From an uncultured Lachnospiraceae bacterium (GTDB taxonomy: Bacteria; Bacillota; Clostridia; Lachnospirales; Lachnospiraceae), in assembly GCA_902802515.1 (NCBI GenBank), contig CADCMM010000003.1, positions 1 through 64,000 on the forward strand: a DNA stretch of 64,000 nucleotides, written 5' to 3'. The translations under genes were made by a program, and so were the position numbers. Within the stretch, counting starts at the first letter, position 1. Each line of letters begins with the position of its first letter. Below the pieces are notes generated by a model that saw only the letters and a program-made list of their open reading frames with translations, had not been told where the DNA came from and searched no databases. Below, piece after piece: positions 1 to 64,000 of the stretch.

Positions 1-81
1 GAATCGGCATCAAACAATCTGCTGTTGTTCATGCTGACATCGCAAAAACAGTCCCGAATAATGTGCAGAATGGAGTTCCGT

Positions 82-759
82 TTAATTTGCGGAACAACAC
101 TTTTTCAGAGCCTTCAGTCTCTGTTGTTTACGGATACCAGCCGCCTGTGCCGCTTCCGCCTGCGTTGCCCCAGTTTGCGTTTCCCTGGATGGCGGCTTAC
201 ACATATTTCTTCCGCCATTGTCAGATCGTGCTTTTTCTGCCTGCATCTGACTCCGTTCAACATTGGATCCTTTGCAACGCTCTGCCCGGCTTGTTCCAAT
301 GCGGCTTCCAGAAAGAGTATGCTGCATCACAGGCCTTGCAGGATTGACCCTGAGCACTGTTCTTCTGCTCCGGATGTCAGCCTCATGGACTGTCCGAAGG
401 GATATCTCTTCCGGATGCCCGCGGATCCGGTACTCTCCGGGTGATCTCTCCTCTTCCTGGTAAGCTTCGATATCAAAAGATGCCTCCCTCTTCATGGGAA
501 CATCCGTGATATCCGGGTCCGGCAGCTTCCGTTCCAGTTTTTTTTCAATCTCTTCCATGATTTTTCTTTGCTGGATCGGACTGTAGGAGTTCCACATTTT
601 AAGCTGTGCCCGGTTCAGATAAGAGAGCATGTATTGCTGTCTGGCAGGCAGTGATGCGCCTCGGGATGTCTGTCTGATCGCTTCCTGCTTTTTACTATCC
701 GCCATCATGACAGCTGCCCCTGCCATTTCTGATCCGTTCTTATGCTCTTTCACAGGCAT
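82..759 (-). CDS. Unrecognised charged protein downstream of virB4
   Basis: A 225-residue protein with a good SD (GGGGAGG) eight bases before the ATG, starting just after the virB4 stop, so it belongs to the same transcript. It has no signal peptide or membrane segment. The middle is Glu/Arg/Lys rich and the C-terminus is Ala/Arg/Lys rich. I do not recognise the family. After the stop at 82-84 another minus frame stays open to the window edge, so the C-terminus could be truncated by a frameshift of a longer gene; this cannot be decided here. Confidence 0.55.
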   Translation of the reverse strand: MPVKEHKNGSEMAGAAVMMADSKKQEAIRQTSRGASLPARQQYMLSYLNRAQLKMWNSYSPIQQRKIMEEIEKKLERKLPDPDITDVPMKREASFDIEAYQEEERSPGEYRIRGHPEEISLRTVHEADIRSRRTVLRVNPARPVMQHTLSGSRIGTSRAERCKGSNVERSQMQAEKARSDNGGRNMCKPPSRETQTGATQAEAAQAAGIRKQQRLKALKKCCSAN

Positions 760-762
760 CTT

Positions 763-3273
763 CTATACCTCCCCTTCATACCCGTCTACCGGATATGGGA
801 AAACCCCTTCCAGATCGGTAGGGGCTTTTGCTGCTTCTTTTTGCACCTGCTCCGGCAGGATCTCCATCTCTGCTGAAACCATTTTTTTCAGTTTCTTTGC
901 TCTTACCTTTTCGTGGAAGTTGGTGTTAAAGAGCTGATACATCAGACTGTCCTTCGGCATCCTCGCATCCATGGGGATATATTTCTCTCCGAACTTTAAA
1001 AGCCCACATCCCGGAAAAGAATTATCCACGTAGGATAAGAGCGTGTCCGAGATGCCCAGAACATTCCCCAGGATTTCCTGCTCTGCCTCATGCTGACACA
1101 GCAGCGCCGTAAAATCACTGTTGTGCAGCATCGTCTGTACGGTTTTGGACGACAGGGCATCCGTGATATCCTGCGTGATGGCAGTGCACAGGCCGCCCTG
1201 CTTTCTAACCTCCCTCCAGATCTTATCCAGATAAGCAGATGAAAACCGGTCTCTGGCCAGGTTATGAAACTCATCGATATAGAGCCTTGTGGAGATCCCT
1301 CGCCGTGAATTGAACACGATCCTGGAACGTATATTTTCCAGCATGATCAGGGTTCCGATCCCGGACTGCTCCTTTCCCAGATTTCCCAGGCCAAACACCA
1401 CGAACCGGTTATTGATATTCACGTTCGTGGGTTTGGCGAACATATCCAGGCCGGTGATCAGGAAGCGCTCCATATTCAGCATCAGGTCGTTCGCCCAGAT
1501 CTCATCCATACCGGAGAGCATGTCATAAAAGTCCCGCAGCGTCGGTGTCTGATATCCTTTCTCATCCATGTGCTCATACAGCTGCATCACGCACCGTGTT
1601 ATGATGGTTTTGTACTCCGACCGGATTTCTCCCTCCAGGATCTGGGAAAAGATCCCGTTCATCAGATCCATCTTGTCAGACAGGAAGTTCCGCTTGTTGT
1701 TCATATACTTCATTGTCTCCGTATCCAGGGGATTGATATAATGCTCCGCCTGTGCCCCGAAATCAATAAACTGGCCACCCAGGTAATCTGCGATCTCCTT
1801 ATACTCATTCTGGGGATCGATAATAATGATCACATCATTGGTTCCAAAGAATACCTGGATCAGCTCCAGCTTGGTATACATGCCCTTGCCGGAACCGGAC
1901 ACGCCCAGAATAAAACCATTCCCGTTTTTTATGAGCTTCCGGTCTCCGAACAGGACATTCTTGGATACCTGATTAATGCCATAGAACACACCACCCTTAT
2001 CACAAAGTTCGCTTACCACAAAAGGTGTAAGCGCGGATAAAGGCTGCGTGAACATGGCACGCATGGCACCTACATGGCGCACCCCGATCGGCAGTGCGGT
2101 ATCGATTGTCTCGATCTGCTCATAGTAAGCCGGAACGAAGGAGAAGCCTTCCCCCTCGGCCACTGTCAGAAACGAAAGCACATCATTTTCCAGCTGCGCT
2201 CTGGAGGAAGCGGATATCACAGCATACAGCCCGACATAAAAGAACTTCTCATTATTCTCGTTCATGATATCCAGGTATCCTTCCAGTTCATCCTTTTCCC
2301 GCCGTTTGTCATAGCTGATATCGCTCGACCAGGCCCAGGCCTTGTTCCGTGTCTCCTGTTGTTTTTCGATCTCACGGCCGTTACGGAGCAGCTGGTTGGA
2401 TACCTTCTTTCTTGCGACATCCTGCGGGATCGCCTCCACATCGATCGTAAGAATGACGTGGTAGGTTCCCCCGGCAAGCTTTTTGACCGTCTCCGGATCA
2501 ATGGCATTTGGCATCTTCGGCAGATACAGGGCACGGACATAGCGCTCATCGATCTGCAGCGTCTGTCCGTCCTTCTCCCCATATTCCCCTTCCGCCTGCC
2601 GCACCATCCGTGGGGCAATATAATCCTTCCAGTCCGCCCTGCGCCGGATCATATCCTCAAAGGTAAAATCAAAATCCGCTTCATGTCCCAGATGATAAAA
2701 CGCATGCAGATATTTCAGCCGCTCCACCGCCGTCAATGGAATAAGGGCGCTGCCAAGGCTCTTAAAGTCCGCTGTCAGGTTCGCTTCGATGCTGCGGAAA
2801 TAATCACGTGCCAGGCGTTCATCCTCCCTTCTGCAGGTGATGACAAAAAGCCGCACCTGCTCAATCCCACCGTTTTTCATGACGGAATTTTCCACATGAT
2901 CATTGATGGAAGCGACGATATCCCGATATCTGGTATCCTTACAGCGAAGGAACAGCTCCTGCCGCATCTTTTCGAGGTCCCGGTTGTTGTTCATGATCAC
3001 AATCTTGAAGGATGCTCCCATGGAGTTTAAGAGCCTGCAGTAGCGCTTGAGTGCTCCCTCTTTTTCATAATCATCCATCGTCGCAAAATTGGCGTCCTCA
3101 AACAGATAGGCTTTGTCGTAGAGCTTCTCCACTCCATCCGGCAGGTCTTCAAGCTGGAACACCCCATCGATCCCGATCTTAAAAACCGGGATCAGCTCCT
3201 GCACCCGCTTCGGGGAAGGATAAAGCTTTCTGGTCAGCACTTTGTAATCGGACATATTCTTTTTTGAAGCCAT
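763..3273 (-). CDS. virB4: VirB4/TraE-type conjugation ATPase
   Basis: An 836-residue ATPase that would power the type IV secretion channel at the inner face of the membrane. The N-terminal half is the VirB4 CagE/TrbE-like region; the C-terminal half has a P-loop GVSGSGKG near residues 457-464 and a Walker B stretch LYIDEFHNL near residue 664. The ATG at 3273 is preferred over a GTG at 3282 because the GGGAGG SD is correctly spaced only for the former. It follows prgI directly and overlaps the end region of that gene. The Ser/Thr that normally follows the P-loop lysine is Gly here. Family assignment is firm. Confidence 0.93.
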   Translation of the reverse strand: MASKKNMSDYKVLTRKLYPSPKRVQELIPVFKIGIDGVFQLEDLPDGVEKLYDKAYLFEDANFATMDDYEKEGALKRYCRLLNSMGASFKIVIMNNNRDLEKMRQELFLRCKDTRYRDIVASINDHVENSVMKNGGIEQVRLFVITCRREDERLARDYFRSIEANLTADFKSLGSALIPLTAVERLKYLHAFYHLGHEADFDFTFEDMIRRRADWKDYIAPRMVRQAEGEYGEKDGQTLQIDERYVRALYLPKMPNAIDPETVKKLAGGTYHVILTIDVEAIPQDVARKKVSNQLLRNGREIEKQQETRNKAWAWSSDISYDKRREKDELEGYLDIMNENNEKFFYVGLYAVISASSRAQLENDVLSFLTVAEGEGFSFVPAYYEQIETIDTALPIGVRHVGAMRAMFTQPLSALTPFVVSELCDKGGVFYGINQVSKNVLFGDRKLIKNGNGFILGVSGSGKGMYTKLELIQVFFGTNDVIIIIDPQNEYKEIADYLGGQFIDFGAQAEHYINPLDTETMKYMNNKRNFLSDKMDLMNGIFSQILEGEIRSEYKTIITRCVMQLYEHMDEKGYQTPTLRDFYDMLSGMDEIWANDLMLNMERFLITGLDMFAKPTNVNINNRFVVFGLGNLGKEQSGIGTLIMLENIRSRIVFNSRRGISTRLYIDEFHNLARDRFSSAYLDKIWREVRKQGGLCTAITQDITDALSSKTVQTMLHNSDFTALLCQHEAEQEILGNVLGISDTLLSYVDNSFPGCGLLKFGEKYIPMDARMPKDSLMYQLFNTNFHEKVRAKKLKKMVSAEMEILPEQVQKEAAKAPTDLEGVFPYPVDGYEGEV

Positions 3274-3275
3274 GT

Positions 3276-3671
3276 TTAACACACCTCCCTTTCCGGATCA
3301 TCCAGCATAAAGGATGGGTTCTTCACCATTTTCTTCACGGAAGAAGGATCTCTTTCCTGACCGCCTGGCAGAAGCACCTCGGGAATGAAATAATACACCT
3401 CCCGGGTAATCGCGCTGCGGCGCTTCTTCAGATACTCCAGCGGCGTCATGCCATGGATCCGTAAAAACCCTGATGCTGCGATCGGCAATACGACCGGAAG
3501 TGCCAGGTAGAAGCTGACCGACTGCTCCAGCTTCAGCACATAACTGGCAAACAAAAAGGTGCCGGTTCCCGCCGCCACCGAAATGATGGAAAGTGCTGTC
3601 TGTTTTAAAGTCAGTCCCTTGAAGAAATCATCCTTATAGCTGTCCAGATCCTTGTTTACCGGTATCTGCAT
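3276..3671 (-). CDS. PrgI family conjugation membrane protein
   Basis: A 131-residue protein beginning MQIPVNKDL, with two hydrophobic segments at about residues 27-45 and 52-70, then a basic cytoplasmic tail containing TPLEYLKKRR. This layout and the position directly upstream of virB4 are typical of PrgI/VirB3-like proteins, which anchor VirB4 at the membrane in Gram-positive conjugation systems. It lies at the start of the VirB4 gene and overlaps the preceding gene's end by 16 bases, so translation is probably coupled. Confidence 0.85.
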   Translation of the reverse strand: MQIPVNKDLDSYKDDFFKGLTLKQTALSIISVAAGTGTFLFASYVLKLEQSVSFYLALPVVLPIAASGFLRIHGMTPLEYLKKRRSAITREVYYFIPEVLLPGGQERDPSSVKKMVKNPSFMLDDPEREVC

Positions 3672-4153
3672 TCCCGCTCACCTTCTTCCACATCCGGGAG
3701 GGCAATGACAGACCGGGCTACCTTTTGCAGCTGATAGACGCCGTACACGGGAAAGAGCTTCTTCCAGTCCTTCCCGACCGGTTTTCCGCACCGAAGAGCT
3801 TTCTCTTCAAAATCCCCTTTTGCCACCTTCGCGTGCTCCTTCAGCCTGATCAGGCGATATCGTGACCAGTCTTCCTGCCGGATCTGATCCCTGAGCGGAC
3901 AGTCGTCGGGTACTTCCATTCCTTTTTCGACCATCTCATCCAGATCCTTGTGCAATCCGAGCAGGATCGGTTTATCATCGGTAACGCAAAACCAGTATTT
4001 CATGCCGTCACGATCTGCCTCTTCCTTCGTTTCGTAGGAAAAGGGTGTGACGATCTTCACCAGATAATTCTTTTCCTTCACCGCATCTGTCAGCAGATTT
4101 CCTTTATCCGGGCCCACGGTGAGAAGGCCCCAGTAAATGTGTCTGTAAATCAT
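3656..4153 (-). CDS. Conserved-type ICE protein of unknown function
   Basis: 165 residues from the ATG at 4153, which has the SD GGAAAGGTGG; the open frame continues upstream to 4249 but that part overlaps the end of the VirB6-like gene and lacks an SD. The protein is soluble and charged, with no obvious motif or membrane span. Placed between the VirB6-like and PrgI genes, it is probably an accessory of the transfer apparatus, but that is inferred from context only. Confidence 0.7.
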   Translation of the reverse strand: MIYRHIYWGLLTVGPDKGNLLTDAVKEKNYLVKIVTPFSYETKEEADRDGMKYWFCVTDDKPILLGLHKDLDEMVEKGMEVPDDCPLRDQIRQEDWSRYRLIRLKEHAKVAKGDFEEKALRCGKPVGKDWKKLFPVYGVYQLQKVARSVIALPDVEEGERECRYR

Positions 4154-4170
4154 AAGTACCACCTTTCCTT

Positions 4171-5091
4171 TTATCCAAGCCCGAGGCACCTTCTCACGGT
4201 TGCCTCCGCTCCTTTTACACATGCACATGCCGTTATCATCGGCAGGCAATATTCAACGATTGTCAGTATCGCACCCAATGCCCCGCTGGCACCCTCACTG
4301 CTCACCATGGATCCTCCGTCGGCAAACAGCCCGAAGCTGATGCGGATCGCAATGGCGATGACCACTGCCTCCAGCGCATACGCCAGAAGCGTGCGGATCC
4401 AGGAAATCCCTGTCTGGGATATCGTATGGCCTCCGGCAAAGCTGGAAAGTGCGACCGGTCCGAAGGGAATGCAAAGATACATCTTAAAAAGCCTCGACAA
4501 GACAGCCAGAATCAACTGCACCCCGCATACCAGGATCACGATCCCGCCAAATAAACCGGCGATCATGGAGATGATTCCGGTTCCCAGCCACTGAGTTCCG
4601 TTCGCATCATCATCCTCCATCTTCTGGATCAGATCATCAAAGACATTCTCCACTTCTGTTCCTGTCATGGAAGAGCTGCTGACGTTGACAACCGATACAA
4701 GGGCGGTTGAACAGTCAACCGTCCCCCGTACCAGTGCCAGTGAATTCACGATCAGCGTTGCCGTGATGATGTATCGGATAAAGAACCGGAACATATTTTC
4801 CAATGTAAAGTTATTACGCACATCAATGGACTCGTTCAGCCATCCGATCACAAAAAACAGGATGGAGAGAGATGCCGCAATCCCCATGGAGATATTAAAG
4901 AGATTTCCGGTCACGATAGACCAGGCGTTGCCCCCGCCGGTGACCGGAGATACCTTCAGGTAGTCCGTGGTGATCTTGCAGCATTTCTTCCAGACACTGT
5001 ATCCGGCGAGCAGGCCGTTATTTCCCACATCCATCGTTGCACGGCCCAGGTTTTCCAGGGCGGAGTTGAGCGCACTGCTGATGACTCCCAT
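4171..5091 (-). CDS. VirB6/TrbL-like polytopic conjugation membrane protein
   Basis: 306 residues with about five to six hydrophobic segments and a soluble loop around residues 130-165. It follows the RadC-like gene and precedes the accessory and PrgI genes, the usual place for the VirB6/TrbL-like channel subunit in Clostridial ICEs. The start has a strong SD (AAGGAGAGGAG). The N-terminal 60 residues are amphipathic. Assignment is by topology and context; sequence motifs in this family are weak. Confidence 0.75.
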   Translation of the reverse strand: MGVISSALNSALENLGRATMDVGNNGLLAGYSVWKKCCKITTDYLKVSPVTGGGNAWSIVTGNLFNISMGIAASLSILFFVIGWLNESIDVRNNFTLENMFRFFIRYIITATLIVNSLALVRGTVDCSTALVSVVNVSSSSMTGTEVENVFDDLIQKMEDDDANGTQWLGTGIISMIAGLFGGIVILVCGVQLILAVLSRLFKMYLCIPFGPVALSSFAGGHTISQTGISWIRTLLAYALEAVVIAIAIRISFGLFADGGSMVSSEGASGALGAILTIVEYCLPMITACACVKGAEATVRRCLGLG

Positions 5092-5108
5092 ACGCTTCTC
5101 TCCTCTCC

Positions 5109-6176
5109 TTAACGGCCTCTGTCTCTCGGACGCTGCACGTCTTCTCGCCCATCAGCCGCTGCCTGATCCCGGGATCCCTTTTTATAGGACTCCACCATAT
5201 TTTTCAGCTGCCGGTTTTCCACCGTGATCCGTTTTTCCTGCCAGCCTTCGCTGCCATCCTCCAGAGTTACCCGTCTGGAGATGGAAACGGATGTCTTTCC
5301 GTCTGCCGGAAGCTTCATCCAGTATCCTTTCCCGAACTGATTGTCATGGATGAGCTTTGCCGGGACAACAAAGGACGGCCAGGATTCAAACGGTGTATTC
5401 GGGATCTTTACCCGTGCCAGCTCTGCTCCCTTTTTGGATGTGAAAAACTGGCAGAGTCCTTTTCCAAAATGCAGGCTGACTTCCTCCAACTTCTGCCCTT
5501 CTCCCTTCTGCGCTCCGCCACGGGATGCCTGTTCTGCCTCCATAGGATCGATCTCCCCGAACGGCGTATCAAACGGCGACCCGAATGTCTCCTCCGGAGT
5601 GCCCGCTTCCGGAAAGCTGCCCGGGAAAGGCATTTCCGGATAGGATGTTTCCCGGTATGCGGTTTCCGGCTCCGATACCATACCTGCCACGCCTTCCATC
5701 ATCTGGCTGTAGCCAGGTTCAAAATCCAGATCTCTGTTCTCTTTCATGCTGTAAATCTCCTCTCTGTTTCCTGCGATAATGACATGATCCAGACAGGGGA
5801 TGCCCATTAGCTGCCCTGCCAGGATCAGTCGTTTTGTGGTTTCAATATCCAGCATCGAAGGTGTCGGATCTCCGCTTGGATGATTGTGGATCATAATGAA
5901 GCTGCCTGAATTGGACAAAATGCAGGCCTTCAGGATGTTTGCAACATCAGCAATGGAAGTGTTGAGCGAACCGATGCTGACGATATTGAAATTGATTGGC
6001 TGGCTGGCATTATTCAGATTGACAATGCACACAACCTCCCGGTCATACCTGGACAGCTCTCTTTGCATCACCTCTATGGCTCGCCTGGGTGTGCTGATCT
6101 TCTCTGTGGAGTACAGGGTTCTTCCCTCCTCAAGGCGAACCCAGACTTCCTGCATCCGGTACATTTCCTCCGCCAT
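5109..6176 (-). CDS. RadC-like JAB-domain protein with ICE-type C-terminal domain
   Basis: 355 residues. The N-terminal 150 residues form a RadC/JAB metalloprotease fold with the JAMM signature: His97, His99, Ser107 and Asp110 in HNHPSGDPTPSMLD. A Pro/Glu/Gly-rich linker follows, then a C-terminal domain (about 230-340) with FGKGLCQFFTSKKG and WPSFVVPAKLI stretches that recur in conjugative elements. Despite the historic name, RadC-type proteins have no proven repair role. The start is fixed by the SD GGAGGAGGTGAG and overlaps the small ORF upstream. Confidence 0.82.
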   Translation of the reverse strand: MAEEMYRMQEVWVRLEEGRTLYSTEKISTPRRAIEVMQRELSRYDREVVCIVNLNNASQPINFNIVSIGSLNTSIADVANILKACILSNSGSFIMIHNHPSGDPTPSMLDIETTKRLILAGQLMGIPCLDHVIIAGNREEIYSMKENRDLDFEPGYSQMMEGVAGMVSEPETAYRETSYPEMPFPGSFPEAGTPEETFGSPFDTPFGEIDPMEAEQASRGGAQKGEGQKLEEVSLHFGKGLCQFFTSKKGAELARVKIPNTPFESWPSFVVPAKLIHDNQFGKGYWMKLPADGKTSVSISRRVTLEDGSEGWQEKRITVENRQLKNMVESYKKGSRDQAAADGREDVQRPRDRGR

Positions 6177-6294
6177 CGGCGCTCACCTCCTCCGAAGCGC
6201 TTCCTTCTACACAAAAGGAAACGCTTATGATCTCTCCATCACGGATCTCTTCCGTTAGTTCCTTCAGCTGCTCTAATGTGATTTCTTTTTTCAT
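6130..6294 (-). CDS. Small 54-residue ICE protein overlapping the RadC-like gene
   Basis: An ATG at 6294 with a near-perfect SD (GGAGGTGAG, five bases away) opens a 54-codon frame that runs 47 bases into the RadC-like gene in another frame. The N-terminus MKKEITLEQLKELTEEI is a plausible amphipathic helix; the last 20 residues are Gly/Ser rich. The overlap places the next gene's SD inside this ORF, which suggests translational coupling. Function unknown. Confidence 0.55.
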   Translation of the reverse strand: MKKEITLEQLKELTEEIRDGEIISVSFCVEGSASEEVSADGGGNVPDAGSLGSP

Positions 6295-6340
6295 GTCTCA
6301 CCTCCGCGGGAGCTGCCAGCGAAGGCAGCCCCCTCTCATC

Positions 6341-6637
6341 TCATTTCACCAGGGAGATCACTGTGCTTGCACCGCACATCAGGATGCCGGAAATCACCTT
6401 TTTCAGGGACTGGGTCTGCTGGGAAGAGTCATGGCTCTGATACCCCGCAGCGAATTCAAATACGCCCCAGGCCAGCACAATCGCGCCTGCAGCTTTGATG
6501 ATACCCAGCACCAGCGTATACAGGTTATTGATCTTTCCGGTGATCGCGGTACTGGATGCAAGTGCCGGAGTTGCTGCCATCAGTACAGAAACAAGGATGG
6601 TTCCGGCGGTTAATACAATTTTCTTTTTGTTTCTCAT
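6341..6637 (-). CDS. VirB2/Maff2-like pilin-type membrane protein
   Basis: 98 residues: a signal-peptide-like N-terminus ending in ALAS (about residue 28), a hydrophobic segment around 40-65, the stretch FEFAAGYQSHDSSQQTQ, then a second hydrophobic segment. This matches the layout of Maff2 and TrbC/VirB2-type small proteins found just upstream of VirB6-like genes in Clostridial ICEs. It is the first gene of the transfer block, and a terminator (6668-6697) insulates it from the toxin-like locus upstream. Confidence 0.75.
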   Translation of the reverse strand: MRNKKKIVLTAGTILVSVLMAATPALASSTAITGKINNLYTLVLGIIKAAGAIVLAWGVFEFAAGYQSHDSSQQTQSLKKVISGILMCGASTVISLVK

Positions 6638-6667
6638 GTAAATGCTCCTTTCCGGGAAATTCCCATA

Positions 6668-6697
6668 TAAAAAGCGCCTATCGTTATGACAGACGCT
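6668..6697 (-). terminator. Terminator of the toxin-like mRNA, upstream of the transfer block
   Basis: On the minus strand a 10-bp stem (two wobble pairs) with an ATAAC loop is followed by a run of T. It would end the transcript that carries the 29-codon ORF, just before the Maff2-like gene. Confidence 0.75.
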
Positions 6698-6708
6698 GAA
6701 AAAAGTTC

Positions 6709-6737
6709 TTGACTGTTTTTTGTGTGAACTCTATAAT
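6709..6737 (+). promoter_or_regulatory. Promoter of the antisense RNA
   Basis: TTGACT at 6709-6714 and a perfect TATAAT at 6732-6737, separated by exactly 17 bases. No protein-coding frame with an SD follows on the plus strand before the terminator at 6799-6838, so it should drive a small RNA. Confidence 0.85.
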
Positions 6738-6743
6738 TGTAAA

Positions 6744-6838
6744 TGAAAGAAGCACTGCGACAAGCGGTTAGCTTCAAGTATTAGTGTTAATATTCATTAA
6801 CAACCGCTACTTGGCCGAGTGGCGGTTGTTGCTTTTTC
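6744..6838 (+). ncRNA. Antisense small RNA, putative type I antitoxin
   Basis: About 95 nt from the predicted start to an intrinsic terminator (stem AACAACCGC/GCGGTTGTT, extended by inner pairs, then CTTTTT). It is convergent with the 29-codon ORF at 6807-6896 and complementary to that ORF's last 11 codons plus the 3' untranslated part of its mRNA. This is the geometry of txpA/RatA-type systems in Firmicutes. No RNA family was searched. Confidence 0.7.
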
Positions 6839-6896
6839 TCTGGATCTTTAATGTGAATGTTATTCCAAACACATGAAAAGTCAAAGTAATCGGCAT
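6807..6896 (-). CDS. 29-residue toxin-like peptide (putative type I toxin)
   Basis: The ATG at 6896 has a perfect SD (AGGAGGTGAT) and opens 29 codons: a short hydrophobic, beta-branched N-terminal half (MPITLTFHVFGITFTLKI) and a basic Arg/Lys/Asn/His tail ending in SAK. The size, the hydrophobic-then-basic layout, the convergent antisense RNA and the 5'-3' complementarity of the mRNA fit a type I toxin that acts at the membrane. I do not recognise a named family. It has its own promoter (6974-7002) and terminator (6668-6697), so it is an independent locus between the adhesin and transfer genes. Confidence 0.65.
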   Translation of the reverse strand: MPITLTFHVFGITFTLKIQRKSNNRHSAK

Positions 6897-6973
6897 ATGT
6901 ATCACCTCCTTTCGGAGAATGATAGCCAACCGCCTGCCGCTATGCAGTGCTTCTGCCCTTAACGGGCTTTTTT

Positions 6974-7002
6974 ATTTTAACAATTGTTCTTTCAAAATAC
7001 AA
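6974..7002 (-). promoter_or_regulatory. Candidate promoter of the toxin-like ORF
   Basis: On the minus strand TTGTAT (6997-7002) and TAAAAT (6974-6979) are 17 bases apart. The -35 element is weak. A short GCCC/GGGC hairpin and the leader that pairs with the mRNA 3' end follow. Confidence 0.45.
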
Positions 7003-7007
7003 CTATA

Positions 7008-10000
7008 TCATTTACTCTTGGACACTTTTCTTCTTCCACTGATCACGCCCGCAAGACCTGCAAGGCCGCATACAATGAGAAGAATGGCCGGCAGATACCG
7101 GTTATAATCTCCGGTCTTCACCGGTGTTGCAGTAACGCTGCTTCCCGGAGTTCCGGGAGTTGTGATAGTCTGGCTTCCCGGTGTGGAAGTTTTCTTCTTC
7201 CCGGTCAGGTCCACCAACTCATCTTTCGGCTGATCCATCATTTTCACATGGACGATCTCCGGAGAATCTGTCACCTCAAATTCGATGGTCTCCGCAATAT
7301 CATAGCCCTTGGGGGCTGTCACTTCTGTCAGGGTATATTTCCCTACCGGAAGCTTCTCGATCATATGCGGTTCCTTCGTGGAAGTCCAGGACTCTACCTC
7401 TTTCCCATCCTTGTCCTTAATGATCAGCTTTGCGCCAGGCAGCTCCTTCTCAGTCGTGATATCCTGCTTGGAGATCTCAACTTTGGTTACATCGTCCTTC
7501 ATCTCGACCTTCATCACTTCGATATCATCTTTCTCCTTTGCGAGAACAACCTCAAAGGCAACCTCTTCCGCAGTCACATATCCATCCGGTGCTTTCTCCT
7601 CCTTCAGGATATATTTCCCGGCATCAAGGATCATCTGATGCGGTTTGTCGGTTGAGATCCACTCATCGATCACCTTTCCGGATTCATCGGTCACACTGAC
7701 ATGCGCGCCCGGCAGTTCCTTCTCAGTCGTGATATCCGTCTTGGAGATCTCCACCTTGCGAAGCGGTGCATCCTTCATCTCAACTTTCTGGATTTCTGTA
7801 GTGTTTTTCACCTCAAAGGTGATCGTCTCCGCAGTTCCGTATCCATCCGGAGCAGTGATCTCTGTCAGGGTGTAGGTACCAACGGGCAGCTTTTCCATGT
7901 AATGGGGCTCCTCAGTGGATACCCATTCATCGATCTTCTTTCCTTCGGAATCGGTGATCGTCAGGCGTGCCCCCGGCAGCTCCTCCCCGGTTGTGATATC
8001 CGTCTTGGAAATCTGCACCTTCGTGATGTCATCAAACATCTCTACCGGCTGGATCTCAGCGGTATCTTTCACCTCAAAGGAAATAGCGGAAGCGGTGGCG
8101 TAACCTTCCGGAGCGATAGTCTCCACCAGGCTGTAGGTGCCGACCTTCAGGTTCATCATATGAGGCTCTGTAGTGGAATCCCATTCCTCAACGACATTGC
8201 CGTCTACATCCAGTACCTGCAGGTGTGCCCCTGGCAGCTCCTCTCCGGTTGTGATGTCCTTTTTGGATACTTCCACCTGGATCTGGGCATCTTTCATCTC
8301 CACGGTCTGTACAGACAGATCCGCCTTCACTTCAAACTGAATTTCTTCTGCAGTCGCGTACTTTTCAGGTGCAGCCACCTCGGTCATGACGTATTTGCCG
8401 ACCTTCAGGTTGATCACATGGTCTTCCTCTCCGGAAATCCACTCATCAATGACATTCCCCTCCAGATCCGTCACTTTCAGGGAAGCACCAGGCAGTTCCT
8501 TTTCTCCTGTGACCTCTTTCTTGGAGAAGTGGATCTGCAGCTGTTCATCGTACATGGTCACCTGCTGGACGGTAATGGAATCCGTCAGTTCAAAAGTGAT
8601 GTCTTCAGCCAAAGCATATCCATCCGGAGCAATCTCCTCCTTCAGGGTATAGATGCCTGCCGGCAGCCCTTTGATCACATGCGGTGCGTCGGAAGATACC
8701 CAGGTCTCTACCACCTGTCCATCTGCGTCGGAGAGTGTCAGGGTTGCGCCAGGAAGCTCTTCTCCTCCGGTGATATCCTTTTTGGAAATCTCGGCTACGT
8801 TCGGCTGGTTTGTCAGCTTGAGCGTATAGTGTTTCTGCCCGGCAATCAGCCCTTTCTCATCCACGGTAAATTCATGGATAGTGGTATCCAGGTTGTAGCC
8901 GGGAAGAGTTGCGATCTCGTAGATGTAATAGGTATTTGCATGAAGAAGATCCTCCGCATGAATCTGCCCGTTTTCATCGGTCACGAAATCTGTTCCCAGT
9001 CCGGAAATATCAGTGATCTCCAGTTCCTTTAAGAGCTTTTCTTCCAGGGCTTTCCGCTCCTTTGCAAGTCCTGCCTCAAAGGCTGAAAGCTCCTCTTCCT
9101 GATCTGCAATAAACTCTGCTCTGCGCTCCTCAGTCACATCACCCAGGTTCGCCAGAGCAACCTGCTGTTTCTCAAACAGATCCTGCTTTAAGAGCTCTTG
9201 GTCGGCGCGCAGCTGCTCTACTGCCTCTGCCACCTGTCTGGCCTTTTCTGCTTCCTTATCTACAGTAGAAAAGATACGGAAGGTAATACCTGCAAGGGCT
9301 GCGTCGGTATCCGCGTCCTCCTTAAACAGATCAAACTTTGTCTTTTCATTCGGAATCGTAAGTTCATACTGCACGGTCTCCACCTGCCTGTCATAGGTGA
9401 GAGTCACTTCCTGCGGTGTATCATCCACAGCATAGTACTGGGCTGACCCGGTTTCCACGATCCGGTAGCTTCCCAGAAGCAGTGCACGGCTTGTGGCTGT
9501 TCCATCTTTCTGTGTAGTGATGGTATCTACCTTTGTCCCGGCTGTCAGGGTCAGCACTTCCCCGTTTACTTCTTCGGTTCTGACTTTGCCGGAAGCATCT
9601 TTGATATCCTCTGCAGCATAAATGTCAAAGGTAAAGCCTTCGGATAATGTCTCTTTTGTATCAAGATCCGCCTTGATCACTTTGATCTGTCCGCGCTGGG
9701 GAACATCTTCCACTTCTGCCAGGATCGGAACGGTCACATCGTCATCCACTTTTAAGGTGACTTTCTGCTCCGGTGCGAGCAGGAACCCTTCCGGTGCTTC
9801 CACCTCTTTGATGGTGTATGTCCCCGGCTCAAACCACTGTGTAAAAGCGATGATACCTTCCTCATTTGTCGTAAAGGTATCGGTCACTTTGGAGTAGTCG
9901 AGGTTATCCGGCATGGACAGTACGTTTCCATCCGTATCCAGGATCTGGAACTTTGCCCCCTTAACCGGGATCAGTTCCCCTGTCAGCGCATCCTTCTTAT

Positions 10001-13000
10001 GCAGGACGATCTGCAGCTGAGGCTTCTTATTGGTGATCACATAGTGGAGCGTGACGCCGTTTTCATTGACCATGATCTCTGCTTCGTCAAGACCCTGATA
10101 GCCATCCGGTGTCCCGGCTGTCTCAGAGATTTTCCACTTACCATAGACGAGGGCATCTTTTTCCGTCTGCGCATGACCGAAGCGGTCAGTCACGATCTGA
10201 ACCTGCGGCACCGTCTCATCCTCATGGGTCAGGGTGAAGGTAATCCCTTTCAGCATTTCCTTATCAATCCATTCCTGAAGGATGGACATCTTTACGTTAT
10301 CATCCAGATATTTCATGACGGAAACTGCTCCGCGGATCACCTGCTCATAGGAAGAGACGACTGCTTTCTTATTCTCGATCACATCCATGGCTGCGCCGTT
10401 TACGGTCACAACATCATCGATCACAGTCTTATAAACAATCTCATCCAACAGATAACCTGTCGGTGTCTGGGTTTCCTTTACATAATAGGTTTCATAGGGA
10501 TAAGGGATACTCTCCGCCTTTCCGCTTTCGTCCGTCGTCAGGACTTCCAGTACCTTCGTCATCTGGGCATCCTCATAGATGGTATACTCAGCACCTTTAA
10601 AGGTAACGGCGGTATTGTTCGGTTTCGCGGTCCCCTTCTCTTTGTCATACTTCTGGACGCTGATCGGTTTCCGGATGATCTCATCCACCATGGAAAGCAG
10701 GATGCTGTCCACCTTTTTCCCGTCCACCGTAAGTTCATTTCCGATCATGACCTCAAAGGTATGGTCATAAAGCTGGTATCCTTTTGGAGCCTTTGTCTCC
10801 CGGACATAGTAGGTTCCGTAATAGAGATCTTTGCTTTTCGCATGGCCTTTTGCGTCGGAAACCAGTACCTCTTCCACCTCCGTCAGATCCTGATCCCTAT
10901 AAATAGTCACTTCCATCTTGTCGAAGCTGTAGTTCTGATTAAACGGTTCTGTCTTTCCGGTATCTTTATCGACCTTCTGAACTTCCAGCGGCTTTTTCTT
11001 TACCGGATCCTTCATCAGGATTTTTGCTGTTGCCTCATTATCTACTTTCACTGTATCATCGATAACTACGGTAAAGGTATGGTCATACAGATCATAGCCG
11101 GAAGGAGCTTTGGTTTCCTGTGCATAATAGGTGCCATAGTAAAGATCATTGCTCTTGCCGTACCCTTTATCATCGGTTGTGATGGTGGTCACAGCATTCT
11201 CACAGGCGACATCGGAGAAAATGGTCACTTCCATCTTGTCGAAACTGTACCTGTCATTGAAAGGCTCGGCTTTTCCGGTGTCCGCATCCAGTTTCTGCAC
11301 CTCAACCGGTTTCATCCTGGGCTGATCTTCGAACAGGAGGTAGGCCTTGTCGGTATTCTTTCCATCTACTTTCACCTGATCGGCCAGGGTCACCGTAAAG
11401 GTGTGATCATAAACGTCATACCCCTTCGGTGCTGTGATCTCCCGGATGTAATAGGTTCCGTACTGGAGCGGGCTGCTCTTTGCATAACCCTTCGCATCCG
11501 TTGTCAGCGTCTCCACCAGGGAATTGAAATTCGCATCGGAATAGATGTTGACTTTCATTCCATCAAAGCTGTAACTGCTGTTATAGGGCTCCGTCTTTCC
11601 GGTCACTGCATCCTTCTTCTGTATCTCAATCTCTTTGGTTGCCCTTGAGTTGGAGATGGACGCGATCGCAGCACTGGCTGCAGTGGAATTGGACGATGTT
11701 ACCGTGACCTTTACGATCCCGGTATTCAGGTTCCAACCTTCAGGAACGGAAATCTCCTTCACGTAGAAGGTTCCAGGTGTAACCTTATAGGCATCGGCGC
11801 TGCCGTCTGCTTTTGTCACGAACTCATGCATCAGCTTGGTTGCATTTGCGTCGGAATATACACCGATATGGCATCCGGACAGGTCGTAGCTCTTTCCATC
11901 AGAAGCAGTTTTCTTTACGGTCACATATCCTTCATCCGGCCACTCTACGGTCAGCTTTAAGTCGCTGCTGTTTGTATAATAACCAAAGCCAATATCCTGG
12001 GAGTTTTGCAGTTTCAGAAGCATGGCGTGGAAGTCCAGTGGATAGTTTGAGGTGATCTGATACTTACCTTTCAGCTTGCTCATATCGCCTGTCGCTTCCA
12101 GATGGAACTTCTCTCCGCCCTTGACCTTCGCGGAACCAGTGCTGCTCTTTCCGGTCGTTTCATTGACCAGCTTCACCCCATCCTCCAGGGTGATCGTCAG
12201 CACAAAGGCTTCATTTGCCTTCCAGGTAAAGGTTTCTGTGGTATTACTGGTTGCTTTTGTGGAAAGGCCCGGTTTTAACTCTGTCGCGGTCGGATCCGGC
12301 ATTTTCTTTAAGGCTGCCTTGATCTCCTTTAACATGCTTTTGGCCGTATCAGAGAGGCTTCCACCAAATCCGGACTCACCATCATACAGGTAGTCCACCA
12401 GGTAATGCTGCATGGCCCGCATCTCAGAACCGCAGCCATAGTTTGTCATGATAGTTTTGATGTTATAGCCATTAAAGGTATCTCCCCATCCGGGTCCACC
12501 ATAGCCATAAAAAAGGGCCTTCCGAAGGTACTTGTCATCTCCGCCTTCATCGAGCTCAATCATGCTTGTATAGGTTGTCCCGCTGGGCGGGGATGTCATG
12601 GAATGCTGCATACAGTACGCGTATACGGTATAGGTTTTCCCATTCACCTTATAGCGGACGTACTTATAAGAGTCATTACCTCCGCTTCCCATTACAGAAT
12701 TGAACGGGTGCAGGGTTCCATCGGAATAATAATAGTAGCTGCCTGCTTCCACGTCGGTGTTGTCATCCCAGTCATCACTGGCTGCTGCCGCCATCAGCAT
12801 ACTGCCCATGGCTGCGTCCTCTGACACCTCCAGAACGATATCCTCTTCCGGCATCTCAAAGGTAAAGGTATCCGGACCTGCATTGTAGCTCACCTCTGAA
12901 TAAAGGATATCCGCCGTGTCGATCGTCTCATTGGATTCCTCCTTCAGGGCGGCCACAGCGGTCAGCGTACCGGCGGAAAGATCGGTTGTAAAGGAGACCG

Positions 13001-14351
13001 TCTCACCGGCATCGTAGATACCATCCTCATGGTCAAGGGTGACACCAAGTTCCTCTCCTTTTGCGATAACAACCTTGTATTTACCATCCATATCTTCGGT
13101 CTCCGCCTCAGGGTCTTCCGTTTCTTCCTCAGACAGATCTTCGGTAAGGTCTTCGGACTCTTCTTCTGCTGCCTCTGCTTCCTCTGGCATATCCTCTGTG
13201 TCAGTCTCAGAAATGACTTCCGTCATTGTCTCATCCGGATCAGACACTGTATCTCCGGTCTCTTCGATAAGGGTATCCAGGCCATCCGGCACAGCTGGCT
13301 CATCTTCATCCTCTCCATCGGATGTGTCTTCCTCATCTGATCCCTCATGATCACCTTCGGATGCGTCGCTTCTGGTTTCGCCCTCGCGGACCTCACCCAG
13401 TTCCATTACAACGACCGGTCGCAGAACATACCACATCTTTTCTCCACCGTTATGATTGACACGGTAGATCGTGCTGTATGTTCCGGGAATGCTTACATCC
13501 ACCTCATCACTGACTAAGTCCACACTGTCGATCGCAGCATCATAGGAGATGTTGGTCAGATCCGTATCCGCATGGAACATGTCCCCGAGGGGAATATTCA
13601 GTGCATCGACCGTCATGATGCTACCCTGTGCAGGAAGTCCATCATCTTCAATCACAGCGGTAAGCTCAATCTCCGGAGCGCTTGACTGATCATTTCCTGT
13701 ATCTGTTTCGGCACTGACAGTGTTATCTTCGGAATCCCCTGTTGCCTGATCCGCATCGGGGATCACTACAGGTTCTCCCGTTTCCTGGCTTACTTCCTCA
13801 TGGTTTTCCGTGCCAACATCTTCCGGCACTGCCTGAAAAGGCTCCTCCGCTGCCTGCTCCGGAACAACTTCCACCGTATGGTCCGCAGCCGGACTTTCAT
13901 AAACCAGTGAGAACCAGAGATCTTTTTCCGGCATCAGGAAGCTTACCTTGCCGTATTCGTCCACTTCAAAAGCGGTTTCTTCCTTTTTCTCATCCTTCAG
14001 GTGCAGTTCTGTCACCGTCACGTCGTTGTAGGGAGTAAAGGCAAACTCAACTTTCTCGTCTGCCAGATACTTCAGCAGGATATCTTTATCTTCCGGTTTC
14101 TTATCTTCCGGCTGGTATATCCGACCCTCGTCCACCATGTAGACGATATCCTCATAATAAGGAAGTGTGATCGTATACTCTATCGCAGGTGCCTGGGTTT
14201 CAGGTTCTGCCGGAATACTATCTTCTTCTCCATATTCAACGTAAGTATCCATGGCATCATCTGCGTAAACCTTCATCGGTGCAATCATGTTTGTCAGCAT
14301 AAGTGCCGCTGACATGGCAAGTGATATAACTCTGTTTGATTTGCTCTGCAT
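7008..14351 (-). CDS. Giant thioester/CnaB-repeat surface adhesin, sortase substrate
   Basis: 2447 residues, expected to be exported and linked to the cell wall. Order: signal peptide (1-31); variable Glu/Asp-rich region, extremely acidic at about 320-425; a thioester-domain-like region at about 520-680 with Cys in YCMQHS (near 580) and Gln in AMQHYLVDY (near 649); about nine CnaB/SpaA-like domains (about 815-1845), each with an E-x-APxGY-type motif; a coiled coil inserted in one of them (about 1705-1785); six further ELPGA-type CnaB repeats of about 85 residues (about 1850-2377); then PVKTGD, a hydrophobic span and a basic tail. The PVKTG signal departs from LPxTG and probably serves the class B sortase upstream. 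Likely role: covalent attachment to host or neighbouring cells. Confidence 0.9.
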   Translation of the reverse strand: MQSKSNRVISLAMSAALMLTNMIAPMKVYADDAMDTYVEYGEEDSIPAEPETQAPAIEYTITLPYYEDIVYMVDEGRIYQPEDKKPEDKDILLKYLADEKVEFAFTPYNDVTVTELHLKDEKKEETAFEVDEYGKVSFLMPEKDLWFSLVYESPAADHTVEVVPEQAAEEPFQAVPEDVGTENHEEVSQETGEPVVIPDADQATGDSEDNTVSAETDTGNDQSSAPEIELTAVIEDDGLPAQGSIMTVDALNIPLGDMFHADTDLTNISYDAAIDSVDLVSDEVDVSIPGTYSTIYRVNHNGGEKMWYVLRPVVVMELGEVREGETRSDASEGDHEGSDEEDTSDGEDEDEPAVPDGLDTLIEETGDTVSDPDETMTEVISETDTEDMPEEAEAAEEESEDLTEDLSEEETEDPEAETEDMDGKYKVVIAKGEELGVTLDHEDGIYDAGETVSFTTDLSAGTLTAVAALKEESNETIDTADILYSEVSYNAGPDTFTFEMPEEDIVLEVSEDAAMGSMLMAAAASDDWDDNTDVEAGSYYYYSDGTLHPFNSVMGSGGNDSYKYVRYKVNGKTYTVYAYCMQHSMTSPPSGTTYTSMIELDEGGDDKYLRKALFYGYGGPGWGDTFNGYNIKTIMTNYGCGSEMRAMQHYLVDYLYDGESGFGGSLSDTAKSMLKEIKAALKKMPDPTATELKPGLSTKATSNTTETFTWKANEAFVLTITLEDGVKLVNETTGKSSTGSAKVKGGEKFHLEATGDMSKLKGKYQITSNYPLDFHAMLLKLQNSQDIGFGYYTNSSDLKLTVEWPDEGYVTVKKTASDGKSYDLSGCHIGVYSDANATKLMHEFVTKADGSADAYKVTPGTFYVKEISVPEGWNLNTGIVKVTVTSSNSTAASAAIASISNSRATKEIEIQKKDAVTGKTEPYNSSYSFDGMKVNIYSDANFNSLVETLTTDAKGYAKSSPLQYGTYYIREITAPKGYDVYDHTFTVTLADQVKVDGKNTDKAYLLFEDQPRMKPVEVQKLDADTGKAEPFNDRYSFDKMEVTIFSDVACENAVTTITTDDKGYGKSNDLYYGTYYAQETKAPSGYDLYDHTFTVVIDDTVKVDNEATAKILMKDPVKKKPLEVQKVDKDTGKTEPFNQNYSFDKMEVTIYRDQDLTEVEEVLVSDAKGHAKSKDLYYGTYYVRETKAPKGYQLYDHTFEVMIGNELTVDGKKVDSILLSMVDEIIRKPISVQKYDKEKGTAKPNNTAVTFKGAEYTIYEDAQMTKVLEVLTTDESGKAESIPYPYETYYVKETQTPTGYLLDEIVYKTVIDDVVTVNGAAMDVIENKKAVVSSYEQVIRGAVSVMKYLDDNVKMSILQEWIDKEMLKGITFTLTHEDETVPQVQIVTDRFGHAQTEKDALVYGKWKISETAGTPDGYQGLDEAEIMVNENGVTLHYVITNKKPQLQIVLHKKDALTGELIPVKGAKFQILDTDGNVLSMPDNLDYSKVTDTFTTNEEGIIAFTQWFEPGTYTIKEVEAPEGFLLAPEQKVTLKVDDDVTVPILAEVEDVPQRGQIKVIKADLDTKETLSEGFTFDIYAAEDIKDASGKVRTEEVNGEVLTLTAGTKVDTITTQKDGTATSRALLLGSYRIVETGSAQYYAVDDTPQEVTLTYDRQVETVQYELTIPNEKTKFDLFKEDADTDAALAGITFRIFSTVDKEAEKARQVAEAVEQLRADQELLKQDLFEKQQVALANLGDVTEERRAEFIADQEEELSAFEAGLAKERKALEEKLLKELEITDISGLGTDFVTDENGQIHAEDLLHANTYYIYEIATLPGYNLDTTIHEFTVDEKGLIAGQKHYTLKLTNQPNVAEISKKDITGGEELPGATLTLSDADGQVVETWVSSDAPHVIKGLPAGIYTLKEEIAPDGYALAEDITFELTDSITVQQVTMYDEQLQIHFSKKEVTGEKELPGASLKVTDLEGNVIDEWISGEEDHVINLKVGKYVMTEVAAPEKYATAEEIQFEVKADLSVQTVEMKDAQIQVEVSKKDITTGEELPGAHLQVLDVDGNVVEEWDSTTEPHMMNLKVGTYSLVETIAPEGYATASAISFEVKDTAEIQPVEMFDDITKVQISKTDITTGEELPGARLTITDSEGKKIDEWVSTEEPHYMEKLPVGTYTLTEITAPDGYGTAETITFEVKNTTEIQKVEMKDAPLRKVEISKTDITTEKELPGAHVSVTDESGKVIDEWISTDKPHQMILDAGKYILKEEKAPDGYVTAEEVAFEVVLAKEKDDIEVMKVEMKDDVTKVEISKQDITTEKELPGAKLIIKDKDGKEVESWTSTKEPHMIEKLPVGKYTLTEVTAPKGYDIAETIEFEVTDSPEIVHVKMMDQPKDELVDLTGKKKTSTPGSQTITTPGTPGSSVTATPVKTGDYNRYLPAILLIVCGLAGLAGVISGRRKVSKSK
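7226..8800 (-). repeat. Six tandem CnaB-encoding repeats
   Basis: Six consecutive units of about 255-265 bp each encode an EISKxDIT..ELPGA..TAPxGY domain. The encoded ELPGA motifs fall near 8748, 8484, 8228, 7972, 7712 and 7435. The unit similarity is high enough at DNA level to allow recombination. Confidence 0.85.
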
Positions 14352-14496
14352 GTTTTCCTCCTGTTTTCATTTCTGTCGTCATCGGTATCATCATCTCTTC
14401 AGCGGTCTGTCCCTTGGGCTCCCTGAAAATCTGCGCCCTTCCAGGTCTTGATCTCTCAGGCACATCTGCATCGCCTCCTCTCCGCACAACAGGGCA

Positions 14497-14534
14497 TAAA
14501 AAAACAGACAGTCCGTTATAATTGGATTGTCTGT
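14497..14534 (-). terminator. Terminator after the sortase gene
   Basis: An 11-bp arm ACAGACAGTCC (14504-14514) and its partner (14524-14534) form a hairpin followed on the minus strand by seven T. It separates the sortase transcript from the adhesin gene, or acts as an attenuator in the adhesin leader. The 14352-14810 gap otherwise holds the 10-bp repeats and no convincing gene. Confidence 0.75.
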
Positions 14535-14676
14535 TCTTTCTACTGTGTTTTTCCGGGCATGCAGAAGGGACCGCCTATGGCAGCCCCGCTTCATGCATTT
14601 CTTGTTCTTTCCCTTTCCCGGTAAATACACTATACCACAGAATTAATGACATTTTTTATCCTTTTCTATCGAATTC

Positions 14677-14731
14677 TGTCGCCGAGTGTCGAAAAGTGTC
14701 GCCGAGTGACCAAAAGTGACCAAAAGTGTCG
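14677..14731. repeat. Five and a half phased 10-bp repeats
   Basis: Units TGTCGCCGAG, TGTCGAAAAG, TGTCGCCGAG, TGACCAAAAG, TGACCAAAAG and TGTCG follow without gaps. A 10-bp period puts each unit on the same helix face, as in multimeric regulator binding sites. It lies between the sortase and adhesin genes. Confidence 0.8.
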
Positions 14732-14810
14732 TGGCATCAAATATCCAAAAGAAAAGAGCCCTTCCCGAGTAGATATCGAGTCAGGCTCCATAGGCACATG
14801 TCCTATCCGG

Positions 14811-15656
14811 CTATATATTATTTTCACTTTTCCATACCAGTTTTCCCTGCACGGTCATGCGTATGGCAGATGATTCTGTACAGGTAGAAAGCGTCACGAT
14901 CCGATCCTGCGTATCCAGTGATGCGCCGGTTGAAGGAGAAGACATCTGCAGCATCTTCTCCTGCCAGGTCTGATACGAGATAAAATCCTCAAACCTTACC
15001 GTAAATGTATCTGACCCTGTCTGGGCGTTATGGATGCTGCAGATCTCGTAAAGAAGGTCCGCCTTCGGTGTCAGCAGCCAGAAGTACCGGCATTTATCAA
15101 GCGTTTCTTTCTGCTGAAATTCCTTCAGCCTTGCAAACATGCTGCCATCCCGCATGTTGTGGCCGTAAATGATCGTGTTGTAGTTAAACAGCGACGGGCT
15201 GTTGAACGCATCCATAAACACGGAGCCGGCAAACAGATAGTTCCGATCGATGTCACGATGCAGGTAATATTCATTATCATCGGCCTGCATTACCGGATAG
15301 CTGATTTCTACCGCCGGTACCAGGATCCAGGCCACTATATCCTCGTTCCTGCTTTGCAATCCTTCCCAGTCTACACTGATTTTATCCGGCGCATCCGCAG
15401 GGAGCTTTGCAACCAGCGGCCGCCATACCTCTTTTTCTGCCATCTCTTCCTCCTTCTTTCTGGGGTGTGCAGGCTTCTCCTCTTCAGTGACGGTGCTGCT
15501 TGGCGCGGTTTCTTTTAGGGTATATTCCTCTTCAATCGCACGATATTCCTGCTGTCCCTTCCGATATCCGTCATATATATGACCTGCATAGACAATTCCA
15601 ACACTCAGAAAAAGAATGGATACCAGCAATCCAATCGCGTTTTTTCCTTGCCTCAT
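14811..15656 (-). CDS. srtB: Class B sortase
   Basis: 281 residues: an N-terminal membrane anchor (about 8-26), a charged linker, and a sortase domain from about residue 95. The catalytic residues are visible: His166 in YGHNMRDGS, Cys259 in TLSTCT and Arg266 in AIRMTV. The NxDIVAW start and the long helix between His and Cys are class B features. It would cleave the adhesin's sorting signal and attach the protein to peptidoglycan or a pilus. The start codon overlaps the regulator's stop (ATGA), so the two genes are translationally coupled. Confidence 0.92.
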   Translation of the reverse strand: MRQGKNAIGLLVSILFLSVGIVYAGHIYDGYRKGQQEYRAIEEEYTLKETAPSSTVTEEEKPAHPRKKEEEMAEKEVWRPLVAKLPADAPDKISVDWEGLQSRNEDIVAWILVPAVEISYPVMQADDNEYYLHRDIDRNYLFAGSVFMDAFNSPSLFNYNTIIYGHNMRDGSMFARLKEFQQKETLDKCRYFWLLTPKADLLYEICSIHNAQTGSDTFTVRFEDFISYQTWQEKMLQMSSPSTGASLDTQDRIVTLSTCTESSAIRMTVQGKLVWKSENNI

Positions 15657-16204
15657 GCAATACTCCCTTCCGGCATATATGGGATCACTTCCCGGATCAG
15701 ACGCTCCGCCTTTATACTCCTGGCCTGTTCACAGCTACTGTTATAGACCGTCAGTAATCTTTCAAGCGCACTTTTCAGCTTACGATACAGGTAACTGGGG
15801 CTTAGACTTGTCTGCTTGGCCAGAGCCTCAATCACAGAATCCTTGATGTAAAACTCATTGATCAGAAACTGTTCTTTCGCAGGGATCTGAAGGATGCAAG
15901 TCCGCACGAAATCAATCTGGTCTTCCAGCTCATAAAGATCCCGCATACGACACACCATGCTTATCGTCTCCTCTTCAATATCTCTCTCAGAATTCAGTAA
16001 AACGTGAAGTACCTTATCTGGAGAAAACCCTCTGGAGACAATGCCGCTCTCATCCGGGTTTTTAGCAAAACTATTTCGCTGGATTGCCTCCTCCAATGTC
16101 TCGACGCTTACTTTTACCAGACGTTTTTCCTCATCCAGATATTTCTCCCGCTGATTGATTCCCTTCAGAAATTCAATCATCTCCGGTCTTGTCATCTTTT
16201 CCAT
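15653..16204 (-). CDS. Sigma-region-4-like transcription regulator
   Basis: About 183 residues from the ATG at 16204, which sits six bases after GTGGAGGG; the longer in-frame start at 16261 lacks an SD. The C-terminal part (SVIEALAKQTSLSPSYLYRKLKSALERL) looks like a sigma-70 region 4 helix-turn-helix, as in ArpU/DUF1492-type regulators of Firmicute mobile elements. It overlaps the DUF3789-like ORF upstream and the sortase downstream, which suggests it controls or is co-expressed with the surface module. Target unknown. Confidence 0.65.
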   Translation of the reverse strand: MEKMTRPEMIEFLKGINQREKYLDEEKRLVKVSVETLEEAIQRNSFAKNPDESGIVSRGFSPDKVLHVLLNSERDIEEETISMVCRMRDLYELEDQIDFVRTCILQIPAKEQFLINEFYIKDSVIEALAKQTSLSPSYLYRKLKSALERLLTVYNSSCEQARSIKAERLIREVIPYMPEGSIA

Positions 16205-16340
16205 CAGCATCCCTCCACATATCACATCCAAAAATCTGTTCGTCTTCCCACTTTCCGGCAATCAGTAAAGACAGCAGAAAAACACCCAGCATTGTTCCAA
16301 AAAACAAACCAATCAACAGTCCGATCAATCCATCACTCAT
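16173..16340 (-). CDS. DUF3789-like small membrane protein
   Basis: 55 residues from an ATG with a GGAGG SD: a single hydrophobic segment (IGLLIGLFFGTMLGVFLLSL) and a short charged tail. It resembles the DUF3789 proteins of Clostridial mobile elements. It overlaps the start of the regulator gene by 32 bases in another frame. Function unknown. Confidence 0.6.
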   Translation of the reverse strand: MSDGLIGLLIGLFFGTMLGVFLLSLLIAGKWEDEQIFGCDMWRDADGKDDKTGDD

Positions 16341-16448
16341 CTTTCATATCCTCCATTCGCTTTGATATAATAAGTGTAGCAGATATTTCCCGCCTCAAAG
16401 TCTCATTAACAGTGGGGATTGTCTCTATTCTGTACGATTTGTTTCACT

Positions 16449-16529
16449 GATGTGTCAGGGATGTGTCAGAATTCCAAAAAGAAATGACCTGTCTGTTCAT
16501 CCCCAAAGGAGTATTTCGAAACACTCCTT
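16449..16529. promoter_or_regulatory. Direct repeat and palindrome between the surface operon and sir2
   Basis: Two copies of GATGTGTCAG (16449-16458, 16460-16469) lie 11 bases apart. Forty bases on is a 24-bp near-perfect palindrome (16506-16529) with arms AAGGAGT/ACTCCTT around TTTCGAAA. This divergent gap of about 310 bases holds no gene; both sites look like operators, but I cannot name the regulator. Confidence 0.5.
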
Positions 16530-16654
16530 ATTGCATATGGGGATACGACCGGATAAACTATAGACAGGGCATGTGAAAAGCAGATACCCAGGTATACAAA
16601 GGGGATGTTTTTGCAAATCCATACCAAAGTTATTATGTGAGGAGGTGTCATTCA

Positions 16655-17398
16655 TTGACAGATGAGAAAAAATATGAAGCGCTGAACGATATCCTTGAGA
16701 AATCCTCCTGCATTGCGTTTCTGGGTGGGGCCGGCGTCTCTACAGAAAGCGGCATACCAGACTTCAGAAGCAAAAACGGACTCTATCATAAGTCAGATAA
16801 AAAGTTCCGGCGCTATCGTCCAGAATATCTGCTCAGCAGTGAATGTCTTCACAGGGAAAGTGAAGTCTTTTTCTCTTATTACCGCAAAAATCTGGATGCC
16901 AGAAAAGCCTGCCCCAACGTTACGCATATCAAACTGGCTGAAATGGAACGTAAGGGCAAACTCGCCGGCATTGTTACACAGAACATTGATGGTCTTCATC
17001 AGATCGCCGGAAGTAAAACCGTTCACGAGATCCACGGCACCGTCCGCAGAAACTATTGCGTCTCATGCGGCAAAGAATATGATGAGAACTACATCTTCGA
17101 CAGCACAGATCCTGTTCCCAAATGTACATCATGTGGAAAGATGGTACGTCCTGATGTGACTCTGTACGGAGAGATCCTGCCCAGCCCTGCCTATGAGAAT
17201 GCAGTGGATTTAATGAACAGAGCTGATTGCCTGATAATCGGAGGAACCTCTTTACAGGTGGGTTCCGCCGCGCAGATGGCACATCTGTTTCATGGGGATC
17301 ATCTCATTATTGTGAATAAAGGGAAGACTCGCATGGAAGGCAAGGCTGAGCTTGTCTTCCATGAAAGTATTGGATTTGTTTTTGATCAGATCTGGTGA
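16655..17398 (+). CDS. Sir2-family NAD-dependent protein deacylase
   Basis: 247 residues from a TTG start placed seven bases after GAGGAGGTG; an upstream in-frame GTG at 16637 overlaps that SD. Seen: the NAD-binding GAGVSTESGIPDFRS (from about residue 25), TQNIDGLH (about 108), catalytic His127 in HGT, zinc cysteines 135, 138, 157 and 160, and GTSLQV. It should remove acyl groups from lysines using NAD+, releasing nicotinamide. It stands alone on the plus strand inside an otherwise minus-strand element, so it is probably cargo with its own promoter. A role in defence or host regulation is possible but unproven. Confidence 0.92.
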   Translation: MTDEKKYEALNDILEKSSCIAFLGGAGVSTESGIPDFRSKNGLYHKSDKKFRRYRPEYLLSSECLHRESEVFFSYYRKNLDARKACPNVTHIKLAEMERKGKLAGIVTQNIDGLHQIAGSKTVHEIHGTVRRNYCVSCGKEYDENYIFDSTDPVPKCTSCGKMVRPDVTLYGEILPSPAYENAVDLMNRADCLIIGGTSLQVGSAAQMAHLFHGDHLIIVNKGKTRMEGKAELVFHESIGFVFDQIW

Positions 17399-17424
17399 TG
17401 AACGGCAGAGAGAATAATTTCTTT

Positions 17425-17829
17425 TTACAGAGACTGCAGAATATTTGAGACCATATCTATCGCCCGGTCTACCTGTTCCTGAGCATTGCGGATCTTTGAC
17501 TGTACCAGATAATCTGCAACGAAGCCGTCAAAAAAGAAATCCGCAAATGTCAGGAAATCGCCTATCTCGATCCGGAGACCATCTATGGACTGTACATCCC
17601 GCAGCTCTCTCTGAAATACCTGAAGATCCGCCTTTGCCTGTTCAAGGCTGCGGGAGGCGTCCCGGACTTTCGCATGCTTGAGAAGTCCGGATAACCCGCC
17701 CCCGCCAAACAGATCAATGATACCCCAGTTCCTTGCACTTCTCAGATAATTCCTTGCATCCTGCAGGCTTGCCAGTGCCCTCTGGCCGGCCAGCCTTGCT
17801 TCTCTTTTCTCTTTTTCTTCATTATACAT
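17425..17829 (-). CDS. Unrecognised helical protein, third gene of the riboswitch operon
   Basis: 134 residues from an ATG preceded by GGGGGTGG; the open frame extends to 17934 without a second SD. The sequence is mainly helical with a glycine-rich stretch DLFGGGGLSGLL near residue 38 and long polar helices on both sides. It is convergent with sir2 and follows the DUF6440-like gene. I do not recognise its function. Confidence 0.65.
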   Translation of the reverse strand: MYNEEKEKREARLAGQRALASLQDARNYLRSARNWGIIDLFGGGGLSGLLKHAKVRDASRSLEQAKADLQVFQRELRDVQSIDGLRIEIGDFLTFADFFFDGFVADYLVQSKIRNAQEQVDRAIDMVSNILQSL

Positions 17830-17858
17830 GAAATCCACCCCCTCATCCTGATGTCCTG

Positions 17859-18044
17859 TTACAAAACTGTAACGACCGGCTTCCCGGAATGATCCAGCAG
17901 CGGTGTAATACCACCTGCATATCCGCTTTTCCAAACCAGGTATGTCACTCCAGTCTCCTTATCAACCATGATCTTCTTCTGTCCATTATCCGACAGGCTG
18001 GTTCCTTCGGTATAAATGACTTCAAATCTGTTTTCTTTTCTCAT
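17859..18044 (-). CDS. DUF6440-like small protein
   Basis: 61 residues from the ATG at 18044, with a GAGGAGG SD. The sequence (RFEVIYTEGTSL, VDKETGVTYLVWKSGYAGGITPLLD) matches my memory of DUF6440, a small beta-rich family common in Firmicutes. It is the second gene behind the riboswitch. No function is known. Confidence 0.7.
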   Translation of the reverse strand: MRKENRFEVIYTEGTSLSDNGQKKIMVDKETGVTYLVWKSGYAGGITPLLDHSGKPVVTVL

Positions 18045-18057
18045 TCTACATTCCTCC

Positions 18058-18279
18058 TCACAATCTGCTGAAGAAACCTCTGAAGAACGGTACAATCACT
18101 TTACTGAAGATTGCCACCAGGATAATAACCGGAAGCAATCCGAAACCGATCCGAAGGATCAGTCCCATAGCCCAGAAGAAAGCCAGGAAACCGAATATCT
18201 TTCCGATCGCACGGTTGGCCTCGCGGCCTCCAAAGAATACAGAAACTAAAATCCAGAATACAAACAGATTCACCAACAT
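18058..18279 (-). CDS. Small membrane protein, first gene behind the Mn-type riboswitch
   Basis: 73 residues, two long hydrophobic segments (about 2-18 and 28-58) separated by a basic GGREANRAIGK loop, ending in FFSRL. The SD GGAGAG and ATG follow the riboswitch terminator by about 20 bases, so its expression is the direct output of the switch. It does not resemble MntP, TerC-type or P-type Mn exporters, the usual genes behind this RNA. Role in metal handling is an inference from the RNA alone. Confidence 0.7.
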   Translation of the reverse strand: MLVNLFVFWILVSVFFGGREANRAIGKIFGFLAFFWAMGLILRIGFGLLPVIILVAIFSKVIVPFFRGFFSRL

Positions 18280-18300
18280 CGTTCATCTCTCCTTTGCATT

Positions 18301-18437
18301 AAAAAAAGACCTTTATCATGACTACTGCTGCCACAATAAAAGTCTCGCTCTTGATAACCCTTACCGGATGCTCATTGCATCGTGATGACGGTTGCAGGTC
18401 CACCAACTGGTGGTTTGCTACTCCCTTGTTATTGATT
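18301..18437 (-). ncRNA. yybP-ykoY family (Mn2+-sensing) riboswitch with terminator
   Basis: Read on the minus strand, the leader has the family's hallmark elements in order: GGGAGTAGC, a P2 hairpin, CCGTCATCACGATGC closed by GCATCCGG, then GAGCGAGACTTT. The outer stem pairs AATAA(c)AAG (18425-18433) with CTTTTATT. The 3' strand of that stem is shared with a 10-bp terminator hairpin (18301-18345: AGACTTTTAT/ATAAAGGTCT) followed by seven T. So ligand binding should block the terminator and turn the operon on. The promoter lies immediately upstream. Recognised from the known consensus; not run against Rfam. Confidence 0.82.
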
Positions 18438-18443
18438 GATAAT

Positions 18444-18472
18444 TATTTATCACATTCCTGTGTTTTTGTCAA
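18444..18472 (-). promoter_or_regulatory. Promoter of the riboswitch operon
   Basis: A perfect TTGACA (18467-18472) and TAAATA (18444-18449) with a 17-base spacer on the minus strand. Transcription would begin at about 18437, right at the 5' end of the aptamer. Confidence 0.82.
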
Positions 18473-18646
18473 TATCTTTTTTTCAAATCATACTTTTTTC
18501 TGAGGTATAGGAAGGGCCTTGCCATATTTTCATGACAAGACCCATTGCAAGGTATCCATCGCCGTCACCGGCGTTTCTATCACGCACATCGGATATCATC
18601 TCCTCCGCACTCGCTTAGCTGCCACAGCAGCTGATCATCAAACAAA

Positions 18647-19096
18647 TTATCCTTCAATCATAATTGTCTTCTTTTCCGGCACCTGTGGCGCTTCCTTCTT
18701 AGGAATCTGCAGGCTCAGAACACCATGCTTGAAACCAGCCTTGATGTCTTCCTCTGTCAGGTTTTCTCCTACATAGAAGCTTCTCTGCATTGCACCGGCG
18801 TAACGCTCCTGACGGATCAGTTTGCCTTTCTTGTCATTCTCGTCCTTGTCCAGGCCTTTCGCAGCGCTGACAGTCAGATAACCGTTGTTTAGTTCAATCG
18901 TGATCTCGTCTTTCTTGAAGCCCGGCAGATCAATATCTACTTCGTAGTGGTCATCATGCTCATGCACGTCCGTCTTCATCAGCCGGTCTGCATGTCTTCC
19001 GTAAAGCTTCCGTTCGGTTCTGTCCAGATCTCTGAAATCCGGAAAATCAAACCAGTCATCAAACAAATTCTCTCTGAAAAAACTCGGCATCAACAT
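18647..19096 (-). CDS. Hsp20/alpha-crystallin small heat-shock protein
   Basis: 149 residues from the ATG with SD AAAGGAGG at 19096. The alpha-crystallin domain spans about residues 45-140 (DVHEHDDHYEVDIDLPGFKK, ITIELNNGYLTVSA) and ends with the GVLSLQIPKKE motif; an IxI-like MIEG tail follows. It should hold unfolding proteins in the cytoplasm in an ATP-independent way. It is monocistronic behind a heat-shock type promoter with a CIRCE-like operator. The 18480-18646 gap downstream holds a hairpin (about 18507-18537) that probably terminates it. Confidence 0.93.
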   Translation of the reverse strand: MLMPSFFRENLFDDWFDFPDFRDLDRTERKLYGRHADRLMKTDVHEHDDHYEVDIDLPGFKKDEITIELNNGYLTVSAAKGLDKDENDKKGKLIRQERYAGAMQRSFYVGENLTEEDIKAGFKHGVLSLQIPKKEAPQVPEKKTIMIEG

Positions 19097-19213
19097 AATC
19101 AATTCCTCCTTTAACTCAATCTTCTGTATCAGCTTCATGAGCATTGGGACGGAGGGTTTGGATCGGTGAGCCTTTCGCTTTCCTGATCTTCTTCGTTCCT
19201 TTGTTCTGACTAT

Positions 19214-19255
19214 GTTATAACACCAAAATTAGCACTCGTCAAGCTTAGTGGCTAA
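19214..19255 (-). promoter_or_regulatory. hsp20 promoter with CIRCE-like operator
   Basis: TTGACG (19237-19242) and TATAAC (19214-19219) are 17 bases apart on the minus strand. Overlapping the -35 is an inverted repeat TTAGCACTC (19229-19237) / AGTGGCTAA (19247-19255), which matches the HrcA CIRCE arms except for one extra base in the right arm. This suggests HrcA control. Confidence 0.75.
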
Positions 19256-19310
19256 CAATTTCTGTGAACTTTTTGTGAAACGAAGCATTATCCAGTTTCC
19301 ACGGATGAAA

Positions 19311-19631
19311 TTAAATCACCCGCAGCATGTCGATCAGTTTTGCCTCAAGGATCGTGAGTGCAATCAGGGCGGCCTGCGCAAGCTCCGGCAGCCAGAACAT
19401 CAGTGTAGAAATAACCAGCACAACTATCAGGTTTCCTCCGGAAAACGCTCCGCTGAAGAAAAGAATTCCGCTAGCAATAGCGAGGATGACACCCAGTCCT
19501 TTGAGGATGATAGTTCCCACGCCGACAATCAGGCTCCCTGCCAGCTGCACTGCTCCAAATGCAACCATCACAATGATTCTGGCCACCCACATAATCATAG
19601 TTTTCACGTTTATACTCCTGTTGATCTTCAT
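19311..19631 (-). CDS. Small ICE membrane protein, CD1845-like
   Basis: 106 residues with three hydrophobic segments (about 12-30, 36-60, 66-85). It follows the RepA_N gene, a usual site for the CD1845-type membrane proteins of Clostridial ICEs. The similarity is judged by eye from composition and position, so the family name is tentative; no function is known. Confidence 0.55.
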   Translation of the reverse strand: MKINRSINVKTMIMWVARIIVMVAFGAVQLAGSLIVGVGTIILKGLGVILAIASGILFFSGAFSGGNLIVVLVISTLMFWLPELAQAALIALTILEAKLIDMLRVI

Positions 19632-19672
19632 GCTCTACTCCTTTCCGCCTGTCATGCCGGCAGAGATATCTG

Positions 19673-20755
19673 TTATTTGCTCCATGCCAGCTGGGGCATA
19701 TCATGATGAACTTCTGCCTGGTAGTATCCGTCAATAGTTGATGGAGCGTTAAACAGAGCTGCCAATAAATACTTCCGGATATTGTTCACCTTGGTGGTGT
19801 TCCTGCGCAGACAGTCAAGCACGTACTCGATATGACTGTAGTTCAGTTTCAACAGTTTGCTCCTTACGACACCTGCCGGATACTGGTTACTGGCGATCAG
19901 GATATATTCTTGCCTGCAGAGCACCGTTTCCAAAAGCAGGTCAACAATACCATCTATCAGCTCACGGTCCTGCTCATGAGAGATCAGCAGGCTGTCATAC
20001 TCGATGTTCTCACAGATCAGGCTCCGGTACGCCTGCGCTGTTTCATCAGGCGAGATCCTCATTCGCATCGCATCGTATCCCATCAGCCGGCTGGCTGATC
20101 CGATAAGATTAGATTCTCTCTGACTCTTGTAAGTATAATTATTATTAGTCTGATTCTTAAGAGGTGCAGGTTTGGGGACTTCTTGAAGTGCAGATTTCTT
20201 CACCTCTTGGGTGCCCAAACCTTCACTTCTGGAACCGTATGCGTTTGAGTCAGAGGTTCCCATTTCGTTACCTCTGGATCCAGTCTCCTGCATATACCCC
20301 TCAGCAATCCGGACCGAATCTCCAGCAGCTGCCTGTTCCTGAGATATATCTGCTGCATCCGCCACAGGCTTAGATGTCCGGTAATCTGCACCTCTGGCCT
20401 CGATCTCACTCATAAAACTCTTTACATACAGGATATTGGGGAGGCCGTGACCACGCCGTTTCTTCTCCAGAAGTCCAAATATCTCCAACTCTGACAGCAG
20501 ATCCATCGCTTTTTTCTTTGTGAAGCCAAGATCTTCCATGATCTCACCTATCTGATAGATGATGTAAACCCGGTTTTCCTCGTCAAACCAGCCATTCTTC
20601 ATGGACAGGCTCATCCGATCCAGAAGTACCCCATACAGCACCTTTGATGCCATGGACAGGCTTTGAAAGGATGGATCTGTCAGCATAACCCGCGGGATCC
20701 GGACGAAGCTGAACTGCTCCGCCTGGGATCCATAATAATAGTTGAATTTCATCAC
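19673..20755 (-). CDS. RepA_N-type replication initiator
   Basis: 360 residues. The N-terminus (residues 1-110: FVRIPRVMLTDPSFQSLSMASKVLYGVLLDRM ... VYIIYQIGEIMEDLGFTKKKAMDLLSEL) is a RepA_N winged-helix domain of Firmicute plasmids and ICEs. A polar linker and a C-terminal helical domain follow, similar to DUF6017. It would melt or bind an origin on the excised circle. The ATG overlaps the stop of the preceding parB by four bases, so it is translationally coupled with the partition genes. Confidence 0.85.
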   Translation of the reverse strand: MMKFNYYYGSQAEQFSFVRIPRVMLTDPSFQSLSMASKVLYGVLLDRMSLSMKNGWFDEENRVYIIYQIGEIMEDLGFTKKKAMDLLSELEIFGLLEKKRRGHGLPNILYVKSFMSEIEARGADYRTSKPVADAADISQEQAAAGDSVRIAEGYMQETGSRGNEMGTSDSNAYGSRSEGLGTQEVKKSALQEVPKPAPLKNQTNNNYTYKSQRESNLIGSASRLMGYDAMRMRISPDETAQAYRSLICENIEYDSLLISHEQDRELIDGIVDLLLETVLCRQEYILIASNQYPAGVVRSKLLKLNYSHIEYVLDCLRRNTTKVNNIRKYLLAALFNAPSTIDGYYQAEVHHDMPQLAWSK

Positions 20756-21693
20756 CAGTCTTCACCCCCTGACTCGTCATCCTGCCGCTGTTTCCATTCG
20801 GCAAGCAGTTTTTCAATAACACTTTTCATTTCAGACGTTGAATAATCTTCGGGAAAATATTCCCTCAGCTTCTTTTCAGAGAAAGAGACCTTTGAAGAAG
20901 GCATTTTGCCTGGTTGGCTGTTATTCAGTAGGGCAATCATCTTGGCCTCCGTCATAGCACCAGCCTGCAACTGCGTCCGAAGAATACCCACCTGGTTCAG
21001 TTTTATTGCCCCGTTGTCTCTGATGTACTCATACAACCATTTCTGGATTTCCTTATCGATGTAGGAAATCTCTACAGCTACTGTGAACTGCAGACGCTTC
21101 TGATCTACATATTCGAGAAGCTCTGGGATCAGTTCTGTGAGGCGGATAAACCGATGAACCTGTTGAGAGCTTTCTCCTAATTCTTCAGCCAATATATCTC
21201 TTGAAAATTTCCCCGATAAATTTTGACCAATTTGGCCAGAATTTTCTTTTCTCGGCCTTCCAGCTTGCCTCTTCATCGCATCCATCTTCATTTTGTACGC
21301 AAACGCCTTTTCACTCGGAAGCAACTCTTCCCTTTGGATGTTCGCATCCACCATTTTGACAACGGCTTCATCGTCCGTCATGTCCCGGATAATGGCAGGC
21401 ACACAATCCATTCCAAGAATGCTTGCAGCATGCATTCTGCGGTGGCCAGATACCATCTCATAGATATCGTTTCCGATTGGTCGGATCAGCACCGGTGACA
21501 GGATGCCATTTACACGGATGCTCTCGACCAGATCCTGCATCTTATCATCATCCACCACTTTAAAAGGATGATCCTTGAATGGACGGATCTTTGAGATCTC
21601 GATATCCATTGCAGACTCTTCGTTGCTGACTCCAAGCAGTTCCTCTACGCTTTTCAGATGGATCTTCTGACCCGGTCTCATTTTTGTACTCAT
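20752..21693 (-). CDS. ICE ParB-family partition protein (first of two)
   Basis: 313 residues: ParB N-terminal nuclease-like fold with SGHRRMHAA (about residue 83) and the DANIQREELLPSEKAFAYKMK box, then a helix-turn-helix (ILAEELGESSQQVHRFIRL). It would bind a parS-like site on the element and work with the ParA encoded immediately upstream (four-base overlap). It differs strongly from the chromosomal ParB at 27.5 kb. Confidence 0.9.
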   Translation of the reverse strand: MSTKMRPGQKIHLKSVEELLGVSNEESAMDIEISKIRPFKDHPFKVVDDDKMQDLVESIRVNGILSPVLIRPIGNDIYEMVSGHRRMHAASILGMDCVPAIIRDMTDDEAVVKMVDANIQREELLPSEKAFAYKMKMDAMKRQAGRPRKENSGQIGQNLSGKFSRDILAEELGESSQQVHRFIRLTELIPELLEYVDQKRLQFTVAVEISYIDKEIQKWLYEYIRDNGAIKLNQVGILRTQLQAGAMTEAKMIALLNNSQPGKMPSSKVSFSEKKLREYFPEDYSTSEMKSVIEKLLAEWKQRQDDESGGEDW

Positions 21694-22475
21694 GCTCCCA
21701 TTACCTCCTTTGTCAGGTTCGCAAAACTCTCTGCTGCTTTACATTTCGGTGCATACCGGAAAATGCTGATCCCTTCCGAACTTGCTTCCTGGATCTTTAC
21801 CGAGAAGGGGATATAGGTCTGCAATACACCTACCTCCTCACTCATTCCGTAGCTGTCCCGCAGCATTGCTGTGATATCCTTTGCGTAGTTTGTCCGGTAA
21901 TCCACCATCGTGATCAGGATTCCTTCGATGGAGAGTGTCTTATTCAAACGCTTCTTCACCACGGAAATCGTTTTGATCAGCATCTGCAAGCCAATGATCG
22001 GAAGGTACGCAGCCTGGACTGGAATGATAACACGGTCGGCAGCCACCAGCGCATTAATCGTCATGACACCTAAAGATGGCATGCAGTCTATTAGAACATA
22101 GTCGAACCGATCGCGGATTGTCTCGATATACTCTCTGAGGATCATCTCCCGGCTCATGGTGTTTGCCAGTGATACCTCGATACCGGAAAGCTCCATATTT
22201 GCAGGGATCAGATCCACACCCTCGATGTGGTGCAGCATCCCGTAGTCTTCCGGGAATTCTTTCTCATCAATAATATCCCTCATAATCGTTGCCAGCGTGA
22301 CGGTCAGCGCGTCCGGATCCTGAAATCCAAGACTTACGGTCAAACTTCCTTGCGGATCTGCGTCAATCAGGCAGACCTTCTTACCTGCCATCGCAAGCCC
22401 GATCCCAAGATTTACGGTCAATGAAGTCTTGGAACAGCCTCCTTTCTGGTTACATACGGCATAGACAATACACAT
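21690..22475 (-). CDS. ICE ParA-family partition ATPase
   Basis: 261 residues with a deviant Walker A, KGGCSKTS (from residue 11), and LIDADPQGSLTVSLGF. The typical motif is KGGVGKTT, so Gly is replaced by Ser before the lysine, a variation seen in mobile-element ParAs by my recall. DCMPSLGVMTINALVAAD is the Walker B region. It lies between two ParB genes and overlaps the downstream one by four bases. Expected role: segregation or stabilisation of the excised element. Confidence 0.9.
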   Translation of the reverse strand: MCIVYAVCNQKGGCSKTSLTVNLGIGLAMAGKKVCLIDADPQGSLTVSLGFQDPDALTVTLATIMRDIIDEKEFPEDYGMLHHIEGVDLIPANMELSGIEVSLANTMSREMILREYIETIRDRFDYVLIDCMPSLGVMTINALVAADRVIIPVQAAYLPIIGLQMLIKTISVVKKRLNKTLSIEGILITMVDYRTNYAKDITAMLRDSYGMSEEVGVLQTYIPFSVKIQEASSEGISIFRYAPKCKAAESFANLTKEVMGA

Positions 22476-22489
22476 ATCTCATTCCTCCT

Positions 22490-23362
22490 TTACTCTGCCT
22501 GTGATTCAGGCATACTCATCTGCTGTTTCAGGATCTCCAATATTCTTCGTTTCATCTCTTTTGCAGTCATCCCTTTGGGAAAGAACTGGTAAAGCTGCTC
22601 ATTCTTAAAGGAAACCCGGTTGATTTCCCCCTTCTTAACTTCCGACAGGATCTCCCGCATCTTATTCTGCGTGAGTGTTCCTTCCTGGCTGAGCTTCTTG
22701 ATCCGCTGCGCCTGGGAGATCGAAGGTGCGGACTGTACATAAGCCATAGCATCGATCAACTCTCTTTGCTCCTCCTGGCTCAGGAATGCCACCTCGAATG
22801 CCGGATTAAAAGAAATCTCCTCATCATCCAGCATTTCCAGAAGCTCAGGGATCAGTTCCGTGATCTTGATATAGCGCTGGATCTGTTTCGGACTTTCTCC
22901 GGCTTCCTTTCCCAAAAGCTGCACTGTTCGTTTTCCTTTATTTCTGTCATCATCGTTTTCATTCGATTTCTTTCTCCCGGCAGTCCGGCGCATCGCTTCA
23001 TATTTCATCTTGTAAGCCATTGCTTTCTCACTGGGTCGGATGTGATTCCGCTGCAGGTTCGAATCCACCATCAACACCACCGCTTCATCATCGGTAAGCA
23101 CACGGATGATAACCGGCACTTTGCGATATCCGAGCTTTGTGGCTGCATATTTTCTTCTGTGGCCGGAAATGACCTCATAAACGCCTTCCGGGCTTGGCCG
23201 GACAATGAGCGGGGAAAGTATTCCGTACCGGCTGATGCTTTCCGCAAGCTGCTTCATCTGTTGATCTTCCACAATTTTAAACGGATGTTCCTCGAAATTT
23301 CGCAATCTCTCGATTTCAATCTCAATGACTCTCTCTTCACTGGTTGCATTTTCTTCTGACAT
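22490..23362 (-). CDS. ICE ParB-family protein (second)
   Basis: 290 residues from the ATG at 23362, five bases after GGAGG; a further ATG at 23374 overlaps that SD. It has the same layout as the other element ParB: SGHRRKYAATKLGY, VDSNLQRNHIRPSEKAMAYKMK, and a helix-turn-helix with KEAGESPKQIQRYIKI. It is the first gene of the parB-parA-parB-repA set. Having two diverged ParBs around one ParA is unusual; one may be a regulator. Confidence 0.9.
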   Translation of the reverse strand: MSEENATSEERVIEIEIERLRNFEEHPFKIVEDQQMKQLAESISRYGILSPLIVRPSPEGVYEVISGHRRKYAATKLGYRKVPVIIRVLTDDEAVVLMVDSNLQRNHIRPSEKAMAYKMKYEAMRRTAGRKKSNENDDDRNKGKRTVQLLGKEAGESPKQIQRYIKITELIPELLEMLDDEEISFNPAFEVAFLSQEEQRELIDAMAYVQSAPSISQAQRIKKLSQEGTLTQNKMREILSEVKKGEINRVSFKNEQLYQFFPKGMTAKEMKRRILEILKQQMSMPESQAE

Positions 23363-23374
23363 ATAATCCTCCAT

Positions 23375-23814
23375 TTCCGTTAGTGTTAGTCATGGGCGAA
23401 AATATAAAAAACCGCCCAGACCAGATCTGTTTAGTTACAATGGATCCGATCCAAGCGGGTAATAGAAGCGCCTGATATGTTATACATCGCCATCGCGAAT
23501 GCCAAAACCGTCTGTTTTAGACTACAAACAGCTTTTTCCTGTCTTAGCTGCAGCTAATAAAAAATGAGTAGTAAAGCTTTCGCCTCTGCCAACACTTGCT
23601 GGCCGGCTGCCTGCCTTCCTATGAATGAGAGTCCCAATTTTCCTTATATTTACAAGGATTTTCAGAGGCTGTCAAAATCCTCGCAGCGCTCTGCACGCTT
23701 TTCTTAGCTAATAACCCCTTCCGTAGGTGAGGGCAAATCTCCCGTTTTTATTAGCTGGGGCTTCATTTTAGCTAATCATTTTTAGCTGTCATGGCGATTC
23801 CTCGACAGAAACAG
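23375..23814. other. Gene-free right end of the ICE with TTAGCT motif cluster
   Basis: No coding frame with an SD is visible. TTAGCT occurs five times: as the palindrome TTAGCTGCAGCTAA (23544-23557), as TTAGCTAA (23704-23711 and 23768-23775), and singly at 23751 and 23782. A plus-strand hairpin CTGTTT/AAACAG followed by CTTTTT lies near 23511-23535. Such clusters next to an att site often bind integrase arm domains, excisionase or ParB. Confidence 0.6.
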
Positions 23815-23870
23815 AAAAAGAGCGGAATGTAAAGCTGAAATCGATTTTCAGCATCATTCCGCTCTTTTTT
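23815..23870. terminator. Bidirectional terminator next to the tRNA-Arg gene
   Basis: A long inverted repeat: AAAAAGAGCGGAATG (23815-23829) pairs with CATTCCGCTCTTTTTT (23855-23870), with an inner GCTGAAA/TTTCAGC stem. A-runs and T-runs on both sides make it effective on either strand. It ends the tRNA transcript. Confidence 0.85.
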
Positions 23871-23874
23871 CTCG

Positions 23875-23948
23875 CGTCGCTAAGAGGATTTGAACCTCCG
23901 GCCTACCGCTTAGGAGGCGGTCGCTCTATCCAGCTGAGCTATAGCGAC
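23875..23948 (-). tRNA. tRNA-Arg (anticodon CCU)
   Basis: The minus strand folds into a complete cloverleaf: acceptor GTCGCTA/TAGCGAC, D-arm GCTCAGCTGGATAGAGC, anticodon arm ACCGC-CTCCTAA-GCGGT with anticodon CCT, T-arm GGAGG-TTCAAAT-CCTCT and discriminator G. CCA is not encoded. It reads AGG codons. Its 3' end faces the ICE, consistent with use as the integration target. Confidence 0.93.
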
Positions 23949-24480
23949 ATGTCCGATTTTTGGCTTAAACACGGGGTTTTTCACCTCTCGGATCGGCATC
24001 CGATTTATGATTATCTGCCCACTAATGTTGGCAGGAACCATTCATATGAGTTTCAAGTTCGATTCCAGTCCGACGTGTCGTGAAATCCTCTTATGAAACC
24101 TTCCGGACTCAGATCGAACTCCAGTATTATTTTTGTCCCTTAGCTCGGATAAGAGGGTACCCCGCTTGTTAGGAGGCGAGTGCTCTATCCTGCTGAGCTA
24201 CGTAGACATGCCCATTTTTTGGCTTAAACACTGGGTTTTTCGCCATCCGGCTGTGGCTGCCGTGTTTATGATCTCGGACGGCTTTCGTCGTCCGGAGATA
24301 TCTGATGAAAATTTTTGGTTTCAAGTGGGTGCCCGCCTTTTGCAAAACGACTCGCGTGAAACCTGATGCAATTTTCCGACTCAATTCGAACCGGAGTGTT
24401 CCCGCCTTACTCAACCTGAATATTGCACCGCCTGCTTTTTAGGAGGCGCTTGTTATATCCATTTAACTAAGGAAACAAAT
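23882..24480. repeat. Tandem tRNA-bearing repeat units, two with decayed tRNA-Arg copies
   Basis: The tRNA-Arg anticodon core TTAGGAGGCG recurs at about 24169 and 24439, 259 and 270 bp apart. The flanks also repeat: GGCTTAAACAC-GGG-TTTTT follows the first two cores. The second copy keeps a D-arm (GCTCAGCAGGATAGAGC) but its anticodon stem is broken; the third keeps only the anticodon region and a weak D-arm. The 530-base stretch from 23949 to 24480 holds no gene. Confidence 0.75.
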
Positions 24481-24525
24481 GTCTATCATTTTCATTATAT
24501 CAAATATCCCCAAAGATGAAAAGAA

Positions 24526-25407
24526 CTATTTTGGAAAATTTATTCTGCCCTGCAGCCAGATCGATCCTTTAAACCTTCTTCCAATCTCGGGATCTCCCAA
24601 TAAATCTTTTTTGTTAATACAGATATCAAAATACATCCCATTACACTCCACGTTCATCTGGTAAAGGGCTTCTTTTGTATAACTGTTATATACCTTTGTG
24701 TAGAAATTAATAATGCCCATAATCTGATACTGGTCGCATTCCATTCCATAGGGCATGAAAAACGTATCTACGATGGTAAAGACATCCTCACTCACCACCC
24801 GTCTGGACAGCATAGAATAAGTGTCCATATCATCGAGAGTCAAACTTTCTATTGCCTCCTGACTGCCATTTTTGGCGGCGGTTACCAGAGAACTGCGGTT
24901 ACTAAAAGAATCTCTCTTTTCTTTCTGAGTTTCATTTTCCTTGATGGGGAGCAAAATCATGCCATTCAAAGAGAGTCCTGAAAAAGTAGTTGTGACACGG
25001 TTTCCCTTCAAATGATTTAGAAGGCTCTCCTGTCTTAGATTAGCAGAATTTTGGAGATAGAAAATCAGAGAACAGCCCACTCGTCCGTCATCACACACTC
25101 CCACATAGGAATCACCGTTGGCACGCCGCTCCATTGACAGATCTTCGGAACTGGTCTCTCCACTTCCGTTCAGGTAAGGAAAATAGTATTGGCGGTGAAA
25201 GCCATGTTCATCCAGCTCACCGCAAAGTTTAATTCCGATCTCCGGTCCAAAGCTCTTATCCATCTCAATAAAAGCTCTCTTTCCATCTTCCTCTTTCACT
25301 GCCTCACGATGTTGATAATTTTTGAAAACATCCTCCAACAGCAATTCCACATCATACTCTGTAGACATGGAATCACTAAACCCGATGGCTCTCAAAAAAG
25401 AATGCAT
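24526..25407 (-). CDS. DUF3881 family protein
   Basis: 293 residues starting MHSFLRAIGFS, the characteristic N-terminus of DUF3881, a Lachnospiraceae family of unknown function. The protein is soluble with no signal peptide or membrane span. It lies downstream of serS on the same strand and is the first host gene to the right of the tRNA repeats. Confidence 0.85.
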   Translation of the reverse strand: MHSFLRAIGFSDSMSTEYDVELLLEDVFKNYQHREAVKEEDGKRAFIEMDKSFGPEIGIKLCGELDEHGFHRQYYFPYLNGSGETSSEDLSMERRANGDSYVGVCDDGRVGCSLIFYLQNSANLRQESLLNHLKGNRVTTTFSGLSLNGMILLPIKENETQKEKRDSFSNRSSLVTAAKNGSQEAIESLTLDDMDTYSMLSRRVVSEDVFTIVDTFFMPYGMECDQYQIMGIINFYTKVYNSYTKEALYQMNVECNGMYFDICINKKDLLGDPEIGRRFKGSIWLQGRINFPK

Positions 25408-25487
25408 GACTTCACCCCCTCGTATTCGGCCATAACCCCATTTCGTGCGGACATCAATGATTTTGACCTTTTTATCTTAACATTATA

Positions 25488-26783
25488 TTATTTATCCTGT
25501 TTTACTTCTATGACTGTCTGTCCGCCCATATATGGCTGAAGGGCCGCCGGAATTTTCACGCTTCCGTCTGCCTGCAGATTATTTTCAAGGAAAGCGATCA
25601 GCATTCTCGGGGGAGCCACTACTGTATTGTTCAGGGTATGAGCAAAATATTTCTTTCCATCCTTCGTTTTTACGCGGATGCCCAGTCTTCTGGCCTGCGC
25701 ATCCCCAAGATTGGAACAGCTTCCCACCTCAAAATACTTCTTCTGACGGGGAGACCATGCCTCCACATCCAGGGATTTTACTTTCAGATCTGCCAGATCA
25801 CCGGAACAGCACTCCAGAGTACGCACCGGAATATCCAGTGTGCGGAAGAAATCTACGGTATTCTGCCACAGCTTATCGTACCACATAGGGCTTTCCTCAG
25901 GCTTGCAGACCACGATCATCTCCTGTTTTTCGAACTGATGGATACGATAAACGCCGCGTTCCTCAATGCCATGAGCGCCCTTTTCCTTACGGAAACAAGG
26001 AGAATAACTGGTCAACGTATATGGAAGTTTTTCTTCCGGATTAATAGTATCAATGAATTTACCGATCATGGAGTGTTCGCTGGTTCCGATCAGATACAGA
26101 TCCTCCCCCTCAATCTTATACATCATTGCGTCCATTTCAGCAAAACTCATAACCCCTGTCACCACATTGCTCCGGATCATGAAAGGAGGCACACAGTAAG
26201 TAAAGCCTCTGCCGATCATAAAATCCCTGGCATAAGAGATAATAGAAGAATGCAGTCTGGCAATATCGCCCATCAGATAGTAGAAACCATTTCCCGCCAC
26301 TCTTCCGGCGGCATCCATATCAATTCCGTCAAATTTTTCCATGATCTCAGTATGATAAGGAATATCAAAATCCGGAACGACAGGCTCTCCAAAACGCTCA
26401 ATTTCTACATTTTCACTATCATCCCTACCGATCGGTACAGATGGATCAATGATATTCGGGATTATCATCATATTCTTTTTTAGATCAACTTCGACTTCCT
26501 TTTCTTTGGCTGCCAGCTCTTCCATACGCTTAGCAAATTCCGCTACTTTCTTCTTCGTCTCTTCAGCCTCTTCTTTTTTTCCCTGGGCCATCAGCTTTCC
26601 TATTTCCTTGGAAATGCGGTTTCTGTCCGCCTGCAGAGCCTGAAGTTCCTGCTTGATCTCACGGTTTTCTTTATCCAGTCTCAAAACTTCGTCCACTAAA
26701 GGCAATTTTGCATCCTGAAATTTGTTTTTTATGTTCTGTCTTACAACATCAGGATTCTCTCTCACAAATTTTATATCTAACAT
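25488..26783 (-). CDS. serS: Seryl-tRNA synthetase
   Basis: 431 residues from the ATG at 26783 (MLDIKFVRENP), which has an AAAGGAA SD; an upstream extension is not supported. The N-terminal coiled-coil arm (about 27-105) contacts the long variable arm of tRNA-Ser. The class II core has motif 2 (CFRKEKGAHGIEERGVYRIHQFEK) and motif 3 (NNTVVAPPRMLIAFLEN). It charges tRNA-Ser with serine using ATP. Length fits the family (about 425). Confidence 0.97.
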   Translation of the reverse strand: MLDIKFVRENPDVVRQNIKNKFQDAKLPLVDEVLRLDKENREIKQELQALQADRNRISKEIGKLMAQGKKEEAEETKKKVAEFAKRMEELAAKEKEVEVDLKKNMMIIPNIIDPSVPIGRDDSENVEIERFGEPVVPDFDIPYHTEIMEKFDGIDMDAAGRVAGNGFYYLMGDIARLHSSIISYARDFMIGRGFTYCVPPFMIRSNVVTGVMSFAEMDAMMYKIEGEDLYLIGTSEHSMIGKFIDTINPEEKLPYTLTSYSPCFRKEKGAHGIEERGVYRIHQFEKQEMIVVCKPEESPMWYDKLWQNTVDFFRTLDIPVRTLECCSGDLADLKVKSLDVEAWSPRQKKYFEVGSCSNLGDAQARRLGIRVKTKDGKKYFAHTLNNTVVAPPRMLIAFLENNLQADGSVKIPAALQPYMGGQTVIEVKQDK

Positions 26784-26879
26784 TGTTTTTTCCTTTCTAT
26801 GAGTTTCGTATTCACTCAAAGCAGATAAACCTGCCGACTACCATAATATCACAGAAATTTTTGAATACCAAGTGTTCTT

Positions 26880-27392
26880 TTACATATCTCCAAGATAATT
26901 TACTGCCTGCCGCAGCGCTTCCTTTTCTTCCTGACCTAACACAATATAGGATTCACCTTTCACAATCTCTTTCACATAAGTATAGCACCCTTCTCTCCCA
27001 TGAATAGCATTTAATACAAAACCTGTATTACTCTCATCCAGCATGGCCAGCGCAAAGCTCAATTTACCTCCTACATCAGGAAAAGCATCGTACTTCACAA
27101 TGCCAATCTTATTTGTGGTCCTGGACAAAATCTCTTTAATCCGGTTAATCTCATTCGCCTGATTCTTACTTACTTCGATGAGCCGGTCCACCTCAAGAAA
27201 TTTCTGGGCAAAAGCTTTTTCCAGGGACACCGCGTCTTTTCCTCGCATGAATATGCGGTACCTCTTTAAAAACCTGGTAAGTTTCATGGAAACCCTGACC
27301 ATATATAACAAAACAAATACCATGATCGCCATTATGATAATGACAATGATTCCCGGATCAAATCCGAGAGAATCTAAAATTCTGCTCTGCAT
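26880..27392 (-). CDS. DUF4446 family membrane-anchored protein
   Basis: 170 residues: one N-terminal transmembrane segment (about 13-36), a helical region, then a globular domain with GIVKYDAFPDVGGKLSFALAMLD and NGFVLNAIHGREGCYTY-like sequence, the DUF4446 core. The family sits beside parB/soj in many Clostridia. Function unknown. Confidence 0.88.
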   Translation of the reverse strand: MQSRILDSLGFDPGIIVIIIMAIMVFVLLYMVRVSMKLTRFLKRYRIFMRGKDAVSLEKAFAQKFLEVDRLIEVSKNQANEINRIKEILSRTTNKIGIVKYDAFPDVGGKLSFALAMLDESNTGFVLNAIHGREGCYTYVKEIVKGESYIVLGQEEKEALRQAVNYLGDM

Positions 27393-27460
27393 TTACTATT
27401 CCTCCCTTAATAATACTCCCTGATCTCTTCTCTATGTAACTGCCTGGAATCACCTAAAAA

Positions 27461-28357
27461 TTACATATTTTTATTTATTTTTTGCAACATATCATATATA
27501 CGTTCCAATTCATCGTTGGAATAATATTCAATTTCTATTTTCCCCTTATTATCGCTTCTGTGATTGACCGTTACCTTAGTTCCAAGAATTGCTTTCATCT
27601 TCTCTTCCATATCCTGATAAATATAATCGTAAACGTTATCTTTTTTCTCCTCTTTCTCCTTTTTTTCTTTCTGAAGGGACTTCATCAATTTTTCCACATC
27701 TCGGACGCTCAGTTTTTCATCAAAAACCTGATTTGCCAGCTTCCACTGTAAGTCTCCATCCTCTACAGCTAGAAGCGCTCTGGCATGACCGGTAGTAATC
27801 ATATCATCAATGAGCATTTGCTGAACTCTGGTGTCAAGTTTTAAAAGTCTCATGGAATTTGTCACAGCTGTCCGGCTCTTTGAAACCCGCTCGGCCACTT
27901 CATCCTGTTTTAGCTGAAATTCTGTTAATAGTCTCTTATAGGCCTGTGCTTCTTCTATTGGGTTTAAATCTTCTCTCTGTATATTTTCAATCAATGAGAT
28001 TTCTACGATTTCCTGTTCTGTAAAATTTTTAACAATTACCGGTATTTCCTTCAATCCCGCCATCTTCGCAGCTCGCCAACGACGCTCGCCGGCAATTATT
28101 TCATAATAATCCTCTCTTTTCTGCACGATGAGTGGCTGTAAAACTCCATACTGCTTAATTGATTCCGATAACTCCAGCAGAGCGTCCTCATCAAATTTTT
28201 TTCGAGGTTGTTCCCGGTTCGGCTCAACCTCATTAATATTTACCAGCGTTTCATTTTTTTTTATTTCCACTGTCTCTTTTACTGATTTTGGTTTCGTGGA
28301 ATAAACTGGAATCATGGTATCCAAGCCTTTTCCCAACCCTGTCTTTTTTACTGCCAT
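27461..28357 (-). CDS. parB: Chromosome partition protein ParB/Spo0J
   Basis: 298 residues: the ParB/Sulfiredoxin-like N-domain with the CTP-binding GERRWRAA (about residue 93) and ENIQREDLNPIEEAQAY box, then a helix-turn-helix (DEVAERVSKSRTAVTNSMRLLKL), and a C-terminal dimerisation segment. It loads on parS, slides as a CTP clamp and recruits SMC. It overlaps nothing but starts one base from the soj stop. Two perfect parS sites lie 1 kb away. Confidence 0.96.
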   Translation of the reverse strand: MAVKKTGLGKGLDTMIPVYSTKPKSVKETVEIKKNETLVNINEVEPNREQPRKKFDEDALLELSESIKQYGVLQPLIVQKREDYYEIIAGERRWRAAKMAGLKEIPVIVKNFTEQEIVEISLIENIQREDLNPIEEAQAYKRLLTEFQLKQDEVAERVSKSRTAVTNSMRLLKLDTRVQQMLIDDMITTGHARALLAVEDGDLQWKLANQVFDEKLSVRDVEKLMKSLQKEKKEKEEKKDNVYDYIYQDMEEKMKAILGTKVTVNHRSDNKGKIEIEYYSNDELERIYDMLQKINKNM

Positions 28358-28358
28358 T

Positions 28359-29126
28359 TTATTCTTCTCCTCTATGTATTACTTCCTCAGCTAGTAATAG
28401 ATAACTTTCCGCTCCGGTAGATTTTGCATCATACTCCGTTATCGGCATACCATAGCTGGGAGCTTCTGCCAATCTGACATTTCTTGGAATAATACTCTTG
28501 TATATATTTTGTTTCAAATTACTCTTTACATTCTCCACCACCTGCAATGACAGGTTTGTTCTGGCATCATACATGGTAAAGACCACACCCTCTATTTCCA
28601 AATCAGGATTCAATCGGTCTGTGACAAGTTGAATCGTATGCATCAACTGCGTCAATCCTTCCAATGCGTAATATTCACATTGTATTGGAACCAAAACAGT
28701 GTCACCTGCACACATAGAGTTTATCGTAAGTAAGTTAAGAGAAGGAGGACAATCAATGATAACAAAATCATATTCTTCTTTTACCTGATCGAGCGCCTTC
28801 TTTAATATAAACTCTTTTTCATCAATTCCAATTAACTCTATTTCTGCTGCAGCCAGATTGATATTAGAAGGTATTACAGATAAATTAGAATATACGTCCT
28901 TAATAATAGAATCCTTTATTTCACATTCACCGAGTAAAAGTTCATATACATTATTTTCTGCATTTTCCTTATCTACTCCCAATCCACTAGTAGTATTTCC
29001 CTGGGGATCCATATCTATTACCAGTACCTTTTTTTCTAATTTTGCCAAAGAAGCTGATAAATTAATTGACGTAGTTGTTTTTCCTACTCCACCTTTTTGG
29101 TTGGCAATCACAATTGTTCTTCCCAT
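28359..29126 (-). CDS. soj: Chromosome partition ATPase ParA/Soj
   Basis: 255 residues with the deviant Walker A KGGVGKTTT (from residue 11), VIDMDPQGNTTSGLG, and DCPPSLNLLT. It would bind DNA as an ATP dimer and regulate DnaA and origin segregation with ParB downstream. Length is normal. The motif set is canonical, in contrast to the ICE ParA at 21.7 kb. Confidence 0.96.
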   Translation of the reverse strand: MGRTIVIANQKGGVGKTTTSINLSASLAKLEKKVLVIDMDPQGNTTSGLGVDKENAENNVYELLLGECEIKDSIIKDVYSNLSVIPSNINLAAAEIELIGIDEKEFILKKALDQVKEEYDFVIIDCPPSLNLLTINSMCAGDTVLVPIQCEYYALEGLTQLMHTIQLVTDRLNPDLEIEGVVFTMYDARTNLSLQVVENVKSNLKQNIYKSIIPRNVRLAEAPSYGMPITEYDAKSTGAESYLLLAEEVIHRGEE

Positions 29127-29257
29127 TAATTATTTATCTCCTCATTTTTAAATGCTTTTAAGTTCACTGAATATCATTTTATCATACTAACCATCTAAAT
29201 TCTACTTTAATATAAATAAAACTATACAAAATACAGTATTACTTAGGAGAACGCTGA

Positions 29258-29300
29258 TTAATGATGTTGGAGTCAAAAGGTCTTTTGACCCTTACATCAT
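29258..29300. repeat. Inverted repeat upstream of soj
   Basis: A near-palindrome centred at about 29278: TGATGTTGGAGTCAAAAG pairs with CTTTTGACCCTTACATCA with three mismatches. It lies between soj and the parS sites and could be an operator or an element remnant. Confidence 0.6.
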
Positions 29301-29314
29301 CAAATTAGTTTTAA

Positions 29315-29330
29315 TGTTTCACGTGAAACA
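29315..29330. promoter_or_regulatory. parS site 1
   Basis: Perfect 16-bp TGTTTCACGTGAAACA, the Firmicute ParB binding site, upstream of soj. Confidence 0.96.
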
Positions 29331-29360
29331 TTTTTAAGTTTATGTGTAGGTACTTAATTA

Positions 29361-29376
29361 TGTTTCACGTGAAACA
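29361..29376. promoter_or_regulatory. parS site 2
   Basis: A second perfect TGTTTCACGTGAAACA, 46 bp from the first, just after the stop of the coiled-coil gene at 29395. Confidence 0.96.
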
Positions 29377-29394
29377 TTCTAGTATATAAATGAT

Positions 29395-29955
29395 TTATTT
29401 ACTGGAAATCAAAGCCTTTAGATAATACTTCAAGTTGATCATCTCATTTTTACACTGTGTACGATTAGTATTTAATAAATTTAAACATTTGTCTATTCTC
29501 TTAAGAATTTTTTTCAATTCCTCTTTATCCAAACTATTATTTAGATCTTCTCTCTTTTCGATAGTTTCTTCCCTTTTATTCTTATCATTTTCAAAATGTA
29601 TAGCGGATTTACTTAGTTTACTGGAATTATTTTCCTTCTTTTCTCTTATTTCTAATAGCATTTCCTGATAACGGTTTTCTTCCTCCTTTAGTTTTGTCAA
29701 TTCATCTGTTACACTCGCCTGTTCCTGACGGATGTCTTCTATTTGTTTCTTTATTCTACTTACCTTTTGACGGGTAGAATCCTCAGAATTTCTTGGAGAA
29801 AAAAATTCAATGCCGACATCTTCTTCATCGAGAAGTTTCTTTATAATATGATTACTGCTTTCCTCTTCCATATGCAATCGTCGCAGTTTTTCTTCAAGTT
29901 TATGAAACTCCTCATCAATTTTTTCAAGTTGATTCATAATATATTGATCAAGCAA
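29395..29955 (-). CDS. Coiled-coil protein of unknown function
   Basis: 186 residues, nearly all Glu/Lys/Asn-rich heptads predicted to form long coiled coils (about 1-30 and 60-170), with no membrane span. It lies between the parS sites and a divergent hydrolase-like gene. I do not recognise a family. Position beside parS invites a role in origin organisation, but nothing in the sequence proves it. Confidence 0.7.
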   Translation of the reverse strand: MLDQYIMNQLEKIDEEFHKLEEKLRRLHMEEESSNHIIKKLLDEEDVGIEFFSPRNSEDSTRQKVSRIKKQIEDIRQEQASVTDELTKLKEEENRYQEMLLEIREKKENNSSKLSKSAIHFENDKNKREETIEKREDLNNSLDKEELKKILKRIDKCLNLLNTNRTQCKNEMINLKYYLKALISSK

Positions 29956-30044
29956 TTTTAATCACCTTCTATCGTTTTTACTTGTATCTTCGTAACTTTT
30001 AGTTTATACTATATAGATAAGAATGTAAAGGGGAGGCAGCTGAA

Positions 30045-31001
30045 ATGTCGAAATTGAAATATAAATTAAAACATCTTTTTGTGCTGAACACAATTGCACT
30101 GGGAGCTATGCATACAGTAAATCAAATAATTTCTTCCTCTGCTACTGTCAAAAATATATTAAAGCCGGATGTTGGAAAATTTCATCATTGGAAACTTGGA
30201 AATATATTTTATAGAAAGATTGGTTCAGGTAGTCCATTACTTTTAATCCATGATCTTAATTGTTCGTCTTCTGGTTTTGAATGGAGTCAATTAGAGCATA
30301 AACTGAGTAGAAATCATACTGTATATACGATTGATCTTCTTGGTTGCGGCAGATCCGATAAACCTGGTCTCACATATACAAGTTATCTGTATGTCCAGTT
30401 GATTTCCGATTTTATACGGAATGTTATCAAAGAAAAAACGGATGTTGTTGTTACCGGATTATCGAGTTCTTTTCTCACTATGTCTGCTTACAGTGACAAG
30501 GAACTGATTGACAAAATAGTAATGATCAATCCACCAAGTTTAAATAAAATGGATCAGCTTCCCGATGACCGTTCAAAAGTAATTCTTGGAATTATGAGTA
30601 TCCCAGTAATTGGAACTTTTATTTATCATATCATATATTGCCGTCAGAATGTAGAATACTCTTTGACAGAAAATTTTCTCTATAATCCGTTCCGCGTTCA
30701 GTCAAAATATATTGACGCCTACTACGAATCTGCTCACCGGGTGAGTGGAAATGGAAAATTTCTTATGGCAAGCATTGACGGTCAATATGTAAATATAAAT
30801 ATCAGGAAAGCACTGCATAGTCTTGACAATAATATACTGATCATCTATGGGGCAAAGGCAGAAAACAAAAAAGAGACTGCAGAAAGTTATCATAAATTAA
30901 ATGAAAACATTTCCACAATCTTATTAAGTGGAACAAAACTTCTTCCACAATTAGAAGCCCCGGAAGATACTTTTTCCACAATAGAGAATTTTCTTTTATA
31001 A
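30045..31001 (+). CDS. Alpha/beta-hydrolase-fold protein with degraded catalytic triad
   Basis: 318 residues with a hydrophobic N-terminus. The fold is clear: LLLIHDLNCSS, DLLGCGRSDKPG, and a nucleophile elbow GLSSS with Ser140. The usual acid site reads YGAKAEN instead of GxxD, and the usual His site reads GTKLLPQLEAPE with no His. So it is probably not a classical hydrolase. It is the only plus-strand gene between 24 and 38 kb and is convergent with rsmG. Confidence 0.8.
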   Translation: MSKLKYKLKHLFVLNTIALGAMHTVNQIISSSATVKNILKPDVGKFHHWKLGNIFYRKIGSGSPLLLIHDLNCSSSGFEWSQLEHKLSRNHTVYTIDLLGCGRSDKPGLTYTSYLYVQLISDFIRNVIKEKTDVVVTGLSSSFLTMSAYSDKELIDKIVMINPPSLNKMDQLPDDRSKVILGIMSIPVIGTFIYHIIYCRQNVEYSLTENFLYNPFRVQSKYIDAYYESAHRVSGNGKFLMASIDGQYVNINIRKALHSLDNNILIIYGAKAENKKETAESYHKLNENISTILLSGTKLLPQLEAPEDTFSTIENFLL

Positions 31002-31007
31002 TTATAA

Positions 31008-31760
31008 TCATTGCAACGGTTCTTTCGAAGGCAACCCGGCTTTTCTAGGATATTTGGCCGGTGTTGCTTTCATTTTTTCTATCAATATGAGACATCTCTC
31101 AATATCACTATTAGGAAGAATAAAAGAAACTTTATTTCTTATTTCTCCTCCAAGTATTTTTATTGCATTTTTCGAATTTTCTAATTCCATATCGATATTT
31201 GCCGATTTATATGAAACAAAATAGGCTCCTATCCTTACATATGGAAGACAGTACTCTGAAAGTGACGATAAATTTGCCACAGCCCTGGACACACACAGAT
31301 CAAATGCTTCTCTGTACTCCTTTTTCTTTACGATTTCTTCCGCTCTTCCATGTACAGCAATTATCTTTTTTAATCGACATTTATCAATGATTTCCTGTAT
31401 AAATTTTATTCTTTTATTCAGAGAATCTAACAAAACAAATTCTTTTTCCGGAAAAACAATTTTCAAAGGTATGCCAGGAAAGCCTGCACCCGTTCCAATA
31501 TCCAGGATTTTATTTACATTTTTCATGTCCATAGCCTTTACTATAGAAAGACTGTCCAGAAAATGCTTTATCAAAACATCCTGAAAGTCTGTTATTCCTG
31601 TCAGATTCATTACTTTATTTTTTTCAATCAGATTTTCATAATAAATAATTAACTGCTCTACTTGCTCATCAGATAAGGTAATTCCAAAATTTTTACATCC
31701 GTCTATCAGGGGTTTTACATTATATTCCACTGTTTCCTCCGTATCTTTTTTCAATAGCAT
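31008..31760 (-). CDS. rsmG: 16S rRNA m7G527 methyltransferase
   Basis: 250 residues; SAM-binding ILDIGTGAGFPGIPLKI (about residues 86-102) and the upstream MNLTGITDFQDVLIKHFLDSL motif are diagnostic of RsmG/GidB. It methylates N7 of G527 in 16S rRNA; loss gives low-level streptomycin resistance. It is transcribed with mnmG and mnmE as in most Firmicute origins. Confidence 0.96.
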   Translation of the reverse strand: MLLKKDTEETVEYNVKPLIDGCKNFGITLSDEQVEQLIIYYENLIEKNKVMNLTGITDFQDVLIKHFLDSLSIVKAMDMKNVNKILDIGTGAGFPGIPLKIVFPEKEFVLLDSLNKRIKFIQEIIDKCRLKKIIAVHGRAEEIVKKKEYREAFDLCVSRAVANLSSLSEYCLPYVRIGAYFVSYKSANIDMELENSKNAIKILGGEIRNKVSFILPNSDIERCLILIEKMKATPAKYPRKAGLPSKEPLQ

Positions 31761-31773
31761 GCTTTATAGCAAT

Positions 31774-33660
31774 TTATTCCTCTCTCAGATAGATCAGCAG
31801 TACTGAAATATCCGCTGGAGAGACTCCGGAAATACGCGACGCCTGTCCAACAGAGATTGGGCGAATTTCTTTCAACTTTTGTCTTGCTTCTATCCTTAAA
31901 CTTGAAATCTGATCATAATCCAGATTTTCCGGTATTTTTTTTCTCTCCAACTTTTTAAACTGTTCTACTTGTCTGAGCTGACGACGAATATATCCATCAT
32001 ATTTAATATTAATATTAACCTGATCTTTCACTTCCTGCGAAAGCAATGGACGATTTTCATCTATCTCAGAAAGCATATCATAATCCAATTCCGGCCTTCG
32101 AATCAATTCTCCGATGGTTGATGATGTTTTCAGAGGCGTACTCCCATGATTTTTAAGAAATTCTTCCACTTTTCTGGTAGCTCCCACCACATTCTGCTCA
32201 ACACGCTTCATTTCTCTCTGTATTTGATCCTGTTTTTTTAATAATTTTTGATATCTTTCTTCGGATATCAAACCTACCTTATACCCCTTGGGAGTCAATC
32301 TCATATCTGCGTTATCCTGACGCAGCAAAAGACGGTATTCAGAGCGGGAAGTCATCATCCGATAAGGCTCGTGGTTTTCTTTTGTCACCAGATCGTCCAC
32401 CAGTACACCTAAGTACCCTTCTGATCTATCAATAGTTAAAGGCTCTTTTTCTAACACATACATGGCCGCATTGATTCCAGCAAGAAGCCCCTGGGCAGCT
32501 GCCTCCTCATATCCTGAACTACCATTAAACTGGCCACCACTGAACAGTCCTCTAATCTTCTTAAATTCCAGTGTTGGCAAAAGCTGCATTGCATTGATAC
32601 AGTCGTATTCAATCGCATATGCATTTTTCACTATTTTCGCATTTTCCAATCCTGGCACAGAGCGGTACATGGCTATCTGAACATCTTCCGGCAAAGAACT
32701 AGACATTCCACCGATATACATTTCATTTGTAGATAATCCTTCAGGCTCAATAAAAACCTGATGGCGGTTTTTATCAGCGAAGCGTACCACTTTATCTTCA
32801 ATGGAAGGACAGTAACGGGGACCGGTACCCTCTATCATTCCGCAGTAGAGTGGAGAACGATCTAAATTGTCCCTAATAATACGATGTGTCTCTTCATTTG
32901 TGTAGGTAAGCCAGCAAGAAATCTGCTGGATCTGTACATCCTCCGGATTTGTATCAAACGAAAAAGGAATAATCTGTTCATCACCAAATTGTTCCTCCAT
33001 CTTTGAAAAATCGATGGATCTCTTATCAATCCTGGCTGGTGTACCTGTTTTAAAGCGATACATCTCAATTCCATGTTCTTTCAGAGAAGCTGTCAGATGA
33101 TTGGCAGCCTGAAGTCCATTAGGACCTGTGTAGCTGCTTACATCTCCGTAAATACATCTGGACTTCAAATACGTTCCTGTACAGAGTACACACGCTTTGC
33201 AGTGATAGACAGCACCCGAATATGTTTTTACTCCTGTAAGTTTTCCATCTTCCACAATAATATCCGTCACTTCCATCTGACGGATTGTCAAATGATCTGT
33301 ATTTTCCAGAGTTTTTCTCATTTGACGGCTGTATTCTGCCTTATCCGCCTGAGCACGCAGGGAATGAACCGCAGGACCTTTGGATTTATTCAACATTTTT
33401 GACTGAATAAAAGTCTTATCAATATTTCGTCCCATTTCTCCGCCCAGGGCATCCACTTCCCTTACCAGATGCCCTTTGGAACTTCCACCTATATTGGGAT
33501 TGCATGGCATCATGGCTATACTGTCTACACTGACTGTAAACAATATTGTTTCCAAACCTAGTCTGGCGCAGGCCAAAGCCGCTTCACAACCGGCATGTCC
33601 CGCACCAACAATAACGATATCTACATTTTCTTCCAAATGATTTATTTTTTCTATATTCAT
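31774..33660 (-). CDS. mnmG: tRNA uridine-5-carboxymethylaminomethyl modification protein MnmG
   Basis: 628 residues; FAD-binding [19 protein letters not shown] (about 18-36), the [21 protein letters not shown] motif, and a C-terminal helical domain. With MnmE it adds the cmnm5 group to wobble U34 of tRNAs in the cytoplasm. Length and neighbours (mnmE upstream, rsmG downstream) are standard. Confidence 0.97.
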
Positions 33661-33692
33661 ACCTGCACCAAACTCAATTTTATTATCAGTTT

Positions 33693-35075
33693 TTATTTTC
33701 CCATACAGAATTTACTGAATATTTCATTTACCAGGTCTTCCCCTACCTTTTCTCCAGTGATTTCCCCCAGTGCTTCATAAGCGCTCATCAGATCGATAGA
33801 GAAAAAGTCCTCTGGCATCTCCATCTGAATACTGTTATTCACCTGTTTTAAATCTTCCAGCGCCTCTATCAACAAATTTTTCTGCCGAATGTTGGTTATA
33901 TACACTTGGTCATTAAAAGAAATTTCTCCCTGATAGAACATTTCTTTTAAATTATTTTCTAATTCTTCAATTCCTGTCTTTCTTCTGGCAGAAACAGGGA
34001 TAATTTTGTGATTCTTTATTTTTTTTCTCAATATTTCTACTGTAGTTATCGGATCAAGATCCGTTTTATTTAGTAGAATAATAGCTTTTTTTCCCCGAAG
34101 TAGATTAATGATTTCTTCATCATTATCGTCCAACTTCGTAGAAGAATCTACCACATAAATAATCAGATCCGCATCCTTTGCGTATTCTCTGGCACGCTCT
34201 ACACCAATTTTTTCAACAATATCCTGGGTATCCCGGATGCCTGCAGTATCCACTATATTCAGAGTAATTCCATTCAAATTGATGGTTTCGATCAATATAT
34301 CTCTGGTAGTTCCTGCAATATCTGTAACAATAGCCCTTTCTTCGCCTACCAAAGTATTCAAAAGAGAAGATTTTCCAGCATTGGGTTTTCCTACAATAAC
34401 TGTCTTAATTCCCTCTTTTATGATTCGTCCGTTCTCAGAAGATTCTATTAGATGAGAGATTTTTTTCATCCATCTTTCATTTTCTTTTGTTAATCTATCC
34501 GGATAGCCATCCAAACTGATGTGTTCCGGATCATCCAAAGCTGATTCAATATAAGCAATATGATAGATAATTTCTTTTCTCAGGGAAATCAAAGCCTCTT
34601 TCACCGCACCTCTTAGCTGGCTTAAAGAACTTTTTAGAGCATACTCATTTTTTGCCTGTATCACATCAATAACAGACTCTGCCTGGGAAAGGTCAATCCT
34701 TCCATTCAAAAAGGCACGCTTCGTAAATTCTCCCGGCTGTGCAGGTCTTGCTCCATAGCGTATCACCGTCTCCAGGACACGCTTCATAGCATACACTCCA
34801 CCGTGACAATTAATTTCCACCGTGTCTTCCGCTGTAAAACTACGGGGTCCTCTCATAAGCATTACCAAAACTTCGTCAATCTCTTCATCCCCATCATAAA
34901 TAAAGCCATAATGTATCGTATGAGAAGACTGTCTGGAAAGAACTTTTTGATTTCCTTTTGAACGATATACCTTGTCTGCAATAGAAAAAGCATCTTCTCC
35001 GCTGATACGAACAATACCAATGCCCGATTCACTCACTGCGGTAGAAATCGCTGCAATCGTATCCCTACTCTGCAT
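33693..35075 (-). CDS. mnmE: tRNA modification GTPase MnmE
   Basis: 460 residues: N-terminal folate-binding domain (about 1-120), helical domain, and a G domain with [20 protein letters not shown] and NKTD; it ends in CMGK, matching the conserved C-terminal C-[IL]-GK. It is the partner of MnmG. A hairpin terminator upstream (35147-35175) implies its own promoter. Confidence 0.97.
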
Positions 35076-35146
35076 ATCTAACCTCTATATGAATATTTTT
35101 TAACTGTTCAGGTAATCCGAAGTATTTACACATTATTCATCTTACA

Positions 35147-35175
35147 ACAAAAGGGGCTGTTTTTCAACAGCCCCC
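35147..35175 (-). terminator. Terminator after jag
   Basis: GGGGCTGTT-GAAAA-ACAGCCCC followed by TTTT on the minus strand, nine bases past the jag stop. Confidence 0.85.
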
Positions 35176-35183
35176 TCATACTT

Positions 35184-36206
35184 TTATTCTTGCGGTGTTT
35201 CTTCCTTTACTTCCTGAACATTCTTCTTTTGATAATAGTTCTTTTCACGTTTCTTCAAAGTAACCACAACTTTTCTGCAGGGTTCTTCGCCTTCGCTGTG
35301 AGTCGTCACATATGGATCATTCTGAAGCGCAGAATGAATAATCCTTCTCTCATAAGGATTCATTGGCTCAAGATAAACGGGTCTTCTGGTCTTCTTTACT
35401 TTGAAAGCTATATTTTTTGCCAGGTTTTCCAGAGTAGCTTTTCTTCTGTCTCTGTAATTTTCCGTATCCAGCTTTACACGCACATAAGAAGATTTTCCTT
35501 TATTTACTACCAAACTTGTCAGATACTGGATTGAATCTAGAGTCTGCCCTCTCTTACCGATAAGAACTCCCATATCATCTCCTGAAAGTTCGATATTCAG
35601 GGTATCTTCCGCATATTCCGCATGTATCTCTACTTTCATATCCATAGTATCAAACAATTTTTTCAGGAATTCTTCTGCTTTTCCTTCCACTTCCTTCGGA
35701 TCTGCCGGAATTTTGGTAACCTTCGTAACCTTTGCTTCTTTTTCCTTATTTTCTTTCACAACTTCTTTCTTTTCTTCTGAGGAATTTTTCTTAGTATCTT
35801 TCTTTAGATTAATTACTACTACGTCTTTTGTTTCTTTCTTTTCCTCTTTTTTGATTTCTTTGTTTTCTTTTTTTACTTCTTTCTCCGGCTTTTTATTTTC
35901 TTGTTTTTTTACATTTTTTTCCTGTTTTTGAACCGGTTTTTCCACTTTTTCTGACTTATTAGCTTCCTTTTTGACAGAAGTCTCTTTTTTCTTATTGCCG
36001 AAAACCTCTTTTATGATGTCTTCTTCTTCTCTCTTCTTTTTCTTTGCCTCGATCACAGCTTTTTTTGCTCCGATACCCAGGAAGCCTTTGGTTTCTTTTT
36101 CAATTACTCTGTATTCTATATTATCACTGCTGGTGCCAAGCTGAATGGAAGCTTCTATAATGGCATCATCTACCGTTTTTGCGCTTACTTTAATATATTC
36201 TTCCAT
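35184..36206 (-). CDS. jag: Jag/KhpB RNA-binding protein
   Basis: 340 residues: N-terminal Jag domain (1-52), an exceptionally long Lys/Glu linker (about 53-175), a KH domain with GVLIGKRGQTLDSIQYL, and a C-terminal R3H domain (NPYERRIIHSALQ). KhpB with KhpA binds RNAs and affects cell size and division in Firmicutes. It follows yidC directly, as is usual. Confidence 0.94.
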   Translation of the reverse strand: MEEYIKVSAKTVDDAIIEASIQLGTSSDNIEYRVIEKETKGFLGIGAKKAVIEAKKKKREEEDIIKEVFGNKKKETSVKKEANKSEKVEKPVQKQEKNVKKQENKKPEKEVKKENKEIKKEEKKETKDVVVINLKKDTKKNSSEEKKEVVKENKEKEAKVTKVTKIPADPKEVEGKAEEFLKKLFDTMDMKVEIHAEYAEDTLNIELSGDDMGVLIGKRGQTLDSIQYLTSLVVNKGKSSYVRVKLDTENYRDRRKATLENLAKNIAFKVKKTRRPVYLEPMNPYERRIIHSALQNDPYVTTHSEGEEPCRKVVVTLKKREKNYYQKKNVQEVKEETPQE

Positions 36207-36216
36207 TTTTTACTCC

Positions 36217-37500
36217 CTATTTCTTATTATGACTATCATTATACTCTTTTACCATCATAGCCTTTTCGGCCAGACTTCCCGGTTTTGCGTATCTTTTAGA
36301 AGAAACATTCTCAGGAATCTTTCCAACTTCTTTTTGAATATCAGCCTTCTTGCTCTTTACTACAGTATTTTTTAAAGTATAGCTGGTATCTATATTTCTT
36401 GTGGAAATTTTTGCATTATTGGTCATTTTCTGAGGAGGAAGTCCTCGCTTTTCTCTCTTTTTGTTTGCTTTTTCCAAATTTCTCTGAAGCAATTCGTCCA
36501 TATCGATTTTATCAATATGATTATTTATAACCAACTGCTGAATACTTCTCACTACCGCACCGGCAATCCAGTAAATACCCATACCTACCGGCAATGTAAG
36601 ACAGAAAACTGCTGACATAATAGGCATTACCGTATTCATCGTTTTCATGGTATTTGCCATATTATCTTCCGCTGCCGGTTTATTTCCATTTTTATCATTG
36701 GCAACGGACATCAGCTTTGCATTCAGCCACTGAGTCAAAGCTGCAAGCAGCGGCACCATAACCGCGCCGATAAGCATAAGTATAGCTCCTGTCTTTGCCG
36801 CAGAAGTTATAATATTCATCGGTGAATCTGCAATATTCAGACCTAGAAAATTATTCATACTGTCAACCTTGGTCTGAGTGCTTGCAATTAATTCGGACAG
36901 GTCAGGAAACTGCTGCGTAAGTTCCTTCCAATTATCAGGCTTAAATTTATAGAGAACGTCTACGATGGTTAAATTCGTCATCTCACCAAAAGAGACATTC
37001 AAAGATTTTGCTGCCCCTGAAAGAAAATCCTGAGCACCGGAAGCGGACATTAATTTTTCTGCAAGCGGAAGAAATGCTTCTTTTACAAGATTAACATATG
37101 CAGGAATATTCCATATAACACGGTAGAGTGCAAACAAAATCGGCATCTGAATGATCAACTGAAGACAACTTCCCATAGGATTTACGCCATATTTGGCGTA
37201 AACAGCCTGAGTTTCCTCATTCATCTTCATCATAGCGGCCTGATCGCTGTTTTTACCTTTATACTTTTTCTGGATTGCCTGCAGTTCCGGATTCATTTTG
37301 GCAGACAATCTGGAAAACTTCTGCTGTTGAATCGTCAGAGGCGTCAAAATCATATATATAACTATTGTAAACAGGATAATACAAAGACCTATATTTGCCC
37401 ATCCGATCTGAGACTGAAGCCAGAAAATGGCATTCATAATATAACCCAGTAAACTCGCAATAGGACCTATTATGAATGTGCTGTTTTTGGTTAATAACAT
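36217..37500 (-). CDS. yidC: YidC/OxaA membrane insertase
   Basis: 427 residues from the ATG at 37500 after GGGAGG. Five membrane segments of the Oxa1/YidC fold, with the cytoplasmic coiled region QQQKFSRLSAKMNPELQAIQKKYK and the NPMGSCLQLIIQMPILFALYRV signature. A soluble loop (about 145-215) and a basic C-terminal tail lengthen it compared with Bacillus SpoIIIJ (about 260). No lipobox is evident. It inserts membrane proteins with or without Sec. Confidence 0.95.
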   Translation of the reverse strand: MLLTKNSTFIIGPIASLLGYIMNAIFWLQSQIGWANIGLCIILFTIVIYMILTPLTIQQQKFSRLSAKMNPELQAIQKKYKGKNSDQAAMMKMNEETQAVYAKYGVNPMGSCLQLIIQMPILFALYRVIWNIPAYVNLVKEAFLPLAEKLMSASGAQDFLSGAAKSLNVSFGEMTNLTIVDVLYKFKPDNWKELTQQFPDLSELIASTQTKVDSMNNFLGLNIADSPMNIITSAAKTGAILMLIGAVMVPLLAALTQWLNAKLMSVANDKNGNKPAAEDNMANTMKTMNTVMPIMSAVFCLTLPVGMGIYWIAGAVVRSIQQLVINNHIDKIDMDELLQRNLEKANKKREKRGLPPQKMTNNAKISTRNIDTSYTLKNTVVKSKKADIQKEVGKIPENVSSKRYAKPGSLAEKAMMVKEYNDSHNKK

Positions 37501-37522
37501 ATTTTTTTTATTCCTCCCAGTT

Positions 37523-37732
37523 TTAAGGAACAGGATCATATCCTCCCCTTGAAAATGGATTGCATCGAATTATTCTCCATGCTGTCAAAATTCCTCCTTT
37601 GAATGCCCCATGTTTTTCAATGGCCTCCAGACCATACTGGGAACAGCAGGGGAAATAGGGACATTTCGTTGTTTTCACAGGAGAAATGTACTTCTGATAC
37701 AATCTTATCAGTATGATTAAAATTTTTTTCAA
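37523..37732 (-). CDS. yidD: Membrane protein insertion factor YidD
   Basis: 69 residues with [29 protein letters not shown] and [12 protein letters not shown], the full YidD (DUF37/haemolytic domain) signature. It lies between rnpA and yidC and overlaps rnpA by four bases. Confidence 0.96.
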
Positions 37733-38124
37733 TTCTTATCATTCTTTTCTTTTTCTAATTCTGTTGTTTCATCTTTCTTTAAAATTCCATGAATTTTTGA
37801 CAAATGAATCAGTGCGCTCTCGATTTCAAAGAAATTTCTTTCTTTCGCACCAGGCCTTGCAATTACGATCATATCAAGACCACCAACAAATCTTTTTTCA
37901 TTTAAACGATAGCTTTCCCGAATCAATCTGGTAATATGATGTCTCACTACGCTATTTCCTACTTTTTTACTAACTGATATCCCTATACGGTTTCTTCCGG
38001 CATTCTTTTCTTCTTCTGCCTTTCGAGAAACGTACATTACCAGATATTTATTTCCATAGGATTTTCCGTTTCGATAGATAAACTGAAAATCGCTGTTCTT
38101 TTTCAAGGATTCAGAAAATTCCAT
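37729..38124 (-). CDS. rnpA: Ribonuclease P protein component
   Basis: 131 residues with the RNR-like motif [29 protein letters not shown] that binds the P RNA. It assists 5' maturation of tRNAs. The protein starts [25 protein letters not shown] as usual, and has a charged C-terminal extension after residue 115. Confidence 0.96.
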
Positions 38125-38144
38125 AGATAACTCCCTTTATAAAG

Positions 38145-38167
38145 GAAAAGACCACTTTTCGGTGGCC
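38145..38167 (-). terminator. Hairpin between rpmH and rnpA
   Basis: GGCCAC/GTGGTC stem followed by TTTTCC on the minus strand, overlapping the rpmH stop. It would partly terminate after rpmH, giving more L34 than RnpA. Confidence 0.6.
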
Positions 38168-38301
38168 TACGCTGACAATACTTTTCTTCCTTTTGCTCTT
38201 CTGGCAGCTAAAACTTTTCTTCCGCCAGCAGTGCTCATTCTTGCTCTAAATCCATGAACTTTCGCTCTGGATCTCTTTTTCGGCTGAAATGTCATTTTCA
38301 T
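38167..38301 (-). CDS. rpmH: 50S ribosomal protein L34
   Basis: 44 residues, [20 protein letters not shown] at the start and [17 protein letters not shown] at the end, a full-length L34. The SD AAGGAGGTG precedes the ATG. Driven by the strong promoter at 38386-38414. Confidence 0.98.
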
Positions 38302-38385
38302 AGGTCTGACACCTCCTTTTCTAAACCAAATATCTATCATATATTGGCGTATTCTTTAAATTGCGCTTTAGAGAACATCACTTCG

Positions 38386-38414
38386 ATTATATTAATAAAA
38401 AAGCCACAAGTCAA
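38386..38414 (-). promoter_or_regulatory. rpmH promoter
   Basis: TTGACT (38409-38414), 17-base spacer, TATAAT (38386-38391) on the minus strand, divergent from dnaA. Confidence 0.85.
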
Positions 38415-38439
38415 GTAAATACTGAATAATTTTGAAATC

Positions 38440-38704
38440 TTTTTATCCACATTTTGTTGATAAGTTGTGGATAATCCTATGAATTTATGTGAATTAATTA
38501 TTTATTAATTTTCTTTTCCTTATATTTACCATGTTTTTCTAAAAAAAGAATGGTGTAAAACTGAATCGAGTTATACACATTCCTGTCACTTTTCCATTTT
38601 TATCTTTATTTTATACCCCCGTTTCCTCAAATTTATGATTGATAAATTCCGCTGTTTGTTTTAATATTATTGTAGGGAAAAATGCGTTAAGGAGTAGTTT
38701 TACT
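38440..38704. other. oriC, part 1 (upstream of dnaA)
   Basis: DnaA boxes TTATCCACA (38443-38451), its inverse TGTGGATAA (38466-38474), and TTATACACA (38571-38579) in a very A+T-rich gap between rpmH and dnaA. No gene lies here. The strand switch of surrounding genes confirms an origin. Confidence 0.88.
38639..38667 (+). promoter_or_regulatory. dnaA: Candidate dnaA promoter
   Basis: TTGATA (38639-38644), 17 bases, TAATAT (38662-38667), 37 bases before the dnaA start. DnaA boxes upstream allow autoregulation. Confidence 0.6.
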
Positions 38705-40069
38705 ATGGACCTCATCAGAGAAAAATGGGAAGATATCCTCTATACTGTAAAAGAAGAACATGAACTTTCTGATATTTCTTTCAAGACTTGGCTGCTTCCG
38801 CTTCAGGTCTACAGTGTCACCGATAAAGTAGTTACGATTTTGGTTCCATCCAAACAGATGGCTATCAACTATATAGAAAAAAAATATATGTTCCCTATTC
38901 GTGTGGCCATTGCCGAATTCACCGGAACGGAATATGATATCAGATTTGTACTTCCTGAGCAGGCCGAGGAAGAAGAAGGTAAGTTTTCAACTTCTTCCCC
39001 ATTCAAAAACAAAGCCTCTAATACTGCCATTGAAAAGGCAAATTTAAACCCAAAATATACCTTCGACACCTTTGTAGTAGGAAATAACAATAAATTTGCT
39101 CATGCGGCTGCATTAGCCGTGGCGGAATCCCCCGGAAAAATGTACAATCCTCTATTTATATACGGGGGAGCCGGACTGGGTAAAACTCACCTAATGCACT
39201 CCATTGCACATTTTATAATATCACAAAGTCCCAACAAAAAGGTTCTCTATGTTACCAGTGAATCCTTTACAAATGAATTGATTGATGCTATTAGAAACGG
39301 AAATAATACAGCTATGTCTTCTTTCCGTGAAAAATATCGCAGCGTTGATGTTCTGTTGATAGATGATATCCAATTCATTATAGGAAAAGAATCGACACAG
39401 GAAGAATTTTTTCACACTTTTAATGAATTGCACGGAGATAACAAGCAGATTATCATCTCCAGTGATAAGCCTCCAAAAGAAATAGAAACTCTGGAAGCCA
39501 GACTTCAATCCAGATTTGAGTGGGGTATTCTGGCAGATATTTCTTCCCCTGATTATGAGACAAGAATGGCTATTCTTCATAAGAAAGAGGAGACCGACGG
39601 TTATAATATTGATAATGAAGTAATCCAGTTTATTGCCTCCAATATCAAATCCAATATACGTGAACTGGAAGGAGCATTAAATAAACTTGTTGCCTTAAGT
39701 CACCTGGAACATAAGGATATAACAGTACAGCTGGCAGAAGAAGCTCTTAAAGATATGATCTCTCCTGACACTAAACATGTGATCACGCCTCAACTCATCA
39801 TTGATACAGTAGCAGAACATTTCAATATTTCTGCCGCCGATATTGTCAGCAACAAGCGGAGCAACAACATTGCGGTTCCAAGGCAGATTGCCATGTATCT
39901 TTGCAGACAGATCGTTGATACGCCCTACAAAGAAATAGGCGAATATATGGGAAAGAGAGATCATTCTACTGTTATTCATGGCGTAAACAAAATAGAAGAT
40001 GAGTTAAAATCCTCTGAAACGCTTCACAATACAGTGGAAATTATTATAAAAAAATTAAATTCCAACTAA
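38705..40069 (+). CDS. dnaA: Chromosomal replication initiator DnaA
   Basis: 454 residues from the ATG at 38705 after TTAAGGAG; the 22-residue upstream extension has no SD. Domain I (1-80), a short linker, the AAA+ domain III with GGAGLGKTHLMHS and LLIDDIQFI, and the DNA-binding domain IV with the signature YMGKRDHSTVIHGVNKI. It binds the DnaA boxes on both sides of its own gene and opens the origin. Confidence 0.98.
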   Translation: MDLIREKWEDILYTVKEEHELSDISFKTWLLPLQVYSVTDKVVTILVPSKQMAINYIEKKYMFPIRVAIAEFTGTEYDIRFVLPEQAEEEEGKFSTSSPFKNKASNTAIEKANLNPKYTFDTFVVGNNNKFAHAAALAVAESPGKMYNPLFIYGGAGLGKTHLMHSIAHFIISQSPNKKVLYVTSESFTNELIDAIRNGNNTAMSSFREKYRSVDVLLIDDIQFIIGKESTQEEFFHTFNELHGDNKQIIISSDKPPKEIETLEARLQSRFEWGILADISSPDYETRMAILHKKEETDGYNIDNEVIQFIASNIKSNIRELEGALNKLVALSHLEHKDITVQLAEEALKDMISPDTKHVITPQLIIDTVAEHFNISAADIVSNKRSNNIAVPRQIAMYLCRQIVDTPYKEIGEYMGKRDHSTVIHGVNKIEDELKSSETLHNTVEIIIKKLNSN

Positions 40070-40391
40070 AAGTTATCCACATTCTTATCCACTTATCCAC
40101 ATAATTTTTTTCATCAGGGTGTGGAGACAAGTGTACAATCCTCACAATATATTGTATAATCAATTTTATCAACCTCTTAATTTTGATTTGCAGGAATTTT
40201 AAGATGTGTATAACTTGAGAATTATCCATAACTTGTCCTTGGTTTTACACACACCTTTTCTTTTGGATTTTTCTTGCTTTTAAAAGGATGAGAGGACTTT
40301 TGCACATATTCACATCCCCTAAGGATAATACTAAGGATTTTTTATTTATTTTTTTATATGGTAAACGCATCAGGAGAAAGGAAGTTTGTTT
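40070..40391. other. oriC, part 2 (dnaA-dnaN gap)
   Basis: DnaA boxes TTATCCACA (40073-40081, 40093-40101), TTATCCACT (40085-40093), inverted TGTGTATAA (40205-40213) and TTATCCATA (40222-40230). An A+T-rich stretch at about 40330-40360 is the likely unwinding element. No gene here. Confidence 0.85.
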
Positions 40392-41495
40392 ATGAAAATC
40401 ATCTGTTCAAAATCAGATCTTTTAAAAGGCGTTAATATTGTGATGAAAGCAGTTCCTTCAAAAACCACTATGAAGATTTTGGAATGTATTCTTATTGACG
40501 CATCCGCGGGAAAGATTAAATTTACAGCAAATGATATGGAGCTTGGAATAGAAACTGTTGTAGAAGGACGTATTGAATCCAGGGGAATCGTTGCACTGGA
40601 TGCGAAACTTTTTTCAGAAATTATTCGTAAACTTCCGGACAGTGATGTTACGATCGAATCGGATGAAAAGAGAAATACCCATATTATTTGCGAAAAAGCG
40701 AAATTCAATATTATGGGAAAAGAAGGAGAGGATTTTCCTAATCTTACAATGATTGAGAAGAATGAAAGGGTTATTATTTCTCAATTCACACTAAAAGAAG
40801 TGATTCGTCAGACGTTATTTTCTATTGCTGTTAACGAAAGTAATAAGATAATGACCGGCGAATTATTTGAAATCAGCGATAATGAGTTAAAAGTAGTTGC
40901 TTTGGATGGACACCGAATCGCGATTCGAAATATTGAATTGAAAGACAGTTATGGTTCTAAGAAAGTGATCGTTCCGGGAAAGACACTGAATGAGATTTCC
41001 AAGATTCTTTCCGGAGAGACGGAAGATTTTGTACAAATCTACTTTACGCAAAATCATATTATGTTTGAGTTTGATCAGACCATTGTGGTCTCCAGATTGA
41101 TAGAGGGAAATTATTTTAGAATCGATCACATGATCTCCAGTGATTACGAGACAAAGGTGACGATCAATAAGAAGGAAATGCTGGACTGTATTGACCGTGC
41201 TGCTTTAATGGTAAAAGAGGGAGATAAAAAACCAATTGTTATAAGTATAGATGATGAAGTGATGGAATTAAAAATAAACTCTCAGATTGGTTCTATGGAC
41301 GAGATCATTGATATTAAAAAAGAAGGAAAAGATATTATGATAGGTTTCAATCCCAAGTTTTTGATGGATTCTCTGAGGGTAATAGACGATGAGGATATTG
41401 ATATTTATTATGTAAATTCAAAAGCCCCCTGCTTTATAAGGGACGAAAAGGAAACTTATATTTATCTTATCCTTCCGGTTAATTTTGTGGCTTAA
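40392..41495 (+). CDS. dnaN: DNA polymerase III beta sliding clamp
   Basis: 367 residues from the ATG at 40392 (MKIICSKSDLL). Three clamp repeats; C-terminal YLILPVNF is the typical beta-clamp end. It tethers the polymerase to DNA. It starts the dnaN-yaaA-recF-gyrB-gyrA series. A TTG at 40386 is open in frame but sits less well behind the SD. Confidence 0.97.
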   Translation: MKIICSKSDLLKGVNIVMKAVPSKTTMKILECILIDASAGKIKFTANDMELGIETVVEGRIESRGIVALDAKLFSEIIRKLPDSDVTIESDEKRNTHIICEKAKFNIMGKEGEDFPNLTMIEKNERVIISQFTLKEVIRQTLFSIAVNESNKIMTGELFEISDNELKVVALDGHRIAIRNIELKDSYGSKKVIVPGKTLNEISKILSGETEDFVQIYFTQNHIMFEFDQTIVVSRLIEGNYFRIDHMISSDYETKVTINKKEMLDCIDRAALMVKEGDKKPIVISIDDEVMELKINSQIGSMDEIIDIKKEGKDIMIGFNPKFLMDSLRVIDDEDIDIYYVNSKAPCFIRDEKETYIYLILPVNFVA

Positions 41496-41525
41496 AGATT
41501 CTCCGCTTTTAGCATAGAGGTATGT

Positions 41526-41728
41526 ATGGAAATTAAGTTAAGAGAAGAATATATAAAGTTAGGTCAGGCTCTGAAAGCTGTGGGTCTTTGCGAATCTGGG
41601 GTGGATGCTAAATTGGTGATTAAAGACGGACTGGTAAAGGTGAACGGCCAGACGCAGACCCAGAGGGGAAAAAAGTTATATGATGGTGATGAAATATCCT
41701 TTGATGGAGAGACTGTAAGAATTGTGAA

Positions 41729-41732
<4 letters not shown>
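41526..41732 (+). CDS. yaaA: S4-domain RNA-binding protein YaaA
   Basis: 68 residues forming one S4 domain (LGQALKAVGLCESGVDAKLVI, VKVNGQTQTQRGKKLYDGDEI). It is the conserved small gene between dnaN and recF in Firmicutes and overlaps recF by four bases. Confidence 0.95.
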
Positions 41733-44753
<3,021 letters not shown>

Positions 44754-44778
44754 TATAAAATTACAGGAGGATACTTTA

Positions 44779-47277
44779 GTGGAAGACAATATTTTTGATC
44801 AGATACACGAAGTGGACCTGAAAAAAACCATGGAGGAATCTTATATTGATTATGCCATGAGCGTAATCGCTTCCCGCGCGCTGCCGGATGTTAGGGACGG
44901 TCTGAAGCCGGTGCAGAGGCGTGTACTCTACTCCATGATCGAGTTAAACAACGGGCCTGACAAGCCGCATAGAAAATGCGCGCGTATTGTGGGTGATACC
45001 ATGGGTAAATATCATCCTCATGGAGACAGCTCTATTTATGGGGCTCTGGTAAATATGGCTCAGGAATGGTCTACCAGATATCCTCTTGTAGATGGACATG
45101 GAAACTTTGGATCCGTGGATGGAGACGGCGCTGCCGCCATGCGTTATACCGAGGCGCGTTTAAGCAAAATATCTATGGAAATGTTGGCGGATATCAATAA
45201 AGATACGGTGGATTATGTACCGAACTTTGATGAAACAGAAAAAGAGCCGACAGTTCTTCCTTCCAGATATCCGAATCTGCTGGTAAACGGTACCACGGGT
45301 ATTGCAGTAGGTATGGCCACTAATATTCCTCCCCACAATCTCAGAGAGGTTATCCGTGCTGTTGTAAAGATTATTGACAACAGGGTGGAAGAACAGAGGG
45401 AAACTTCTTTGGAAGAAGTGATGGAAATTATAAAAGGACCGGATTTTCCTACCGGCGCTATGATTCTGGGAACCAGAGGCATTGAGGAGGCTTATCGTAC
45501 CGGGCGCGGAAAACTTAAGGTAAGGGCAGTGACGGATATTGAGACACTGTCAAACGGCAAGAGCCGCATTGTGGTAACGGAGCTGCCTTATCTGGTAAAT
45601 AAAGCCAGGCTGATCGAAAAAATGGCGGAACTGGTGAGAGATAAGAAAATTGACGGTATTACGGGTATTACCGATGAATCCAGCCGCGAGGGTATGAGAA
45701 TCAGTATTGACCTTCGCCGGGACGCCAACGCCAATGTTATCTTAAATCAGTTATTTAAACATACGCAGCTGCAGGATACCTACGGTGTGATCATGCTGGC
45801 GCTTATCAATAATAAACCTAAGGTAATGAATCTTCTTGAGATGCTTCATCATTATCTGAAACATCAGGAGGATGTGGTCACCAGAAGAACAAAATATGAT
45901 CTGAATAAGGCGGAAGAGAGGGCTCATATTTTACAGGGTTTGCTGATTGCTCTGGATAATATAGACGAGGTCATCCGCATTATCCGTGGTTCCAGAACGA
46001 CTCAGCTGGCAAAAGAAGCATTGATAGAACGGTTTGGTCTGACAGATGTACAGGCCCAGGCCATCGTTGATATGCGTCTGAGAGCCCTGACCGGATTGGA
46101 GAGGGAGAAACTGGAGACAGAATACGCGGAACTGATGAAAAGAATTCAGGAATTGAAAGCAATCCTGGCAGACGAAAATCTTCTGCTTGGTGTGATAAAA
46201 AAAGAGATTCTGGTGATTAGCGACAAATATGGTGATGAGAGAAAAACTTCCATCGGTTTTGATGTGTTTGATTTTTCTACGGAAGATCTGATACCGCAGG
46301 AAGATGTCGTTATTACTATGACCAGGATGGGTTATATAAAGCGCATGACCCAGGATACTTTTAAGAGCCAGAATCGTGGAGGAAAAGGAATCAAAGGAAT
46401 GCAGACTCTGGAGGACGATTATATTGAGGAGCTGCTAATGACCACCACGCATCATTATCTGATGTTCTTTACCAATAAGGGAAGGGTCTACCGTCTGAAA
46501 GCCTATGAAATACCTGAGGCCAGCCGTACGGCCAGGGGAATGGCTATTGTTAATCTGCTTCAGCTGCAGCCGGATGAAAAAATAACCGCAGTGATTCCCA
46601 TGAAAAAGTTTGAGGAGGGAAATTATCTGTTCATGGCTACCAGAAATGGTATCGTTAAAAAAACTCCCATTATGGAATATGCCAATGTGAGAAAATCAGG
46701 ATTGGCGGCTATCAGTCTCAGACAAGATGATGAATTGATAGAAGTAAAGAGAACTGATAACACCAAAGATATTCTTTTGGTGACAAAATATGGGCAGTGT
46801 ATCCGTTTCCATGAGACAGATGTGAGAAAGACCGGGCGTGTTTCCATGGGTGTGATAGGAATTAACCTGGCTGACGGCGATGAAGTGGTGGCTATGCAGA
46901 TGCATACTCAGGGAAATTATCTCCTGATCGTATCAGAAAAGGGTATGGGAAAGCTAACCTCCATAGATGAATTCACATCCCAAAACCGCGGTGGTAAAGG
47001 CGTGAAGTGTTACAAAATCATGGAAAAAACAGGAAATGTAGTTGGAGCGAAAGCTGTCAATACAGAAAATGAGATAATGATGATCAATACCGAAGGCATT
47101 ATTATCCGCATGCTATGTTCCGATATTTCTATTCTTGGAAGAATCACTTCCGGTGTAAAAATGATGAATTTAAATGAAGGTGATACGGTTGCAAGCATTG
47201 CCAGAGTCAGGGAAAGCGAGCATAAGACAGAAGAAACAGAGCAGAAGGAAGAAACTGATTCAGGTATGACTAGTTAA
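44779..47277 (+). CDS. gyrA: DNA gyrase subunit A
   Basis: 832 residues from a GTG after GGAGG. The active-site tyrosine lies in [11 protein letters not shown] (near residue 123). The quinolone-determining region reads [17 protein letters not shown]: Ser at the E. coli 83 position, but Gly at the 87 position where Asp/Glu is common. The C-terminal beta-pinwheel has the GyrA box QNRGGKG, seen twice. Confidence 0.98.
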
Positions 47278-47300
47278 GAAAATAAATAATAAATCAGGCG

Positions 47301-47357
47301 AGGGTTGTCGAATTAAAAGCATATTTTTATAAAATGCTTTGTGAGACAACCCTTTTC
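47301..47357 (+). terminator. gyrA: Terminator after gyrA
   Basis: AGGGTTGTC/GACAACCCT outer stem with an inner AAAGCAT/ATGCTTT stem, then TTTTC. A 15-bp palindrome TTTGTCAATGACAAA (47370-47384) follows and may be an operator for the next gene. Confidence 0.85.
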
Positions 47358-47492
47358 TATGGTTGCCCATTTGTCAATGACAAAAGTATTTATGTGGTAG
47401 ATATGGTAAAGAGAAAACAGGTAGAATTTATTTATCAGGATAGGAATGTGGTTTTTTATATTAATTAAATCGGCAAGAGGAGGAATTGGATT

Positions 47493-48731
47493 ATGAAGAA
47501 AAAATTCGTATTTATTCTGTCTATGATGATTTGTTTAAGCAGTTTAACAGCATATGGTACTTCCATTGTTTCCTGGTATGAAGGATCTTCTGATATAGAA
47601 GAAGACGTACCTGCAGATGTACCGGTGGAAGAAAATGCAGAATATGATTTTCATCTAAAAGAGGAAAAGATAACAAGTCCGGGTTTTAATGGTGCAGTGG
47701 TTGGAAAAACAGTTATTCCTGAAGGATGGTCGATAGAGGTGATCGATCTATCTATAAACAGTGAATCTATTACCTGTCCAAACGCTATATGGATGACAGC
47801 TTCCAGTCCTGATGGAAAATGTAAATTGTCCTATATTTCGAGAAGGGAATTTAAGCAGGAATATACAAATGCGATGGGAATGGAAATTTCTTCAGAAGAT
47901 GACAAATACTCTGTCAGTGATATGATGCACACCTTGAATTACAGGGAAGCACCTGAGGTCTGTGATCTGATGGCTTCTATTATTTATGAATGCAGTCCAA
48001 TTCTGGAATACCAATGGACCTTATCGAAGGAGGATAAGGCTTCCATTGAGGAAGCAAAACAGAATTATAATACATCTGTCATAAAAGACATTAACAATGC
48101 CAATCAGATGTATGGAATGAACTTGCAGCTTCAGGGAACAGATTTTACTACCGCAACAAGAACTTACAGCGCGGAAAATAAGAAAATAACTCTTCGAGGC
48201 TTTTCTTCCGGATTTGAGCTTTTTTCTGATTTCAGTTCTTATGGTTATGAATCTTATACAGATACAATTTATTGGAGTATGCCTGCTATTTATGGTTTAT
48301 GGACTGACGAGGATGTACATGAAAGTTATCAGCGGATTTTTGACGCTTTTGCGGCAGGTACCACCATCAGCCAGGAATATGAGCAGATGAGAAATTTGAA
48401 TTCACAGGAACTTCAGTTAGCCATGCTTGAAGCAAAAAATCAGGCGCAGCAGGGAAGTTACAGCAGCAGTTATGGAACTGAGAGCAGATATGAAGAAATT
48501 GAGGATACTACGATAGGAAGCGGAGATACCTACAGCGCGTTTGATGCATGGGATGATTATATAAGGGGTGAAGAGGATTATACCACCAGTGACGGGACTC
48601 ACATAAAACTTCCCAGTGATTATGATCATGTATATGAGGGGGACAATGGAATCATTTATGCTGGAAACAGCAGTGACGGACCTGCAGGTTCAACAGAGCT
48701 GAATCCCACACAAATTGGAGATGGATATTGA
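47493..48731 (+). CDS. Secreted protein of unknown function
   Basis: 412 residues: signal peptide (1-22, ending in AYG), a mixed alpha/beta region, then a C-terminal third rich in Ser/Tyr/Gly/Glu/Asp. No lipobox, sorting signal or catalytic motif is visible. It has an AGAGGAGG SD and stands alone between gyrA and the amidase gene. I do not recognise it. Confidence 0.75.
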   Translation: MKKKFVFILSMMICLSSLTAYGTSIVSWYEGSSDIEEDVPADVPVEENAEYDFHLKEEKITSPGFNGAVVGKTVIPEGWSIEVIDLSINSESITCPNAIWMTASSPDGKCKLSYISRREFKQEYTNAMGMEISSEDDKYSVSDMMHTLNYREAPEVCDLMASIIYECSPILEYQWTLSKEDKASIEEAKQNYNTSVIKDINNANQMYGMNLQLQGTDFTTATRTYSAENKKITLRGFSSGFELFSDFSSYGYESYTDTIYWSMPAIYGLWTDEDVHESYQRIFDAFAAGTTISQEYEQMRNLNSQELQLAMLEAKNQAQQGSYSSSYGTESRYEEIEDTTIGSGDTYSAFDAWDDYIRGEEDYTTSDGTHIKLPSDYDHVYEGDNGIIYAGNSSDGPAGSTELNPTQIGDGY

Positions 48732-48879
48732 TTAAAAAAGAAACCCGTCATTTTAACTTAAAAAAGTATTTTGTAATTCTTAATTGACGGTACAAAAAGG
48801 GAATTATATACTTAAGAAAATGATTTAATCATCACTTTTAAGAAAAGAATCAATATAAGAATAAAAGGACGGGTATTTT

Positions 48880-50622
48880 ATGAAAAAATTTAGTAATTTT
48901 AGACTGGCTGTCATATTAGTTTGTATGATATTAGGAATCACTGGTTGTTCTATATTACCATACAATATGTATGATCTGAAGAATGAGTCCGAAAAAAGGG
49001 AAGAAATTCAAACGGAAGAATGGAGCGAAAAAGAAACAGAGAGCGAAAATATAGATAAGAACGAAACTGAGAAAGTAACAGAATTTTTCGAGACTGAGAC
49101 TGAAACAGAGAGCGAAACGGAACCAGAAAAGGAATCAGAAACGGAAGAAAAATGGAATGGGCATATTGTAGGTATTGATCCGGGACATCAGGGATCCTGG
49201 GTGGATATGAGCGCTACCGAACCGGATGGTCCGGGATCCAGTAATTATAAAGCCAAATCAACGACCGGAACCATGGGAAGATATACGGGAGTTCCGGAGT
49301 ATGAATTAAACCTGACGATTTCTCTGGCACTTAGGGACGAATTGGAAGAGAGAGGCTATCAGGTTGTCATGACCCGCGAGGATAATGATACTGCCATCAG
49401 CAATATAGAACGCGCCCGGAAAGCCGCAGATGGAGGAAGTGAAATTTATGTGAGGATACATGCTAACGGAAGTGATGATACTTCAGTTAAGGGTGCCCTT
49501 GGTATGGTTCCATCTCCGCAGAATCCCTATGTGAGTTATTTGGCACAGGACAGTTACCGTCTGTCCGAATGTATTTTAAATTCTTACTGTAATGCCACCG
49601 GTTTTGCTAATCTGGGAATACAGTATTATGACAATATGACGGGCATCAACTGGAGCACCATTCCTGTCACAATTTTGGAAATGGGATTTATGACAAATGA
49701 GAGCGATGATCTTGCCATGCAGGAAAAATCCATGCAGGAAAAAATGGTACAGGGAATCGCGGACGGGGTGGATGAATATTTTGGAATCGACAGAACCGCT
49801 GTGGATGAAAATAGGAATAAACAGACAGATGCAGATGGAATTGTGGAAGATATGGCTGATCCTGTTGCCGACATTCATGAAAAGTATCTTTCATCCCGGG
49901 AAAATATGGGAGAAAAATGGTCGGTGAGCATTGAAAATCTGAAAAACCATAATATTTATTCTTATAATGAAAAGGAAAAAATGCAATCTGCCAGTGTGAT
50001 AAAGGTATTCATTATGGGCGCGGTTTATGACAGGATGTGTTATCCTTCTTCCCCTGATCGTCTGATTTCATCGGCAGAAAATTATGACGGTGAATTGAGG
50101 TATTTGCTGGAACAGATGATAACGGTGAGCAGCAATGAGGCGGCTAATGAACTGATTACCCGGCTGGGAGAAGGAGATTTTGCCGGAGGGGCACAGGCAG
50201 TAAACCAATTCTGCCGGGAAAATGGATATACTTCCACTTCCGTTGGAAGAAGGTTTATGGAAGAAAATCCTATAGGAGATAATTATACCAGTGCCCAGGA
50301 TTGCCGGAAAATATTAGAGGATATTTATGAAGGAAACTGCGTTAACCAGGAAGCCTCTGAAAAAATGATGACAATATTGAAACAGCAGACGAATCTCAGT
50401 AAGATACCGGCCGGTCTGCCGGCAGGATATGCTGCTGCCAACAAAACCGGCGAGATGCCGGAAGGTTATGGCCTTGGATGTATTGAAAATGACATGGCGA
50501 TCGTATTTTCTGATCAGGGAGATTATATTCTTGTTGTTTTATCCAATAATCTTGGTGGCCGCAACGAGGATGCAAAGCAGGTTATTACTCAGATCTCGAA
50601 GTATGTGTTGGAATTGTTTTGA
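48880..50622 (+). CDS. Lipoprotein fusing amidase and class A beta-lactamase-like domains
   Basis: 580 residues. Lipobox ITGCS gives an N-terminal lipid anchor; a Glu/Thr/Ser linker (about 35-92) follows. Then an N-acetylmuramoyl-L-alanine amidase (Amidase_3) with zinc ligands in DPGHQG, the Glu of VPEYELN, His of RIHANG, and catalytic Glu in LEMGF. The C-terminal domain (about 335-580) has SVIK (Ser372, Lys375), SSN (about 418) and KTG (about 523), the serine beta-lactamase/DD-peptidase triad. It probably remodels peptidoglycan outside the membrane. Whether the second domain hydrolyses beta-lactams is unknown. Confidence 0.88.
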   Translation: MKKFSNFRLAVILVCMILGITGCSILPYNMYDLKNESEKREEIQTEEWSEKETESENIDKNETEKVTEFFETETETESETEPEKESETEEKWNGHIVGIDPGHQGSWVDMSATEPDGPGSSNYKAKSTTGTMGRYTGVPEYELNLTISLALRDELEERGYQVVMTREDNDTAISNIERARKAADGGSEIYVRIHANGSDDTSVKGALGMVPSPQNPYVSYLAQDSYRLSECILNSYCNATGFANLGIQYYDNMTGINWSTIPVTILEMGFMTNESDDLAMQEKSMQEKMVQGIADGVDEYFGIDRTAVDENRNKQTDADGIVEDMADPVADIHEKYLSSRENMGEKWSVSIENLKNHNIYSYNEKEKMQSASVIKVFIMGAVYDRMCYPSSPDRLISSAENYDGELRYLLEQMITVSSNEAANELITRLGEGDFAGGAQAVNQFCRENGYTSTSVGRRFMEENPIGDNYTSAQDCRKILEDIYEGNCVNQEASEKMMTILKQQTNLSKIPAGLPAGYAAANKTGEMPEGYGLGCIENDMAIVFSDQGDYILVVLSNNLGGRNEDAKQVITQISKYVLELF

Positions 50623-50630
50623 TTTGTTCC

Positions 50631-50678
50631 AAAAATGGCGGTTACCCGGAAATAAACCATCCGGTCACCGCCATTTTT
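50631..50678 (+). terminator. Terminator after the amidase fusion gene
   Basis: AAAAATGGCGGT/ACCGCCATTTTT stem with inner CCGG pairing, then TTTTTCG. Confidence 0.88.
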
Positions 50679-50809
50679 CGTATGCAAGAAAAACCGATCA
50701 GAATACAGACGCATAAAACCATTGCAAGATAAGCCGATATAGTTTATAATGATACAATATAAAAGAATAAGTGATATTTAAATACACGAATAACGGTGGA
50801 ATACCGACA

Positions 50810-52162
50810 ATGATGGTACAGATTATGAAATTACGCAGAATTACAGCAATACTAACAGCAAAGGCGCTCAGTTTCTTCTGCAAGATTGCGGGCAGGCAGG
50901 GTGTGACCATGGCAGGCAGGATCGCTTTGAGAATAGACCCTGATATTTTGAAAGACCTGGCGGCTCAGGTGCGTGAGAAGATTTTTGTGGTGTGTGGAAC
51001 CAATGGAAAAACCACCACCAACAATCTGCTCTGCTCCGCCGTGGAATCGGAGGGAAAGAAACTGATCTGCAATCACACAGGTTCCAATATGCTGGCCGGC
51101 GTGGCAGCGGCCTTTGTTCTTGGGGCTAAATGGAATGGAAAACTGGATGCGGATTATGCCTGCATTGAGATTGACGAGGCTTCCACAGTCCGCGTGTTTC
51201 CTCATTTTACCCCGGATTATATGGTGCTGACGAACCTGTTCCGGGATCAACTGGATCGCTATGGTGAGATTGATATTACCATGGATCTTCTGGATCGGGC
51301 TATGAAGATGGCCCCGGATATGACGGTAATCGTCAATGCGGATGATGCGTTATCGGCTTACCTGGCTATTGAGAGCGGAAATAAGTATGTCACCTACGGG
51401 ATCAGTGAGAAAGTGTTTGATGAACAAAATATCCGGGAGATTCGGGAAGGAAGATTCTGTAAACGGTGCGGCGAGAGATTGGAATATGATTTTTATCATT
51501 ACAGCCAGATCGGCGTCTACCATTGTCCAGGATGTGGATTTTCCAGACCTGCAGTGAACTTTGATGCGTCACATATTCATATGAGTAATGGACTGGAATT
51601 TGACGTGGAGGGGCGGCATATTGCCGCTGATTACCGGGGTTTTTATAATATTTATAATATACTTGCGGCTTACAGTGCAGCCCGCACGGCAGGCATGGAA
51701 CTGAAACGTTTTGACAGAGTTTTGCAGAACTTCAATCCTCAGAACGGAAGAAATGAAACCTTTTCTATCAATGGGAATAAGGTACTTTTGAATCTGGCAA
51801 AGAATCCCGCTGGTTTTAACCAGAATATTTCTTCGGTGATGGAAGATCCTAATGAGAAGGATCTGATCATCGTTATCAATGACAACGCACAGGATGGAAC
51901 GGATATTTCCTGGCTCTGGGATGTGGATTTTGACCGATTTGCCGCAGATAACATTCGTTCTATCACGGTCAGCGGCATACGGTGCCAGGACATGAGACTG
52001 AGGCTGAAATATGTGGACATCGCTGCCGATCTGATCGGTGATGTGCGGACGGCCATTGAAAAAAGCCTGAAGAATGGATGTGGAAATCTGTATGTTCTGG
52101 TGAATTATACGGCTCTGTATTCTACGCATACGATCTTAAAGGATATGGAGGGAAAAGTTTGA
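50810..52162 (+). CDS. murT: Lipid II isoglutaminyl synthase, MurT subunit
   Basis: About 450 residues from the ATG at 50810 or the adjacent one at 50813 (SD GGTGGA). Mur-ligase P-loop GTNGKTTTNN, a four-cysteine zinc ribbon (CKRCG ... CPGCG) that is typical of MurT, and the C-terminal DUF1727 domain. With GatD it amidates D-Glu of lipid II, using ammonia from glutamine. Confidence 0.95.
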   Translation: MMVQIMKLRRITAILTAKALSFFCKIAGRQGVTMAGRIALRIDPDILKDLAAQVREKIFVVCGTNGKTTTNNLLCSAVESEGKKLICNHTGSNMLAGVAAAFVLGAKWNGKLDADYACIEIDEASTVRVFPHFTPDYMVLTNLFRDQLDRYGEIDITMDLLDRAMKMAPDMTVIVNADDALSAYLAIESGNKYVTYGISEKVFDEQNIREIREGRFCKRCGERLEYDFYHYSQIGVYHCPGCGFSRPAVNFDASHIHMSNGLEFDVEGRHIAADYRGFYNIYNILAAYSAARTAGMELKRFDRVLQNFNPQNGRNETFSINGNKVLLNLAKNPAGFNQNISSVMEDPNEKDLIIVINDNAQDGTDISWLWDVDFDRFAADNIRSITVSGIRCQDMRLRLKYVDIAADLIGDVRTAIEKSLKNGCGNLYVLVNYTALYSTHTILKDMEGKV

Positions 52163-52181
52163 AAGTACACTTTCAAACTTT
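52154..52181. repeat. 28-bp palindrome across the murT stop
   Basis: Arms AAAGTTTGAAAGT and ACTTTCAAACTTT flank two bases, and the murT TGA lies inside the left arm. A second stem CATCGGTG/CACCGATG follows immediately (52182-52213). No T-run follows, so it is not a classic terminator. Confidence 0.7.
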
Positions 52182-52241
52182 CATCGGTGCCGCGGCAGGC
52201 ACGTCACCGATGGGCACCATGCCTGCGACAAGGTACAAAGC

Positions 52242-52961
52242 ATGAAAATAACCATCGGACATTTATATCCGGATCTGCTGAATCTGTATGGGGATCGGGG
52301 AAATATCCAGTGCATGAAAAAACGCTGCGAATGGCGGGGAATCGAGGCGGAAGTAAAGGAATTCCAGCTGACAGATGCCATTGACTTTTCCAGTCTGGAT
52401 ATTGTACTTTTGGGCGGCGGTTCGGATCGGGAGCAGATGCTGGTCTGTAATCAGTTAAAAACCATCCAAAAGGATTTTAAGGAGTATGTAGAAGATAATG
52501 GAGTGGTAATCGCAGTCTGCGGCGGCTATCAGCTTCTGGGTCATTACTATGATACATCGGAAGGACGCATTGAAGGACTTTCACTGGTGGATCTGTACAC
52601 AGAGCAGGGATCTCCAAGGCTGATCTCTAATATCGTAATTGAAAATGAGGCATTTCCATATCCTATTGTGGGATTTGAAAACCATGGAGGGAGAACGTTT
52701 ATTAATGGAAATAAAGCGCTGGGCAAAGTTTCTTTCGGATATGGAAATAATGGCCAGGATAAAGAAGAAGGTGTGATGTACAAAAATGTCATTGGCACCT
52801 ATCTGCACGGACCGCTTCTTCCAAAGAATCCGCATGTCTGTGATCATCTGCTGGCCAGAGCGCTGGCGAAAAAGTATGGACGGGCAGAATTGGAACCCCT
52901 TGATGATGCACAGGAAAAAGAAGCAAATGAGTATATTGTTCATCGATTTACGAAATCATAA
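52242..52961 (+). CDS. gatD: Lipid II isoglutaminyl synthase, GatD glutaminase subunit
   Basis: 239 residues of the CobB/CobQ-type class I glutamine amidotransferase: nucleophile Cys in AVCGGYQLLGH, catalytic His in YLHGPLLPKNP. It supplies ammonia to MurT. The N-terminus IGHLYPDLLNLYGDRGN is typical. It follows murT after an 80-base gap holding two hairpins. Confidence 0.95.
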   Translation: MKITIGHLYPDLLNLYGDRGNIQCMKKRCEWRGIEAEVKEFQLTDAIDFSSLDIVLLGGGSDREQMLVCNQLKTIQKDFKEYVEDNGVVIAVCGGYQLLGHYYDTSEGRIEGLSLVDLYTEQGSPRLISNIVIENEAFPYPIVGFENHGGRTFINGNKALGKVSFGYGNNGQDKEEGVMYKNVIGTYLHGPLLPKNPHVCDHLLARALAKKYGRAELEPLDDAQEKEANEYIVHRFTKS

Positions 52962-53014
52962 TGATTGAATCATGATGCGTTTCTGATCAAAATGAAAAGA
53001 TATAGAGGTGATTT

Positions 53015-54751
53015 ATGAGAAAAAAACAGATGAGATACCGAAGATACCTTTCCTTACTGTTGGCTATTCTTCTCATGACAGCGTACGTGATCCCCGCTTA
53101 TGCCGAGGAAGACGGCGGCTATGAAGATAACTACGAGGAGGAAGAACAGGAGGAGGAAACAGAATTTATTCCGGATGAATACTATGATTCCATTGAGTCC
53201 AATGAACTTCCCGGCTGGCCAAAAGGAGAGGCTGTGCAGGCGGCATCCGCGGTGGTGATGGATCTGGATACCAACACATTTTTGTACAGTAAGAATATGT
53301 ATGCCAAGATGTATCCGGCCAGTATTACAAAGATCATGACAGCTATGATCGCCCTGGAGCAGGGGAATCTGGACGAGGAGATTGAATTTTCTGAGATCGT
53401 TTATGATCTGGAATACAATAGCAGCAATGTGGGAATACAACCGGAAGAAAAATTGACTCTGAGGCAGGCGCTTTACGCGCTGATGCTGGAGTCAGCTAAC
53501 GATGTGGCCAACGGCTTGGCAGAGTATTTTGGAGGATCGATGAGCGGCTTTGCGGATCTGATGAATGCCAAAGCCAAGGAGCTTGGATGTGTTAATACAC
53601 ATTTTTCCAACCCCAGCGGTCTGCACAATGATGATCACTATACCTGTGCTTACGATATGGCGCTGATCGCTCAGGCTGCTTATGAGATACCACAGTTTCG
53701 GGAATTTGCATCCACTACGCTTTATGAGTGTGCTTCCACGAATCTCACAGAAGAAGAGAGATATTTTGTGAATCACCACAAGATGCTCCAACAGGAAAGC
53801 GAGTATTATTATGCCTGGTGTACTGCCGGAAAGACGGGATTTACCTCCGATGCCTGGAATACACTGGTTACTTATAGTGAAAAAGACGGCATGCGCTTGG
53901 TGTGCGTATTGCTCCATGAGAACGGGGCCGGACGGGCTTATAATGAGACAGCGATGCTTCTGAATTACGGGTTCGACAATTTCCAGGAAGTCTCCATGAC
54001 GGAGGAAGAAGTGCAGCCCACTTTTTATGAGGTAATGAAGTTGGATGGTTTGGACAGAGTGTCCCAGCTTTTTCAGGTGGAAGCACTGAAAGAACCAATC
54101 GGTGAGATGATGCCAGGCGTGGTAACAATTCCTGATATTATGAAAGTAGATGATCTGACGGCAAAGTCAGAGAAGACCGGAGAACTGACGGGAGCAATTT
54201 TCTATTCTTACCATGAATGGCCTGTGGGTATGGCAGGGTTCCAGATCCATCCGTTGGTACCAATTACTGCACCCTCCTATCAGCAGAAGCGTGATATGGA
54301 AGAAATTTTGAATCGGACAGCGGCGGTCAGAAAACGAAGTGAAATAGAGGAAACAGCAGAGGCAGTAATGCAGAATACTGAAGTATTCGTGAAAACCACC
54401 TATGAAAAAGCTAAAGATTTTGTTGAGAAGAATACGCTGACAGTGATCTGGGTGGGCTCTTTCATCTTGTTGGTATTGCTGATCATTATTATCATCCTCA
54501 TCCTGCGCTGCACGAAAGAATACCGCATAAAGAAAAGGCGGCTTCAGGAAGAAAGAGAACTTCTGAAAAAAGAGGAGGAGATAGACCGAATGACTACCTC
54601 TGAAATTGAACAAGAATTGCGGGAAGCTATGGAACAGGAACGATTGCTCAAAGAGAAGAAAATAGCTTTACAGGAGGAACAGCGCCGCCAGGAAGAGAAG
54701 CTGAGAGAGACAGAGAAAATTCTGGAAGAGATCAATAATTCTCAGGAGTAA
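53015..54751 (+). CDS. dacF: D-alanyl-D-alanine carboxypeptidase (DacF type)
   Basis: 578 residues: signal peptide (1-30, AYA), acidic stretch, and a PBP5-like domain with SITK (Ser103, Lys106), SAN (about 160) and KTGFT (about 273). A transmembrane segment (about 472-495) and a long C-terminal coiled coil follow, so it has a type I topology with an intracellular coiled coil, longer than classic DacF (about 390-440). It trims the terminal D-Ala of peptidoglycan stems. Confidence 0.9.
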   Translation: MRKKQMRYRRYLSLLLAILLMTAYVIPAYAEEDGGYEDNYEEEEQEEETEFIPDEYYDSIESNELPGWPKGEAVQAASAVVMDLDTNTFLYSKNMYAKMYPASITKIMTAMIALEQGNLDEEIEFSEIVYDLEYNSSNVGIQPEEKLTLRQALYALMLESANDVANGLAEYFGGSMSGFADLMNAKAKELGCVNTHFSNPSGLHNDDHYTCAYDMALIAQAAYEIPQFREFASTTLYECASTNLTEEERYFVNHHKMLQQESEYYYAWCTAGKTGFTSDAWNTLVTYSEKDGMRLVCVLLHENGAGRAYNETAMLLNYGFDNFQEVSMTEEEVQPTFYEVMKLDGLDRVSQLFQVEALKEPIGEMMPGVVTIPDIMKVDDLTAKSEKTGELTGAIFYSYHEWPVGMAGFQIHPLVPITAPSYQQKRDMEEILNRTAAVRKRSEIEETAEAVMQNTEVFVKTTYEKAKDFVEKNTLTVIWVGSFILLVLLIIIIILILRCTKEYRIKKRRLQEERELLKKEEEIDRMTTSEIEQELREAMEQERLLKEKKIALQEEQRRQEEKLRETEKILEEINNSQE

Positions 54752-54809
54752 TGTTGGGAGCAAGATTTAACTCCCGTCTCAAATTTATAAATTAAGAAAG
54801 GAAAAAAGT

Positions 54810-55547
54810 ATGAACTGGGTAGCACCGATCAAAGACGAAGAAACACTGAAAAAATTTAAAGAAAAACTGAGGGAAATGGATGATAAGTACTACATCATGT
54901 TCGAGATTGGTGTGGGAACAGGTCTGCAGCTCCAGGATATCCTCAAATTCAAAAACAAGGATATCCGGGGCAAAGAAGAAATTGAGGCGTACATAGGGAC
55001 GAAGAATATCAGAAGAACATTCCGGATCCCGGAGGATGTGAGGAAGATTATTGATGATTATACGGAAGGAAAAGACCCGGAGGCTTATCTGATCCTGGGA
55101 CATGCCAGTTCCCCGGCAGCTCTCTCCAGAGAACAGGCGTACCGAGCCTTAAAGAGCGCCGGAAAGAGCATCGGGCTTAATTCCATTGGCGCGCAGACCA
55201 TGAGAAAGACGTTCGCATGGAGATATTACAAATCCACCGGTGATATTTATTATCTCCAGAATCTTCTGAATCATGCGTCGCCCTCCATCACATACCGCTA
55301 TATCGGCGAGAAACCAAATGTAGAGGTGGTTCTTAAGAAGATGACGCCGGAGGAGAATGAAAGAAGCCGCTATCTTCTGTACCAGGATGGAAATGGAAAG
55401 AAGAGAATGAAAGAGATAAGGGACTTGATGGAAACCCTGGAAAAGGAATTGGATAATCCCTGCAATAACGATTCTTTCTATGGAAGAGTGGATTGCCTCT
55501 TGACGGAGATGGAAGAGCTGATCCGGAATTTTAAAAGTACAAAATAA
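54810..55547 (+). CDS. Degenerate tyrosine recombinase-like protein
   Basis: 245 residues matching a tyrosine recombinase catalytic domain without an N-terminal arm-binding domain. The first catalytic Arg (TGLR) reads GTGLQLQDIL, and HxLR reads QTMRKTFA, so Arg I and the His are missing while the second Arg, NHAS (the LGHxS site) and Tyr in TYRYIG remain. A helical tail follows. It is therefore likely a DNA-binding relic or regulator and not an active integrase. No element ends are seen around it. Confidence 0.75.
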   Translation: MNWVAPIKDEETLKKFKEKLREMDDKYYIMFEIGVGTGLQLQDILKFKNKDIRGKEEIEAYIGTKNIRRTFRIPEDVRKIIDDYTEGKDPEAYLILGHASSPAALSREQAYRALKSAGKSIGLNSIGAQTMRKTFAWRYYKSTGDIYYLQNLLNHASPSITYRYIGEKPNVEVVLKKMTPEENERSRYLLYQDGNGKKRMKEIRDLMETLEKELDNPCNNDSFYGRVDCLLTEMEELIRNFKSTK

Positions 55548-55593
55548 ATAAAATGTGCATTGCACGATTCAAGATTTTCATAGAACAATGATC

Positions 55594-56553
55594 TTAGTGA
55601 GGGGTATGATACGCTCGTTTCAGGCGGCGTTTTAATCTCAGGATCTCCTGCTTTTCCTTGATGGCGTAGGCATCCTCCTCACTGATCAGCTTCAGGGTTT
55701 TAATTACATAAAAACTTCCGTCCGGATGCTGACGCATGCGGATTTTTCCTTTTAGCCAACCGTGTTTTTCACACTGGGCCAGACAAAAATAATTTCTGCT
55801 GCCGCTGGAAAACCAACGGATTTTTTTGCGGACACTTTTTTGACAGAGGTAACAATGAGTAGAAGTCACCACTCTGTCTTTCATGGCATCGTTTTTGCTC
55901 GCGAAGGGTTTTGAGATAAATTTAGAATAGGTCTGGTATATAATAGTGATTTCCTGACGCCTGGTCTGAGGAGTGAAAAAATAATCCACAGAGGAGTTGG
56001 AAAGAATATCCTCATCAGAAAGAAAGCCCATCACTTTTGCGGTATAGAGGGCATCAGAATGCGCATTGTGAAAAACCTCATGCTTTTCTATATTTAAGTA
56101 GTCTACCGCAAATTCCAAGGCTCGCCTGGTTTTCCTGTCTTCATAGACAATGCTGAATATTTTTTGGATATCGTAGTACAGCAGAGGAAATGTGAAAGGA
56201 GAGGGAATTTGATACCAATCCATATTTCTCTGCAGCTCAAGAAGATCCTGGGGTCCCCAAGTGCAAAAGCACGGATCTTCCCCGCACCAGTCCAGAAAAT
56301 CCCGGATAACGTCCGGAAATATCCGTCTGTCGGACAGAACATTTTCGTCCAGAGAGATCATTTCCCGGATCACAGAATGGAGAACAGGGTAGACTTGAGG
56401 ATGGATCAGTTCATGAAACTGATCCGTAATACGGTGGTCATCGTCTAGTCTGACGGCTCCAATTTCAATTATTTCGAAGGGAAGCAAAGCTTCTTCGTTC
56501 TCTTTTCCATCCGGACACTGATTCCATTCCAAGTCTAATACGATATAGTTCAT
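55594..56553 (-). CDS. DnaQ-like DEDD 3'-5' exonuclease
   Basis: 319 residues. ExoI motif DLEWNQ (Asp7, Glu9), ExoII Asp in WGPQDLLEL, and ExoIII HNAHSDALYTA with the His and Asp. A C-terminal part contains a CYLC..C/H set that could bind zinc. It is a single minus-strand gene on the right arm, convergent with the recombinase-like gene. Substrate, DNA or RNA, is unknown. Confidence 0.85.
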   Translation of the reverse strand: MNYIVLDLEWNQCPDGKENEEALLPFEIIEIGAVRLDDDHRITDQFHELIHPQVYPVLHSVIREMISLDENVLSDRRIFPDVIRDFLDWCGEDPCFCTWGPQDLLELQRNMDWYQIPSPFTFPLLYYDIQKIFSIVYEDRKTRRALEFAVDYLNIEKHEVFHNAHSDALYTAKVMGFLSDEDILSNSSVDYFFTPQTRRQEITIIYQTYSKFISKPFASKNDAMKDRVVTSTHCYLCQKSVRKKIRWFSSGSRNYFCLAQCEKHGWLKGKIRMRQHPDGSFYVIKTLKLISEEDAYAIKEKQEILRLKRRLKRAYHTPH

Positions 56554-56890
56554 AGATGCTCCTGTTGTAGTAATGCCATGTAGTGCATGGGTTTGTTATA
56601 CGATCCTATTACCGCAGATTCTACCACAGCCATGGGAAATGCACAAGTCTAAGGAAACGCTGATTAAAGCACTTCCCTAATGTCGTTTCGTCACATTGAT
56701 TAAAAATTTTTAGAAATTTCGTCATAATGACTACAGTAAAAATGAAAAAGAAGATTTATGGTCAGATACACCAAGTATTTTCAAAAACTTTGTGTACTTC
56801 ATCAATGGAGAAAAAAATTATTTTTCTGTATAATGTCATTAATTGAAATCGACAGAGGATGCTGTCAATAAAAGATCAGGAGGATTGGAA
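56554..56890. other. Intergenic region upstream of the sugar ABC ATPase
   Basis: No gene. A TATAAT (about 56829-56834) probably belongs to the ATPase promoter, but a good -35 is not apparent. The sequence AACGCTGATTAA (about 56657-56668) also occurs near 29252, ahead of soj. Confidence 0.4.
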
Positions 56891-58003
56891 ATGGCAAGTT
56901 TATCATTAGAGCACATTTGTAAAGTTTACCCGAATGGATTTGAAGCAGTAAAAGATTTTAATCTGGAGATCAAAGATAAAGAATTCATCATTTTTGTAGG
57001 ACCGTCAGGATGTGGAAAATCTACCACTCTTCGTATGATCGCTGGTCTGGAGGATATCAGCAGCGGAACCTTGAAGATCGGTGATCGTGTCGTGAATGAT
57101 GTTGAGCCGAAGGACAGAGATATCGCAATGGTATTCCAGAGCTACGCTCTGTACCCGCACATGACCGTATATGATAACATGGCATTCAGCTTGAAACTTC
57201 GCAAGACTCCGAAGGATCAGATTGACAAGATGGTTAGAGAAGCAGCTAAGATCCTGGATCTGGAAAAACTCCTCGACCGTAAGCCAAAGGCTCTGTCTGG
57301 TGGTCAGAGACAGCGTGTAGCTATGGGTCGTGCTATTGTTCGTAACCCGAAAGTGTTCCTGATGGATGAACCGCTGTCCAATCTGGATGCAAAGCTTCGT
57401 GTGCAGATGAGAACAGAGATCTCCAAACTGCATCAGAGACTGGGAGCTACGATTATTTATGTAACGCATGACCAGACAGAGGCTATGACCCTGGGCACCA
57501 GAATCGTAGTTATGAAGGATGGCGTGGTTCAGCAGGTAGATACTCCGCAGAACCTTTACAATGCACCGGGCAATCTGTTCGTTGCAGGTTTCATCGGATC
57601 TCCGCAGATGAATATGCTGGATGCGGTAGTTGATGTAAAGGGCAAAGACGCATATCTGAAGATTGGTGACAGCGCTTCTATCAAACTTCCGGCAGCGAAA
57701 GCAAAAAAACTGATCGACGGCGGTTACAATGGGAAAACCGTTATCATGGGTATCCGTCCGGAGAACATGACAGATGAAGATGAAGTTATCGCTAAGTCTG
57801 AGGCTGTTATTGAGGCGAAGATCGAAGTATACGAGCTGCTTGGCGCGGAAGTATATCTGTACTTCACCGTAAATGGAAGCAACATGACTGCTCGTGTAAA
57901 TCCGCGTACCCAGGCAAGAACAGGTGACGTTGTGAAATTTGCTCTGGATGTGGACAAGATCCATGTATTTGACAAAGAGACTGAACTGACCATCACCAAC
58001 TAA
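56891..58003 (+). CDS. ugpC: MsmK/UgpC-type sugar ABC transporter ATPase
   Basis: 370 residues from the ATG after GGAGG at 56891. Walker A GPSGCGKST, signature LSGGQRQRVAMGRA, Walker B VFLMDEP, and a C-terminal OB/TOBE regulatory domain (about 240-370). This type serves several sugar importers, for which no permease is encoded nearby, so it is likely shared by distant systems. A clear terminator follows. Confidence 0.93.
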   Translation: MASLSLEHICKVYPNGFEAVKDFNLEIKDKEFIIFVGPSGCGKSTTLRMIAGLEDISSGTLKIGDRVVNDVEPKDRDIAMVFQSYALYPHMTVYDNMAFSLKLRKTPKDQIDKMVREAAKILDLEKLLDRKPKALSGGQRQRVAMGRAIVRNPKVFLMDEPLSNLDAKLRVQMRTEISKLHQRLGATIIYVTHDQTEAMTLGTRIVVMKDGVVQQVDTPQNLYNAPGNLFVAGFIGSPQMNMLDAVVDVKGKDAYLKIGDSASIKLPAAKAKKLIDGGYNGKTVIMGIRPENMTDEDEVIAKSEAVIEAKIEVYELLGAEVYLYFTVNGSNMTARVNPRTQARTGDVVKFALDVDKIHVFDKETELTITN

Positions 58004-58030
58004 GAAATTTATTTATTAAAAAGAATTTAC

Positions 58031-58065
58031 AATGGCTCTGCGTGGTATTGCGCAGAGCCATTTTT
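58031..58065 (+). terminator. Terminator after ugpC
   Basis: AATGGCTCTGCG/CGCAGAGCCATT stem with 8-base loop, then TTTTC. Confidence 0.9.
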
Positions 58066-58146
58066 CGGGAAATTGGCTTGCGAACAGGTTTCTTATCATG
58101 TAAAATGTGTATAACAACGTTTTTTGATTAATAAAAGGAGTAAACA

Positions 58147-59244
58147 ATGATTTCCAGTCAGGTAATAAAAAGTACGATAGATGAGCTCAGAAGTATTACA
58201 AGAATTGATTTTGCAGTTCTGAATCTGGAGGGGAGTGTGGTTGCCGCAACCTGGAAGCCGGATGAAATTTCTGCGGACACTGTCCGACAATTTGCATCCT
58301 CTTTGGCAGACAGTCAGGAAATTCGGGGGTATCATTTCTATAAAGTGTTTGACGACAAACTTCCGGAGTATGTGCTGATCGTCAAGGGATCAGGTGAAGA
58401 TGTGCATGTAATGGGAAAAGTGGCGGTGTGCCAGCTTCAGAGCCTGATCATTGCTTACAAAGAACGGTTTGACAAGAACAATTTTATCCAGAATTTGATT
58501 TTGGACAACCTTTTGCTGGTGGATATTTATAATCGGGCAAAGAAGCTTCACATAGAAGCGGAGGCCAGAAGAATCGTCTATATTATAGAGACCAGAACGG
58601 AGGAAGACAGCACAGCCATGGAGATTGTGAAAGGGCTGTTTGGAAGTAACGGGAAAGATTATATCACGGCAGTAGACGAAAAGAGCATTATTCTGGTTCA
58701 GGAACTGCAGACTGAAAATGATTATGAAGACGTGCATGGCACTGCCGGGATGATCTGCGACATGCTGAACACGGAGGCAATGTCTAACGTACGGGTTTCC
58801 TATGGAACCATTATTCAGGAGATCCAGCAGGTATCCAGATCCTACAAGGAGGCGCGGATGGCCTTAAATGTGGGAAAAATCTTCTATTCAGAAAAACGGA
58901 TTCATGCCTACAATACTCTGGGCATCGGAAGGTTGATCTACCAGCTTCCGGTGAATCTGTGCGAAATGTTTATTCATGAGATATTTACAGAACAATTTCC
59001 GGACAGCTTTGATGAAGAGACTCTGACTACCATTAATAAATTTTTTGAGAATAACCTGAATGTTTCCGAGACAGCAAGGCAGCTGTTTGTCCATCGAAAT
59101 ACACTGGTGTACCGCCTGGAAAAACTTCAAAAGAGCACCGGATTGGATATCCGGGCATTTGACGACGCGTTGACATTTAAGATCGCATTGATGGTAGTGA
59201 ATTATATGAAGTATATGAAACAGGAGGAATTGTGGAAGAATTAA
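58147..59244 (+). CDS. CdaR/PucR-type transcriptional regulator
   Basis: 365 residues: N-terminal sugar-acid-binding-like sensor (about 1-130, VIKSTIDELRSIT), a central GGDEF-like CdaR region, and a C-terminal PucR helix-turn-helix (LNVSETARQLFVHRNTLVYRLEKLQKSTGLDIRAF). By analogy with CdaR it should sense a carbon source. It follows ugpC after a terminator and overlaps the methyltransferase gene by 13 bases. Confidence 0.85.
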   Translation: MISSQVIKSTIDELRSITRIDFAVLNLEGSVVAATWKPDEISADTVRQFASSLADSQEIRGYHFYKVFDDKLPEYVLIVKGSGEDVHVMGKVAVCQLQSLIIAYKERFDKNNFIQNLILDNLLLVDIYNRAKKLHIEAEARRIVYIIETRTEEDSTAMEIVKGLFGSNGKDYITAVDEKSIILVQELQTENDYEDVHGTAGMICDMLNTEAMSNVRVSYGTIIQEIQQVSRSYKEARMALNVGKIFYSEKRIHAYNTLGIGRLIYQLPVNLCEMFIHEIFTEQFPDSFDEETLTTINKFFENNLNVSETARQLFVHRNTLVYRLEKLQKSTGLDIRAFDDALTFKIALMVVNYMKYMKQEELWKN

Positions 59245-60440
59245 GAGGACTGCTGGAGACAATAGTAAATGGAGAGCTGCTTCAGATGGTATTCAGCGCG
59301 GTGAAAAATCCTCAGGCGGCGGTAAAAATAAAAGTTCGCCCTCTGATTGTAAAACGCGAGCTTGTTTTTCAGGCAGCAGCGTGGGATGGAAAAAAAGAGA
59401 AGCATACCAATTATAAAAAAGAAGCGTTGATAGAGGAGGCAGTTCGTTGGCTGGAGCAGGACTACAAGCAGATGCAGGTTGACACCATCTCTATGAGCGC
59501 TTCCGTGCGGGTGAGCAAAAAAGGGCGGATAACAATTAAAAAACATGAACTGAAGGAGCACAGACCTACGCCGGAACTTTCCCATAACCGGAAGAAAAAT
59601 TATATTTTGCAGGAAGGCACACCGGTATCCTTTCTGGTGGAGCTGGGGGTAATGACTCCTCAGGGGCGGGTAGTAAACAGCCGTTATGACAAGTTCCGTC
59701 AAATCAACCGTTTTCTGGAATTTATCGAGGATATCTGCCCCTATCTGCCAAGGGGAAGAGAATTGACGATGATTGATTTCGGCTGTGGAAAATCCTATCT
59801 TACCTTTGCTATGTATTATTATCTGAGGGAAATCAGGGGGCTTGATCTGCGCATTATCGGCCTGGACTTAAAGGAAGATGTCATTGACCACTGTAATGTG
59901 TTGGCAGATAAACTCGGTTATGAGAAGCTGCAATTTTTGACCGGAGATATCGCGGATTATAGAGGAGTAGACCATGTGGACCTTGTGGTGACACTGCACG
60001 CCTGCGATACTGCTACCGATTACGCTTTGGCCAGGGCAGTGACTTGGAACGCGAAGGCGATTCTTTCTGTTCCGTGCTGCCAGCATGAACTGAATAATCA
60101 GATCCGCAATGATGTGCTGCAGCCTATTCTGAAGTATGGTCTGTTAAAGGAGCGCATGGCAGCACTGGTTACCGATGGCCTGCGGGCGTCTTTGCTGGAA
60201 CAGCAGGGCTATGAGGTTCAGGTACTGGAATTTATTGATATGGAGCATACCCCGAAAAATATTTTGATTCGGGCGATCCGGAAGGAGAGGGCAGCTGGCG
60301 AACTGCCACGAATCGTAACAAAGCAGGCAACAGAAAACCATAGCGGGCCTTCGGGCCGAGTTGCTCTGGAGAAGTGTATGGAGGCTCTTGGCGCGGATCT
60401 GACTCTGAATCGTCTGTTATCGGGAGAACAAGATAATTAA
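59232..60440 (+). CDS. SAM-dependent methyltransferase, METTL25/Methyltransf_32-like
   Basis: 402 residues from a GTG behind AGGAGG, overlapping the regulator. A Rossmann methyltransferase core is seen at MIDFGCGKSYLTFAMYYYL (about 177-195) with VTLHACDTATDYAL and SVPCCQHELNNQI, which match the METTL25/Methyltransf_32 type. The N-terminal 150 residues are a separate basic domain, possibly RNA binding. Substrate unknown. Confidence 0.8.
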   Translation: MEELRGLLETIVNGELLQMVFSAVKNPQAAVKIKVRPLIVKRELVFQAAAWDGKKEKHTNYKKEALIEEAVRWLEQDYKQMQVDTISMSASVRVSKKGRITIKKHELKEHRPTPELSHNRKKNYILQEGTPVSFLVELGVMTPQGRVVNSRYDKFRQINRFLEFIEDICPYLPRGRELTMIDFGCGKSYLTFAMYYYLREIRGLDLRIIGLDLKEDVIDHCNVLADKLGYEKLQFLTGDIADYRGVDHVDLVVTLHACDTATDYALARAVTWNAKAILSVPCCQHELNNQIRNDVLQPILKYGLLKERMAALVTDGLRASLLEQQGYEVQVLEFIDMEHTPKNILIRAIRKERAAGELPRIVTKQATENHSGPSGRVALEKCMEALGADLTLNRLLSGEQDN

Positions 60441-60497
60441 GAACCATTTATCCTTTGCCGGCATATGCTATTAGTGATACCGGGAAAGGAGATTCAA

Positions 60498-61067
60498 ATG
60501 AATTACTGGTACTCTAATCAATTTTATCCGGCGGGACAGAGCCGCCTGTTAGGTCAGGAGTCGGGCCTGCGGATGACACCTGCGGCGGTTTCTAAGCCTG
60601 GTTCCCAATATATACCAGCCATGCCCATGGCTGTGATGATGGATGTGTTTACAGACGAGAGGATGACGTTTGAGGATGCCCGGAGACTGCAGTCCTTTTA
60701 CCCTGAGTTTGCCCAGGAGATACAGCGTTATGTGGAAGAAGCTTGCGATAAGATGGAATATGAAGGCAGCATGATGTTTGACGAGTATCCTGACCGCGTG
60801 ATGATCTTGCGCCTGGTGGATGAAATATATGACAAAGTGATAGATATTGATACGGAAAAAATAACAGAAGAAATGCAAGTACAGGAACAGGAGACAACCA
60901 AGCCGCTTTCCATGCAGTCCGGCAGATGCAGAAACTGCCAGGATCGGGATGGCCGGCGTGACCGGAGAGGCGATAAAAATCGCCTCGGAGATTTCATTCA
61001 GGTTCTGCTGTTAGACGAGATGCACCGCAGACGCTGCCGCCATCGCAGATGCAGAAGATTCTGGTGA
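60498..61067 (+). CDS. Unrecognised protein with Arg/Cys-rich tail
   Basis: 189 residues from the ATG after AAAGGAG at 60498. The N-terminal 45 residues are Gln/Pro/Gly rich, a conserved-looking helical domain (about 45-130) follows, and the tail is RDRRGDKNR ... RRRCRHRRCRRFW. The composition of the tail recalls spore-associated proteins but no motif proves that. A strong terminator follows. Confidence 0.65.
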   Translation: MNYWYSNQFYPAGQSRLLGQESGLRMTPAAVSKPGSQYIPAMPMAVMMDVFTDERMTFEDARRLQSFYPEFAQEIQRYVEEACDKMEYEGSMMFDEYPDRVMILRLVDEIYDKVIDIDTEKITEEMQVQEQETTKPLSMQSGRCRNCQDRDGRRDRRGDKNRLGDFIQVLLLDEMHRRRCRHRRCRRFW

Positions 61068-61070
61068 GAA

Positions 61071-61099
61071 AGAGGGCCGTTTTTGTAACGGCCTCTTTT
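61071..61099 (+). terminator. Terminator after the Arg/Cys-rich gene
   Basis: AGAGGGCCGTT/AACGGCCTCT stem followed by TTTTGC. Confidence 0.88.
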
Positions 61100-61200
61100 G
61101 CGTTGTGAGGCTTGCACCGGCTATTAAAGTCTGATACAATGAAAAACAGTTTAGGCAAGTGTTGTTTTCGGGAGCTTAGGATGGGAAGAAGGATAGCAGT

Positions 61201-63660
61201 ATGAGAGAACGGATGATAACAATCAGAAATATTATCCTGCATATATTGTTTTTGATTATTGTATTTGCAGCTGCAGTTTTTCTGTTTGAGAGGATGATTA
61301 ACCAGGTTACCCCGGATGTGGCGGGAACTATGGCAGATTCTACCTTTCCGCTGGTTTACATGCAGAAGAACGGCGTTAATTTCAACTGTCTGCACGGATA
61401 TTCCATGGACATGGACGTATCCTACATCCGGGATAGTATCACACCGTTGGATTCAAACAGGGAGCTGAATATCTGTATCCAAACATTCAGTACAACGGTG
61501 GATGGCGTGTCCTACGAGGTTACTTCTCTGGATGGATTGGAGACACTGGAAAATACCAAGGTAGTGAAACTGCAAAAGGACAGTGATACCATATCTACCA
61601 CCTTGACTCTTCAGAATAAGATGCTGATGAATCAGGAATATATGCTGAAAATCCAGTTGAACTGCGGCGGGAGAAATATTTACTATTATACGCATGTGCT
61701 GCTGGCAGACGGGCTGCACACACAGGATTATCTGAACTATGTCAGCGGTTTCTATGATAAATGCGTGAATAAGACAGATCTAAGCGCTGTGAGCGCTGCA
61801 GTAGAGCCGGATGAGACCACGGACGAGGAAGCAACGTTGGCTTTTATGGATATTCATGACAGTGTTTCTCAGCTAACCTGGTCAAATTTAAATCCTCAGA
61901 TTTACTATAAACCTACTCCCAGGCTGACAGAAATTAACGGAAATACGGCCACTTTGACGATGGAATACCGCATTGCGTCTGTTAATAACTCTGGTATTAC
62001 CGAAGTTTATAATGTTCGGGAATATTATCGTGTCCGATATACGGACAGCCGGGTGTTTTTATTGAATTTTGAGCGGACGACGGATGAGATTTTTAATCCG
62101 GAGAACAATGTACTGGAGAATAAGGGTATTAATCTTGGCATAACCGATAAACAGGTGAAATATAAGACAGATGTGAAAAACCGCTATATTGCATTTGTGC
62201 AGGAAAAGGAGCTCTGGTCCTACGAGATCAATGGAGGAAAACTCGCCCAGATATTTGGTTTTCCGCAGAAAGAAAACATGGATTACAGGGATTTCTATGA
62301 CAGAAATGATATTCGGATCTTGCGGGTGGAGAATGACGGAGATGTATGGTTTGCTGTGACCGGCTATATGAATCGTGGGAATCATGAAGGCGATAATGGG
62401 GTAGCAGTCTATCATTATGAGGCTGCTTCTGCCATGGTGGATGAAAAGCTGTTCCTCACCAGCATGGAAAATCCGGAACTTTTAATGCGGGATGTGAACA
62501 GTTTGGCATATATTTCGGAGGATGGCACAAAGTTTAGCGTACTTTTGGAGGGAAAGGTATATCAGATCAACGTGGCGAATCGGAACTACGACGTGAAAGT
62601 AGACAGTGTGGCAAACAATTGCTGCGCCGCTTCTGCTTCCGGCAGATATTTTAGCTGGCTGGAAGAGGGAGAGGAGTATAACTCTCAGACGCTGTGTGTG
62701 ATGGATATGGAAACCGGAAATGTCAGGGAGATCGAGAGCCAGGGCACAGAGCGCATCCGTCCGGTTTGCTTTATGAACGAAGACCTGGTGTATGGAGTCG
62801 CCAACGTGTCAGATATAATTGCAGAGCATGGAGGAAACGGTCTTTTCCCCATGTACAAGCTGACGATCCAGGACGGAGAGGGAAACGAGATCAAGCAGTA
62901 TGAGCGAAACGGTTATTATGTGACGGGTACAGAGCAGACGGACAATATGCTCACCCTGACGCTGGCGATGAAAGTGGGAGATGAATTTACGGAATCATCG
63001 GAGGATCACATTGTTAATACGGATACCGTGGATTCTGTGGCTATGGGCGTGGCGACAAAGACCTCTTCCAGAAAGCAGACGGAAGTGATTCTTCGTGTGG
63101 GAACTACTATTTCTACCAGAAATCCGCAGGTCGTGAAGAGTAAAATTATCACTTACGAGACATCCAGGACTCTGGAAATTCCGGTGAACCACGATCGTCA
63201 GAAACTGTATTATGTGTACGCGAAAGGAACGCTGGATTCCATTTTTACTTATCCCAACGAGGCCATTGTCCGGGCGGATGAGACGGTAGGTGTAGTGGTG
63301 GACAGCGAGGAAACCTATGTATGGGTGCGGGGTGATAAAGGAAATTCCGCGGAATTGGATCTGGTCAAACTGCCCAGCATCGTCACCACAGGAATTATGG
63401 ATACGGATAAGCTGGAAGGAAGTATAGGAAAGAAAGTCGTGGATCTGAGCAGATGTACGCTGGATGAGGTGCTGTACTTTGTCAGCCACGGCAGACCCGT
63501 GATCGCTTTGACCCAAGACGGGCCAAAGACCATTGTGGGATATGACGAGTACAATGTTTATCTGGTAGACCCAAATGGGACAGAGTGGTATTACTCTGGG
63601 ATGAATGACAGTACGGAGATGTTTGAAAAATCAGGGAATGTGTTCATCAGTTATTTGTAA
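61201..63660 (+). CDS. Large membrane-anchored extracellular protein of unknown function
   Basis: 819 residues: one N-terminal transmembrane segment (about 10-32) and a large extracellular part with repeated beta-rich stretches (YIAFVQEKELWSYEINGG, ISEDGTKFSVLLEGKVYQI) that look like beta-propeller blades. The last 70 residues (CTLDEVLYFVSHGRPVIALT, GYDEYNVYLVDPNG) resemble a C39_2 papain-like peptidase, but the His expected before the GYD motif is missing, so that domain is probably inactive. I cannot name the family. Confidence 0.75.
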   Translation: MRERMITIRNIILHILFLIIVFAAAVFLFERMINQVTPDVAGTMADSTFPLVYMQKNGVNFNCLHGYSMDMDVSYIRDSITPLDSNRELNICIQTFSTTVDGVSYEVTSLDGLETLENTKVVKLQKDSDTISTTLTLQNKMLMNQEYMLKIQLNCGGRNIYYYTHVLLADGLHTQDYLNYVSGFYDKCVNKTDLSAVSAAVEPDETTDEEATLAFMDIHDSVSQLTWSNLNPQIYYKPTPRLTEINGNTATLTMEYRIASVNNSGITEVYNVREYYRVRYTDSRVFLLNFERTTDEIFNPENNVLENKGINLGITDKQVKYKTDVKNRYIAFVQEKELWSYEINGGKLAQIFGFPQKENMDYRDFYDRNDIRILRVENDGDVWFAVTGYMNRGNHEGDNGVAVYHYEAASAMVDEKLFLTSMENPELLMRDVNSLAYISEDGTKFSVLLEGKVYQINVANRNYDVKVDSVANNCCAASASGRYFSWLEEGEEYNSQTLCVMDMETGNVREIESQGTERIRPVCFMNEDLVYGVANVSDIIAEHGGNGLFPMYKLTIQDGEGNEIKQYERNGYYVTGTEQTDNMLTLTLAMKVGDEFTESSEDHIVNTDTVDSVAMGVATKTSSRKQTEVILRVGTTISTRNPQVVKSKIITYETSRTLEIPVNHDRQKLYYVYAKGTLDSIFTYPNEAIVRADETVGVVVDSEETYVWVRGDKGNSAELDLVKLPSIVTTGIMDTDKLEGSIGKKVVDLSRCTLDEVLYFVSHGRPVIALTQDGPKTIVGYDEYNVYLVDPNGTEWYYSGMNDSTEMFEKSGNVFISYL

Positions 63661-63663
63661 CTG

Positions 63664-63704
63664 TTTAGCACTCCCGGAAAATACAAAAAGGCGGGAGTGC
63701 TAAA
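63664..63704. terminator. Hairpin between convergent genes
   Basis: A perfect 13-bp stem TTTAGCACTCCCG/CGGGAGTGCTAAA with a 15-base loop separates the two convergent genes. T-runs are poor. Its outer arms happen to match CIRCE halves, but the spacing is wrong for HrcA. Confidence 0.7.
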
Positions 63705-63720
63705 TATAACTATGATTATT

Positions 63721-64000
63721 TCATATCGAAGAGGAATTTTGAGAAAAGATCGTTCCCTTATAGCGATCCAGCGCAAACAACAGGATCATTCCGATAACGC
63801 CGCAGGAAACCACTTCACCTAAGCCCACGGTCAGCATTATGAACGGTATCGGAAGATTGATTCCGTAGCCATAATACAGCACGAAGGGAACTACCAGCGT
63901 GTTGGCGGCTATAGGAGGAAGGGGAACCAGGAACTTGTGCTTTCTGAGCAAATAAGAAAACACTGCTCCGGCCAGCGTTGCCAGGCTTCCGCACAGGATG
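63721..64000 (-). CDS. queT: QueT-type ECF transporter S component (partial)
   Basis: The frame is open to the window edge, so the N-terminus is missing; the apparent start at 63963 is an internal GTG. The visible 93 residues have two hydrophobic segments and the HKFLVPLPPIAANTLVVPFVLYYGYG stretch, which resembles the C-terminal half of QueT, the queuosine-precursor uptake component. The preQ1 riboswitch usually ahead of it would lie outside. Confidence 0.7.
   Translation of the reverse strand, partial: ILCGSLATLAGAVFSYLLRKHKFLVPLPPIAANTLVVPFVLYYGYGINLPIPFIMLTVGLGEVVSCGVIGMILLFALDRYKGTIFSQNSSSI

Follow-up and report, generated by a model that had tools for sequence, protein, structure and literature searches.

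The window analyzed here is a stretch of 64,000 nucleotides from an uncultured Lachnospiraceae bacterium of the rumen. Its minus strand carries, at positions 18438-18299, a yybP-ykoY (Mn2+) riboswitch together with a terminator that uses the P1.1 strand of the riboswitch, and three small genes follow (Table 1). The first gene encodes a 73-aa membrane protein for which a Pfam search returned no family and no transporter match, and which possesses only one acidic residue. The second encodes a DUF6440 protein and the third a protein of 134 aa. For the 134-aa protein, no credible match was found in Pfam and NCBIfam, and no relatives were found in IMG/VR. AlphaFold2 predicted an all-helical bundle with a mean pLDDT of 77, and sequence and fold searches of the PDB gave nothing at E < 0.001, only generic helical bundles. 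Several D, E, and H positions are conserved in the 134-aa family. The products are not known Mn exporters, as the first-pass annotation of this DNA had stated. Just upstream of the operon lies an Hsp20 gene (18650-19099, minus strand), and a sirtuin-like gene, identified by eye, is convergent to the operon (16637-17398, plus strand).

Table 1. Features of the riboswitch and its operon in the window.
Feature	Position	Strand	Basis
Promoter: -35 TTGACA (18471-18466), 17-nt spacer, TGn, -10 TAAATA; overlapped by an inverted repeat	18443..18471	-	Sequence reading
Mn2+ (yybP-ykoY) riboswitch aptamer: P1.1, L1, P2, P3.1, L3, P3.2, without P4	18331..18438	-	R1 match, covariation, 24/28 pairs kept
Equivalent of the Mn2+-contacting A41 (L. 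lactis)/A48 (X. oryzae) in L3	18386..18386	-	Position computed; role from PMC6754395, PMC9190785
Intrinsic terminator: 17-bp stem, U7 tail, -18.5 kcal/mol	18299..18346	-	Terminator scan, folding
Gene 1: 73-aa hydrophobic membrane protein (EANR ... PFxxGFxSR)	18058..18279	-	Hydropathy, family alignment
Gene 2: DUF6440 protein, 61 aa	17859..18044	-	PF20037, 81 bits
Gene 3: 134-aa predicted helical-bundle protein of an unnamed family (SAxNWGIxDLFGGG..KHSK..FQRELKD..FADFFFDG)	17425..17829	-	AlphaFold2 model

The operon is part of a conjugative element (ICE), in agreement with the first-pass annotation. A P-loop conjugation ATPase similar to TraG/VirB4 (PF19044) is encoded at 763-3279, and further element genes that encode RepA_N/DUF6017, ParA, and a sortase flank the riboswitch region. 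The gene for tRNA-Arg(CCT) at 23874-23948 is near the element boundary, and on the left the element runs past the contig end. At least 16.3 kb of the element was 99.97% identical to the corresponding DNA of another species in the genus (MAG RUG12359, G210), whereas the adjacent core DNA of the same two species was only 88% and 75% identical. Thus, the element was transferred recently. Plasmid sequences searched with the operon at the nucleotide level gave no match.

At the gathering thresholds of Rfam, a tRNA was the only match in the whole window. With permissive settings, the yybP-ykoY model RF00080 found nothing in 18000-18700 up to E = 10, and the positive controls were under-scored as well. 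RF00080, whose gathering score is 45 bits, did not detect P-type ATPase and Na/Ca exchanger leaders from this bacterial family and remained below 45 bits on the leader of a MntP gene of the window genus (24 bits), on TerC leaders (25–31 bits), and on ATPase leaders (37–39 bits). It scored 105 bits on the leader of a UPF0016-like gene. Under-scoring by RF00080 was also seen for many Bacillota members of the class. The first-pass annotation had held that a covariance score below threshold would count against the riboswitch. No RF00080 score was obtained in the window, but this silence says little, because the model misses or under-scores the leaders of Mn exporters.

Given the failure of the Rfam positive controls, a separate covariance model, R1, was built without the window RNA. 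Its 32 member RNAs precede cation exchanger, P-type ATPase, SPFH-type, and other non-target genes; RNAs located upstream of 134-aa or 73-aa genes were all excluded as well. R1 matched the window RNA over its full length (18438-18331) with 49.6 bits and an E-value of 1.8e-8 in 493 kb. Except for one marginal match (E = 1), the R1 matches in these 493 kb were directly upstream of target genes or were other known RNAs of these genomes. Moreover, R1 found RNAs ahead of MntP (PF02659), TerC (PF03741), and P-type ATPase genes, and it coincided with RF00080 on RNAs ahead of TerC (L203 and L210), P-type ATPase (L184 and L275), and same-genus MntP genes (L244). In addition, a hand pattern of three conserved blocks, GGGAGTAGC-CGTCA-GMRAGAC, was present in 41 of 200 genomes of the bacterial family, and the reversed-pattern control gave 0. 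The UPF0016-like leader was found by this pattern only, not by R1.

The only meaningful Rfam match under permissive settings in 18000-18700 was to RF02617 (SSRC10), which covered the full length of the leader including the terminator (18430-18301) with 23.1 bits and E = 0.055 in 701 bases (gathering score, 56). SSRC10 is annotated as a small RNA of Streptococcus pyogenes, not as a riboswitch. There its mapping showed a terminated transcript, located ahead of a gene for a "putative calcium transporter" (PMC3675131). SSRC10 also matched the TerC leader L203, which is matched by RF00080 too. Given this shared leader and the location ahead of a calcium-transporter gene, the reading of the leader as a member of a separate sRNA family was dropped. 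RF02617 most plausibly represents the terminated leader of a streptococcal Mn2+ riboswitch and seems to be misfiled as a small RNA.

Similar to the yybP-ykoY RNAs of RF00080, the window RNA possesses P1.1, P1.2, P2, P3.1, and P3.2, the L1 internal loop, an L3 with the sequence CGUCA and the Mn2+-sensing adenosine, and a terminator overlapping P1.1, and its class-mates are found ahead of MntP, TerC, UPF0016-like, and P-type ATPase genes. L1 is formed by GGGAGUAGC at 18425-18417 and GCGAGAC at 18348-18342, in accordance with the class form GGGAGUAGC/GCRAGAC, and L3 is present as CGUCAUCAC with its adenosine at 18386. The strands of P1.1 are CAAUAA-c-AAG and CUUUUAUUG. In L. lactis and X. oryzae, the N7 of the invariable L3 adenosine (A41/A48) contacts Mn2+ (PMC6754395). 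L1, L3, and the discriminator adenosine were invariant across the RNAs of the model set. For P1.1, P1.2, P2, P3.1, and P3.2 of 93 aligned RNAs, the covariation score was 0.572, compared with 0.192 ± 0.008 for shuffles and ≤0.12 for slid structures. Double-sided changes were found at 26 of 28 pairs and 88.1% of cells were paired, counts that lean towards the tested structure to which this alignment was fitted; the double changes in P1.1 and P1.2 were visible beforehand in an unfitted MAFFT alignment. The window RNA itself retains 24 of the 28 model pairs, and the non-standard ones are two of the four pairs of P1.2 and two of the five outer pairs of P3.1. Different from the RNAs listed under RF00080, the window RNA scores too low for listing and has a short linker instead of P4. 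A clear P4 is also missing from the SSRC10 consensus and from the MntP leaders of the window genus, and P4 was therefore not treated as defining. The R1 match, the covariation, and the intact L1 and L3 all bear out the earlier assignment of this minus-strand RNA to the Mn2+-type yybP-ykoY class.

The 5' arm of the terminator, GACUUUUAUUG, is identical to the 3' strand of P1.1, confirming the earlier remark that the terminator shares a P1 strand. Since GACUUUUAUUG is common to both, the P1.1 and terminator folds are mutually exclusive. The L. lactis Mn2+ riboswitch (4Y1I) has a similarly overlapping terminator, against which P1.1 is stabilized by Mn2+ (PMC11087558), although the L. lactis RNA possesses P4, a four-way junction, and more G-C pairs in P1.1. 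By analogy to this switch, an ON switch is expected in the window leader. The transcriptional ON architecture is supported, and the direction of switching and the binding of Mn2+ by the window RNA would be those of its class. Without Mn2+, the terminator would take the 3' strand of P1.1 and transcription would end at about 18300. With Mn2+ bound between L1 and L3 and contacting A18386 via N7, P1.1 would be held, the terminator would be blocked, and the 73-aa, DUF6440, and 134-aa genes would be transcribed.

The promoter of the leader was described as perfect in the first-pass annotation. Its -35 element is indeed exact and a TGn extension is present, but the -10 element TAAATA agrees with the consensus at only 3 of 6 positions and is weak, and a consensus promoter scan did not list this promoter. 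The expected transcription start is close to the 5' end of P1.1. An inverted repeat, TGATAA-N4-TTATCA, spans the -10 element (18437-18452); it is exact in the window and L026 and near-exact in L034, L035, and L295. A second, protein-based control by a Fur- or MntR-like regulator is possible at this repeat.

The 73-aa protein is rare. Four divergent loci were found, which are the window (identical in G210:C17), L034, L035, and L295, and an RNA of this class heads all four of them. Two of the three non-window loci belong to the same genus and one to another genus. In L034 and L295 (L295:474-1413), the gene after the 73-aa gene encodes a further small membrane protein (about 75 aa), and the L295 operon, from the other genus, also encodes YbjQ (PF01906), which is described in Pfam as "putative heavy-metal-binding". 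Matches to the 73-aa protein in IMG/VR (L037-L040, 44–52% over 25–33 residues) were judged spurious in the absence of the RNA motif, and L296, a weak partial match in another genome (E = 8.6e-4), was left out of the count since the RNA is absent there. The -35 element, TGATA..TTRTCA, and CAAYCAATA were kept in all four 73-aa loci, and the terminator arms were the same. These observations bear on whether the ICE merely copied a chromosomal leader with its operon, so that the switch is dead and the genes are constitutive or silent. The weak -10 element and the four non-standard pairs of the aptamer would fit a degenerate passenger of this kind. However, the aptamer core, the terminator, and the overlap of P1.1 with the terminator are intact and were kept across the four divergent loci, which makes a dead switch very improbable.

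Target genes of the RNA class were identified by Pfam on representatives and by eye for the rest. Those of the transport type included P-type ATPases, Na/Ca exchangers, MntP, TerC, a UPF0016-like gene, and a Na+-pump beta subunit. The L. lactis Mn2+ riboswitch controls the P-type ATPase gene yoaB. A second set of targets consisted of the membrane-quality genes for SPFH/flotillin, PspA, HtpX-type M48 protease, LemA, and YccF. In L209, L207, L197, L002, and L042, Mn2+-class RNAs immediately precede genes for PspA, HtpX-type M48 peptidase, LemA, and SPFH/flotillin. The window genome contained four R1 RNAs, of which one is the ICE copy, one is ahead of an SPFH gene, and the other two are ahead of genes that by eye resemble those for a Na/Ca exchanger and an adenylate-forming enzyme. 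Many neighbors are Na+/Ca2+ exchangers, Na+-pump subunits, or ArsB/NhaD-like permeases, with Na_Ca_ex and OAD_beta being frequent targets, as might be expected if this copy or its subtype had kept the fold and sensed another ion or condition, such as Ca2+, Na+, or pH. Such a change of ligand is nevertheless improbable, given the invariance of L1, L3, and the discriminator adenosine in the model set and the presence of the class ahead of MntP in the window genus and of TerC and UPF0016-like genes elsewhere.

Members of the 134-aa family were identified in 88 of 299 genomes sampled from the bacterial family. At 22 of the 89 non-window 134-aa loci, including loci of other genera, an R1 RNA was located on the same strand 60–180 nt upstream; the seed alignment was made from RNA-linked members, which may have biased this fraction but not the link itself. 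Chance adjacency within 200 nt was estimated to be well below 0.1% per locus, as there are one to four RNAs per 3-Mb genome. The gene next to the 134-aa gene was yccF (PF03733), which encodes an inner-membrane protein, in 18 of the 22 RNA-linked loci (L089-L095, L097-L102, L104-L106, L114, L115, L117, L126, L141, and L143), compared with any yccF match in 2 of the 67 unlinked loci. The usual operon is RNA–134-aa–yccF, which occurs in many Lachnospiraceae genera. Different from this arrangement, the window operon lacks yccF and has the 73-aa protein and DUF6440 in its place. The remaining 67 of the 89 loci lack the RNA, nearly all of them also lacking yccF, and the 134-aa protein is therefore not exclusively a Mn2+ target. 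In the tree of the 134-aa family, most forks of which are unresolved, RNA linkage was patchy (up to 12 changes). Versions of about 300–370 aa (L142, L146, L149, and 19 others) formed a largely separate group without the RNA. On a fecal scaffold deposited as phage (L294, MT836322.1), a 134-aa relative was also preceded by a Mn2+-type RNA, which scored 34 bits. The first-pass annotation had proposed to look for the RNA ahead of the three-gene set elsewhere and would have taken a lack of co-occurrence as a refutation. Co-occurrence was found for the 134-aa gene and, at all three other divergent loci, for the 73-aa gene. None was found for DUF6440, which was rejected as a target of the switch, since the RNA was found at 0 of 10 DUF6440 loci elsewhere.

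The TerC proteins of Bacillus subtilis are FtsH-dependent and copurify with flotillins, HtpX, and FtsH itself (PMC10550928). Given this copurification and the membrane-quality genes among the targets of the RNA class, membrane maintenance under Mn2+ is the most economical role for the 134-aa protein, YccF, and the 73-aa protein. In this picture, the helical 134-aa protein would act in the cytoplasm as the partner of a small membrane protein. That membrane protein would be YccF in most of the chromosomal copies linked to the RNA, and in the ICE copy it would be the 73-aa protein. The function of YccF was not described in the papers found, nor were the target genes in the window described as Mn2+ targets in the literature found. 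Alternatively, the switch may be a true Mn2+ switch whose operon handles Mn2+ directly, in which case the 73-aa protein or YccF would be a small exporter or a subunit of one, and the 134-aa bundle would serve to buffer or chaperone Mn2+. Exporters and pumps make up most of the known targets of the class, both the 73-aa protein and YccF are membrane proteins, YbjQ is encoded in the 73-aa operon of another genus, and the 134-aa family has its conserved D/E/H positions, all of which accord with direct handling. A single acidic residue and the lack of a transporter match in the 73-aa protein argue against it, however, as do a match of one 73-aa relative to EI24/CysZ that was far under the cut-off and the lack of a significant fold match for the 134-aa model. 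We regard direct handling as rather unlikely.

Our preferred reading remains membrane maintenance. It is likely that the three-gene operon on the conjugative element is under the control of a yybP-ykoY transcriptional ON riboswitch that responds to Mn2+. More tentatively, and at slightly less than even odds, the company of these genes suggests that the products could belong to a response that maintains the membrane under Mn2+ excess, rather than forming a transporter. The idea of a metal-handling or stress system of a mobile element, put forward in the first-pass annotation, has to be revised accordingly, in that the gene set is not specific to the ICE and its company suggests membrane maintenance rather than a transporter or chelator. 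A further and more speculative possibility is that the 134-aa family and YccF, together with the mobile 73-aa variant, constitute an undescribed system, widespread in Lachnospiraceae, that is induced by Mn2+ and protects the membrane. The ICE might then spread a version of it that carries its own regulation and makes recipients tolerant of Mn2+ or of the membrane damage that occurs under Mn2+.

The riboswitch itself is of a known kind that was missed by Rfam. What is new is its target set, above all the RNA–134-aa–yccF operon and its mobile relative on the ICE. Because the current Rfam model misses members from Lachnospiraceae, the Mn2+ riboswitch class is under-annotated in a major family of gut and rumen bacteria. 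Once visible, the Lachnospiraceae RNAs tie the 134-aa protein, the 73-aa protein, and YccF to Mn2+, beside the SPFH, PspA, HtpX, and LemA genes. What YccF does, and how Mn2+ is linked to membrane quality control, thereby become directly testable questions, and the window provides an example of a metal-sensing switch that travels with a conjugative element.
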